Positions 1-41,727 of a stretch of DNA of 41,727 nt are shown in pieces. Each line of letters opens with the position of its first letter. Position 1 is the stretch's first letter. The notes below the pieces were generated by a model. It was not told the DNA's origin. It worked only from the letters and a program-made list of their open reading frames with translations, and did no database searches. The translations under genes and the position numbers were made by a program. The stretch lies in contig NZ_JAAHHG010000015.1 in assembly GCF_010692555.1 (NCBI RefSeq), forward strand, positions 1 to 41,727, in the 5' to 3' direction. This stretch comes from Okeania sp. SIO3B5 (GTDB taxonomy: Bacteria > Cyanobacteriota > Cyanobacteriia > Cyanobacteriales > Microcoleaceae).

Positions 1-914
1 CTTCTAAGAATGTCCGGAATTGTCTCCAACCTAAATCAGAAATTGCTCTGGATAATTTACGGTTTTTAACCATTCCAGAAACGTTGTTATACTTCTAAAA
101 CAATTGTTTGGTTTTCACGAATTATTTTAGTAGATAATTTATGTAGAAAATCAGTCCTTGTATCTTTCAGCTTGGCATGTAATTTAGCTACTCTAACCCT
201 GGCTTTTTCATACCTTTTAGAGCCTTTAGTTTTATGAGATAATGGCTTACTTAACTTTCTTAACTTCTTAATTCGTTTTTTGAGTGGTTTTGGTGCATCA
301 ATCTTTGTACCGTCACTAAATGTAGCAAAAGTTTTAATACCTAAATCTATGCCTACTGAATTATCAGTTTTAGGTAATATTTCTGGTTGTATTTCTACTA
401 CAAAACTCAAGAAATATCTATGAGCGGAATCTTTGATTACTGTTACTGATGATGGAGCAGCAGGTAACTCTCTTGACCATACAATTTTCAGCTTTCCTAT
501 CTTGGCTAAATAGATTTTATGTTGACCAACTTTAAATCCTCACGAGTGTAAACCTAGCAGTTTGCTTTGACTTTCTACTCTTAAATTTAGGAGGTTTAAC
601 AGGTCTACCTTTTCTCTCACCTTTAGTCGATTTGAAAAAGTTAGAGCAACGCCTGGTTTAAATCATTCAAAGATTGCTGCAATGGTATAGCAGAAACTTC
701 TGATAACCATTCTCTATATTCAGCCTTCTTAGCTTGAGTTATAAACTGTTTTTGTAGTTCAGATAAGTTAGGTTTCTTTTCTCCTGATTTATACTTTTGT
801 TGGCAGCAAGCTAGACTATCATTCACTCGCCACACGAACACAACCAAATAGCTTGGCTAATCGGTATTTTTGTCCCGGTGTTGGATATATACGATACTTA
901 AATCTAGCTTTCAT
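1..914 (-). pseudogene. tnpB: IS605-type tnpB remnant, copy 1 (cut by window edge)
   Basis: This is a broken TnpB RNA-guided nuclease gene read on the minus strand. It starts at an ATG at 912-914 (MKARFKYRIYPTPGQKYRLAK...) and runs off the left edge. The readable pieces are an N-terminal segment at 641-847 and a RuvC-I segment at 87-410 containing DLGIKTFATFSDG. The frame is lost about 25 codons in, where ...CVRVA runs into SE-stop while the next frame continues VNDSLACC. A second break lies around 410-640. The same first frameshift occurs in the inverted copy at 3895, so the lesion predates duplication. No active protein is expected. The end of the gene and its right end lie outside the window. 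Confidence 0.9.
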
Positions 915-965
915 AATTCCTATTTAAACTAACAGTATGATAACATATTTATAGAAATAAAATCA

Positions 966-1010
966 ACTAAAAAGTCGCCCGCTTATGGACGAGGCTTTAA
1001 ACCCAATTTT
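966..1010 (-). repeat. IS200/IS605 left-end hairpin of tnpB copy 1
   Basis: Read on the minus strand, this is an imperfect palindrome (GCCTCGTCC / GGGCGAC) followed by a T-run, about 55 bases ahead of the tnpB start. It matches the hairpin ahead of copy 2 at 3811-3840, including the outer stretch TTGGGTTTAAAGCC. Subterminal hairpins of this kind are the TnpA recognition sites of IS200/IS605 elements. The outermost base cannot be fixed from sequence alone. Confidence 0.7.
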
Positions 1011-1171
1011 CTGGTAAGTCCTTATAGTATCTGATTGTGGTTGTTAAGTGAACTGAACATAATTTTAAGTTTCAACTAAAGATTTGTTTTCTTGTTGAGT
1101 AGGTTTGATTGGTGTGGAAATAATTTTTCTGCCACTCGTAGCTTGTTTTTTTTCTAAATCTGGTTGGGTCG

Positions 1172-1237
1172 ATGGGAGCTATTAACTCCGCACCTCCCAG
1201 TTAGATCCGGACGTGCCCATTTCTGTGCATCCGGCTC
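1172..1237 (-). ncRNA. Group II intron 3' end remnant (domains V and VI)
   Basis: On the minus strand 1237-1204 reads as a domain V: it begins GAGCCGGATG, has an internal GAAA and closes with CGTCCGGATC. The outer stem pairs except for the third pair, a G-A mismatch where domain V normally has G-U. The AGC catalytic triad is present. It is followed at once by a domain VI-like hairpin (GGGAG...CTCCC, 1203-1172) ending in an ATCGACC context typical of intron 3' ends. No intron-encoded reverse transcriptase or 5' domains are visible upstream on this strand, where a transposase scrap on the other strand begins by about 1311. It is therefore a truncated, presumably inactive intron tail. The call rests on motif reading, not on covariance search. 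Confidence 0.7.
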
Positions 1238-1310
1238 CCGACAATCTGTACACCATATCGGATATGGGTATCATTGCTTCATGTGGATGTACTGATGACA
1301 GCTACACAGA

Positions 1311-1620
1311 ACAGAATATATTGTCACTAATGACTTGAGCCAATCTTCTATAGATGATGTAGAATTTGAGTCACAAACTAGATGGAAAATAGAAGATATC
1401 AACCGAGAAATTAAGCAATTAACAGGACTTGAGTTTTGTCAATGTCCTAGGGCGAGAATTCAAAAAAACCATATTGCTTGTGCCATGCTGGCGAGTGAAT
1501 CATTTAAAAGGGTTAGCAGGGAAAATGGGAAAAACTATTTACCAAATCAAATATGAATTGTTGTCTAATTATTTAATAAATGAACTGAAATATCCTTCAA
1601 TTAAAATTAAGGTTATTTAA
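1311..1620 (+). pseudogene. DDE transposase C-terminal remnant (IS701/IS4-like)
   Basis: Only the last hundred or so residues of a cyanobacterial DDE transposase remain. Frame one reads TEYIVTNDLSQSSIDDVEF then RWKIEDINREIKQLTGLEFCQC and RIQKNHIACAMLA. The sequence then shifts frame, and the second frame supplies GKTIYQIKYELLSNYLINELKYPS to a stop at 1618-1620. RWKIE...REIKQLTG.E.CQCR is the region around the catalytic Glu in this transposase group. The catalytic N-terminal half is missing, with a group II intron tail lying just upstream on the other strand. The family assignment is from memory of the motif and could be a neighbouring DDE family. Confidence 0.75.
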
Positions 1621-1805
1621 CTTTTTAACAGTTGGATTTTGGTGAGAAAATTTAAGCGACCGCATAAAAAATTAGCTAGCGTTAGCGGAGCTTTGCGTCA
1701 GCAATCGCTCTATTTACCATGCGCTATATATAGTGTCTTTGCGTAAGTCCTGTATTAAAATCATCCCGCATTTATGCAACGCCCTCTCTACCATTACCTC
1801 ACCTG

Positions 1806-2591
1806 TTACCTAATCTCTCGAAAGAGATGAGTATGTTGAGGATTATAAAGACCAGAACGCCCTACTTTTTCCACTTTCTCCAATGCCGGACTAATAACAT
1901 ATAGAGTTGTTCTGACTAACTGTTTCTCCTCAGTAACAACAGCCATTTTCTCCAAAGGTACAACCCAAATCTGTTCATCAGGCCATCCCAAACGATAACA
2001 TATTGCAATAGGTATTTGAGGCGAGTAATGTTCTATCAACTTTTGTTGTGCTTCCCAAACATGACGAGCGCTCAAATACAAACATAAACTCGCCCCGTGA
2101 GCAGCCAAACTACTCAACTCTTCACTAGGAGGAACTCCTGTAGCTTTTCCACTAATCCTAGTTAATATAATTGTCTGTACCAACCCAGGTACAGTCAACT
2201 CCACTTTTAACTTAGCTGCTGCATCCTGAAATGCGCTAATTCCCGGCACAATTTCAAAATCAATTTCTGCCTCTGCCAAAAGCTGCATTTGCTCATAAAC
2301 CGCCCCATATAAACTTGGATCTCCAGAATGGAGACGTACTACAGAACAACCTTTTTTCACTCGGTCTATCATTAGAGGCAAAATATCCTCTAGGGTTTTA
2401 TTTGCCGTTCCAATCACCTCAGCATCAGGACGTACATCTCGTAAAATTTGCTTAGGCACTAAAGAATCTGCATATAGAATCACATCTGCTTTCGCCAAGA
2501 TTTTATAAGCCTTCACTGTTAATAGATCGGGGTCTCCTGGACCTGCCCCTACAATGTAGACTGCTGCTTCAAGACTTTCTGTATTATTCAT
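1806..2591 (-). CDS. cobM: Precorrin-4 C11-methyltransferase
   Basis: CobM/CbiF transfers a methyl group from S-adenosylmethionine to C-11 of (cobalt-)precorrin-4 in the cobalamin corrin-ring pathway, in the cytosol. The 261-residue length is usual for the family. The N-terminus carries VYIVGAGPGDPDLLTVKA, the SAM-binding loop of tetrapyrrole methylases. The second signature VVRLHSGDPSLYGAVYEQ follows near residue 90, and VPGISAFQDAAA near 120. The start ATG at 2589-2591 is the only sensible one. It lies downstream of lgt on the same strand with about 315 bases between, so cotranscription is possible but not shown. No B12 riboswitch was recognised ahead of it. Confidence 0.95.
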   Translation of the reverse strand: MNNTESLEAAVYIVGAGPGDPDLLTVKAYKILAKADVILYADSLVPKQILRDVRPDAEVIGTANKTLEDILPLMIDRVKKGCSVVRLHSGDPSLYGAVYEQMQLLAEAEIDFEIVPGISAFQDAAAKLKVELTVPGLVQTIILTRISGKATGVPPSEELSSLAAHGASLCLYLSARHVWEAQQKLIEHYSPQIPIAICYRLGWPDEQIWVVPLEKMAVVTEEKQLVRTTLYVISPALEKVEKVGRSGLYNPQHTHLFREIR

Positions 2592-2688
2592 TTATTAGTA
2601 TTAGCCAAAAAATTTTTTTAATTTTGTGATTTTTCCTGATGTTAATAACTACATTCAGATAAAAGAAATGGTAGATGCACCCTGGTAT

Positions 2689-2719
2689 AGCTCTGGACTT
2701 ACTGTCTAGAGCTTTTTTT
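2689..2719 (+). terminator. Hairpin plus T-run between lgt and cobM
   Basis: AGCTCTGGAC and GTCTAGAGCT pair (one mismatch) around a 5-base loop and are followed by seven Ts. This is a good rho-independent terminator shape for plus-strand transcription, yet both neighbouring genes are on the minus strand. It may stop an unannotated plus-strand transcript or be a transposon-end relic. Confidence 0.4.
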
Positions 2720-2732
2720 ATCTCAACGTTGG

Positions 2733-2795
2733 TTGAAGACCCGCTTGTTTTCATCCAAGGGCTAAAGCCACTTGGCTTTCAACTGCACGTTTTTT
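2733..2795 (-). repeat. IS200/IS605-like right-end hairpin, solo
   Basis: On the minus strand this reads GTTGAAAGCC, a palindrome (AAAGCC/GGCTTT), then GGATGAAAACAAGCGGGTC. A close relative sits at 32221-32284, with the same flanks around a different hairpin. Hairpin followed by GATGAAAAC... is the layout of an IS200/IS605 right end. No tnpB piece adjoins it. It lies between cobM and lgt. Confidence 0.5.
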
Positions 2796-2905
2796 TTGTA
2801 AATGAAGAATACCTGGCACAGGAACAAGATACTCCCACTGCTGTGCCTCGTAACAAACTTTGCCGGACAATGCACCACCACCTTTTTATGTTCATTACTA
2901 AGATT

Positions 2906-3790
2906 TCAGTCTTTCTGCATCTCTTCCTCCCTATACCTATTCTCTGAAGGCCATACATCAGGTAAAGGTCGCTTTAACAAATATAGCCAAGCCAAACCTG
3001 CCAACCCCAACAAAATTCCAGCTAAACTCACAAATTGGGCAATTCGCAGTGGCCCTAACATCAAACTATCAGTCCGTAATCCCTCAATCCAAATTCGTCC
3101 ACTACTATAAGCTGCCATATAAACAAGAAATAAAGTTCCTACCTGAAGCCTATATCTACCCCGCAAATCTCTAAAAAATAGGAATAGTAATAGTCCAAAT
3201 ACCATCAAATTCCATAGAGACTCATATAAAAAAGTGGGATGAAAATAATCAAAATTTACTAATTCTGATGGACGACGTTCTGGAGGAATATATAACTTCC
3301 AGGGTAAATCAGTGGGACTACCAAAAGCCTCAGAATTGAAAAAATTGCCCCACCGACCGATGGCTTGTCCCAAAATTACAGAAGGAGCCACTAAATCTGC
3401 CAATTGCCAAAAAGAGATTTTATTAATTCTCGCAAAAATTAAAGCAGCGATCGCTCCACCAATAATTGCTCCATGAATTGCAATACCTCCTTTCCAAATT
3501 GCAATCATATCTATAGGATTTTGTTGGTACTGTTCCCACTCAAACAGAACATAGTACAACCTTGCTCCAGGAATTGCAGCTAATACCAACCAAACTACTA
3601 GATCGCCTAATAATTCAGGGTTAACATTACGTCGTTTAGCCAAATATTGGGAGAGAGTAACTCCGATTAATACTGCTGTGGCAATTAAAAGTCCATACCA
3701 ACGGACTGCCAAAGGCCCCAATTCAAAAATAGTTGGACCAGGAGAAGTAAATTGAAAGCCTAAAGGCAATAAGGGAATCTCTACTGTCAT
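2906..3790 (-). CDS. lgt: Prolipoprotein diacylglyceryl transferase
   Basis: Lgt is the inner-membrane enzyme that moves a diacylglyceryl group from phosphatidylglycerol to the lipobox cysteine of prolipoproteins, the first step of lipoprotein maturation. The 294-residue protein has about seven hydrophobic segments. It carries the family signature at roughly residues 137-155 ([20 protein letters not shown]), with the essential Arg and the N-F-x-N-x-E core. HGAIIGG near 105 is the conserved His region. The start ATG at 3788-3790 lies only about 10-20 bases from the left end of the tnpB copy 2 element. Its native promoter has therefore probably been displaced, and transcription must start inside the IS. 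A lipoprotein substrate (peptide-binding protein) is encoded at 26740. Confidence 0.95.
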
Positions 3791-3797
3791 AAATTTA

Positions 3798-3845
3798 CCA
3801 AAAAATTGGGTTTAAAGCCTCGCCCTTCTAGGGCGACTTTTTAGT
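3798..3845 (+). repeat. IS200/IS605 left end of tnpB copy 2
   Basis: This contains TTGGGTTTAAAGCC, then the hairpin TCGCCC-TTCTA-GGGCGA, then a T-run. It is the same left-end structure as at 966-1010. It abuts the lgt start codon (3790) on the other strand. Confidence 0.75.
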
Positions 3846-3894
3846 TGCTTTTTTTAATAAAAATGTTATCATACTGTTAGTTCAGATAGGAATT

Positions 3895-5083
3895 ATGAAA
3901 GCTAGATTTAAGTATCGTATTTATCCAACACCGGGACAAAAATACCGAGAGCGCAAAGCTATTTGGTTGTGTTCGTGTGGCGAGTGAATGATAGCCTAGC
4001 TTGTTGTCAAGAAAAGTATAGATCGGGAGAAAAGAAACCCAACTTATCTCAACTACAAAAACAGTTTATCACTCAATCGAAAAACACTGAAGACAGAGAA
4101 TGGTTATCAGAAGTTTCTGCTATACCATTGCAGCAATCTTTAAATGATTTAAATCAGGCTTATCAAAATTTTTTCCGTTCGACTAAAGGAGAGAGAAAAG
4201 GTAAACCTGTTAAACCTCCTAAATTTATGCATTAGAAAGTCAAAGCAAACTGCTAGGTTTACATGCATGAGGGTTTAAAATTGGTCAACACAAAGTTCCT
4301 AGCAACGCTAAGATTGGAAAGCTGAAAATAGTTTCGCCCGTGAGAGTTACCTGCTGCTCCATCATCAGTAACAGTAATCAAAGATTCCGCTAATAGATAT
4401 TTCTTGAGTTTTGTAGTAGAAATACAACCAGAAATCTTACCTCAAACTGATAATTCAGTAGGTATAGATTTAGGCATTTCTACCTTTGCTACATTTAGTG
4501 ACGGTACAAAGGTTGATGCTCCTAAGCCACTAAAGAAACGAATTAAGAAGTATCAAAAGTTAAGTAAGTCATTATCTCATAAAACTAAAGGATCTAAAAG
4601 GTATGAAAAAGCCAGGGTTAGAGTTGCTAAGTTCCATGCTAAATTAAAAGATACACTCGTCAGATTTTCTGCATAAATTATCTACTAAAATAATTCGTGA
4701 AAACCAAACAGTTGTTTTAGAAGATTTGTTTGCGAAGCATCTCCGTTGGAAACGTTTCTGGTATGGTAAAAAACCGTAAACTATCCAGAGCTATATCTGA
4801 TTTAGGTTGGCGACAATTTAGAACTTTCTTAGAAGGAAAAGCTGAGAAATACGGTCGTGATTTTAGAGTAATTAGCCGTTGGGAGCCTACTTCTCAAATT
4901 TGCTCAAATTGTGGCTTTAAAGGTGGCAAGCTAGACCTGAAGGTGCGAGAATGGGAGTGTCTCAACTGCGGTGCAAAACATGTTCTTAGACGAGAATGCA
5001 GCAATAAATATATTAGTCGCTCCTTGGGCATTCGGAGACAAAAAACGGACGTGGAGGCAAGTGTAAGACTACCGCCAAGTTAG
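3895..5083 (+). pseudogene. tnpB: IS605-type tnpB, copy 2, multiply frameshifted
   Basis: This is a full-length but dead copy of the tnpB seen at 1-914, in inverted orientation. It starts MKARFKYRIYPTPGQKY, then loses frame at the same GTGGCGAGTGAATGAT site as copy 1. Readable segments are 3963-4235 (N-terminus), 4404-4676 (RuvC-I, DLGISTFATFSDGT) and 4730-5083. The last holds NVSGMVKNRKLSRAISDLGW and the zinc finger CSNCG...CLNCG. RuvC-II VVLED is visible near 4705-4725. The RuvC-III segment (DENAAINIL) is present only after another frameshift near 4985, so the annotated tail ending ASVRLPPS is out of frame. No TnpA is present. The protein is certainly inactive as encoded. Confidence 0.92.
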
Positions 5084-5086
5084 CAG

Positions 5087-5165
5087 CAGCCTGTGAGGCG
5101 TCAACCCGCCGAGGAGTTACGGCTCGGTAGGAATCCCCGTGCCTAACAGCCGGGGAGGATGTCAA
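5087..5165 (+). repeat. Right end (and putative omega-RNA 3' part) of tnpB copy 2
   Basis: GAATCCCCG and CGGGGAGGATGTCAA form the terminal hairpin, with the element ending at TGTCAA (5160-5165). This is the standard right end of these elements, and in TnpB systems the region gives rise to the guide RNA scaffold. Two other right ends in the window finish with the same TGTCAA (8769-8774, and minus strand 22425-22420). The tnpB is dead, but this end could still serve as a substrate in trans. Confidence 0.7.
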
Positions 5166-5473
5166 ATAGAAAAACTAATTATAAGAATACTTTAATAGCT
5201 AAAAGTCAAAAGTTAGAAATTTTGAGGAATATAGCGATCGCACAACATATATAGCAATCAGGAATCAGTTGTGAGAATTGAAGTGTTCCTTAAAAGTATA
5301 GAATATAGCAATTATTATATTAATATAGTACGTTTTTTCTTCTTCTCTGTCCCCAGATCCCAGAACCCAGATCCCGTGTTCCCTAAAAGTTTCCAATATC
5401 TCACAACTCAAATCATATTGCTATAGCAGTGATGGGATTTGTATATTTTTCTCTGACAAAAGCAATAGGGTTA

Positions 5474-5593
5474 TATCATGTCCGGTAGCATCGGAGCGTG
5501 TATAAAATTAAGGTGACACTCTTGAGAAAACCTTCTGCCTCCTGCCTCCTGCCTTCGGACCGCCAAAGTCTAACTATTCAACCGGACATGATA
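5474..5593 (+). mobile_element. MITE, TATCATGTCCGG family, copy A
   Basis: A 120-bp element with perfect 12-base inverted ends (TATCATGTCCGG / CCGGACATGATA), flanked by a direct TTA at 5471-5473 and 5594-5596. The interior has no ORF but carries CTGCCTC heptamers. Copies B (34918) and C (35408) share its ends. A 3-bp TWA duplication is like that of IS1031-group IS5 elements or PIF/Harbinger. Tc1/IS630 with TA duplication is the alternative. Confidence 0.85.
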
Positions 5594-5704
5594 TTAATAG
5601 GAGAAATAAAGTAGAAAAATGCTCCCTACTTCCCATCTCCCCATCTCCCTATCTTTAACTATATAAATAGATAGCTATCAAATCAGTTCTATAGGGTATA
5701 GTTT

Positions 5705-5780
5705 GTAAGTATTCAGCTATTAGCAGTCAGCTAGCCTCCTCCGCAGGAGACTAGCTAATAGCTGACGTCTGAATGCTTAC
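5705..5780. mobile_element. Short GTAAGCATT-family element with 8-bp target duplication
   Basis: A 76-bp near-perfect palindrome (GTAAGTATTCAGC... / ...GAATGCTTAC) is flanked by an exact 8-bp direct repeat TATAGTTT at 5697-5704 and 5781-5788. It looks like a deletion form of the 195-240 bp elements at 10309, 32288 and 33359. Confidence 0.8.
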
Positions 5781-6217
5781 TATAGTTTCCCTTCTGCCTC
5801 TAAACTTCTTGAAAAATTACTGTTAAATAAAGTAAAGTATTTTGTCAATCACTTTACATCACTAATTCATAATATACCTGTAGAGAGTTACTCTTGAATT
5901 TTGACTTTAATATCTCTTTAAACATCTCAAAATTTAATCTTTTTTTAAGAACTGAAGAGTACAAAGTTCTCCCAAAAAACGATTGGTTTTGAAGACTGAA
6001 AGTATTACTGAAAAAGGTTTACAGTACTTACAGCTCTGAATGAAAATTTTTTAACCTTTAGATCGCTGAAAGCTTTAGCTAGCAATAGTTATTCCAAGAA
6101 CTTTGCACTGTCTAGTTAAGAAATTAATTCTTATTATAAAATTAAGAAATTGGAAAAAATAGCCAATTATACTCAATATTGATTAAAATTGAATAATGTA
6201 AACTTAATTTTCGGGTA

Positions 6218-6604
6218 GTGAAGAAATATATGGAAGTATTGCAAGAACAAATTATTGCTTTGAGTAAAAAAATTGAAGCAATACACACAATTATTGAAAA
6301 ACTGAACGACCGGGTATCAACCTTTATAATTAAACAGGAGGTAAATCAACATAAATCTACAGAAAATACTTCGAGTCTGATACAGCTCAATGAACTAAAA
6401 CAAAAATATAACGACTTCGATCTAGAATTAGAACACAAAGACGTGCTAGTAGATGATGACTATATGAATCAAGGTAGTCAAAATATGGATCGAGAATTAA
6501 CATCAGAAATTCAAATTCAACGGCTAACAGCTCAATTGACAGCAGCCTATAATCGAATTGCTGCTTTAGAAGAACAATTACTTTCAAAAAGAATTAAAAC
6601 TTAG
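6218..6604 (+). CDS. Coiled-coil protein of unknown function
   Basis: A 128-residue hydrophilic protein. The GTG at 6218 gives the longest frame; the ATG at 6230 (MEVLQEQIIALSKKIEAIH) is an equally likely start. Two stretches have heptad character: residues 5-45 (QEQIIALSKKIEAIHTIIEKLND) and 95-125 (EIQIQRLTAQLTAAYNRIAALEEQL). An acidic linker with DVLVDDDY separates them. There is no signal peptide, membrane segment or recognised domain. It stands alone after a long AT-rich spacer. I do not recognise the family. Codon use and the length of the open frame argue that it is real. Confidence 0.6.
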   Translation: MKKYMEVLQEQIIALSKKIEAIHTIIEKLNDRVSTFIIKQEVNQHKSTENTSSLIQLNELKQKYNDFDLELEHKDVLVDDDYMNQGSQNMDRELTSEIQIQRLTAQLTAAYNRIAALEEQLLSKRIKT

Positions 6605-6913
6605 GTATATGGGTTCATTAATGGATAAGGTTCAATATTTCAAGCCTCTGACTTTCCTAGGTCATGCTACGCAAACAGGCAGAGAGAAGTACTGATAACT
6701 GATAACTGAAATGACATACTCTCTGAATTAAAGGTGGGGAGATTATCCTGAAACCAGGATTCTTGGTTTGCGCTCCGCAAAGCTACGCCAACAACAAGTT
6801 CATTTAAACCAAATATCTTGTGGAATTTAATCAGTTAGATGGTTCTCTTTGATTATAACATAATGTGTGTTTGCTAACGAATTGAACCGCTATTCGTTGA
6901 TGAAGTCAACTCT
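6605..6913. other. Spacer without supported gene
   Basis: About 300 bases. ACTGATAACTGATAACTGA near 6689 is a short heptamer tract. TTGCGCTCCGCAAAGCTACGCC near 6768 resembles a small palindromic repeat common in this genome type. Nothing else was recognised. Confidence 0.5.
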
Positions 6914-7108
6914 TTATTCTACTCGCACCCATCCTCTGAACACAAAATATGAAAGTCTCTTAACAGTACAAAGGTCTTCTGAGCTTAGAGACTCGTCCAA
7001 TACCGCAGCCATGAGGCCATAGCAGTCTGATTTTGTGAGGAAGCCACTTTTGGCAACAGAAGCCATAATTTCGTTGATTGCACCGGGAAGTAAGTTAATT
7101 TGAAGCAT
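6914..7108 (-). CDS. Small conserved cyanobacterial protein of unknown function
   Basis: A 64-residue protein from the ATG at 7106-7108. The reading frame could start at 7129 (MELKVDI), but the family I remember begins M-L-Q-I-x-L-L-P, which matches MLQINLLPGAINEIMASVAKSG. The middle, LTKSDCYGLMAAVLDESLSSED, and the arginine/valine-rich tail also fit small cyanobacterial orphans of 60-80 residues. No catalytic motif or membrane segment is visible. Such genes often sit alone or near toxin-antitoxin genes; here the nearest neighbour is a broken subtilase. Function unknown. Confidence 0.65.
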   Translation of the reverse strand: MLQINLLPGAINEIMASVAKSGFLTKSDCYGLMAAVLDESLSSEDLCTVKRLSYFVFRGWVRVE

Positions 7109-7348
7109 AATATCAACCTTAAGTTCCATATTTCAATCATCCACTCTTTTTCATAATATGGTGGTGATTAATAGTACAACCAACGGTGATTTTTTGGTGT
7201 ATATTGAGTGAAGCAGATATGTAAGTTTGTGTGATGTTTGTCACAACGTTTGATTTGTTAATCAATCCAGTGCTATTTTTACATCGTAATGGTTAATACC
7301 GAATTTGTATAGTTGTCAATTATTGCCATATTAGTCGCAACTAGATAA

Positions 7349-7390
7349 TATAACACCTAACACCTAAGACCTAACACCTACCACCTATTC
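7349..7390. repeat. ACACCTA heptamer tract
   Basis: About five imperfect copies of a CCTAACA/ACACCTA heptamer end at the 3' end of the subtilase pseudogene. This is one of several unrelated heptamers in the spacers of this window. Confidence 0.6.
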
Positions 7391-9434
7391 TATTAATAAT
7401 TTTTCAGCATTAATCAAACCAAAACCCCATTTTGGATCGAAACTGCCAACAGGTTCTCCAGGAATAAAACTACTTGAATGCAAACGTTGCTTAATTTCTT
7501 CAGGGGTTAACTGCGGCTCCTTCTCCAACAGTAACGCTACCAACCCAGTAATAAACGGTGTTGCCATACTCGTACCTGCCATTACTTTATGAAACTGGTC
7601 AACTTGCATCATTGACGAACAAGTAGAAGCAGATGACAAAGCAGAAACTATCATCGCTCCCGGTGCAACTACATCTGGCTTCATCATACCATTACGCAAA
7701 GGGCCTGGACTACTAAATTCTGAAACTGTATTCAGATCTAATCCTACCTTTTGCCAATTTTTCTCCACATCTTGCCAGGATAGTCGTGCTGTGTAAGAAC
7801 CAACTGTTATGGCCCTAGCTGCTGCCCCCGGAGAACCTATTTTAATTAAATCTTGCACTCCATATCCTGTAAATACAACATCAAATCCTTTTGTGGTTTC
7901 CCCACTCCAGATATTAACTTTTCCATGTTTGATAGCAACACCATTTAACAAAAGTCGCCAAGTACCAGTATTTCCAGTGGTGATCGATACAGAATTAGGG
8001 TCATGAGTAATCTCAATATTGAAGCTATGTTCGCCGTTGTCTGTATTTTCCGGACCGTACATAATAATCTGTACTTGTGCCCCCGATATATGGTGTGTTT
8101 TATTAGAGTAACCATTGTCGCTGATACTCTGAAAATGCGTGCGACTACCTTCTGGAGATTGCACCGCGACTTCAATATTATCGCTGCTGGCGTACCAACC
8201 ATTTAATTCTGCTCGCCATTCTGAGGAACTGGAGTCGATGGAAGCAGGTATGAGGAAACGGATACAGACTTGTTGATTTTCTTGCACAATAGTTTCTGCA
8301 TGAATATCAACGTTACCTTCGTTACCAGCGGCACAACAGACAATTTTGCCTGGGCCTGATTCTTGATCGATGAAACTAGACAACGGATCGCTACCATCAT
8401 GGGCGTTGTAGTGGTCTCCTAAACTGAGATTAACTACTGCTGGTCTTTGGAGTTGATCTGCAACCTGAAATATATAGTCGATCGCATTGGCAATATCTGT
8501 ATTTAACTCCCCCGGCGGGAAGTCCCGCGCTCTCCCGGAGGGGAGCGGAGGGATGGGAAAGCCGGGCGTTATCTGTGTTGTTCATCGGGGATTTCCTCTT
8601 TGTAGTATACGTAGCATATTGCATTATATACATTTATAGCTATTGACAATTACAAATAAATAGATTATGATTGTTCTAAACACAGGGGGAGGACATCACC
8701 TCTGTATAAACAGCAGTCAGCTTTTTTTTCTGACTGAAGAATCCCGCGTTAGTGCAACGTCGGGAGTATGTCAAGACTGCTTTGACTATTACTAAGTCTG
8801 CTGCGGGGGCAACTCCTGTAAAGGCAGGATCGTTTCCTGCAGCAATGCCAGCTATATGAGTACCGTGACCAGTTTGGTCGCGAGACATTGCTAATATTCT
8901 TTTGGGTAGGTTGCCAGTGAGTTCTAAACCTTCGGGATATTCGGAGTTACCATCATTAGAGAGGGTATGATCCCATATCTGCAAAATTCTACCAGTAAAG
9001 GCGGGGTGGGTAGTATCGATGCCACTGTCGATGATACCAATAATTACTCCTTTGCCAGTTAACCCAGTTTTGGTCTGAAAATTTGGTAAACCAATAGTGT
9101 TTTTTGCTTCGTCTAATAAGGCTTTTAGGTAACGAGAAGGAGTAATACGATCGATCGCTGATTCTTCGGATAAACGCCCGATATGTTCTAAGGGGACAAA
9201 AGCTGTGCGAATTTTTCCTTTAGACTGTTTAATTTGTATTCCATACTCGCTGAGATGATTGAGATTAGCATTTTCTTCACAGCGGATAAATACTGATGCT
9301 AAGGGCGGTTTAGAAGTTTTTGGATTATTAATAATACCTAATGACCGCAGATGCAGGTTGAGACCTTTTTCACCCTGTTGTTGATAGTTTTCTCAGGCAG
9401 TTATTAGTCCAGGAGCAATTTTTTCTGGTTTCAT
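7385..9434 (-). pseudogene. Subtilase (peptidase S8), split by a transposon and one nonsense codon
   Basis: The gene starts at ATG 9432-9434 (MKPEKIAPGLITA), then meets TGA at 9393-9395 where related frames would have a Trp. After that it is open: catalytic Asp in IIGIIDSGIDTTHP (about 9020-9035), catalytic His in GHGTHIAGIAAG (about 8850), and oxyanion/catalytic Ser in GTSMATPFITGLVALL (about 7560-7590). A 268-bp element (8507-8774) interrupts between VIVKAV and LNTDIANAID. Removing it restores V-K-A-V-L-N-T-D in frame, giving a 593-residue protease. A beta-rich insert (HSFNIEITHDPN...) lies between the Asn and Ser regions. It follows the gene at 9490-10269 by 55 bases on the same strand. 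Confidence 0.9.
8507..8774 (+). mobile_element. 268-bp non-autonomous IS200/IS605-like element inside the subtilase gene
   Basis: The borders are fixed by the host gene: joining base 8506 to 8775 rebuilds an uninterrupted S8 reading frame. There is no target duplication, as expected for IS200/IS605 insertion. The left flank ends ...TATTTAA and the right end is GAATCCCGCG...CGTCGGGAGTATGTCAA, the same hairpin-plus-TGTCAA end as at 5165. The left end carries CCCCCGGCGGGAAGTCCCGC palindromes. The interior has no TnpA or TnpB, so it needs help in trans. Confidence 0.85.
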
Positions 9435-9489
9435 ATTGTTTGACTAAGGAAGAAGTTCAACAATTAATAATTATAGCTGAATGCTTACT

Positions 9490-10269
9490 TTAATACTTTT
9501 CATAAATCAGGATATTTTTCACATCACTACCGACTTTTTCTGAACGAAATAAACCTGGTTTATATATCCAAGCTGCCCGTACATCTGCAGTAATTTTATG
9601 CAAGTTTTTAGGTTTTTTAATTGTCAGAGCTACTCTCACATCATTTTTAATCCCATTACCTTGAAAAAACCAAGCTGGTTGAGAAGTTAATCCACCGGAA
9701 AAATCAATTGTGACATCTCTCATGCGTCCCAAATTAAATTCCCAAGGTTCTAGTTCAATATCAGCAGGTAACATATTTAAAACATTAGCAGTTACAGGAG
9801 TAAATTTTAGTAATTTATCAACTGCTACTGTAACTTTGCCTTGAACTAGATATTTATCATCAAATAAATCAGATGGTAATCCATCTACAGCTATTATTGG
9901 TTCAGACTCACTACCTCCTATTAAGGAAACTTCTAATCTAAGTTGTTCAATTTTGCCCTTGGGAATAATAATATTCATCCCTAGTTCGGCTTTAATTTTA
10001 TCGTATTTATTGTCTGAACCAATAATAGTTGATTCTGCATATTCAGCAATCTCAATTCTAGTTTGTTTAATTAACCGAATTATTTCCCAAGGTTCAAGAT
10101 TATCTTGTAATTGCTTTGGATATCCGTAACTAATGGACTGTTCTGGTAAATCTTGATTTTCAGTAATCTGACTGGGGATTTTTTCATAGTTATCAGTCAA
10201 GTTAATTGTTTGATTGAGTGAATTTTCATCATTAAAAATATAAGTTGGCTCTAGTAGTATACTTTTCAT
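9490..10269 (-). CDS. Unknown protein upstream of the subtilase
   Basis: A 259-residue soluble protein. The start is placed at the ATG 10267-10269 (MKSILLEPTYIF) because GGAG lies at the right distance ahead; a start at 10281 is also possible. The N-terminal 60 residues are polar and look disordered. A helical segment (LEPWEIIRLIKQTRIEIAEYAEST) follows, then a beta-rich C-terminal two thirds with LRLEVSLIGG, VTIDFSGGL and DVRVALTIKKP. No signal peptide, membrane segment or known catalytic motif is seen. It precedes the subtilase pseudogene by 55 bases on the same strand. They may have formed an operon, with this protein as substrate, partner or inhibitor. I do not recognise the family. Confidence 0.7.
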   Translation of the reverse strand: MKSILLEPTYIFNDENSLNQTINLTDNYEKIPSQITENQDLPEQSISYGYPKQLQDNLEPWEIIRLIKQTRIEIAEYAESTIIGSDNKYDKIKAELGMNIIIPKGKIEQLRLEVSLIGGSESEPIIAVDGLPSDLFDDKYLVQGKVTVAVDKLLKFTPVTANVLNMLPADIELEPWEFNLGRMRDVTIDFSGGLTSQPAWFFQGNGIKNDVRVALTIKKPKNLHKITADVRAAWIYKPGLFRSEKVGSDVKNILIYEKY

Positions 10270-10308
10270 ATTGTTCTCCATAAAAATTGATTAAAATCGG
10301 AATTAGTG

Positions 10309-10503
10309 GTAAGCATTTCCTGCGGAATACTGCGCAAACAGCCGCCAGCAATCAGCAATTAGATATTGCTTTTAGTTTTAGATAAAAGCTTTACTAACTG
10401 AGGCAGAATTTATACTTAACTATAAAATCTGGCTTTAAAGTCTATATTCATTAAAACCCCATCATGATAGCTGAGAGCTGACAGCTAATAGCTCAATGCT
10501 TAC
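10309..10503. mobile_element. GTAAGCATT-family element with 8-bp target duplication
   Basis: A 195-bp element bounded by GTAAGCATT...AATGCTTAC and flanked by an exact AATTAGTG at 10301-10308 and 10504-10511. The interior shares TTGCTTTTAGTTT and TATATTCATTAAAACCCC with the inverted copy at 32288-32526. No coding capacity. It sits 39 bases ahead of the start of the gene at 9490-10269 and may carry part of its promoter. Confidence 0.85.
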
Positions 10504-10711
10504 AATTAGTGAGGACTATTTAATATTTTGCTTTGTAACTAACTGATAAATTAGTTGTTCTCTATAATAAACTTTCTCCAGTTAAAAGTCAAACTCCGGA
10601 CTTTTTTATAATATAATAATATTCATCTTTAAAAGAATTTATCCACAATAGGGGGGTTTAATACCTTAGTCCTGAGTTAGTAACTTTTTTACCGAAAAAT
10701 TGTGGTATAAA

Positions 10712-10790
10712 GCCTCCCCTTTTAAGGGAATAAAAAGAAAAAATTTCCTTTGAGTCAATCCTATCCGTTTCAAAGGAGAGATAATTCTAA
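10712..10790 (+). repeat. Palindrome-bounded IS200/IS605-like repeat (AAAGCCTCCCC family)
   Basis: Begins AAAGCCTCCCCTTTTAAGGG and ends in a CCTTTGA...TCAAAGG region before ATAATTC. The same left hairpin opens the repeats at about 25450 and 28605 and resembles the left end of the tnpB elements. Together with the preceding MITE it fills the roughly 560-base spacer 10270-10829; the rest shows nothing recognisable. Confidence 0.6.
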
Positions 10791-10829
10791 ATTCTAAATT
10801 CTTAATTCTAAATTATTGAAATCCATAAT

Positions 10830-11552
10830 TTATATTTTTTGAAATTCAGTAATCCGATCTAACGGTACATCCAAAATAGCAAATTTTTGCCATCCTATGG
10901 CATCAAAATGCCACCATTCTGTTATTAATGGTTCAAAGCCATACTTTTTCATTTTCTCTGCTAGTAGTTCGCTATTTCTCTGAACTTCTAATTTATTACC
11001 TGAATAATTGCGCCAAGCTTTTTCAGAAAAATTATCAAATTCTGTAGGCATTTCTAACTCTTTACCAGTATTTAAATCAACTAAAGTTACATCAACTGCA
11101 GCACCACGATTATGTCGAGAACCTTTCTTAGGATTAGCCACATAACGAGAATCTGGCAAAACTTCCCACATCTTTTTTGTAACAGATAGAGGTCGATAGC
11201 AATCATAAACTTTTAAACCTAATCCTATTGTTTTTAAATCTGCCTGAACTTGTGATAATTTTTCTGCTACTTCTTTTCTTAAAGCGCACTTAGCTACAGG
11301 GTATAATTTTTGATTGAGGAAATTATTTATAGTGGCATAGCGAATATCTAAAATAATCTCAGAATTAATAGTTTTTATATCTACTAATCTTGCCCATTCA
11401 GGAGTTTTAGATTGAACCATGTTATGAATGAATATTGGTTGAGTAATACCTACTTTTATTTGCAGGAAATTGATATATATTGCAAATATAAGTATTGCTA
11501 AAATTAGAACTATCGATCTTTGTAAAAGTAGTAGTAGGAAAGAATTTTTCAT
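10830..11552 (-). CDS. D-alanyl-D-alanine dipeptidase, membrane anchored (VanX type, peptidase M15D)
   Basis: VanX/DdpX-type zinc enzymes cut D-Ala-D-Ala. The protein has 240 residues from the ATG at 11550-11552 (MKNSFLLLLLQRSIVL); 15 further codons upstream to 11597 are unlikely. A hydrophobic segment at about residues 4-30 acts as signal anchor, placing the enzyme in the periplasm. The zinc motif SRHNRGAAVDVTL (SxHxxGxAxD) and the catalytic EWWHFD near residue 212 are both present, as is VYDCYRPLSV, with the conserved Arg. There are no VanA/VanH neighbours, so a role in peptidoglycan turnover or D-Ala recovery is likelier than glycopeptide resistance. Confidence 0.92.
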   Translation of the reverse strand: MKNSFLLLLLQRSIVLILAILIFAIYINFLQIKVGITQPIFIHNMVQSKTPEWARLVDIKTINSEIILDIRYATINNFLNQKLYPVAKCALRKEVAEKLSQVQADLKTIGLGLKVYDCYRPLSVTKKMWEVLPDSRYVANPKKGSRHNRGAAVDVTLVDLNTGKELEMPTEFDNFSEKAWRNYSGNKLEVQRNSELLAEKMKKYGFEPLITEWWHFDAIGWQKFAILDVPLDRITEFQKI

Positions 11553-11680
11553 ATTTTTATTTTGGTTATAATGTCGTAGTTGGCAAGTTAAATTCAACCC
11601 AATAGATACAAGTTTCTTGTTGGGTTTCCTGCGTCAACCCAACCTACAAAGTGCTACTTTTTATCAATTTATACCTAATT

Positions 11681-12106
11681 TTATCTCCGGGGAAAAAATA
11701 AGAGTCCTGTTTCAATTAATAATTGACGTTCTTCTATTCTTTCAGGGCGGTTAAATTGTAAAAGTCGAACAGTAACTCTCCCTTTAGTTGAAGAGGGAAT
11801 AATTCTACCATCTTTGAATAAAAAATGGTCTAACCAAACATCCTTGCGGGGATGATAGAGAGGAATAATTTCTCCAGTCTCTGCGTCTATAGAAGTTAAA
11901 TCAGTTCCTTTATATTGATTGCACAAAGTACAGGATAATGCTAAATTATTTTCCTCTGTTAAGCCTCCATGTTTTTCAGCAATAATATGATCTATTTCGT
12001 GAGTAGAAAAAGTTAAAATTTCTGGAATTAAACAATATTCACAACACTCATTAGCACGTTCTCTAACTAACCGTCGTAAGACAGAAGGAATCCTAGTTTT
12101 ACTCAT
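11681..12106 (-). CDS. HNH endonuclease family protein
   Basis: A 141-residue protein with a complete HNH fold signature. The first zinc pair is CEYC at residues 22-25, the catalytic core is THEIDHIIAEKHGG, then NNLALSC, the second pair CTLC and NQYKGTD. The His-Asn-His order and both CxxC pairs are intact, so it should be an active metal-dependent nuclease. The start codon overlaps the stop of the upstream gene (12103-12471) by four bases, a tight coupling typical of toxin-antitoxin pairs. The pair is common in cyanobacteria as I remember it. The substrate is unknown. Confidence 0.85.
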   Translation of the reverse strand: MSKTRIPSVLRRLVRERANECCEYCLIPEILTFSTHEIDHIIAEKHGGLTEENNLALSCTLCNQYKGTDLTSIDAETGEIIPLYHPRKDVWLDHFLFKDGRIIPSSTKGRVTVRLLQFNRPERIEERQLLIETGLLFFPRR

Positions 12107-12471
12107 GTTTGAGATTCTGTTTGTTTCAATTGAAGGTAGGCTTTAGCTTTAGCAATACGAACTAAATGTTCTAAATATTGATACTGTTCCCACTGTTTTT
12201 TTTCTTCATTAGTAAGTTCAGAAATCCGATTTTTTTCTAATAAAATATTGATTTGATTTTGCAAAACTTCGGAAGGACGCAGAGCAATAATTTCTTCGGG
12301 AGATGGTAAGAAAACTAAAAATTCTAAAAGGTCTGCGATTCCTTTTAAGCCTTCAGTTGAACTAGCATTTAATTCTCGAATTCCTAATTCTAAAATTTGG
12401 GGTAATTCTTTCTCAAAATAATGGAGGCGTGAAATTAATTCATCGGGAATATTTAGGGTGATTTGTGGCAT
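12103..12471 (-). CDS. Partner of the HNH protein, antitoxin-like
   Basis: A 122-residue protein beginning MPQITLNIPDELISRLHYFEKELPQILELGIREL. The opening resembles ribbon-helix-helix-like antitoxin N-termini (a short strand ITLNIPDEL followed by a helix). The middle holds SPEEIIALRPSEVLQNQINILLEKN, and the C-terminal half is helical and charged. It has no catalytic motif. Its stop overlaps the HNH start by four bases, so the two are translationally coupled. A role as antidote or DNA-binding regulator of the nuclease is an inference from order and length. Confidence 0.75.
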   Translation of the reverse strand: MPQITLNIPDELISRLHYFEKELPQILELGIRELNASSTEGLKGIADLLEFLVFLPSPEEIIALRPSEVLQNQINILLEKNRISELTNEEKKQWEQYQYLEHLVRIAKAKAYLQLKQTESQT

Positions 12472-12507
12472 ATATTTATCCTGTTTGTTATTTGATATTA
12501 AGGAGTA

Positions 12508-12762
12508 TTATTCAACGTCTATTCTTTCCCACATTTCAGAAATTGGTCTAGTTTTTCCAGATTTTGCTTGTTGCAATGCTCTTCTGAGACTAGCTTTTAT
12601 TTCTTCAACAGGAGTATCGTCAGGATCGGGTTCAATTTCTGCTGTTACTTCGGGAAAAAGTAGGATAACTCGCACTTTTCCTGGAGGTAAATTTTCAATG
12701 GGTTGGTCGAGAAATAATTGTCCGTTTTCATCAATATTTCCTGTTACTTCAATAGCTTTCAT
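12508..12762 (-). CDS. RelN-family antitoxin, orphan
   Basis: An 84-residue protein starting MKAIEVTGNIDENGQLFLDQPI, then VRVILLFPEV, then an acidic PDPDDTPVEEIKASLRRALQQAKSGKTRP and an ISEMWERIDVE tail. This is the layout of the cyanobacterial RelN antitoxins, where the N-terminal strands bind DNA and the helical tail binds a RelE toxin. No RelE-type toxin follows; the next gene downstream is the HNH pair (12471). The last 40 codons are nearly duplicated at the 3' end of the gene at 15015-15494, with a 44-base identical stretch. It is divergent from xisH. Confidence 0.8.
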   Translation of the reverse strand: MKAIEVTGNIDENGQLFLDQPIENLPPGKVRVILLFPEVTAEIEPDPDDTPVEEIKASLRRALQQAKSGKTRPISEMWERIDVE

Positions 12763-12831
12763 TTGTTTTTTTATGATAGTAGTTTTGGTAAATTATATTA
12801 TAGTTGATAGGTAAAGTTAAAATAACTCAAT

Positions 12832-13245
12832 ATGTCTAGAAAAGATACTTATCATTATTTGGTTAAATCTGCTTTAATCAGAGAAGGATGGACGATTTAT
12901 CACGATCCATATGTTCTTAAATCCGATCCTAAACTTTCTATTGATTTAGGTGCTGAAAGAATTATTGCTGCTGAAAAAAATTGTGATAAAATAGCAGTAG
13001 AAGTCAAGAGTTTTATTACAGATTCCCAAGTAACGGAACTGGAAAAAGCTATTGGCCAGTATGGAATATACGAAGAATTATTGAAAATACAGGAGCCAGA
13101 TCGAGAACTTTATTTGGCAGTTCCTATAGATGCTTTTGATAACATATTCAGCCGACAAGTTGGAAAAATCGCGGTTAAAAAGTTCAATTTGAAACTAATT
13201 ATTTTCTCTTTTTCGGAGTCAGATTTACAATGGATAATACAATAG
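12832..13245 (+). CDS. xisH: XisH-family protein (PD-(D/E)xK-like)
   Basis: XisH is named for the fdxN excision element of Anabaena, where XisH and XisI are needed with XisF; outside heterocystous strains the pair occurs widely with unknown role. The 137-residue length is standard. MSRKDTYHYLVKSALIREGWTIYHDPY is the family start. The nuclease-like core reads SIDLGAERIIAAEKN then KIAVEVKSF (D...ExK). GQYGIYEELL and LYLAVP complete the family pattern. The last 16 bases overlap the start of xisI. No XisF recombinase is present, so it acts either elsewhere or as a toxin-antitoxin-like module. Confidence 0.93.
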   Translation: MSRKDTYHYLVKSALIREGWTIYHDPYVLKSDPKLSIDLGAERIIAAEKNCDKIAVEVKSFITDSQVTELEKAIGQYGIYEELLKIQEPDRELYLAVPIDAFDNIFSRQVGKIAVKKFNLKLIIFSFSESDLQWIIQ

Positions 13246-13559
13246 ATTTTTACAGGCAATGTGTGAAAAAAATTCTCTGTGAATATGAGTATCTCAAGGA
13301 TGAAGATTCGCAAATTGAGCTAATTTTTGATGATGAAAGAATGCGTTATATGGTTTTGTGGGTGGGATGGTACAAATATAAGCGTATCCATCAATGTGCT
13401 GTACATATTGATATTGTTGGGAATAGTATTATTATTCAATGTAATGATACGGAAGAATCAATAGTAGAAAAATTGGTAGAGATGGGAATTTCTCAGAATA
13501 ATATTAGTTTGAATTTTATACATCCTCAACATCAAAATTATTTGGAAATAGTGACTTAA
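13230..13559 (+). CDS. xisI: XisI-family protein
   Basis: A 109-residue XisI, the usual length and the usual position overlapping xisH. Recognisable blocks are IDFYRQCVKKILCEYEYLKD, then IELIFDDERMRYMVLWVGWYKYKRIHQCAVHIDI, then IVEKLVEMGISQNNISLNFIHPQ. In the family the W-GW and H-C-HIDI stretches are the most conserved. The last codons (QNYLEIVT-stop) and about 200 bases of downstream sequence are duplicated at 15683-15890. Translation is coupled to xisH. Confidence 0.93.
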   Translation: MDNTIDFYRQCVKKILCEYEYLKDEDSQIELIFDDERMRYMVLWVGWYKYKRIHQCAVHIDIVGNSIIIQCNDTEESIVEKLVEMGISQNNISLNFIHPQHQNYLEIVT

Positions 13560-13735
13560 TTTTATCTTCTGAAAAATAGGCGATAAGGCATCCGCCACGC
13601 TTCGCGATCGCTCGACTTAAGTAGCAATAAAAATAGAGTCAATATTACAGAATATTTCAAGTATATGAAGTACAGATATTAACAATTAAATGTTCCCAGT
13701 GCGGGCATCTGGCCCGCGTGGGTGTACCTCACAAA
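13528..13735 (+). repeat. Segmental duplication unit 1 (xisI tail plus downstream)
   Basis: Matches 15683-15890 with about 85-90 % identity by eye. It includes the last xisI codons, GGCGATAAGGCATCCGCCACG, a HIP1 octamer and the palindrome GCGGGCATCTGGCCCGC. Only one complete xisI exists, so the second copy carries the severed 3' end. Confidence 0.8.
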
Positions 13736-13736
13736 G

Positions 13737-13765
13737 AGGGTGATTTTTTAATTCTATTTTAGTCA
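13737..13765 (-). pseudogene. 5' scrap of a paralogue of the gene at 15961-16248
   Basis: On the minus strand it reads MTKIELKNHPL, matching the start MTIQIELKNHPVWQ of the gene at 15961-16248, and is then lost. It marks a recombination scar next to the duplicated segment. Confidence 0.55.
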
Positions 13766-13773
13766 TAGGATGA

Positions 13774-14055
13774 TTAACGATTAAATTCTTTTCTCAATTC
13801 TTCTAAATTGGGAATATTTTCTCGGTCTTGCCAAATTCCCTTAGCTTCTTGCATTAAATATAATCGTTCCCTGGTTAAAAAGCCATCGACTTTAATTGGT
13901 TTTTCTGTCAGATAGTCAATTATGTCTTTGCCTATTTTTGTTTGAGATTTTTGTAAAATTTCCAGTTGATTTTTTGCTTGAAATGCCTCGATAATTGCTT
14001 GTATTTGTTCAATTTGTTCTGGTTTTAAACCACTGACATTAATTGTTTGGTTCAT
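13774..14055 (-). CDS. Antitoxin-like small protein
   Basis: A 93-residue protein beginning MNQTINVSGLKPEQIEQIQAIIEAFQAKNQLE, followed by a polar middle and the tail LTRERLYLMQEAKGIWQDRENIPNLEELRKEFNR. The start (strand then helix) and acidic/basic helical tail are the layout of small cyanobacterial antitoxins whose C-terminus wraps a PIN- or RelE-type toxin. No toxin overlaps it on either side, so it would be an orphan. It lies 51 bases downstream of the next antitoxin-like gene on the same strand. Function is inferred from neighbours and length only. Confidence 0.65.
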   Translation of the reverse strand: MNQTINVSGLKPEQIEQIQAIIEAFQAKNQLEILQKSQTKIGKDIIDYLTEKPIKVDGFLTRERLYLMQEAKGIWQDRENIPNLEELRKEFNR

Positions 14056-14106
14056 GGTTGTTTTTGATTATAGAATTATATTATTTTAGCACAAAGTGGT
14101 GAATTA

Positions 14107-14373
14107 TCATTGCTCATCTAATTCATCCCAAGTTTGTAATTCTTGCAATTCTTTATTTTGCCGATAATGTTCTAACATTTTTTCTGCTTGCTTTGCTAAA
14201 ATTTCTCGTCTTTTTTCTAATGGTAATTTCATTAAATAACTGGCATCTATTTCATCTTTTTCTTGGAGGTAAGTCAAGAAATTTAGGGCTATTTTTAGTC
14301 GTTCCGGGGAAAGATTTACTAACTTTTCTTTGGCAGCTTCAAGGATTGTGGGGGATGTTGATTTTAATGACAT
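14107..14373 (-). CDS. Antitoxin-like small protein
   Basis: An 88-residue, highly charged helical protein. LVNLSPERLKIALNFLTYLQEKDE in the first half is a frequent N-terminal block of cyanobacterial antitoxins. LMKLPLEKRREILAKQAEKMLEHYRQNKE in the second half resembles the toxin-facing tail of a different antitoxin group, so it may be a module-swapped antitoxin. It lies 23 bases downstream of the DUF5615 toxin gene on the same strand and may be transcribed with it. It has no toxin of its own. Confidence 0.65.
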   Translation of the reverse strand: MSLKSTSPTILEAAKEKLVNLSPERLKIALNFLTYLQEKDEIDASYLMKLPLEKRREILAKQAEKMLEHYRQNKELQELQTWDELDEQ

Positions 14374-14396
14374 TTTTGACTTCCTTACCTTCTCTT

Positions 14397-14729
14397 TTAA
14401 TATAGAACTAAAACTGAATTACTGGCATCTTGACTCAAATCTATAATATCATCATACCGAGAACGTAAAAGTATCTCAATTTCAGATGTTGTGCAATTTC
14501 CTACCCTGATCCAGATTAATTTAGGAGGAAAACCAAGCAAAATTACCAAATCATAAAAATCAGCATCTTTAGTGACAATAATATATTCATTATCACGAGC
14601 ATACTGCCATACATCTCGATCGTTAGCTTGGTCTAATCCTAAAAAATAAAGATGACTTGATTGTGGATAAATATCAGCTAAACGTGACACTAAACGAGGT
14701 GATAAATTATGGTCGAATAAAAGTTTCAT
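14397..14729 (-). CDS. DUF5615 PIN-like toxin
   Basis: A 110-residue PIN-fold protein. It opens MKLLFDHNLSPRLVSRLADIYPQSSH with the first acidic residue, then LGLDQANDRDVWQYARDNEYIIVTKDADFYDLV, which supplies the D-x-D-F acidic pair, then PPKLIWIRVGNCTT. These are the hallmarks of DUF5615, a compact PIN relative expected to be a ribonuclease toxin. Start and stop are intact. It overlaps the upstream DUF433 gene by four bases. This is the one complete DUF433-DUF5615 pair in the window; the copy at 35678-36377 has a dead toxin. Confidence 0.88.
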   Translation of the reverse strand: MKLLFDHNLSPRLVSRLADIYPQSSHLYFLGLDQANDRDVWQYARDNEYIIVTKDADFYDLVILLGFPPKLIWIRVGNCTTSEIEILLRSRYDDIIDLSQDASNSVLVLY

Positions 14730-14950
14730 TTGGGTACTATTAAAGTTTGTTGTTCCCGTTCAGCAGCATAGTTCAGACAAGCCAAAATATCCTGTTTTGT
14801 TAAATAGGGAAAATCTTCTAATAATTCTTCATAAGTCATTCCCGCAGCTAGATAAGAAAGTACGTCATAAACAGTTATTCTCATACCTCGAATACAAGGT
14901 TTTCCACTGCGTTTTCCTGGTTCAATAGTAATAATTTTTGATTCTGACAT
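14726..14950 (-). CDS. DUF433 antitoxin
   Basis: A 74-residue DUF433 protein: IITIEPGKRSGKPCIRGMRITVYDVLSYLAAGMTYEELLEDFPYLTKQDILACLNYAAERE. The G-K-P-x-I-x-G-x-R-I-T block and the DFPYLT...D...AL-YAA helix-turn-helix are the family signature. Its stop overlaps the start of the DUF5615 toxin by four bases. By analogy it neutralises the toxin and represses the operon. Confidence 0.9.
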   Translation of the reverse strand: MSESKIITIEPGKRSGKPCIRGMRITVYDVLSYLAAGMTYEELLEDFPYLTKQDILACLNYAAEREQQTLIVPK

Positions 14951-15014
14951 ATTTAGTTGATAGATTTGGTTGATTAAATTATTGTATTTATTAATTATTT
15001 GAGGTTAGGGAGTA

Positions 15015-15494
15015 TTATTCGACATCTATTCCCTCCCACATTTGAGAAAGGGGAATGCGTTGTTCAGATTTTGCTTCTTGCAATGCTCTTCTGAGACTAG
15101 CTTTTATTTCTTCAACAGGAGTATTATCTGGATCGGGTTGAGCTTTAGCTCTTTGCAGTTTGGCACGGATAGCTTCTGTTCCTGGTTTTGTGGGTGTGGT
15201 AGCAATGCGAGCAAATAGGGTGCTATTTTGTGCTTCCCAATATTTTTGGAGTGCTTCTGCTTCTTGGAGTACCGTTTGATATTCTGCTTCAACTTCTGGA
15301 CGGTGAGCTTCGATGTAAGATAAAGCTGCCTGAAGTTGTTCGTCGGTGAGACTTAACATACTGCGGATGAAGTGAGGTGGGTACTGTGCAGTTAAATAGT
15401 CCATGATGTCGTAGATGGTTATGCGAGTTCCTGTTATTGTTAATCCTCGTTCCGTTATGCCGATCGCTTTTTGTTGATTAGATGGAGATGTCAT
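15015..15494 (-). CDS. Chimeric antitoxin: DUF433 domain fused to a RelN-type tail
   Basis: The protein has 159 residues if it starts at the ATG 15492-15494 (MTSPSNQQKAIGITERGL); a longer start at 15548 is possible. Residues 8-80 are a DUF433-like domain (ITGTRITIYDIMDYLTAQYPPHFIRSMLSLTDEQLQAALSYIE). A linker with RIATTPTKPGTEAI follows. The last 40 residues (PDPDNTPVEEIKASLRRAL...) are the tail of the RelN antitoxin at 12508-12762, with 44 identical bases. It has the DNA-binding part of one family and the toxin-binding part of another. No toxin is adjacent. Confidence 0.82.
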   Translation of the reverse strand: MTSPSNQQKAIGITERGLTITGTRITIYDIMDYLTAQYPPHFIRSMLSLTDEQLQAALSYIEAHRPEVEAEYQTVLQEAEALQKYWEAQNSTLFARIATTPTKPGTEAIRAKLQRAKAQPDPDNTPVEEIKASLRRALQEAKSEQRIPLSQMWEGIDVE

Positions 15495-15581
15495 TTTCAG
15501 ATTTATTATGAATTTGTCTTTAATTATATCATCAAAGCTAAGTTCCATATCTATTAATAATTTTTAGTTCATTAGGAAAAT

Positions 15582-15683
15582 TTAACCACCATATTCTACC
15601 AATAAAGCAATACCTGTCGATATTTTCTTCATAATTTCATCAGAACAAAAACCGATTTTTTTGACTAATCTTTGCAAATCTAT
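15582..15683 (-). pseudogene. C-terminal scrap of a small toxin, possibly MazF-like
   Basis: The minus strand reads LQRLVKKIGFCSDEIMKKISTGIALLVEYGG-stop, the sort of end found in MazF/PemK toxins. It is abruptly joined to the duplicated xisI tail at 15683. Too short to be sure of the family. Confidence 0.35.
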
Positions 15684-15890
15684 TCCTCAAAATTATCTGG
15701 AAATAGCTACCTAATTTTATATTGTGGAAAAAAGGCGATAAGGCATCCGCCACGCTTCGTGATCGCTCGACTTAAAGTAGTAATAAAAATAGAGTCAATA
15801 TTACAGAATATTTCTCGCTTAATAAGTACAGATATTAACTAATTAAATTTTCCTAGTGCGGGCATCTTGCCCGCGTGGGTTTACCTAACT
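15683..15890 (+). repeat. Segmental duplication unit 2 (severed xisI tail)
   Basis: Second copy of 13528-13735. It starts inside xisI codons (QNYLEIAT-stop) and contains the palindrome GCGGGCATCTTGCCCGC, which also appears near 22165. The 15495-15960 spacer consists of this unit and the toxin scrap. Confidence 0.8.
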
Positions 15891-15960
15891 AAATTGGAAT
15901 CCGCTGTATCTGCCAATTCTCATCTAAAAATTGCAAATTTTCATCATAAATTATAGTTAG

Positions 15961-16248
15961 TTATCCCAGATTTTGTGCAGCTATATTATTAGCTTTGAGA
16001 AGGGATTTTAATTTAATCCAACGTTTTTTGTTGGTAACACCAATTGAGTTACTAACTAACTCAGCAGATAGGGAACGAGGCAAGATAATTTCTTCATAAA
16101 ATTTATCTTCTTCATCCCAATAACCGCAGATTTTATAATCGCATAATTCTAGATGTTCTGTTACTAAAGAGTGAGCATCTAAGTTTTCTATTACTTCTGT
16201 TAAATCTTGCCAAACAGGGTGATTTTTTAATTCTATTTGAATGGTCAT
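15961..16248 (-). CDS. Unknown small protein coupled to a HicB-like gene
   Basis: A 95-residue protein: MTIQIELKNHPVWQDLTEVIENLDAHSLVTEHLELCDYKICGYWDEEDKFYEEIILPRSLSAELVSNSIGVTNKKRWIKLKSLLKAN. It overlaps the upstream antitoxin-like gene by four bases, so it occupies the toxin position of a pair. No HicA or other known nuclease motif is visible. A truncated paralogue lies at 13737-13765. I do not recognise the family; a toxin role is suggested only by order. Confidence 0.65.
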   Translation of the reverse strand: MTIQIELKNHPVWQDLTEVIENLDAHSLVTEHLELCDYKICGYWDEEDKFYEEIILPRSLSAELVSNSIGVTNKKRWIKLKSLLKANNIAAQNLG

Positions 16249-16700
16249 AAATCAGTTAAACCATCCATTTCAGTGATTTTACATTCCTGTTCTATTTGCT
16301 GAATTTCAGCTTGAATAGATGGATCGTTTGCCATCGCTTCTAGTTGTGTTGTTAAGTTAGAAACATCGTTAGCTAAACGCTCTTTTCTAAGACTTTCTGC
16401 AATCTCAGCAAAGTCAGGATCATCCTGAAAAACTCCGGCAAATTTTACCCAAGGATTCTCCGGTTGTTTAGAAGGTTGCCATTCAATTTCTACTGGAATA
16501 ATCTCTAGTTTTTCCAGACGAGTATGTAAGATTTCGTTCAATTTTTCTATAGCTTCTTCTTGTGTTTAAGCTTCTACTTGGCAGTTAGGAAGTTCCAGAA
16601 AAGATGCACTTATTTTTGTTTCATCAGAGCGATCGAGCAAAATATGAAACTTCAGGGGAACTGACTGAGATGTTTTTGCTGTTGACACTTTGCTAACCAT
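16245..16700 (-). pseudogene. HicB-like antitoxin with an in-frame stop
   Basis: The original start is the ATG at 16698-16700 (MVSKVSTAKTSQSVPLKFHILLDRSDETKISASFLELPNCQVEA), followed by TAA at 16566-16568. The same frame continues TQEEAIEKLNEILHTRLEKLEIIPVEIEW, then NPWVKFAGVFQDDPDFAEIAESLRKER. A strand-rich substrate-like domain with L-P-x-C-x-V-x-A-x-T-x-E-E-A is typical of HicB/DUF1902-like antitoxins. The stop looks like CAA to TAA. Internal initiation at the ATG 16539-16541 could still yield the 98-residue C-terminal, toxin-facing part. It overlaps the next gene by four bases. Confidence 0.78.
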
Positions 16701-16775
16701 AAATTCTTCATTAGCTCAAATTTTATTCAATTATAAAGGATAATTTTATTTGACACAAATTCCAGGATTTTCTAA

Positions 16776-19700
16776 CTATTTGACTTCCTCTTGACAAACT
16801 TTTAATTTATCTTTTTCTTCGGGGCGAGTAGTTAAATATTCTTGCAACCAATCGCATCCTGTTGCTAATAGTTCGTTTAAGTTTTGATAACGCCAAATCA
16901 TTACTTTTTTTGTCCCTACTGCTATATATTTACCATCTGGAGAAAACACAATCTTGGATTCAGAATTATGATATTGGTTTCTTTCAGGAATAGTAAATTT
17001 AGCAAGTTTCTTTCCATCGATACTCCAAACAGTTAATTCATTAGGCAGATGTGATAAAACAGCAATTTTTTGACTGTCTGGACTAAAATTCAAAGTATTT
17101 TTTTGTTTTTCTAGTTTTATCTGGGTAATCAACTTCCCAGAAGTATCCCATATTTTTACTGAATAATCTAATCCCGATCCTGTTATTAATTTGCTATCAG
17201 GACTAAAGTATATCTTAAAAATGGAATTGTTGCTCTGTATAGTAGTATTTTGATTATTTTTTAGATTCCTTAAATTCAATTCTTTTCCAGCAGGATACCA
17301 TGTTATCAAATGCTTACTATCAGGGCTAAATTTTGCATTATATCCAGAAATATAATTGCTTCTATCAAGAATCAACTTTTCTCTAACAATTATTTTTTCT
17401 TCAATTTTGTCATCACGACTTTTGACTTTAATTTTAACTGAAGTGCCAGGTTCTCCTTTTAGTAGAGAATATATTTCTTCTATACTGTAACCAGAAACAT
17501 TTTGCTCATCTATTGACAAAATTATGTCACCATTTTTTAAACCTGTTTTTCTAGCTGTAGAATTTTCCCAAACATCAAATACTTTCACTTTTTGTCTGTT
17601 ATCTAGCATAATAGCTACAACTGAAATTTCTGATTCCTCAGAAGGTAAAAATGATTTAAGTTTTATTTTTAATGGATTAAGTAAATTTCCATGCTCGTCC
17701 CAAATTCTTACTACGTTTCCACTTCCACTTAATGTGACAAGATATTTGCCATTGGGACTCATTACTACTTTCCTAGTTCGATAAAGGGAGGGATGTATTA
17801 ATCGCTTAAATTCCTTAGTAGATAGATTCCACAAATGCACAGGAAAGTCAGCCTCACTAAAACCAAAAGTGGTGTCCACACCGATAGTTGCTATTTTTTC
17901 TCCATCATAACTAGATGTATAGAGGTTGCTTTTCGGTAGCGGATAAAAACTCTCAAAAACTGTTTCTTCCTTGTTAAGCTCATTAGGATTAATTTTAATT
18001 TGAGAAATTAATTGATTTTCTAAGTTCCGTTTTTGAATACCTTCTTCATTAATAAAACCGAAAGATTTTCTATCAGGAGCGAGATGAATGTTAGCATCAC
18101 CCTCACTAAATTCAAATGTTTTAACTTCTTTCTCTGACCAATTCCAAATATCTAAATTATTTCGGAAAAAAGGCGAGTCTTGAACCAATAGCTTTTGACC
18201 ATCTGTACTATACTGAAAGTTCTTAATTGTTGATATTTTTTTACCTGAAACTACAAATTGTTCTTTTTCATAAATCTTTGGCAGCTCTATAAAATTAGAG
18301 TTATTGTTAGTAACATTAAGTAATTTAATTTCCGTACTATCTGCCATAGCAATAGTCTGACTATCATGGCTGTAACTTAAACCTTCTTTACTGAAAGCTA
18401 GACCAGCGTTAGATGATAAACCATTAACAGTTAGAGTATTAGTTTCAAGTCCCGTTATCGCATCATACAACTTAATTATCCCTGTACCAGATGATTGAGC
18501 TACTTTTTGGTCAGACGATTCTACTTCTATCTTTGCTCCTTGAATCCCTATAGCAATTTGTTTACTATCGGGACTAAAACTCATGGTATAAAAGCCATCA
18601 ATATTTGGAACATAAAAGCGAGTGATTTCTTGACCTGAAAAATTCCATAATTTTGCTATTTTATCTGATGAATCAACATCCGTTCCTAATGTTAATATTT
18701 TCTTGTCATTAGGACTCACAATTAATTGAGAAATTCCATTGGTATTTGCCTGAAATTCTCTGAGCTTTTTGAAGGTTTTTAAGTTCCAATACTCTACCAT
18801 TCCTTTAGGATTTCCTGTAACAATTTGTTGACTATCATTAGTGTCAACAAAATCAAAATCAAATAACGATTCGTCAATATTTTCACTTACAGTTAATTCT
18901 CCTACTTCTTGAAGAGACAGATTAAAAACTCTAAGTTTAGTGATACTTTTTCCTTCCCCCGTTTCAGTCAAAATGTAACTTGCCGATCTTAGAGCAATAT
19001 ATTGACTATCTGGACTAAATTTAGGATTGGAAAAGGACGAATATACTGAACCTAAATACCCTTTGTTATCTAATTGCGCTATTTGTTTACCCGAAAAATC
19101 CATAAGATACAAGTGATTTATTCCCATAGCAGCAATGTATTTACCATCAGGACTAATAGCAAAATCAAATACTCCTTCAGGAACATCCCATTCAGCGATT
19201 TTTTCACCAGATTTGCTCTGAATTATAAATTGATGATTTTTTCCTACTAAAGACATATTCAAAGAAACAATTTGTTTACCATCAGGAGCAAAAAGAACTT
19301 TATAAATTGCAGAAGTATTACTGCCGCTTTCTAAGACATTTTTCTCTCGAATATTGCTAGTAATAGTCTGCAACGCCAACAAAGGTTGAGTAGTCGGATA
19401 ATTCCCCAACTTTTCGTCATCTTTTACCAACTTTTTCAACTTTTGCCCTGCATCCATCGCCGTCATTAAAGCACTAATTCCACCTTCCCCAGACTGAAAT
19501 TGATTCAATGCTAAATTACTCAAATTCTCTGCTTCATTAATCAAACTTTGTCTTTCCGCACGTTGCCATTGCCATGCAACCCCTACAAGAGAAAAAGAAA
19601 CTATCGCCAAACCACCTGCTAACCCATAAATAAGTTTTTGCCGCTCCCTCTCTCGTCTTTTCCTACTTTTATCAACATACCCCCTCTCTTTCTCAGGAAT

Positions 19701-22106
19701 TTTTTGCTCTCCTTTTTCCAACCAACTTTCTGCCTCCTTTAACAACCCCCCTTGCAACAAATACTCATCCTTCTTTTCCTTTTCCCACTGACTCAAATTA
19801 TCTCTTAATTTCTCTTGCCAACGTCGAAATTCCCAATCTTGCTCTATCCATTTTTTTAACCGACTCCAAGCGGTAATTAAAACCTCGTGAATTAACTCCA
19901 CAGAAGCTACATCTTTTTCCTTATTTGTCACCACCAAACGCTCGTCGGCAAATTTAATTACTAACTGCCAATTTTCTTTTCCAATATCTGCAAAAGTAGC
20001 AATTTTCCGAGTAGCAATGCGACTAACTTCCCCCGATTTTTCCTGACTTATAGGTTGTACTAATTGAGTAAAAATATATCGCGCCTGCTCTTTTTCCTCC
20101 TGACTTAACCCAATATAAATCTTTTCGGCATAATCCCCCAAAACTTGAGTCAAACCCCCAATCTCTTCATAACTCGCCAGAGAAATTACCCCATATTTTT
20201 GCTTTTTCCATAACTCCTCCAAAGCAAATTGCAGCATCGGTAAATGACCAGAATTTTGCCGATAATCTTGAATCATTCTCTTAATCAACTCATCCGCAAA
20301 TTCCACCTCAAACTTTTCAGCAGGGAGAGCGATCGCCTCCTTCAACTCTTCATCATTCATAGGAGTAATTAACTTATCCCGTTCATCAAAAATCTTACCC
20401 AAATCTTCATCCAAAGCTTGAGATAAAAAATCTGCCCGTAAAGTTAAAACAATTTTCCAACTATCATCCCGAACCGCATCAACCAAACCTGCTAAAAATG
20501 ACCGACGTTTCTCCTCAGAACATAAAGTATAAAGTTCCTCAAATTGGTCAATTACCAACAAAATTTGACAACCTTTCTTTTCTTGCACAATGCCAGTTAA
20601 ACATTTAGCTAACTTCCCTGAATTAGTCTCCAAATTTGCCACTAATTCCCCAAAACCTGAATTATTCGCAGTTAAATTCGGTGAAATTTTCCCCAATTCT
20701 TCAGCCAAATTTTCCCAAGGATTCGGATGAGGAAAACCAGGACGAATTTTCACCACAAAACGGGGTAAAATTTCCGTAGCTTGAGCCAACCATTGAGGAA
20801 TTAAACCAGCAGCAACCAAAGAAGATTTCCCACTACCCGAAGCACCAATCACAGCGACTAAATTTTGCCTGTCCACCTTTTCCAATAAAGAATTAGTCAA
20901 CACTTTCCTGCCAAAAAATATCTCCGTATCATTTTCAGTAAAAGCACTCAATCCTTTGTAGGGAGATATCTGAATCTTTCCTCCCAACTCCAACCAACGG
21001 GGAGGAATTTCCGCAGGATTTTGACATAAAACAGGTAACCAACTCACACAAGGAAAATCCTTTTCTAATATTTGTAACCTTTGCCGACTCTCCCGCAAAG
21101 AACTATATAAAGATAAACCTTGAGTATAATTTTCCAGAAAAAATTGGAGAAAATTCGGAGCAATAACTACAGGTAAATTTTCCCGCATCACAATAATTTG
21201 CGGTAAATGTAAATCCTCACCTTCTGCCAATTGATAAGCCAAACCTAAACCATTACAAGCATTAAAAATCGCCAATTTTAAACCAGACTTAACAGCTTGT
21301 AGAAGATGATTTTTTATTTCAGAAATAGTCAAAACATCTTGACCATTAATTTGAATCGTACCAATACTGCCATTATCTTTAGTCTTGCCATGACCAGCAA
21401 AAAATAAAATATCCCAAGATTTTTGCCACAAAGGTTCATCTAATTCAGAACGTTGAGGTTCTATTAACCAACAAATTTCTGCATCAGGAATTAATTTTCT
21501 AATCACCTCTTCATCAGCATCAGTTCCCGCATTATCTCCCAAAATAACTAAAATTTTTATTTTATCTTTTTTGTCTAATTTTTTCGCCGTATCAACTCGT
21601 TGAAAATTAGGAGTAGCTAGAGCAATTTCAGCCTTCGGAAAATCTTTTAAAAAATCCCATTCATGCCAAGGCAAACGTCGTAAACCATAATTTTCAGTTG
21701 CCAATAAAATCCTCGTACTTTCCGATTTATCTAAATAATTCCGAAGCAAAATTTCTATGGATTGAAAATCGGAGGAATTTAACCAAGTATTGAAAGTTTG
21801 AGCTAATAAATTAGCAGCATTTTTACAAGCTGCAAAAGCTCCATTTTTATCGTTATCAGAAATATTAGTAAAACCTGCTTTCGATTTTAAACGGTTAGAA
21901 AAAAAGACATCTAAATTTGTATATAAACTTTGCCAATGACGATACTGCTCCAAAATTTCCGAATGTGGAGGTAAATGTGCTGACTTGCTAGCGATCGCTA
22001 AACTAGGTTCATTTTTTATCGAATCTACATCCTGCCAAATTTCACCCCGCACCGAAAAACCCTCGTGAAACCCGCCATCAATATTGAGAGTAACTAACTT
22101 TCCCAT
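16776..22106 (-). CDS. CHAT protease - STAND NTPase - TM - WD40 protein with embedded PDZ domain
   Basis: A 1776-residue signalling protein. The start is at ATG 22104-22106 (MGKLVTLNIDGGF), because the 35 codons further upstream translate a 41-bp tandem repeat. A CHAT caspase-like protease (about 120-370) has its dyad at FFAGHGK (His 239) and FNACNGLG (Cys 284). An nSTAND1-type NTPase follows, with SPYKGLSAFTENDTEIFFGR, Walker A GASGSGKSS (421-429) and Walker B LLVIDQFEEL (Asp 520). A basic stretch and one membrane segment lie at about 826-845. A WD40 region (about 930-1745, SPDGKYIA/SPDSKQI repeats) is interrupted by a PDZ-like domain at about 1495-1575 (ARKTGLKNGDIILSIDEQNVSG). CHAT-STAND-WD40 proteins are cyanobacterial metacaspase-like switches; substrate and trigger are unknown. 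It stands alone. Confidence 0.93.
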   Translation of the reverse strand: MGKLVTLNIDGGFHEGFSVRGEIWQDVDSIKNEPSLAIASKSAHLPPHSEILEQYRHWQSLYTNLDVFFSNRLKSKAGFTNISDNDKNGAFAACKNAANLLAQTFNTWLNSSDFQSIEILLRNYLDKSESTRILLATENYGLRRLPWHEWDFLKDFPKAEIALATPNFQRVDTAKKLDKKDKIKILVILGDNAGTDADEEVIRKLIPDAEICWLIEPQRSELDEPLWQKSWDILFFAGHGKTKDNGSIGTIQINGQDVLTISEIKNHLLQAVKSGLKLAIFNACNGLGLAYQLAEGEDLHLPQIIVMRENLPVVIAPNFLQFFLENYTQGLSLYSSLRESRQRLQILEKDFPCVSWLPVLCQNPAEIPPRWLELGGKIQISPYKGLSAFTENDTEIFFGRKVLTNSLLEKVDRQNLVAVIGASGSGKSSLVAAGLIPQWLAQATEILPRFVVKIRPGFPHPNPWENLAEELGKISPNLTANNSGFGELVANLETNSGKLAKCLTGIVQEKKGCQILLVIDQFEELYTLCSEEKRRSFLAGLVDAVRDDSWKIVLTLRADFLSQALDEDLGKIFDERDKLITPMNDEELKEAIALPAEKFEVEFADELIKRMIQDYRQNSGHLPMLQFALEELWKKQKYGVISLASYEEIGGLTQVLGDYAEKIYIGLSQEEKEQARYIFTQLVQPISQEKSGEVSRIATRKIATFADIGKENWQLVIKFADERLVVTNKEKDVASVELIHEVLITAWSRLKKWIEQDWEFRRWQEKLRDNLSQWEKEKKDEYLLQGGLLKEAESWLEKGEQKIPEKERGYVDKSRKRRERERQKLIYGLAGGLAIVSFSLVGVAWQWQRAERQSLINEAENLSNLALNQFQSGEGGISALMTAMDAGQKLKKLVKDDEKLGNYPTTQPLLALQTITSNIREKNVLESGSNTSAIYKVLFAPDGKQIVSLNMSLVGKNHQFIIQSKSGEKIAEWDVPEGVFDFAISPDGKYIAAMGINHLYLMDFSGKQIAQLDNKGYLGSVYSSFSNPKFSPDSQYIALRSASYILTETGEGKSITKLRVFNLSLQEVGELTVSENIDESLFDFDFVDTNDSQQIVTGNPKGMVEYWNLKTFKKLREFQANTNGISQLIVSPNDKKILTLGTDVDSSDKIAKLWNFSGQEITRFYVPNIDGFYTMSFSPDSKQIAIGIQGAKIEVESSDQKVAQSSGTGIIKLYDAITGLETNTLTVNGLSSNAGLAFSKEGLSYSHDSQTIAMADSTEIKLLNVTNNNSNFIELPKIYEKEQFVVSGKKISTIKNFQYSTDGQKLLVQDSPFFRNNLDIWNWSEKEVKTFEFSEGDANIHLAPDRKSFGFINEEGIQKRNLENQLISQIKINPNELNKEETVFESFYPLPKSNLYTSSYDGEKIATIGVDTTFGFSEADFPVHLWNLSTKEFKRLIHPSLYRTRKVVMSPNGKYLVTLSGSGNVVRIWDEHGNLLNPLKIKLKSFLPSEESEISVVAIMLDNRQKVKVFDVWENSTARKTGLKNGDIILSIDEQNVSGYSIEEIYSLLKGEPGTSVKIKVKSRDDKIEEKIIVREKLILDRSNYISGYNAKFSPDSKHLITWYPAGKELNLRNLKNNQNTTIQSNNSIFKIYFSPDSKLITGSGLDYSVKIWDTSGKLITQIKLEKQKNTLNFSPDSQKIAVLSHLPNELTVWSIDGKKLAKFTIPERNQYHNSESKIVFSPDGKYIAVGTKKVMIWRYQNLNELLATGCDWLQEYLTTRPEEKDKLKVCQEEVK

Positions 22107-22145
22107 AACTGCTCCTAAATTTATCAGAATGACATACAAGTTAAA

Positions 22146-22226
22146 TAGTGAAAATCTTGTGGCGTGGGCATCTTGCCCGCGATAGCGGTGAAAATCTTGT
22201 GGCGCGTGCATCTTGCCTGCGATAGC
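22146..22226. repeat. Two copies of a 41-bp repeat with GGGCATCTTGCCCGC palindrome
   Basis: GTGAAAATCTTGTGGCG followed by a G/C palindrome and GATAGC occurs at 22147 and 22188. The palindrome is shared with 13700 and 15860. It lies just ahead of the CHAT gene and is translated only if an upstream start at 22211 is used. Another direct repeat (CCTCATAACA...CTGTAA) is at 22225-22252 and 22305-22332. Confidence 0.7.
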
Positions 22227-22419
22227 CTCATAACAGTGGAAAGCACTGTAAGTTAATGAATCCTCAACATTTAAAAAACTGGTTTGCTAAGTGCTGCTAC
22301 CGTACCTCATAACAACGGAAAGCGCTGTAATTGTATATTTTAATAATTAAGATTTAAGGTGAATCCGTTCAAATTAAATTTTTCGTATTGGTCAGCTTGA
22401 ATTATAGTGCTACAAGCAA

Positions 22420-22569
22420 TTGACACTCCTCCGGCTAAAGCATGGAGGATTCTTCGTTCTATGACCCTGGTTGCTGAGACAGGATTTCTCCAACCTCAGT
22501 AGCGCCAGAATCTCCCGAAGCGTTAGGATCGTCGATCCAAGTTCCGATGTGCCCCATCGTACTTAAGGC
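22420..22569 (-). pseudogene. tnpB C-terminal tail with IS605-type right end
   Basis: On the minus strand, ALSTMGHIGTWIDDPNASGD then GATEVGEILSQQPGS-stop (22569-22459) matches the divergent C-terminal tail that many cyanobacterial TnpB proteins carry after RuvC-III. It is followed at once by GAATCCTCCATG...CCGGAGGAGTGTCAA (22453-22420), the hairpin-plus-TGTCAA right end. The rest of the element has been replaced by a GGGGAGAGG-type minisatellite. It is a relic and not a small peptide gene. Confidence 0.7.
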
Positions 22570-22626
22570 AGGGGAGAGGGGGAGGAGGGGAGAGGGGGGA
22601 GAGGGGGAAGAGGGGGAAGAGGGGGG
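22568..22626. repeat. G/A minisatellite
   Basis: Imperfect GGGGGAGAGG / GGGGGAAGA units, purine-only on the plus strand, directly replacing the upstream part of the tnpB relic. Confidence 0.7.
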
Positions 22627-23131
22627 AGTAAGAATTTTGTCTACAGTCCTCACTCATAGTGTATTTTTCAATACAATTTTCTCCCGAAAAAGCCGCTTCC
22701 AGACTTACCCATAACTTGTCTGTAATGTCTACGTTTTATGTTAAGAAAGATGTTTATAAAGCATAGCTCCCAGGAGGGGAATAGTTGATAATTTCTGTGC
22801 GATAATTGATTTTATTTTTTATTATTAGACCTCTCCAAAAATTCAAAATAAAATAAATTATTATCCGTAAGTTATCAATTACTTATCCCTATTTCCTATT
22901 CCCTATTCTCTCTTTTTTGGAGATGTCTATTTATTTATAAGTATTTAACCGGAGGTAGTCTTAATAAATACTTAAGTGCCTATTTTGATTTTTTTGCTTA
23001 GTTGCAGAACTTCCTATTTTTTTTAACATAGATACATTAATTCATTGTATAATTACCTATGATAAATAAAATTCTGCTTATCCATATTCAACCATAGGCA
23101 AAATAATTATATTAATTTGAACAAAAAATCT

Positions 23132-25099
23132 ATGTCTGCTCAAAGTAAAATTTCCTGGCAAGAACGCTTTCAATATAAGTTTGACAACTTTATGTCAAGG
23201 GGTGGATTTTCTGTATTTCTAGCATTGCTCTCTGCTTTTTTTGGGGCCTTTGTTTTCATGACAGTTCTACGTTATATTTCTGAGTGGCTATTCCCAAATA
23301 CAGATTTAGAAGGCGATTTACTTTGGGATGTATTTGTTCAACTCATAGGTCTCAGAGACACCGGAGATGAAGCAAATTTCTCCACTAAAACTGTAGGGGT
23401 ATTAACTATTTTTGTAGGTTTAGTACTTTTTTCTAGTTTAGTAGCTTTTATAACTCAAGAATTTGAATCGCGACTGACTTTGCTGAAAAAAGGTAAAAGC
23501 TTGGTAGTAGAAAAAAACCATGCTTTAATCTTAGGTTTTAATGACAGAATTGTAGATATTATTACTGAATTAGTAATAGGCAATGAATCAGAATCTGATG
23601 CTGTAATTGTGATTCTGTCAACACAAGATAAAGAACAAATGGATGATTTTCTCCGTGATAAATTAGGAGATTTAAAAACTACTAGAGTAGTTACTCGTAG
23701 CGGAACAGTAACAAATATAAATAATTTGAATAAAGTAGGAGTTAAAGTTGCTAGATCGGTAGTGATTTTAAACGATGCTAAAGGCTCAGATTCAAAAGAG
23801 TTTAAAAAATTATCTGATGCCAGAGTTGTCAAAGCAATTTTAGCCACTGTAGCAGCTAATGAGGAACAAAAATTATCTTTACCACCAATAATAGCTGAAA
23901 TTCACTCAGAACAATATCGCATTTTAGCTAAAAGCATTGCCCCTGAAGCTGTAACAACTTTGAATGAAGCTGATATTTTAGGTAGAATTTTAGTCCAAAC
24001 TTCACGGTCTGTAGGGCTAGCAACAGTATACTTAAATTTAGTGGGTTTTGCTGGAAATGAAATTTATTTTTATCGTCCTGAAAATGATTGGCAAAACCTC
24101 CGTTTTACCGAATTACAATTTCATTTTTATCAAAGTATTCCTTTAGGGGTACAAGATAAAAATGGCAATGTAATTATCAAACCAGATAACAATTACAACT
24201 TAATAGATGCTGAATCAATAATTGTTTTGGCTGAAGATGACTCTCAAATTAAATTTTATCCGGAACCTTCAGTTAAACCTCAAGTTTTAGGTTATGTTGA
24301 CCTCAAAAAAACTCTTACTAGAGAAACAGAAAAACATTTAATTATTGGTTGGAACTCAAAAACACTAATCTGTCTCCGAGAATATGCTAAATATGTACTT
24401 GAAGGTTCAGAAGTTAATCTAGTTACTCACAAATTAACACCAGAAATTAAAGCTCAATTCAACGAAATTCGCCAAGCTTATCCTGAAGTTTTAATGCAAG
24501 TTTGGCAAATAGATGTAGATGTTGTTGAGGAACTTCAAACACTCCAACCATATAAGTATAACAGCATCTCAATTTTAGCCAGTCAAGGTAAAAACTCTGA
24601 AGAAATAGATGCTAAAACTCTGACAATATTATTAGAAATTAGGCAAATATTTTTGGAATATACAGAGCAAACAGGAAACCCAGTTACAACTGAATTAGTA
24701 GCAGAACTAGCTGACTCTGAAGAAACAGATCTGGTAATTAAAGCTGGGGTTCAAGACTTCCTACTATCTAATCAATTTGTGTCGAAAATTTTAGCCCAGG
24801 TATCTCAAGAACCAGGGGTAATGTTAGTCTATCGTTATTTATTTTCGGCAGAAGGTAGCGAAATGTATATTAAACCTATAGAGCTTTTTTTCCCTACTGA
24901 AAAACTTGGTAAATTATCTTTTGCTGACTGTGTATTTGCTGCTCAATCTCGTAATGAAATTTGTATTGGAGTGAAAATAACTTCTCAATTTCAAGATAAA
25001 GAAAATAATTTTGGTATCTATATAGCGCCAAGTTTGAATACTCAATTTGACTTAACTCTTGAAGATGAACTAATTACCCTCGCTGAAGATGAAATTTGA
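23132..25099 (+). CDS. CASTOR/POLLUX-like ion channel with RCK domains
   Basis: A 655-residue membrane protein. The start is the ATG at 23132 (MSAQSKISWQERFQYKFDNFM); a TTG 15 bases upstream also fits the frame. Membrane helix one is at about 26-48, a pore-like segment with LLWDVFVQLIGLRDTGDE at 65-83, and helix two at about 88-112 (VGVLTIFVGLVLFSSLVAFIT). Two RCK-type nucleotide-binding halves follow: NHALILGFNDRIVDIITEL at about 128 and KHLIIGWNSKTLICLREYA near 405. This is the arrangement of the CASTOR/POLLUX/DMI1 cation channels of plants and their bacterial relatives. The likely role is ligand-gated K+ or Ca2+ conductance. The pore lacks a canonical GYG filter, as in the family. Confidence 0.88.
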   Translation: MSAQSKISWQERFQYKFDNFMSRGGFSVFLALLSAFFGAFVFMTVLRYISEWLFPNTDLEGDLLWDVFVQLIGLRDTGDEANFSTKTVGVLTIFVGLVLFSSLVAFITQEFESRLTLLKKGKSLVVEKNHALILGFNDRIVDIITELVIGNESESDAVIVILSTQDKEQMDDFLRDKLGDLKTTRVVTRSGTVTNINNLNKVGVKVARSVVILNDAKGSDSKEFKKLSDARVVKAILATVAANEEQKLSLPPIIAEIHSEQYRILAKSIAPEAVTTLNEADILGRILVQTSRSVGLATVYLNLVGFAGNEIYFYRPENDWQNLRFTELQFHFYQSIPLGVQDKNGNVIIKPDNNYNLIDAESIIVLAEDDSQIKFYPEPSVKPQVLGYVDLKKTLTRETEKHLIIGWNSKTLICLREYAKYVLEGSEVNLVTHKLTPEIKAQFNEIRQAYPEVLMQVWQIDVDVVEELQTLQPYKYNSISILASQGKNSEEIDAKTLTILLEIRQIFLEYTEQTGNPVTTELVAELADSEETDLVIKAGVQDFLLSNQFVSKILAQVSQEPGVMLVYRYLFSAEGSEMYIKPIELFFPTEKLGKLSFADCVFAAQSRNEICIGVKITSQFQDKENNFGIYIAPSLNTQFDLTLEDELITLAEDEI

Positions 25100-25160
25100 A
25101 AAGAGGCAAGTTCAACAATTAATAATTAATAATTAATAATTAATAATTAATAATTAATAA
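25100..25160. repeat. TTAATAA heptamer tract
   Basis: About seven copies of TTAATAA / AATTAAT immediately after the channel gene. Similar shorter tracts lie at 25417-25437 and 28564-28590. Confidence 0.8.
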
Positions 25161-25406
<246 letters not shown>

Positions 25407-25446
25407 TTACCAAATTATTAATAATTAATAATTAAATAATTCGCGC

Positions 25447-25579
25447 CTTGAAGCCTCCCCTTTTAAGGGGAAAAAAGCGGTTGAGGGATGGATGGGTTTC
25501 CTAACCATATCCAATCAACCAAGAGAAGAAATAATATCTCCTTATATTCAATTCCGTAACGGTTTTAACCAGAGGTAAT
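25447..25579 (+). repeat. Palindrome-bounded IS200/IS605-like element (AAGCCTCCCC family)
   Basis: Left hairpin CCCCTTTTAAGGGG and right hairpin GGTTTTAACC before AGAGGTAATTA. The block AATAATATCTCCTTATATTCAA is shared with the shorter copy at 28604-28677. No coding capacity. The remaining spacer to 25747 holds ATTATCA/ATCAATT heptamers and TTCTTCC tracts. Confidence 0.7.
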
Positions 25580-25747
25580 TATCAATTATCAATTATCAAT
25601 TATCCATTATCCATTAATGAACTCTTTCCTGCGGAATGCTGCGCAAACAGCATAGCTGCCTTCTACTTTCTTCAAGGCTTCTTCCTTCTTCCCTCTTGCT
25701 TCTTCCTTATAATAACAAATGTAAAGTTTTACAAATAAAGGCCAAAT

Positions 25748-26473
25748 ATGCAAAATATGAGTTTAGAGCAAATATCTGTCCAACTAGATAGTGAAAATTC
25801 TCGCGATCGCCTCCTTGCCCTGGCCCATCTAAGAGAAGTATCTGCTACTAAGGCAGTACCTTTGATTAAAAAAGTATTGAATGACCCAAATTTACCAGTA
25901 CGCTCCATGGCAGTATTTGCCCTAGGTGTCAAACATACAGAGGAATCCTACCCAATTTTAGTAGAATTGTTAGAAAAAGATGCAGATTATGGCATTCGCG
26001 CTGATGCTGCGGGGGCGTTAGGTTATCTAGAAGATATTAGAGCTTTTGAACCCTTAGCGAGAGCATTTTATGAAGATACCAGTTGGTTAGTACGTTTCAG
26101 TGCCGCAGTTTCTCTAGGAAACCTGAAAGATCGACGTGCCCATAATTTATTGATAGAAGCTTTAGATAGTCAAGAGATGGTGATACAACAAGCAGCGATC
26201 GCCGCTTTAGGAGAAATTGGAGACTTAGAAGCAGTGGAACATATTCTCAAATTTGCCCTTTCAGAAGATTGGTTAATTCGCCAACGTTTAGCAGAAGCTT
26301 TAGGAAATATGCCTACTCCTAAGAGTATATCTGCCTTGAAATATTTAGAAAAAGATAGCCATCCTCAAGTATCTCAAGCAGCAAGCATATCTCTGCAACG
26401 TTTATCTAGCAGAAGAAGTAAGAAGGAAGAAGGAAGAAGTAAGAAGGAGGAAGAAGGAAGAGGGAAGAACTGA
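25748..26473 (+). CDS. HEAT-repeat protein (PBS-lyase/NblB-like), C-terminus extended by a microsatellite
   Basis: A 241-residue all-helical protein of about six HEAT-like repeats, e.g. RDRLLALAHLREVSATKAVPLIKKVL, PVRSMAVFALGVKHTEESYPILVELL and GIRADAAGALGYLEDIRAFEPLARAF. This is a conserved cyanobacterial family related to CpcE/NblB proteins, which act on phycobilisomes. Whether this member does is not shown. The start is the ATG at 25748 or at 25757 (MSLEQISVQL). After the last repeat (SISLQRLSS) the frame enters a GAAGGAA tract and adds about 20 residues of K/E/R/G before the stop. The original stop has thus been replaced by repeat sequence. Confidence 0.85.
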   Translation: MQNMSLEQISVQLDSENSRDRLLALAHLREVSATKAVPLIKKVLNDPNLPVRSMAVFALGVKHTEESYPILVELLEKDADYGIRADAAGALGYLEDIRAFEPLARAFYEDTSWLVRFSAAVSLGNLKDRRAHNLLIEALDSQEMVIQQAAIAALGEIGDLEAVEHILKFALSEDWLIRQRLAEALGNMPTPKSISALKYLEKDSHPQVSQAASISLQRLSSRRSKKEEGRSKKEEEGRGKN

Positions 26474-26739
26474 ACAATCTGGCGTTGTATGAGTTTTAAG
26501 CTATAGAAATAACAGTCACTGACAAAATCATTTTTCGTAATCTTTATCTTTGGCCGTGAAAATCTATTCCCTGTTCCTTGTTGCATATTCCCTACTATGA
26601 GCAAAAAGTCTATATTTTTATCCTTTTTACCAGATGTCTAATAGATATCTCCGCTAATAAAAAATCAAATTAATTATCGTACTTTTATTCATTAATTCTT
26701 TCCGCCTACTCCCTCTTTTCTGGAGATATCTAAATCAAT

Positions 26740-28515
26740 ATGATTAAATTTAACCTCAACCAAAATTACTGTCGTAGATTAGCAATTTTGATAACAATAA
26801 TTGTGACAGTTGTACTTAGTGCTTGTCAGCCATATCCATCAAATTATCAATCTCGTATTGTTGTACCGACACCTAGTGATGCTTCTACTTTCAACTATCC
26901 ATTAAATCAGTCAGCATATAATGTTTTTGGCTATCTATATGAGGGCTTAATTATTGAAAATGGTATCACAGGAGAATTAGAGCCAGGGTTAGCTGAATCC
27001 TGGACAATTTCTGATGACGGACAAACAATAGTTATTACTTTAAAAGAAGGGTTGAAGTGGTCAGATGGAGAACCTTTAACTGCTGATGATGTAGTTTTTT
27101 CTTATAATGAAATATACCTCAACGATAAAATTCCTACTAGCTTTAAAGACATTCTCAGAATTGGTAAAACTGGAGCTTTACCAAAAGTCAAGAAAATCGA
27201 TAATCGCCGTATAGAATTTTCCACACCAGAACCTTTTGCTCCTTTTATTAGATATGCCGGAGGATTACCAATTCTACCTGCTCATGCCTTAAAAGAATCA
27301 GTTAGTACTACTAACTCTAAAGGAGAATTAAACTATCTCACAAAATGGGGCACTGATACCCCAGTCAAAGAAATTATTAGTAATGGTATGTATCGCCTCA
27401 AAAGTTATACAGCAAATCAGCGAATTATTTTAGAAAAAAATCCATTTTACTGGCGTCAAGATGAGCAAGGAAATAATTTACCTTATATTGAAAATATTGC
27501 CTGGCAAGTCATCGAAAATACAGACAATCAACTCTTAAATTTTCGTTCTGGAGAACTAGATACAATTAGGGTAGAGCCAGAAATGTTTCCTCTATTAAAA
27601 CGAGAAGAAAATCGCGGCCAGTATACTATTTATAATGGTGGTCCCACATCTTCTTCTAGCTTTATTTCTTTTAATTTGAATCAGGCAAAGAATCCTCAAG
27701 GAGAACCATTTGTCCAACCCTTTAAATCTCGATGGTTTAATAATAAAACTTTTCGGCAAGCGATCGCCTATGCAATTAATAGGGAAGCAATGACAAATAA
27801 TATATACCGTGGATTAGGTGCGCCCCAATATTCACCAATTCCGGTCACCAGTCCTTTTTATTTTTCTCCAGAAGAAGGTTTAAAAACTTATAATTATAAC
27901 CCAGAAAAAGCCAAAGAACTTTTACTGAGTGCTGGCTTTAAATATAATCAAAACGGTGAGTTATTAGACAGTGAGGATAATAGAATAGAATTTAATTTAT
28001 TATCAAGTGCGGGTCGGAAAGTTAGAGAACAAATGGCAACACAAATTAATCAAGATTTAGGCAAAATAGGTATTAAGGTAAATATGCAGTTTCTCAGTTT
28101 TAATACTTATGTAGAAAGACTATCTTTATCCAGAGATTGGGAAGCTTATCTAGGAGGTTTTCTCGGAGGAGGTATTGAACCTCATGGTGGTTATAATATT
28201 TGGTCTGTTAATGGTAGATTACACACTTTTAATCAAGGACCTCAACCTGGAGAAGACAAAATAGAAGGTTGGAAAATTAATGATTGGGAACAAGAAATAG
28301 ATGATCTTTATGTTAGAGCATCTCAAGAATTAGATGAAGCTAAACGCAAAGAAATTTATGGTCAAGCACAGCAAATTATTGCTGAAGAATTACCTTTTAT
28401 ATATATGGTCAATCCTCTAGAATTTGATGCTATAAGAAATCGGATTAAAGGAATTCAATATACTGAACTTGCCGGAGGTTTTTGGAACTTATATGAGCTG
28501 CAAATTTCTGAGTAA
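26740..28515 (+). CDS. ABC transporter peptide-binding lipoprotein (SBP family 5)
   Basis: A 591-residue extracytoplasmic solute-binding protein of the OppA/DppA/NikA class. The N-terminus is a lipoprotein signal: basic MIKFNLNQNYCRRL, hydrophobic AILITIIVTVVL, lipobox LSAC with Cys about residue 29. Family blocks are present: YLYEGLIIENG...LEPGLAESW, TLKEGLKWSDGEPLTADDVVFSYN, and NKTFRQAIAYAINREAMTNNIYRGLG. The Trp/Asp-rich end and YNPEKAKELLLSAGF are also typical. No permease or ATPase gene adjoins it, so it works with components encoded elsewhere. Substrate is probably an oligopeptide, but nickel or other ligands cannot be excluded. It needs Lgt for anchoring. Confidence 0.93.
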   Translation: MIKFNLNQNYCRRLAILITIIVTVVLSACQPYPSNYQSRIVVPTPSDASTFNYPLNQSAYNVFGYLYEGLIIENGITGELEPGLAESWTISDDGQTIVITLKEGLKWSDGEPLTADDVVFSYNEIYLNDKIPTSFKDILRIGKTGALPKVKKIDNRRIEFSTPEPFAPFIRYAGGLPILPAHALKESVSTTNSKGELNYLTKWGTDTPVKEIISNGMYRLKSYTANQRIILEKNPFYWRQDEQGNNLPYIENIAWQVIENTDNQLLNFRSGELDTIRVEPEMFPLLKREENRGQYTIYNGGPTSSSSFISFNLNQAKNPQGEPFVQPFKSRWFNNKTFRQAIAYAINREAMTNNIYRGLGAPQYSPIPVTSPFYFSPEEGLKTYNYNPEKAKELLLSAGFKYNQNGELLDSEDNRIEFNLLSSAGRKVREQMATQINQDLGKIGIKVNMQFLSFNTYVERLSLSRDWEAYLGGFLGGGIEPHGGYNIWSVNGRLHTFNQGPQPGEDKIEGWKINDWEQEIDDLYVRASQELDEAKRKEIYGQAQQIIAEELPFIYMVNPLEFDAIRNRIKGIQYTELAGGFWNLYELQISE

Positions 28516-28603
28516 AGAAGGAAGAAGGAAGAAGGAAAAAGGAAGAAGGAAAATCTTACCGAATTATTAATTATTAATAATTAATAATTAAATAATTCTG
28601 GTT

Positions 28604-28677
28604 TAAAGCCTCCCCTTTTAAGGGAAAAAAAATAATATCTCCTGATATTCAATCCTCTCGGTTTTAACCAGAGGTAA
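28604..28677 (+). repeat. Palindrome-bounded IS200/IS605-like element, short copy
   Basis: AAAGCCTCCCCTTTTAAGGG at the left and CGGTTTTAACCAGAGGTAAT at the right, with TAATATCTCC...ATATTCAAT between them. It is the 133-bp element at 25447 with the centre deleted, and again lies next to a TTAGGG-type MITE. Confidence 0.7.
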
Positions 28678-28972
28678 TTAGGGCTTGCTGAATAAATATA
28701 AAAGTATTGACTGATATTGGTTTGAGCAATTTTAGGTCCCGAAATTGTACCAGCTTTTCGGTTAATAGAGTTGAAAAAATGAGTCTGAAAGGGGCAGGGG
28801 CGAGGCAGACAAATCAAGAAACCATTATTGCAAGGACTTTCTCTATAACTTCCCCAAACTCCTGACTATTAACTATTCCCTATTCCCTATTCCCTATTCC
28901 CTATTCCCTATTCCCTATTCCCTATTCCCTATTCCCTGCCTCAGCAAAAAGACTTTTTCAGCAAACCCTAAT
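28678..28972. mobile_element. MITE, TTAGGGYTTGCTGA family, copy 2
   Basis: Ends TTAGGGCTTGCTGAA and TTCAGCAAACCCTAA, about 295 bp, TA at both borders. Near the right end it carries about nine TATTCCC heptamers (28868-28937), in the same relative position as the TCCTGAC array of copy 1. Confidence 0.8.
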
Positions 28973-29113
28973 TATCCATTATCCATTATCAATTAATGAA
29001 GTTGTCTTAGTTTTAAGCTTTTGATTTGTCTTAATCTTTCCTTCGTCTGCATTTTGCAGAACGATTAGTTACAATGCTCAAAGCAATAAGTCAGTCTACT
29101 ACTGGACTAGACT

Positions 29114-29218
29114 GACACAGCTAAAACTGTGCATTAGCTTTTAACTTGAAAATTCTTACTTTTGAATGCATGACTTTTGACTTTTGAATTGAATCTAATG
29201 CACCATTTTAGCTGTGTC
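29114..29218. repeat. Inverted-repeat element upstream of larB
   Basis: GACACAGCTAAAACTGTGCA (29114) and its near-complement ending ATTTTAGCTGTGTC (29218) bound a 105-bp unit with CTTTTGA heptamers in the centre. It may be a further small transposon or a strong hairpin in the larB leader. No clear target duplication. Confidence 0.6.
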
Positions 29219-29260
29219 GTTACACTACTCCCCTACTCCCTACTCCCTTATTTAATTCTA

Positions 29261-30103
29261 ATGAAATCAGAAGATTTAAAGCAGTTATTAACAGCAATTT
29301 CTACAGGAGATATAACTCCAGAGTCAGCTTTAGAAAAGCTCAAAAATTTTGACTTTGAAAATGTCGAAAATTTTGCCAAAATTGACCACCATAGAAATAT
29401 TAGAACAGGTTTTCCTGAAGTTATCTGGGGACCAGGAAAAACACCAGAACAAATTGTGAAAATTATGGAGGTAATGAGGAAAAATAATCCTGTAGTAATG
29501 GCAACAAGAATTGAACCAGAAACTTATGAAAAGTTGCAAGACAAAATTCCTGGTCTCTATTATTATCGAGATGCAAAAATCTGTGCAATTATCTCTGATT
29601 TTCCTACTCCAAAACATCAAGGTATAATTACAATTGTCAGCGCTGGTACTGCTGATTTAAAAGTAGGAGAAGAAGCAGCAGTTACAGCGACTCTTTGTGG
29701 TTTTTCTGTACAGCGCCTTTGGGATGTAGGGGTAGCAGGAATACATCGTTTATTAAGCAATAAACATTTAATTGCAGAAGCAGATGTATTAATTGTAGTA
29801 GCAGGTATGGAAGGTGCTTTACCTAGTGTAGTTGCAGGTTTAGCAGATTGTCCTGTTATTGCAGTACCTACAAGTGTAGGTTATGGAGCTAATTTTGATG
29901 GTTTAGCTCCACTATTAACAATGTTAAATTCTTGTGCCCCAGGAATAGGTGTTGTGAATATTGATAATGGTTTTGGAGCAGCTATTTTAGCAGGGCAAAT
30001 TATTAGGGTAGGAGAGAAATTAGCTATTGAAGAAGGAAGAAGGAAGAAGGAAGAAGGAAGAATAAAGAAGGAAGAAATGGATGGGTACTCAAACTTCAAG
30101 TGA
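29261..30103 (+). CDS. larB: LarB-type nickel-pincer cofactor carboxylase, C-terminus extended by a microsatellite
   Basis: LarB carboxylates and hydrolyses nicotinic acid adenine dinucleotide as the first step of the nickel-pincer nucleotide cofactor used by lactate racemase and relatives. The start is the ATG at 29261 (MKSEDLKQLLTAISTGDITPESALEKL); the longer frame from 29177 crosses a repeat. Family blocks: DHHRNIRTGFPEVIWGPGKT, then IITIVSAGTADLKVGEEAAVTA (AIR-carboxylase-like), DVGVAGIHRLL, VVAGMEGALPSVVAGL and VPTSVGYGANFDGLAPLLTML. After GEKLA the frame enters GAAGGAA repeats (EEGRRKKEEGR...) and ends 20 or so residues later. LarC and LarE are not in the window. Confidence 0.92.
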   Translation: MKSEDLKQLLTAISTGDITPESALEKLKNFDFENVENFAKIDHHRNIRTGFPEVIWGPGKTPEQIVKIMEVMRKNNPVVMATRIEPETYEKLQDKIPGLYYYRDAKICAIISDFPTPKHQGIITIVSAGTADLKVGEEAAVTATLCGFSVQRLWDVGVAGIHRLLSNKHLIAEADVLIVVAGMEGALPSVVAGLADCPVIAVPTSVGYGANFDGLAPLLTMLNSCAPGIGVVNIDNGFGAAILAGQIIRVGEKLAIEEGRRKKEEGRIKKEEMDGYSNFK

Positions 30104-30399
30104 TTGTAAATACTATGTAGAAGGCGGGGTGTTAAGCCCAAAATAAAATGATAAAAAATTTAGGTAATTAATAATTGCTGAAAATGGTTTTGGAGCCGCT
30201 ATTTTAGCAGGGCAAATTATTAGGACAGCAGAGAAATTAGCTATTAAAGAAGGAAGAAGGAAGAAGGAAGAATAAAGAATAAAGAAGGAATAAATGGATG
30301 GGGACTCAAACTTCAAGTGATTGTAAATACTATGTAGAAGGCGGGGTGTTAAGCCCAAAATAAAATGATAAAAAATTTAGGTAATTAATAATTGCTGAA
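29966..30399 (+). repeat. 217-bp tandem duplication of the larB 3' end
   Basis: Unit 1 (29966-30182) includes the last larB codons and downstream sequence. Unit 2 (30183-30399) repeats it with the same 217-bp offset at three marker sites (AATGGTTTTGGAGC, TGATTGTAAATACT, GGCGGGGTGTTAAGCCC). The second larB tail has no start and is dead. A few substitutions show it is not brand new. Confidence 0.88.
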
Positions 30400-30694
<295 letters not shown>

Positions 30695-31408
30695 CTATGC
30701 TAAATCAAATAAAAGAATTTCTCCATTTGACTGAGTTGAAATAGAAACCTCTTGAACTTCACTTAAAGCAACACCATCACCAGCTTTTAGAGATAACTTC
30801 TCATCAGTATCTACTTGAATATCTACTTCCCCACGAGCAACTTGAACCCATCCGTAACGTTCAGCATCAAAAGAATAAGAAAAGCGATCGCCCTGTTTCA
30901 AAGAACCTGCAAATAAATCTGCATCTTGATTAATTTTTAGTGCGTCATTTCTACCATCTTTCGCAACTACTAAATTTAATTTACCAGAGTTTTTTTCTAT
31001 ATCAAAAGAACGTTGATTATATGTTGGTTTTAAACCTCTAGAATTTGGTAGTAACCAAATTTGTAAAAAGTGAACTTCCTCAGATTTTGAGTGGTTATAT
31101 TCACTATGCATAATTCCTGTACCCGTACTCATGTGTTGTACTTCTCCAGGATAAAGTACAGCACTATTTCCTCCACTATCTTTATGTTCTAATGCTCCTT
31201 CTAAAACATAAGTAATAATTTCCATATCTCGATGTCCATGAGTTCCGAAACCATTACTAGGAGAAACTCTATCTTCATTAATTACTCTGAGGGAACGAAA
31301 CCCCATATATTCACGGTCAAAATAGTTGGCAAAAGAAAATGTATGATAAGTATTGAGCCAACCATGATTTGCGTGTCCTCTTGCTTCAGCTTTTCGTATA
31401 AAAATCAT
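30695..31408 (-). CDS. Pirin-family bicupin (YhhW-like)
   Basis: A 237-residue bicupin of the pirin family; some bacterial members are quercetin 2,3-dioxygenases and others act as redox-sensitive partners. The family start is IRKAEARGHANHGWLNTYHTFSFANYFD. Metal ligands are in THGHRDMEIITYVLEGALEHKDS (His, His) and VQHMSTGTGIMHSEYNHS (His, then Glu). The second cupin ends the protein (GEVDIQVDTDEKLSLKAGDGVALSE). GAGGT lies seven bases ahead of ATG 31406-31408, supporting this start. Single gene, substrate unknown. Confidence 0.93.
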   Translation of the reverse strand: MIFIRKAEARGHANHGWLNTYHTFSFANYFDREYMGFRSLRVINEDRVSPSNGFGTHGHRDMEIITYVLEGALEHKDSGGNSAVLYPGEVQHMSTGTGIMHSEYNHSKSEEVHFLQIWLLPNSRGLKPTYNQRSFDIEKNSGKLNLVVAKDGRNDALKINQDADLFAGSLKQGDRFSYSFDAERYGWVQVARGEVDIQVDTDEKLSLKAGDGVALSEVQEVSISTQSNGEILLFDLA

Positions 31409-31459
31409 TCTTAATACCTCAGATAAAATTTGATTTTTTTTGTGGTAATTAAACTTTAA

Positions 31460-31704
31460 TTAGGGTTTGCTGAATAAAGCTAAAAGTCAGGATACCTAAG
31501 ACTTAGGAGCTTTTTATATTCAGTTTATCTCCAAGTTTATGGCTTTTATTGACCTCAAAATACTGAAATTTTCTGTTGAAATGCTAGAAAATTTCTTCAC
31601 ATAAAATGACCGAAACCGTTGTCTGTTCACCCATTCTCCGCGTCCCCGCGTCTCCGTGTCCCCGTGTCTTACCCCCACCAACCAATTTTTTCAGCAAACC
31701 CTAA
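31460..31704. mobile_element. MITE, TTAGGGYTTGCTGA family, copy 3
   Basis: Ends TTAGGGTTTGCTGAA and TTCAGCAAACCCTAA, 245 bp, TA borders. Its right-end array is CCGCGTC/CCGTGTC heptamers (31634-31666), again in the same place as in copies 1 and 2. Directly after it, TTAGGGTTTGCGTATGG at 31705 looks like the left end of a fourth, decayed copy. Confidence 0.8.
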
Positions 31705-32220
31705 TTAGGGTTTGCGTATGGAAAGTCTTTTTGCTGGGGTAGGATACAACCCACCCTTCTCCCAGGAGGGGAATACAGGAGAAATGGCTTGGGAGCGAGG
31801 AGCTAGGAGTAAGAATTGTCACAAGATTATTGTCTAAAATACGCTCCTTTTTGAGCATGAAGAGCTGAAAACCAGGTGACTTCGTTAAGTTTGATTACTC
31901 CCAACTAATGTTGCATAATTGTGATTTTGCAGGAGTTAATTTTCACTCAAAATGATTGTTTGATTATGCAGCATTAACAAATGAATATTTTATTTGACTA
32001 CTCCCCGTAGCTGTTGCCAAGGGAATTCTAAGTTGATACTACGCAACACCGATAAATCCATGTTGCTTCGTTTTTTCGAGCGCTGACCAAAGATATGCTC
32101 TTTGGGGACAATTTCCGCGGTGCCCCTACACAGTCGGCTTAAGTTTAACCCATGCTTTCTGCTTACTTTTGTCTAAACGTTTGTATATCCAGATAATAAT
32201 ACAGGACAACTAAAGTTGTC
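31705..32220. other. Spacer with decayed mobile sequence
   Basis: Starts with a partial TTAGGGTTTGC end. From 31980 to 32200 the minus strand gives short in-frame patches (RLDKSKQKAWVKLKP) that could be a transposase tail, but no family can be named. Nothing else was recognised. Confidence 0.35.
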
Positions 32221-32284
32221 TAGTCTAAACGACTCGCTTGTTTTCATCCCCCGGTTAAAACACGGAGGCTTTCAACGTCGCTTT
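32221..32284 (-). repeat. IS200/IS605-like right-end hairpin, solo
   Basis: Minus strand: GTTGAAAGCCTCCGTGTTTT, then AACCGGGGGATGAAAACAAG and CGAGTC. Same flanks as 2733-2795. Confidence 0.5.
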
Positions 32285-32287
32285 TCG

Positions 32288-32526
32288 GTAAGCATTTCCT
32301 GCGGAATACAAAGCTAACAGTTAGCTCGCTGTCAGCTCTCAGTTATCATTTATCATTACGGGGTTTTAATGAATATAGGCTTTAAAGTTAACTTTTAGGC
32401 ACAAGTATAAATCATGACAATTAGTCAAGCGTTTATCTGAAACTAAAAGCAATAGCTGATAACGCAGTTCCTCCGCAGGAGGCTAGCTGACAGCTGTTTG
32501 CACAGCATTCCGGAGGAAATGCTTAC
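32288..32526. mobile_element. GTAAGCATT-family element, long copy, inverted
   Basis: The 239-bp ends GTAAGCATTTCCTGCGGAAT and its complement are nearly perfect. The reverse complement aligns with 10309-10503 through ATATTCATTAAAACCCC. No 8-bp duplication is visible here. It ends nine bases from the CDGSH stop codon and could act as its terminator. Confidence 0.78.
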
Positions 32527-32534
32527 TATTTTAT

Positions 32535-32783
32535 TTATAGTTTAGCGTGAGCCCCATCGCAATAAGGAGGATTACCAGTTTTCTTACAATTACAAAGTGC
32601 TACTGTTTTTGCCTCTGTTATCTCAAATGCTATAGGAGTAAACTTAGTTCCAGCATGGGAACCATCACAATATGGTTTGTCAGGGTGACCTTTGGACTCA
32701 CCACACGCACACCAATAGTAAGTGCCTACTTCAAGTTGTTCGATAATTACTGGTTTATTGTCTGCAATTACAGCTTCGGCCAT
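32535..32783 (-). CDS. CDGSH iron-sulfur domain protein (two domains)
   Basis: An 82-residue protein from ATG 32781-32783 (MAEAVIADNKPVIIEQLEVG); a start at 32819 would add 12 codons. It carries two CDGSH motifs: WCACGESKGHPDKPYCDGSH and ALCNCKKTGNPPYCDGAH. Each provides three Cys and one His to a 2Fe-2S cluster, as in MitoNEET-type proteins. A role in redox sensing or Fe-S handling is inferred from the family. It is divergent from the HxlR regulator gene, with palindromic operator-like sites between them. Confidence 0.94.
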   Translation of the reverse strand: MAEAVIADNKPVIIEQLEVGTYYWCACGESKGHPDKPYCDGSHAGTKFTPIAFEITEAKTVALCNCKKTGNPPYCDGAHAKL

Positions 32784-32873
32784 TGTGTTCTTCTCTCTGA
32801 AATTAATCTCTGGATACAAAATCCATTAAACTTAGATTTTGTTTGGACATTTATACTTTAGCTCAAGTGAGGT

Positions 32874-32901
32874 TACTATGTATAGTATGTACTTTGAAGT
32901 A
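32874..32901. promoter_or_regulatory. Tandem palindromes, probable HxlR operator
   Basis: TACTATGTATAGTA (32874-32887) and TACTTTGAAGTA (32890-32901) are two palindromes of form TACTW-N(2-4)-WAGTA in the CDGSH/hxlR divergent promoter region. A half-site GATAGTAC follows at 32903-32910. HxlR/MarR-type winged-helix dimers bind such sites. The position suggests autoregulation and control of the CDGSH gene. Confidence 0.65.
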
Positions 32902-32923
32902 AGATAGTACCTAAAAAGATACT

Positions 32924-33277
32924 ATGAAAGTCCAAACTGTAAAGAGAAAGGCCAATTGTCCAGCAGAGATTACTCTTAAGGTCATTGGTGGACGTTGGAA
33001 ACTTTTGATTATCAAAGAACTATTTCATGGGGTCAAACGTTTCAATGAACTCTATCGTTCTCTACAAGGTGTAACTCACAAAATGCTGACCCAACAATTG
33101 CGTGAAATGGAGGCAGATGGCATTGTTCATCGCGAAATTTATTTGCAGGTTCCTCCAAAAGTCGAATATTCTTTAACTTCTCTCGGAAAAAGTCTGAAAC
33201 CAATGATTCATGAAATGCATCAATGGGGAATTGAACATCTGAATTATCATCAGGAAAATGGAAATATAGATGAATAA
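32924..33277 (+). CDS. HxlR-family transcriptional regulator
   Basis: A 117-residue winged helix-turn-helix protein. CPAEITLKVIGGRWKLLIIKELFHGVKRFNELYRSLQGVTHKMLTQQLREMEADGIVHREIY is the complete HxlR domain: the conserved Cys 13, GGRWK, the recognition helix with the I/V-T-x-K-M-L-T-Q-Q-L-R-x-L-E pattern, and the wing VPPKVEYSLTSLGKSL. The conserved Cys is often a redox or electrophile sensor in this family. Divergent to a 2Fe-2S protein, which supports a redox-responsive switch. It likely binds the palindromes at 32874-32901. Confidence 0.94.
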   Translation: MKVQTVKRKANCPAEITLKVIGGRWKLLIIKELFHGVKRFNELYRSLQGVTHKMLTQQLREMEADGIVHREIYLQVPPKVEYSLTSLGKSLKPMIHEMHQWGIEHLNYHQENGNIDE

Positions 33278-33358
33278 TTCCCTTCTATTGAACTTAATAA
33301 TTAGCGCTCAAAAACCTTCTTCTTTTGAGCCAAAATTCCCTTCTGCCTTCTGCCTTCG

Positions 33359-33586
33359 TAGGCATTCAGCTATTAGCTGTCAGCTAGCCTCCTGGGTCGG
33401 GACTGCGTTAATAGTAACAAGAATGTCTCCTTAAGAACAGTGTTTAAATTAACAACTTACTTTAAGGGTAAGGGAGGCAATTTTTGTAGTAAGACAATTA
33501 ATAAAGCTTTGAGCCTAAACTAAAAGCAATAGCTGAATGCGAGGGCATCCCGCAGGGAAGTGCTGATGGCTGACGGCTGAATACTT
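33359..33586. mobile_element. GTAAGCATT-family element, degenerate copy
   Basis: GTAGGCATTCAGCTATTAGC at the left, GGCTGAATACTTAT at the right, and the internal CTAAAAGCAATAGCTGA shared with the copy at 32288. No target duplication is visible. It ends one base from the bciB stop codon, as the 32288 copy ends next to the CDGSH stop. Confidence 0.65.
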
Positions 33587-33587
33587 A

Positions 33588-34793
33588 TCAATTCGGCAAC
33601 TTATATTGACCTACAATTTTCTTAGCAAATTCCGGCACATGAGCTTCTAATTTTTCTGGATAATTCCGCTTCACATAAAGATAATTACGAGTGAAATGAG
33701 AATCAATAGAAAACCGCCCATATTCTAAACCTTTAGGACCAATTTTTTCAATAACAACCCCCATTAATTTGGCAGCCCACATCGGCAAAGTAACAGCTTG
33801 ATCGTAAGCCGGAATACTTTGTTGAACAGCATTTTTTCGATCTCCCTGAGACATTACAGGTTGAGTATCTAACTGATTCATCACCAAATCTAACATTTCT
33901 TTTCCTGTCTCATTCCTAACAGTAATCCACTGCCAACCAAAAGGCGCTCCCATATATCCTACCACCAAATCTGCTAAACCATTTACATAGTCAAAACAAC
34001 TCATACAAGAAGGAGCAAAAACATCTTTTAATTTCTTAGTATTTAACCCAAAAAATGGCACTTTTTCTATTGTTCCATCCTCATGTTTAAAATGTACTCG
34101 AAAGTCTTGCATAAATTCATAATGCACCACAGTTTCTGGGGACTTACTCGTAGTATCTAAGAACTTTTGCAAACCCTCTCTTGTGACATTATCCACACAA
34201 GGAGTTCCCAAAACATAGAGCTTTTCTAAACCTAATTGTTTTTCCACGGTTCGTAATGCTTGAATCTGACAACCAACCCCAATTACTAACAGTTTTTTCA
34301 TCCCAGATTTTTCAATTTCTTCTAATACCGAAAGATTAGGAGAAAGAGTTGGTTTATTCACTTTTGCTGCCAATACTTCCTCTGGAGTCCGGGCAATAAC
34401 TGGCATCGGTTGAAAGCGGTCTTCCTTAGTATTTTGCACACAGACAACACCCTCTACAATATTTTGATTGAGCATTTCACAGGCGATCGTACTCACAATA
34501 CCAGTCCATTGTGCGCCCTCAATAGGTTGTTTTTTGCGAGCTGCCATCATATCTTGATGAACGCCAAAATAGGTCTCATTATCATTGTCTAGGTTGCGGG
34601 TGCGTCCGTGAGTTTGTTGTTCGAGGTTGTCAAATTGTTGATTAAGAAATGCACAAGCATCCTTGACATAATGGATATAATATGTGTCGCACAAACCACA
34701 TTCGCTACAGAGTTCTTTGGCAGGGCGACGGGCACCTGGTCTGAGAGCTTTAGCTTTCTTGTGTTTAGGGATGTTTGGAGTTGAGATAGTCAT
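33588..34793 (-). CDS. bciB: Ferredoxin-dependent 3,8-divinyl (proto)chlorophyllide 8-vinyl reductase
   Basis: BciB reduces the 8-vinyl group of divinyl protochlorophyllide or chlorophyllide during chlorophyll a synthesis, using ferredoxin, FAD and 4Fe-4S clusters. The 401-residue length is usual. The N-terminal cysteine cluster CSECGLCDTYYIHYVKDACAF is typical of the FrhB-like family, with further Cys in GVGCQIQALR, GTPCVD and APSCMSCFDYVN. GRTRNLDNDNETYFGVH matches the cyanobacterial Slr1923 group. Start ATG at 34791-34793. It is a single gene with a TTATCAG heptamer tract in its leader region. Confidence 0.94.
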   Translation of the reverse strand: MTISTPNIPKHKKAKALRPGARRPAKELCSECGLCDTYYIHYVKDACAFLNQQFDNLEQQTHGRTRNLDNDNETYFGVHQDMMAARKKQPIEGAQWTGIVSTIACEMLNQNIVEGVVCVQNTKEDRFQPMPVIARTPEEVLAAKVNKPTLSPNLSVLEEIEKSGMKKLLVIGVGCQIQALRTVEKQLGLEKLYVLGTPCVDNVTREGLQKFLDTTSKSPETVVHYEFMQDFRVHFKHEDGTIEKVPFFGLNTKKLKDVFAPSCMSCFDYVNGLADLVVGYMGAPFGWQWITVRNETGKEMLDLVMNQLDTQPVMSQGDRKNAVQQSIPAYDQAVTLPMWAAKLMGVVIEKIGPKGLEYGRFSIDSHFTRNYLYVKRNYPEKLEAHVPEFAKKIVGQYKLPN

Positions 34794-34796
34794 TTC

Positions 34797-34917
34797 AGTT
34801 AACAGTTATCAGTTATCAGTTGTCAGTACCTCCAGTAATAGGGAGGCAAAGTTAGGAACTTTTATCTAGGATACCACCTATCAGTTATCAGTTGTCAGTT
34901 ATCAGTTATCAGTATAA
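34797..34917. repeat. TTATCAG heptamer tracts
   Basis: Two runs of AGTTATC/AGTTGTC heptamers, 34797-34828 and 34879-34913, separated by about 50 bases, ahead of bciB. The second run abuts MITE copy B. Confidence 0.75.
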
Positions 34918-35045
34918 TATCATGTCCGGATAATAGCGTGATAAAAAACCTTTTCCCTTCTAACCTTTTCTTTCCTCCTGCCTCCTGCCTCCAGCTCCCG
35001 CTGCCTTACCTCCTCCAAAGTGTAAGTATTCAACCGGACATGATA
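34918..35045 (+). mobile_element. MITE, TATCATGTCCGG family, copy B
   Basis: A 128-bp element with perfect 12-base inverted ends and a direct TAA at 34915-34917 and 35046-35048. The interior holds CTGCCTC heptamers. The terminal 30 bases on each side are nearly identical to those of copy C, suggesting recent spread. Confidence 0.87.
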
Positions 35046-35167
35046 TAAAATGGATATTCCCAAATTCAGCAGGAAACTAAAAGAGATTCGGTGATGAGCG
35101 TAAATTACATTTTATAGCGCTTTTCACATGGATAGACTACAGTTAGTATGGGCAACCCAAAAGCATT

Positions 35168-35229
35168 TTTCTACTCCCTACTCCCTACTCCCTACTCCCT
35201 ACTCCCTACTCCCTACTCCCTACTCCCTA
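35168..35229. repeat. CTACTCC heptamer array
   Basis: About eight perfect TACTCCC units 28 bases ahead of the hicB start; too short-period to be CRISPR. The stretch between MITE copy B and this array (35049-35167) has no gene; no HicA toxin is visible there. Confidence 0.85.
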
Positions 35230-35257
35230 GCCAAAAATAATTTTGTGGTCTACTCAA

Positions 35258-35635
35258 ATGAAAAGCTCTATAAGCCAATACATCGATGAAGCAATGTCCC
35301 AAGCAGTTTACGACCGACTCGAAGATGGCACTTTCGTCGGTAGAATTCTATCCTGCAAAGGCGTTATCGCATTTGCATCCACACTGCGCCAGTGCGAGAA
35401 TGAGTTATATCATGTCCGGATAATAGCGTGATAAAACACTTTTTCTCATGAGCGCCTTTTCTTCCCTTCTGCCTCCCCCTCCTGGGAGGGGTTAGGGGTG
35501 GGTTGCCTCCTGCCTTACCTCCTCCAAAGTGTAAGTATTCAACCGGACATGATATTACGCTCGACTCTAGAAGATTGGATTCTAATAGGGTTGAAACTCT
35601 ATCATGCTCTGCCAGTTATCAACAACCTTTCATAA
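35258..35635 (+). pseudogene. hicB-type antitoxin split by MITE copy C
   Basis: HicB-family protein. The 5' part (35258-35407) encodes MKSSISQYIDEAMSQAVYDR, then LEDGTFVGRILSCKGVIAFASTLRQCENEL. The 147-bp MITE follows. The 3' part (35558-35635) continues RSTLEDWILIGLKLYHALPV, then INNLS-stop. Removing the element and one TTA copy restores a 75-residue frame exactly. With the insert, translation ends after YHVRIIA inside the element, losing the C-terminal dimerisation/operator half. No hicA gene adjoins, so the antitoxin was probably an orphan before it was hit. Confidence 0.9.
35408..35554 (+). mobile_element. MITE, TATCATGTCCGG family, copy C (inside hicB)
   Basis: A 147-bp element with perfect 12-base inverted ends and direct TTA at 35405-35407 and 35555-35557. 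The host gene gives independent proof of the borders. The interior has CTGCCTC-type units plus an inserted CCCTCCTGGGAGGGG palindrome not present in copy B. Confidence 0.92.
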
Positions 35636-35677
35636 AATGCTATAATAAAGACTCCAAAAAAGTTAAACTCAGAAATC

Positions 35678-36037
35678 ATGGTAGTCGATTCTGCAAGAAC
35701 TAAACCTCAAAACAAAGCTTGGCCTTACCTAGAATTTGACGCTCTAGGTAGAGCCAAAATAGTTAATACTAAAATACGAATTTCTTACTTAATTCAGGAA
35801 CGATTAGCACACGGTTGGAGTCCCGAAGAAATTCACTTTCAGCACCCAGAAATATCTTTGCCTCAGATTTATTCTGCTCTGAGTTATTATTATACTCATC
35901 AGCAGGATATCGACAGAGAAATTGCCCAGGAAAATCAAGAAATTGAAGCTTTAAAACAAGAATTAAAAGCCAGTGGTTATGGCTTTGAATCTGAAGAGTT
36001 TAAAAAGTCAATTTTCGGCAAAACTAAAGGAGATTAA
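35678..36037 (+). CDS. DUF433 antitoxin with extended C-terminus
   Basis: A 119-residue protein. WPYLEFDALGRAKIVNTKIRISYLIQERLAHGWSPEEIHFQHPEISLPQIYSALSYYYTHQQDIDREI is a DUF433 domain, though the usual G-x-x-x-I-x-G-T-R-I is altered to AKIVNTKIRI. A charged helix (EIAQENQEIEALKQELKASGYGFESEEF) follows and is the expected toxin-binding tail. It is followed after four bases by a DUF5615 toxin reading frame with two stop codons. It is intact while its toxin is dead, making it a plausible anti-addiction relic. Confidence 0.85.
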   Translation: MVVDSARTKPQNKAWPYLEFDALGRAKIVNTKIRISYLIQERLAHGWSPEEIHFQHPEISLPQIYSALSYYYTHQQDIDREIAQENQEIEALKQELKASGYGFESEEFKKSIFGKTKGD

Positions 36038-36041
36038 AAGT

Positions 36042-36377
36042 GTGAGTAGCCTATTATTTTGATCTCCAGTTAATCGAGCGATCGCCGTAGGTTTGCGGCT
36101 AAGAGGAGTAGAAGTGCTAACAGCCTAAGAAAATGGTCAAAGTAGGACTGAAGACAAGCAAATTATGACCATAGCTACCAACCTCAATCGTCCTGTAGTG
36201 ACAACTGATCATGATTTCTTAGTCTTAACAAAAGAAAGGTTAGATCGAGGCGAAAAATTCTCTGGAGTCTTCTTCTTGAGTTCTCAAATTTCTATTGGCT
36301 ACGCTGTAGAAGAGCTTGAAGTTTATGCCAAAGCAGGAGAAATACAAGATTTTATCAACCGGGTGATTTTTCTATAA
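36042..36377 (+). pseudogene. DUF5615 PIN-like toxin, inactivated by two stop codons
   Basis: Reading from the GTG at 36042: VSSLLF, TGA (36060-36062), SPVNRAIAVGLRLRGVEVLTA, TAA (36126-36128), ENGQSRTEDKQIMTIATNLNRPVVTTDHDFLVL to the stop at 36375-36377. This is the DUF5615 order, with the T-x-D-x-D-F acidic motif kept in VVTTDHDF. Only the part after 36165 can be translated from an ATG. The first acidic residue of the PIN site is lost at the TGA. It is preceded at four bases by its DUF433 antitoxin. Confidence 0.85.
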
Positions 36378-36550
36378 TTAACTTCGGTATCAATCTAGAA
36401 GGGCGATCGCTTCTGCTAAAACCAACCACCTCTGAGGGGTGATCCCCTCTAATCGACAATGTGGTTAAACAGTTGTAATTACTAGCAATTAGAGCTATAA
36501 TCCCATATGGACAAAAATAGCCATTATCCAAAAGGAAAGAAGAAAAGTCT

Positions 36551-36802
36551 ATGTCAACTTATAATAAAGTAGTAAGTCAAATTCACAGCCTCACCAAGGC
36601 AGAGCAACTCCGACTATTAGAAGAGTTAAAAGCAATAGTGGAGAACTCCATAGAAACAGAGACAGAAGAAGAACTCATTTTTCCCGCAGAAATAGCTGCC
36701 AGCGAAACTGCATGGCAAGATTACTTAGCAGGTAGCGATCGCGGCAAATCTCTCCAAGAACTAGAATTAGAATTATTTGGGAGGCAGCTTTTTCAATTTT
36801 AG
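36551..36802 (+). CDS. Antitoxin-like small protein, orphan
   Basis: An 83-residue protein: MSTYNKVVSQIHSLTKAEQLRLLEELKAIVENSIETETEEEL, then SETAWQDYLAGSDRGKSLQELELELFG. The opening helix with SLTKAEQLRLLEELK is a frequent start of cyanobacterial antitoxins placed ahead of PIN or RelE toxins. The tail DYLAGSDRGKSLQELE is like Phd/RHH-type neutralising ends. AAAGGAAAG lies about 15 bases ahead of the ATG. No toxin follows: the next gene is the NACHT-like one. Function inferred from pattern only. Confidence 0.65.
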   Translation: MSTYNKVVSQIHSLTKAEQLRLLEELKAIVENSIETETEEELIFPAEIAASETAWQDYLAGSDRGKSLQELELELFGRQLFQF

Positions 36803-36903
36803 TTATCAGTTATCAGCATGGAAAGGTCTCTAAATATAAACTGGGTTTATATGTTTTTATACTATAATAGATACAAAAATTCTCTTTTTGGGTATTCTAA
36901 TTT

Positions 36904-38148
36904 ATGGTAAAACTACCTAAACAGACCTTATTAGCTGTGCTGAAAATAGCTCTGGTGTCTACTTCTTTGCCTTTAATAGTAACAAGTTTGTCTCTATTAC
37001 ACCCAAGCACCAAGCAAGTTAATAGTCTAGTATTTGCCAAAGTAAATACTCAGCCTAACCCTCAACCTACTGCTAGTCTTGAACCAAAAAAGACAAGTCA
37101 ACCCACTGAACAAAAAACACAGGAAAAATCGGAAAATTCTGATGATGAGAAAGGGTGGGAAGGGTGGTTAATTTTAATACCTGTGCTGGCGGGTTTGTAT
37201 TTGGGAATTCTCTGGTTTCGTCCTCTATGGTTATTAGTACTACCTGCGGAATTTAATATACCGAAAACACCAATAACTCCAGAGGTGAAACTACCTGTTG
37301 GTATCTTACGTTTTCTCAAGTATCGCCCCAGGGTATTAGATGCTTGGGTTGAAAAACATCTGGAGACTTTTCAACAGAAGTTTCTGGAGAATGAAACTGT
37401 TGAGGAGCGGAAAGATTATGTTTCGCTTCCGGTTGAATTAAACAGTCAGGAAATTGATGAGCTGACAGCGGAAACCTTGAGCGAACCTTTTAACAGAGAA
37501 AAGCGAGTGCGACTGCTAATTTGGGGTGAAGGAGGCTCAGGAAAAACAACTATTGCTTGTCAAATTGCTAAATGGGCAATGAAAAAACAGCATCAGTCTA
37601 AAGCTTTAGCCAAACATTTGATGTTACCAGTTTTAATTGAGAAAGAAATTGATAATACTGGGGATGGTATCAAACCGATAATGGAAGCAATTATGGCTGA
37701 AATTCAGGAGTTGATCGACAATGAACAAATGATTGTTGATGAATTATTAGTTAAACAACTCCTGCGACAGCGCCGAATTTTATTGATAGTCGATCGCTAT
37801 TCGGAGATGAGTCAAGCAACTCAAGAGAAATTTAATCCCGATCCGAAAGAGTTTCCGGCAAATGCTTTAATTGTCACTTCTAGAATAGAGGAAGATTTCC
37901 GAGGTATTGACATTAAAATTAAAACTCTCCGGTTTGATGGAGGAAAGTTAGCTTATTTTATTGAGCAGTATTTGAAGGAGTGCAGTAAGTGGCATTTATT
38001 TGAGGCGGATCAAGAAGAATTTTTACAGGAATGCGCTCAACTTGCACGCATTGTTGGGGAACAGAAGACTATTACTGTTTTGCTGGCAAAGCTTTATGCT
38101 GAGAAGATGATTAATAGTCAGGAGAATAATTTTACCTCGGAGGGCTAA
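36904..38148 (+). CDS. Membrane NACHT-like STAND NTPase, 5' part of an IS-split gene
   Basis: Encodes 414 residues before a stop created by an inserted TnpB element. Hydrophobic segments lie at about 8-32 and 88-113, separated by a Pro/Lys/Glu-rich linker (QPNPQPTASLEPKKTSQ). A helical stretch (RPRVLDAWVEKHLETFQQKF) is followed by the NTPase: Walker A GEGGSGKTT (208-216), Walker B RRILLIVDRYSEM (Asp 297) and a sensor-like ANALIVTSR. The last native residues are about AEKMINSQENN; FTSEG is IS-derived. The sequence resumes at 39496 in the same frame (GSLDNIPDMILNHLEKLNRQ). NACHT plus HEAT is a layout found in bacterial immune receptors. Confidence 0.85.
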   Translation: MVKLPKQTLLAVLKIALVSTSLPLIVTSLSLLHPSTKQVNSLVFAKVNTQPNPQPTASLEPKKTSQPTEQKTQEKSENSDDEKGWEGWLILIPVLAGLYLGILWFRPLWLLVLPAEFNIPKTPITPEVKLPVGILRFLKYRPRVLDAWVEKHLETFQQKFLENETVEERKDYVSLPVELNSQEIDELTAETLSEPFNREKRVRLLIWGEGGSGKTTIACQIAKWAMKKQHQSKALAKHLMLPVLIEKEIDNTGDGIKPIMEAIMAEIQELIDNEQMIVDELLVKQLLRQRRILLIVDRYSEMSQATQEKFNPDPKEFPANALIVTSRIEEDFRGIDIKIKTLRFDGGKLAYFIEQYLKECSKWHLFEADQEEFLQECAQLARIVGEQKTITVLLAKLYAEKMINSQENNFTSEG

Positions 38149-39496
38149 CTACTGAAGCCGAATAATTGGACAAAGTTGGAAAAATCTTAATAAATCTTGA
38201 AAACCTGCTGATTATCTGCTATAGTATATTAAACTTTTAAAATTTATTTTAAAATTTATCAAATGCTTTTTTTCATGGTTTACCAGTTCAAATGCAATCA
38301 ATTAAGACCAAATTAAAAGTTAACAATTACCAAAAAACCATACTTGCTAAACACGCAGGTGTTGCTCGTCATGCTTATAACTGGGGGTTAGCAACTTGTA
38401 TTTCTGAGTACGAATCAACCAAAAAACGCCCTAGTGCTATCACTTTGCATAAACGTTTAGTGGCTGAGGTGAAATCAATTAACCCCTGGTACTATGAAGT
38501 ATCAAAGTGTGCCCCCCAGCAAGCTTTAAGAGACTTAGACAGGGCATTTAAAAACTTTTTAACTATTCCTGATCGAGGATTTCCTAGATTCAAGAAAAAA
38601 GGTAGAAAAGACAGTTTTTACCTAGAAGGAAGTATCAAAATTCTCCAAGGAAACTACATACAATTACCTAGAATAGGAATAGTAAAAACTTATGAAATCT
38701 TACCTTCTGTGCCAGTAAAAAATGTGAGAATATCAAAACGTGCAGATAGTTGGTACATAAGTTTCAAGTATGACTTTGAATCCTATCCAACAGAAAAAGT
38801 AGGAGAAACTATAGGTGTAGACATAGGCATAAATACATTAGCAACCTGTTCTGATGGCAGTAAATTTGCTAACGTCAAAGCCTATAGGCAAGCCAAAAAA
38901 CGATTAGTTCGTCATCAACGTGCAGTCAGCAAAAAAGTTATTGGCTCCAAAAACAGGCGCAAAGCAGTAAAAAAACTAGCAAAACTCCACAAAAAAGTAG
39001 CCGATATTAGAGCAAACGCACTACATAAACTCACAACATGGTTAGCTAAAAACCACAGCACCATAGTAATTGAGGATTTGAATGTGAGTGGAATGCTCAA
39101 AAACCATAAACTAGCAAGTGCCATAGCAGACTGTGGATTTTATGAATTCAAGCGTCAGCTTACATACAAGTGTGAATGGTACGGCAGTGAATTAGTAATA
39201 GCGGATAGATTTTATCCAAGTTCTCAAATATGTTCAAACTGTGGGCATCAACAGAAAATGCCGTTACACTTGAGAACTTATGAATGTAGTGAATGCAGTT
39301 TTGAAGCTGATAGAGATTTGAACGCTGCTATCAACTTAAAAAACTATGTGAATCAGTAGCTTGAGTCAAGAGCGAATTTAAGCCTGTGGAGAAGATAAGT
39401 TACAGACTGCGGTCAGTGGTCTTCAGTGAAACAGGAAGCTAGCTCCAAAGCTCATGCAATCATTCATGGGTAAGTTTGGGTAAGTTTAGTAGAACG
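38136..39496 (+). mobile_element. tnpB-only IS element inserted in the NACHT/HEAT gene
   Basis: About 1.36 kb containing one intact tnpB. The borders are estimated from where the host protein breaks (after ...ENN) and resumes (GSLDNIP). The right end reads GGGTAAGTTTGGGTAAGTTTAGTAGAACGG, a terminus I associate with IS607/IS1341-like TnpB elements. The 39360-39496 stretch has several G/C stems and should include the guide-RNA scaffold. No TnpA or serine recombinase is present. Confidence 0.75.
38292..39359 (+). CDS. tnpB: TnpB RNA-guided endonuclease, intact
   Basis: A 355-residue TnpB with an intact frame and all catalytic parts: RuvC-I IGVDIGINTLATCSDG (Asp about 178), RuvC-II IVIEDLNVSGM (Glu about 260), zinc finger CSNCG...CSECS and RuvC-III EADRDLNAAINL (Asp about 343). 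The N-terminal MQSIKTKLKVNNYQKTILAKHAGVARHAYNWGL is the usual helix-turn-helix/wedge start. Unlike the two dead copies at 1-5.1 kb it belongs to a different subgroup. It probably cuts DNA next to a target-adjacent motif, guided by RNA from its own right end. It sits inside the NACHT/HEAT gene. Confidence 0.95.
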   Translation: MQSIKTKLKVNNYQKTILAKHAGVARHAYNWGLATCISEYESTKKRPSAITLHKRLVAEVKSINPWYYEVSKCAPQQALRDLDRAFKNFLTIPDRGFPRFKKKGRKDSFYLEGSIKILQGNYIQLPRIGIVKTYEILPSVPVKNVRISKRADSWYISFKYDFESYPTEKVGETIGVDIGINTLATCSDGSKFANVKAYRQAKKRLVRHQRAVSKKVIGSKNRRKAVKKLAKLHKKVADIRANALHKLTTWLAKNHSTIVIEDLNVSGMLKNHKLASAIADCGFYEFKRQLTYKCEWYGSELVIADRFYPSSQICSNCGHQQKMPLHLRTYECSECSFEADRDLNAAINLKNYVNQ

Positions 39497-39519
39497 GTTC
39501 TCTCGACAATATTCCCGAT

Positions 39520-40962
39520 ATGATACTTAACCATTTAGAAAAGTTGAACCGTCAAGGTGAAAGAAAGACTGGGAGTAAATATTCTACCATTAAACAGGAT
39601 GCTCAACTAATTGCTTGGAAATGTTTGGAGGAAAATTATAAACCATCCGATGTGAAGCGCAAAGAAGTAATTGAGGCTTTTCCCAGTTTGGATACAGATG
39701 AAGCAGAAAACTGTCTTAATTATTTTGAGGAAGAATTGCGACTGCTTAAGCGTACTGGATATGGCCCAATAAAAGATAGGAAGAACATTTGCTTTGCTCT
39801 CGATCCGTTAGCAGAATATTTAGCTGCACTATATTTGTTACAGGAGAATAAGGATGATGAGGAAAAGTGGGAGGAGTTCCTGGCAAAAGTAAAGGAAAAG
39901 TTGGGTAAAGAAGAAATCAAAGGCTTTTTGCTGACAGTGAGAGATTGTTGTCTAGCAAAAGGTTCAGAACTCAGAGTACCCAGAACTGTCGCAGATGAAA
40001 TTGGGAAATTAGCAGGATTAAATTTAGAGGCTTTACAAAAAAAGTTAGAGATACAAAGGATTAAAAGATTTGTCCGCAATTTGTTTGCTCCAGGGGCGGC
40101 GACAAAAGATAGGGTAGATGATCTGAAAAAAATCGAAGATAGTGGTTCGGCAGCTCAGTTTGTTGCTCTTGATATTATTAAATGTCTAAAAGATGACGAT
40201 CAAAAAGTCCGTAAATCTGCTGCACAGGCGTTGGGTAAGTTAGATAATTCTACTGAACCTGTTATACAAGCCCTATTAGGCAAATTTCAAGATACAGATC
40301 CAGACGTGCGCCTTTCTGCTGTAGAGGCGTTAGGTAACTTAGGCAATGCTTCTGAACTTTTGGTGAAAGCTATTTTAGCTTTACTTCAAGACGAAAATCT
40401 AGCGGTGCGCTTTTATGCTATAGAGGCGTTGAAAAAACTAAGTAATACTTCTGAACTTGTAGTGAAAACTCTTTTAACTTTACTTCAAGACAAAAATCTA
40501 GAGGTGCGTCGCTCTGCTGTAGAAGCGTTGGGCAACTTAGGCAATTCTTCTGAACTTTTGGTGAAAGCCATTTTAGCTTTACTTCAAGATGAATATCCAG
40601 GATTGCGCCGTTCTGCTGTAGAGGCATTGGGTAACTTAGGTAATGCTTCTGAATCTGTTGTGCAAGCTATTTTAGCTTTATTTCAAGATAAAGATACAAG
40701 GGTACGCTCTTCTGCTGTAGAGGCATTGGGCAACTTAGGTAATACTTCTGAACCTGTAATGCAAGCTCTTTTAGCTTTACTTCAAGATGAATATCCAGAC
40801 GTGCGCCGTTCTGCTGTAGAGGCATTGGGCAACTTAGGTAATGCTTCTGAATCTGTGGTGCAAGCACTGTCAAATTTAGTTCAAGATAGTGAACCGTTTG
40901 TACGTTACTTTGCTGCTAAAGCATTAGAAAAGTTGGGTAAGAATTCAGAAGCTGAAAAGTAG
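39520..40962 (+). CDS. HEAT-repeat region, 3' part of the IS-split NACHT gene
   Basis: 480 residues from the internal ATG 39520; native coding begins about 39496 (GSLDNIPDMILNHLEKLNRQ) and is in frame with the 5' part. Residues 1-190 are helical, with DPLAEYLAALYLLQENKDDEEKWEEFLAKV, the pattern that follows NACHT modules. From codon about 233 come seven full 33-residue HEAT repeats (SAVEALGNLGNASE.VVQAIL, then ALLQDE.P.VRR) and a partial eighth, ending KNSEAEK. The repeats are very similar at DNA level (99-bp period), suggesting recent expansion. The segment may be translated alone from 39520, but would lack the NTPase. Confidence 0.85.
   Translation: MILNHLEKLNRQGERKTGSKYSTIKQDAQLIAWKCLEENYKPSDVKRKEVIEAFPSLDTDEAENCLNYFEEELRLLKRTGYGPIKDRKNICFALDPLAEYLAALYLLQENKDDEEKWEEFLAKVKEKLGKEEIKGFLLTVRDCCLAKGSELRVPRTVADEIGKLAGLNLEALQKKLEIQRIKRFVRNLFAPGAATKDRVDDLKKIEDSGSAAQFVALDIIKCLKDDDQKVRKSAAQALGKLDNSTEPVIQALLGKFQDTDPDVRLSAVEALGNLGNASELLVKAILALLQDENLAVRFYAIEALKKLSNTSELVVKTLLTLLQDKNLEVRRSAVEALGNLGNSSELLVKAILALLQDEYPGLRRSAVEALGNLGNASESVVQAILALFQDKDTRVRSSAVEALGNLGNTSEPVMQALLALLQDEYPDVRRSAVEALGNLGNASESVVQALSNLVQDSEPFVRYFAAKALEKLGKNSEAEK
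40216..40962 (+). repeat. 99-bp coding tandem repeat (HEAT units)
   Basis: Units start at 40216, 40315, 40414, 40513, 40612, 40711 and 40810, with a partial unit at 40909. TCTGCTGTAGAGGC.TTGGG and TTAGG.AATGCTTCTGAA are nearly invariant in the middle units, so gain or loss of repeats by recombination is likely. Confidence 0.9.
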
Positions 40963-40995
40963 AAAACTTTGTTGTTCCATTAATAAATATTTCAC

Positions 40996-41469
40996 ATGAA
41001 AAAAATGATGAAATTAACAGAAATTAGACAAAAAGGATACGAAGCACTAATAGATTCATTAGGTGTTGTGGGAATGTTACGTTTTATCCAAGAACTTGAT
41101 GCAGGTTCCGGAGATTATACCAAGGAAAAATATCAATTAGAGGAACCTACATTTGAGGAATTTGAAGAGTTTGTTAGACAAAAAAATAAACTTCAAGATG
41201 ATAGTTCAGAAGTCAATTGTTCAGCACCAGAAGCATTGGATAAATTAGATAATACTTCAGAAGCAGTTGTGCAAACTCTATTAACTCTACTTCAAGATGA
41301 CAATTCAAGTATGCGTATATCTGCTGTAGAAGTGTTAGGCAAATTAAGCAATTCTTCAGAGCCAGTGGTGCAAGCTCTATTAACTCTACTTAAATATGAT
41401 GATTCAACAGTGCGTTCTTCTTTAGTAGAGGTATTAGAAAAGTTAGATAATAGTTCAAAACCTACTTGA
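40996..41469 (+). CDS. Small cyanobacterial domain fused to HEAT repeats
   Basis: A 157-residue protein 33 bases downstream of the HEAT gene. Residues 5-70 (LTEIRQKGYEALIDSLGVVGMLRFIQELDAGSGDYTKEKYQLEEPTFEEFEEF) match a small cyanobacterial family usually found as a free 60-80 residue protein and often next to toxin genes, as I remember it. The rest is 2.5 HEAT units (EAVVQTLLTLLQDDNSSMRI / SAVEVLGKLSNSSEPVVQ) clearly related to those of the upstream gene. A fusion or gene conversion has joined the two. The HEAT part could contact the NACHT receptor. Function unknown. Confidence 0.75.
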   Translation: MKKMMKLTEIRQKGYEALIDSLGVVGMLRFIQELDAGSGDYTKEKYQLEEPTFEEFEEFVRQKNKLQDDSSEVNCSAPEALDKLDNTSEAVVQTLLTLLQDDNSSMRISAVEVLGKLSNSSEPVVQALLTLLKYDDSTVRSSLVEVLEKLDNSSKPT

Positions 41470-41727
41470 GTAGGGGAGTGGTAAACATAATAATAATTAT
41501 TATTAATACTATAGCAGTTCTTTAACCTATGAAGTACAGTTTTAGATCCCCCCTAACCCCCCTTACTAAGCTATCCCTTATAAGGAACTCCTCAGAAATG
41601 GGGACACGGAGACGGGGAGACACGGGGACACGGAGAGCAGGGGAGAAGGGGAGCAGGAGAGAAGAGAGAAATAGTCATATCAGAAATGGGGACACGGAGA
41701 CGGGGAGACACAGGGATAAATAGTCAT
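41470..41727. repeat. G/A/C minisatellite at window end
   Basis: After a spacer with CCCCCCTAACCCCCC near 41548, GGGGACACGGAGACGGGGAG-type units run from about 41597, and GGGGACACGGAGACGGGGAG recurs at 41689. An open frame through it (41529-41723) is not a gene. Confidence 0.65.

Follow-up and report, generated by a model that had tools for sequence, protein, structure and literature searches.

The window, by which we mean the whole 41,727-nucleotide stretch of DNA that was analysed (contig C57 of its own 11.06-Mb genome, with Okeania records as its nearest named relatives), carries a gene for a protein in which a CHAT protease, an nSTAND1 NTPase, a single membrane helix and two WD40 propellers follow one another, and in which a PDZ domain is inserted between blades of the second propeller. 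This protein is a genuine and rare form of a receptor class that is common in cyanobacteria. We estimate at roughly 0.55 the probability that it acts as a membrane-anchored, apoptosome-like receptor, with the CHAT and STAND parts inside, the WD40 and PDZ sensor outside, and a death or defence response as its output. The features of the gene are as follows:

16776..22106, minus strand: whole gene, 1,776 amino acids, with the ATG at 22106 and the stop codon at 16778-16776
22112..22116, minus strand: AGGAG, ribosome-binding-like site in the sequence upstream of the ATG at 22106
20973..22106, minus strand: CHAT caspase/separase-like protease, residues 1-378 (Pfam PF12770, predicted model)
21390..21392, minus strand: dyad histidine His239 (FAGHGK), kept in all 90 frames spanning the position
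21255..21257, minus strand: Cys284 of the dyad (FNACNG), likewise kept in 90 of 90 frames spanning the position
19764..20963, minus strand: nSTAND1 NTPase, residues 382-781 (Pfam PF20703, 359.5 bits)
20820-20846, minus strand: Walker A motif GASGSGKSS, residues 421-429 (motif position)
20535-20561, minus strand: Walker B motif LLVIDQFEE, residues 516-524 (motif position)
19572..19634, minus strand: single transmembrane helix, residues 825-845, predicted N-in/C-out (hydropathy 2.04, Lys/Arg bias)
18303..19349, minus strand: WD40 propeller 1, residues 920-1268 (model residues 30-378; seven c-strand motifs by manual count)
17646..18302, minus strand: WD40 propeller 2, first part, residues 1269-1487 (model and motif positions)
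17352..17645, minus strand: inserted PDZ domain of CTP/S41 type, residues ~1488-1585 (PDZ profiles, strand/helix order, absence from the relative L022)
16872..17351, minus strand: WD40 propeller 2, second part, residues 1586-1745 (model and motif positions)
16779..16871, minus strand: C-terminal tail, residues 1746-1776, with C1751 and C1771 (conserved again among the Okeania relatives)

The sequence-only reading of this DNA had placed the gene at the correct coordinates and did not give the strand, which is minus; the plus-strand frame across the same interval contains many stops. A longer start at 22211 is possible, but the ribosome-binding-like site and the agreement with the starts of relatives (MGKLVTLNIDG in L072, L076 and L077) favour 22106. 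The domains claimed from the letters, namely the CHAT dyad, Walker A and B, one membrane helix, WD40 repeats and a PDZ domain, were all recovered in the claimed order by Pfam profiles and structure models. Among the best 25 of 41 Pfam families (in a scan numbered on the protein without its Met), CHAT (PF12770) scored 33.3 bits against a cut-off of 24, nSTAND1 (PF20703) exceeded its cut-off of 27.1, WD40 reached 65.4 bits (cut-off 27), and three PDZ families matched: PDZ_6 with 39.0 bits (cut-off 27) at 1513-1561, PDZ_2 with 33.5 bits (27) and PDZ with 25.7 bits (23.2).

By fold and by its His-Cys dyad the protein is a CHAT peptidase, and proteolysis is its predicted activity. A structure prediction of residues 1-380 (pLDDT 87.8, pTM 0.89; 29 sequences) matched separase (Z 24.3, rmsd 3.3 over 315 residues), Csx29/TPR-CHAT (Z 20.4), gingipain (Z 17.9) and the transmembrane anti-sigma factor DdvA (Z 15.5), and the top Foldseek rows for the same model were a CRISPR caspase regulator, separase and SAVED-CHAT. 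The separase and Csx29/TPR-CHAT matches thus bear out the resemblance to triggered CHAT proteases that had been proposed from the letters. Across 93 matching frames, the 90 that span both H239 and C284 keep both residues; the retention of the histidine is partly selected for, since one scan pattern, WDI[LI][FI]F[AV]G, sits just N-terminal of it. The adjoining domain is assigned as an nSTAND1 NTPase by its profile and its Walker A and B motifs, and we only propose that it oligomerises in an ATP-dependent manner. The search with PADLOC returned mad3 only, as a weak match (18 bits) at the P-loop, which we set down among the points against the apoptosome-like reading. In the same 11-Mb genome the CHAT profile matches 71 times, in 70 cases above its cut-off, which shows how large this class is.

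For the sensor, an AlphaFold2 model of residues 891-1776 (pLDDT 76.2; 18 sequences) had a pTM of 0.60, and the arrangement of its domains is therefore uncertain. Propeller 1 of this model resembles RbBP5 (Z 30.7) and WDR5 (Z 28.7), and a second propeller with eight c-strand motifs (manual count) lies C-terminal of it. Double-propeller proteins are among the matches to the sensor model, as is Apaf-1 (Z 28.8, but with an rmsd of 10.0 over 596 residues), which Foldseek listed as well.

Two features of the chain bear on its orientation in the membrane. Lys and Arg residues average 6.5 before the helix and 1.6 after it, with more before than after in 53 of the 54 related frames (the sole exception being L123). 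In the window protein, eight cysteines precede the helix and only the pair C1751 and C1771, spaced 20 residues apart, follows it. A manual count over the 54 frames gave at least 39 that carry two or more cysteines within roughly their final 50 residues; several of these bear further cysteines in the sensor, and some of the 54 frames are cut short or are without any. Given the positive-inside bias and the lone C-terminal cysteine pair, the sensor is predicted to be outside the cytoplasm, where it would probably lie across the membrane from the CHAT-STAND part, in the periplasm or the thylakoid lumen. Soluble STAND receptors, unlike the window protein, have no membrane helix between switch and sensor, and we count this difference against our preferred explanation of an apoptosome-like receptor.

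In the sensor model, the PDZ block (model residues 602-690, with 10-residue pLDDT means of 62-91) shows the strand and helix order of a PDZ domain and sits after the strand at model residues 585-590 and before the strand at 700-703. Fold searches, which were run with the whole sensor, listed propeller and WD40 chains only. A related cyanobacterial protein, L022 (48% identical), is without exactly this block, and in the alignment its flanking blades join directly, from which it follows that the PDZ domain is a true insertion; a second relative, L023 (40% identical), has it at the same place in the alignment of near-full-length relatives. The sensor model and the comparison with L022 thus agree with the earlier suggestion that the PDZ domain is embedded between WD40 blades, and place it in propeller 2. 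By profile the domain is nearest to the CTP/S41 type (TIGR00225, E 3.5e-12), of which only the PDZ part was matched (positions 28-128 of 335); the S41 catalytic domain is absent, and WD40 blades stand on both sides.

The sequence-only reading had further suggested that the PDZ domain recognises a C-terminal tag, such as proteolytic fragments. The domain itself is real, but this part of the claim is weakened by its carboxylate-binding loop, which reads VVAI in the window protein, MLAI, IPSV, ALAI, ILPI and RIAI in others, and GIGI in L023. The loop glycine is replaced by Ala, Ser or Pro in six of the seven family members, the window protein included, and is present in all 21 aligned comparison PDZ domains. 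Because Ala or Ser leaves the backbone amide in place, tail binding would still be possible; a classical tail reader is less likely, the loop bearing on the type of ligand and not on the fold.

A true reader of C-terminal peptides, one that would report proteolysis or envelope damage by capturing the tails of unfolded or cleaved extracytoplasmic proteins, is accordingly a possibility to which we give only modest weight. The PDZ domains of CTP and HtrA proteins bind C-terminal tails, and the CTP/S41-like profile and the predicted outside position of the window's PDZ domain are both in line with such a role. The loops SGIGI of L023 and TGVGL of a Cyanosarcina locus (L096) keep the glycine, and it is in these two proteins that tail binding would be easiest to entertain; in the six members that have lost it, binding would be weakened or altered. 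We give a similar, tentative weight to the alternative that the PDZ domain binds nothing itself and is an insertion tolerated at the blade junction as structural decoration. L022 manages without the domain and the carboxylate loop has decayed, both as expected for such a decoration. Yet the core NSTA..(A/T)GL is kept in all seven copies found to span the PDZ site, with the following G-D in six of the seven, and a PDZ domain entered L096 separately.

The PDZ domain occurs at the same blade junction in six relatives (L072, L073, L075, L076, L077 and L023). The order search, covering 30 frames of at least 800 amino acids, gave two frames with this PDZ type, the window's own and L023, and the named-genome search over 80 loci gave the other five with the PDZ at the same site, and L096 with one elsewhere; L074 ends before the PDZ site. 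Below E 0.3, a wider PDZ profile run on 269 frames of at least 600 amino acids gave a single TPR protein besides the known copies and the duplicates of these that the genus search had contributed. Within the genus, the window's PDZ type was found in four of five genomes, three of which are apparently records of L072, L073 and L076, as judged by equal frame lengths and scores. Across 386 genomes sampled from the phylum, a match running across blade and PDZ was seen in the window's own genome only, and the other 20 matches were to the PDZ alone (15 in frames of 413-461 amino acids and five in frames of 177-191). The window's own genome has 12 PDZ_6 matches, of which only the window's lies in a frame longer than 1,000 amino acids. 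The same genome (C220) also encodes an 838-amino-acid frame, at L207:2244-4760, that combines Trypsin_2, many TPR repeats and a PDZ domain.

L096 carries CHAT (45.1 bits), nSTAND1 and a separate PDZ domain of CTP type (PDZ_6 51.4 bits, intact loop). This domain stands between an FSPDG strand before it and an LWN strand after it, a propeller site different from the window's, which suggests at least two separate entries of a PDZ domain into this receptor class. A search of 386 genomes for the L096 type, in which at most six candidates were scored per genome, gave 276 genomes with a match at E <= 1e-12. Among the matches listed, those that covered the PDZ domain fell in frames some 410-530 amino acids long, as in CTPs, and three in other frames (1599, 1354 and 396 amino acids) covered the WD40 part only; rarer L096-like chimeras may have been missed. 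The genome searches thus divide the earlier impression that the architecture is unfamiliar: the base CHAT-nSTAND-WD40 architecture is routine in cyanobacteria, and the variant with the PDZ domain is not. Literature searches, which covered titles and the openings of abstracts among the papers listed, mostly outside subscription papers, met no description of CHAT-nSTAND-WD40 with a PDZ domain.

When the window gene was compared with four Okeania copies (L072, L073, L076 and L077) by the NG86 method, its two halves proved to differ sharply. CHAT shares 91.0-93.4% amino acid identity with dS 0.12-0.18, and STAND 91.2-93.5% with dS 0.14-0.21. Identity falls to 37.2-40.6% over residues 921-1480 (dS 0.93-1.21), 45.1-54.4% over the PDZ domain (dS 0.84-1.05) and 54.7-57.1% over residues 1590-1735 (dS 0.91-1.37), and is 80.5-87.8% over the last 41 residues (dS 0.07-0.18); values of dS near 1 are approximate only, as the region aligns poorly. 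In 25-residue windows, the drop in identity starts at 906-955, and identity recovers gradually from residue 1656 or so, regaining high values past roughly 1730. The contrast is present in all ten pairs of the five copies, and is mildest between L072 and L076 (69.8% identity and dS 0.37 over 921-1480). From the higher synonymous divergence, the sensor halves would seem either to be older than the executioner halves or to have been replaced separately from them. The sensor half varies between close relatives as a recognition module would.

Two controls give a background for this contrast. A 401-amino-acid gene at 33588-34793 of the window has 95-96% DNA identity in the four other genomes of the genus. 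An orthologous Peptidase_C14-nSTAND1-WD40 receptor, present in all five genomes of the genus (L202-L206, frames of 1,512-1,521 amino acids; domain scan on L202 only), has 70-100% identity per 100-residue block over its ten pairs, with the lowest block in the NTPase part, WD40 blocks at 82-100% and no drop at the sensor. In this one orthologous control, the idea that WD40 sensors of the genus are fast-evolving in general does not hold.

The divergence jump could also be an assembly chimera or an alignment artefact, given that the four Okeania records compared are all titled MAG and that L073 and L076 are irregular. We consider this highly improbable, as the contrast recurs in ten of ten pairs from five assemblies, is bounded by conserved sequence on both sides and involves intact frames in three of the five. 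Alternatively, the sensor half might be degenerating under relaxed constraint instead of diversifying for recognition, and broken copies do exist: L076 (9841-15267) is split by a frameshift, L073 (from 9985) is without residues 1-158, and a gene fragment with four in-frame stops lies at G513:C188:491-832. This alternative seems unlikely to us, because the sensor dS is about 4-10 times that of CHAT/STAND, which relaxed constraint on the protein alone would not yield, and because the window frame is open over its full length, its blade motifs and C-terminal tail are kept, and another WD40 receptor of the genus is without the pattern.

Conflict between trees was considered as proof of sensor exchange and rejected, as the best sensor tree is the same as the forced tree that holds the Okeania copies together. 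In that tree the Okeania copies stand apart from L075, L022 and L023 (80% support), so that sensor exchange from outside the genus lacks support from the trees. L075 groups with L022 in the STAND tree (100%), and L023 with L022 in the CHAT tree (67%). The STAND parts of L075 and L022 are far from those of Okeania and the CHAT part of L075 is close, which suggests that it was L075, and not the window gene, whose STAND module was exchanged.

DNA similarity to the window starts only 80-174 bases before the ATG in L072, L076 and L077, and the window's own upstream genes had no match beside the receptor gene in the available flanks of the relatives. The genomic position of the gene is therefore not conserved. 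A look downstream for cassettes that could donate sensor sequence revealed none; only short copies of the 3' end lie downstream of L072 and L075, and no such copies were found downstream within the window. At L072:8371-10846 and L075:8382-9482, segments of 29-159 bases from the 3' end of the gene and its 3' flank are repeated at 90-97% identity. They alternate with small genes resembling toxin-antitoxin pairs, an arrangement that looks like the outcome of pair insertions accompanied by duplication of the receptor gene's 3' end. Small downstream genes at 13774-15563 of the window, which we take to be DUF433/DUF5615-like, also resemble toxin-antitoxin pairs and have close copies downstream of the L072 relative.

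Among known proteins, L022 is a CHAT-nSTAND1-WD40 protein with the same membrane helix and C-terminal cysteine tail as the window protein, and differs in having no PDZ domain. Plasmid matches annotated as 'WD-repeat protein' or 'CHAT domain-containing protein' (H1, H2 and H4, with 57-86% query cover) are likened to it by match and annotation. The genus's own Peptidase_C14-nSTAND1-WD40 receptor shares a caspase-superfamily protease, nSTAND1, WD40 and, by eye, a hydrophobic stretch before the WD40 part, whereas its protease is C14 instead of CHAT and its sensor is conserved across the genus instead of divergent. Apaf-1 is soluble, combines a STAND-class NTPase (NB-ARC) with a CARD and recruits a separate caspase. 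Like the window protein it has tandem WD40 propellers after a STAND-class NTPase, but the window protein has nSTAND1 and an N-terminal CHAT domain, so that the protease is part of its own chain, and in it a membrane helix separates switch from sensor. Csx29/TPR-CHAT (Craspase) and SAVED-CHAT, which respond to RNA-guided or nucleotide-sensing triggers, have the CHAT fold in common with it and no STAND or WD40 part. The closest profile relatives of its PDZ domain, the S41 carboxyl-terminal processing proteases, differ in that the window protein has no S41 catalytic domain and that most members of its family have lost the loop glycine.

Known receptors of cell death and immunity have the layout of a STAND switch joined to a WD40 sensor, and this layout, together with the Apaf-1 likeness of the sensor model, speaks against a different role, that of an envelope-stress signalling protease whose CHAT domain cleaves a regulator once the outer sensor is engaged. 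Such a role would agree with the membrane topology, the DdvA match of the CHAT model and the CTP-type PDZ domain; strong variation of the sensor among close relatives would be unusual for a sensor of a conserved signal, and we regard the role as doubtful.

Metacaspase-NACHT-WD40 proteins, as described in PMC3501461 and PMC2853523, likewise join a caspase-superfamily protease, an NTPase switch and WD40 in one chain, with a p20-type protease and NACHT in the places of the window's CHAT and nSTAND1; the term "PDZ" is absent from the main texts of both papers. PDZ domains have been reported on GTPase components of GAP1-N2 systems (PMC7159879) and both among the variable C-terminal domains of a bacterial TRADD-N-linked gene and among adaptor domains (PMC8195603). 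Retroelement-driven hypermutation of sensors on STAND proteins, as outlined in PMC10907252, is a different mechanism; PMC7517822 lists CHAT-like and WD40 parts among the targets of cyanobacterial retroelements. The Podospora HNWD genes, which are also WD-repeat recognition genes, reportedly combine rapid diversification with a death-linked non-self response (PMC1805685 and PMC2873952); they are fungal and vary by WD-repeat instability, whereas in the window family the whole sensor differs.

By analogy with known STAND and CHAT proteins, each activation step of the apoptosome-like receptor that we favour can be outlined. The CHAT protease and the nSTAND1 switch would reside in the cytoplasm, with the tandem WD40 propellers and the PDZ domain across the membrane. 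Binding of an outer ligand to the sensor would release the STAND switch, which would then bind ATP and oligomerise, bringing CHAT protomers together so that cytoplasmic targets are cleaved, most likely with cell death or defence as the outcome. At the blade junction of propeller 2, the PDZ domain would most likely provide a surface to which peptides or strands bind, and not act as a strict reader of C-terminal tags. A bolder version, speculative and in our judgement improbable, is that of a transmembrane bacterial apoptosome for recognition of kin or non-self, in which a conserved CHAT-STAND executioner is kept uniform by recombination in conserved flanks (the membrane-proximal region and the C-terminal tail) as the outer sensor is replaced or diversified as a block.

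If the apoptosome-like reading is right, filamentous cyanobacteria would couple an outside signal to a built-in caspase-like protease through a STAND switch, all within a single polypeptide. A sensor that diverges while its executioner stays uniform, together with the natural pair with and without the PDZ domain (the window protein and L022), opens both the mapping of the ligand and the question of bacterial non-self recognition to direct testing.
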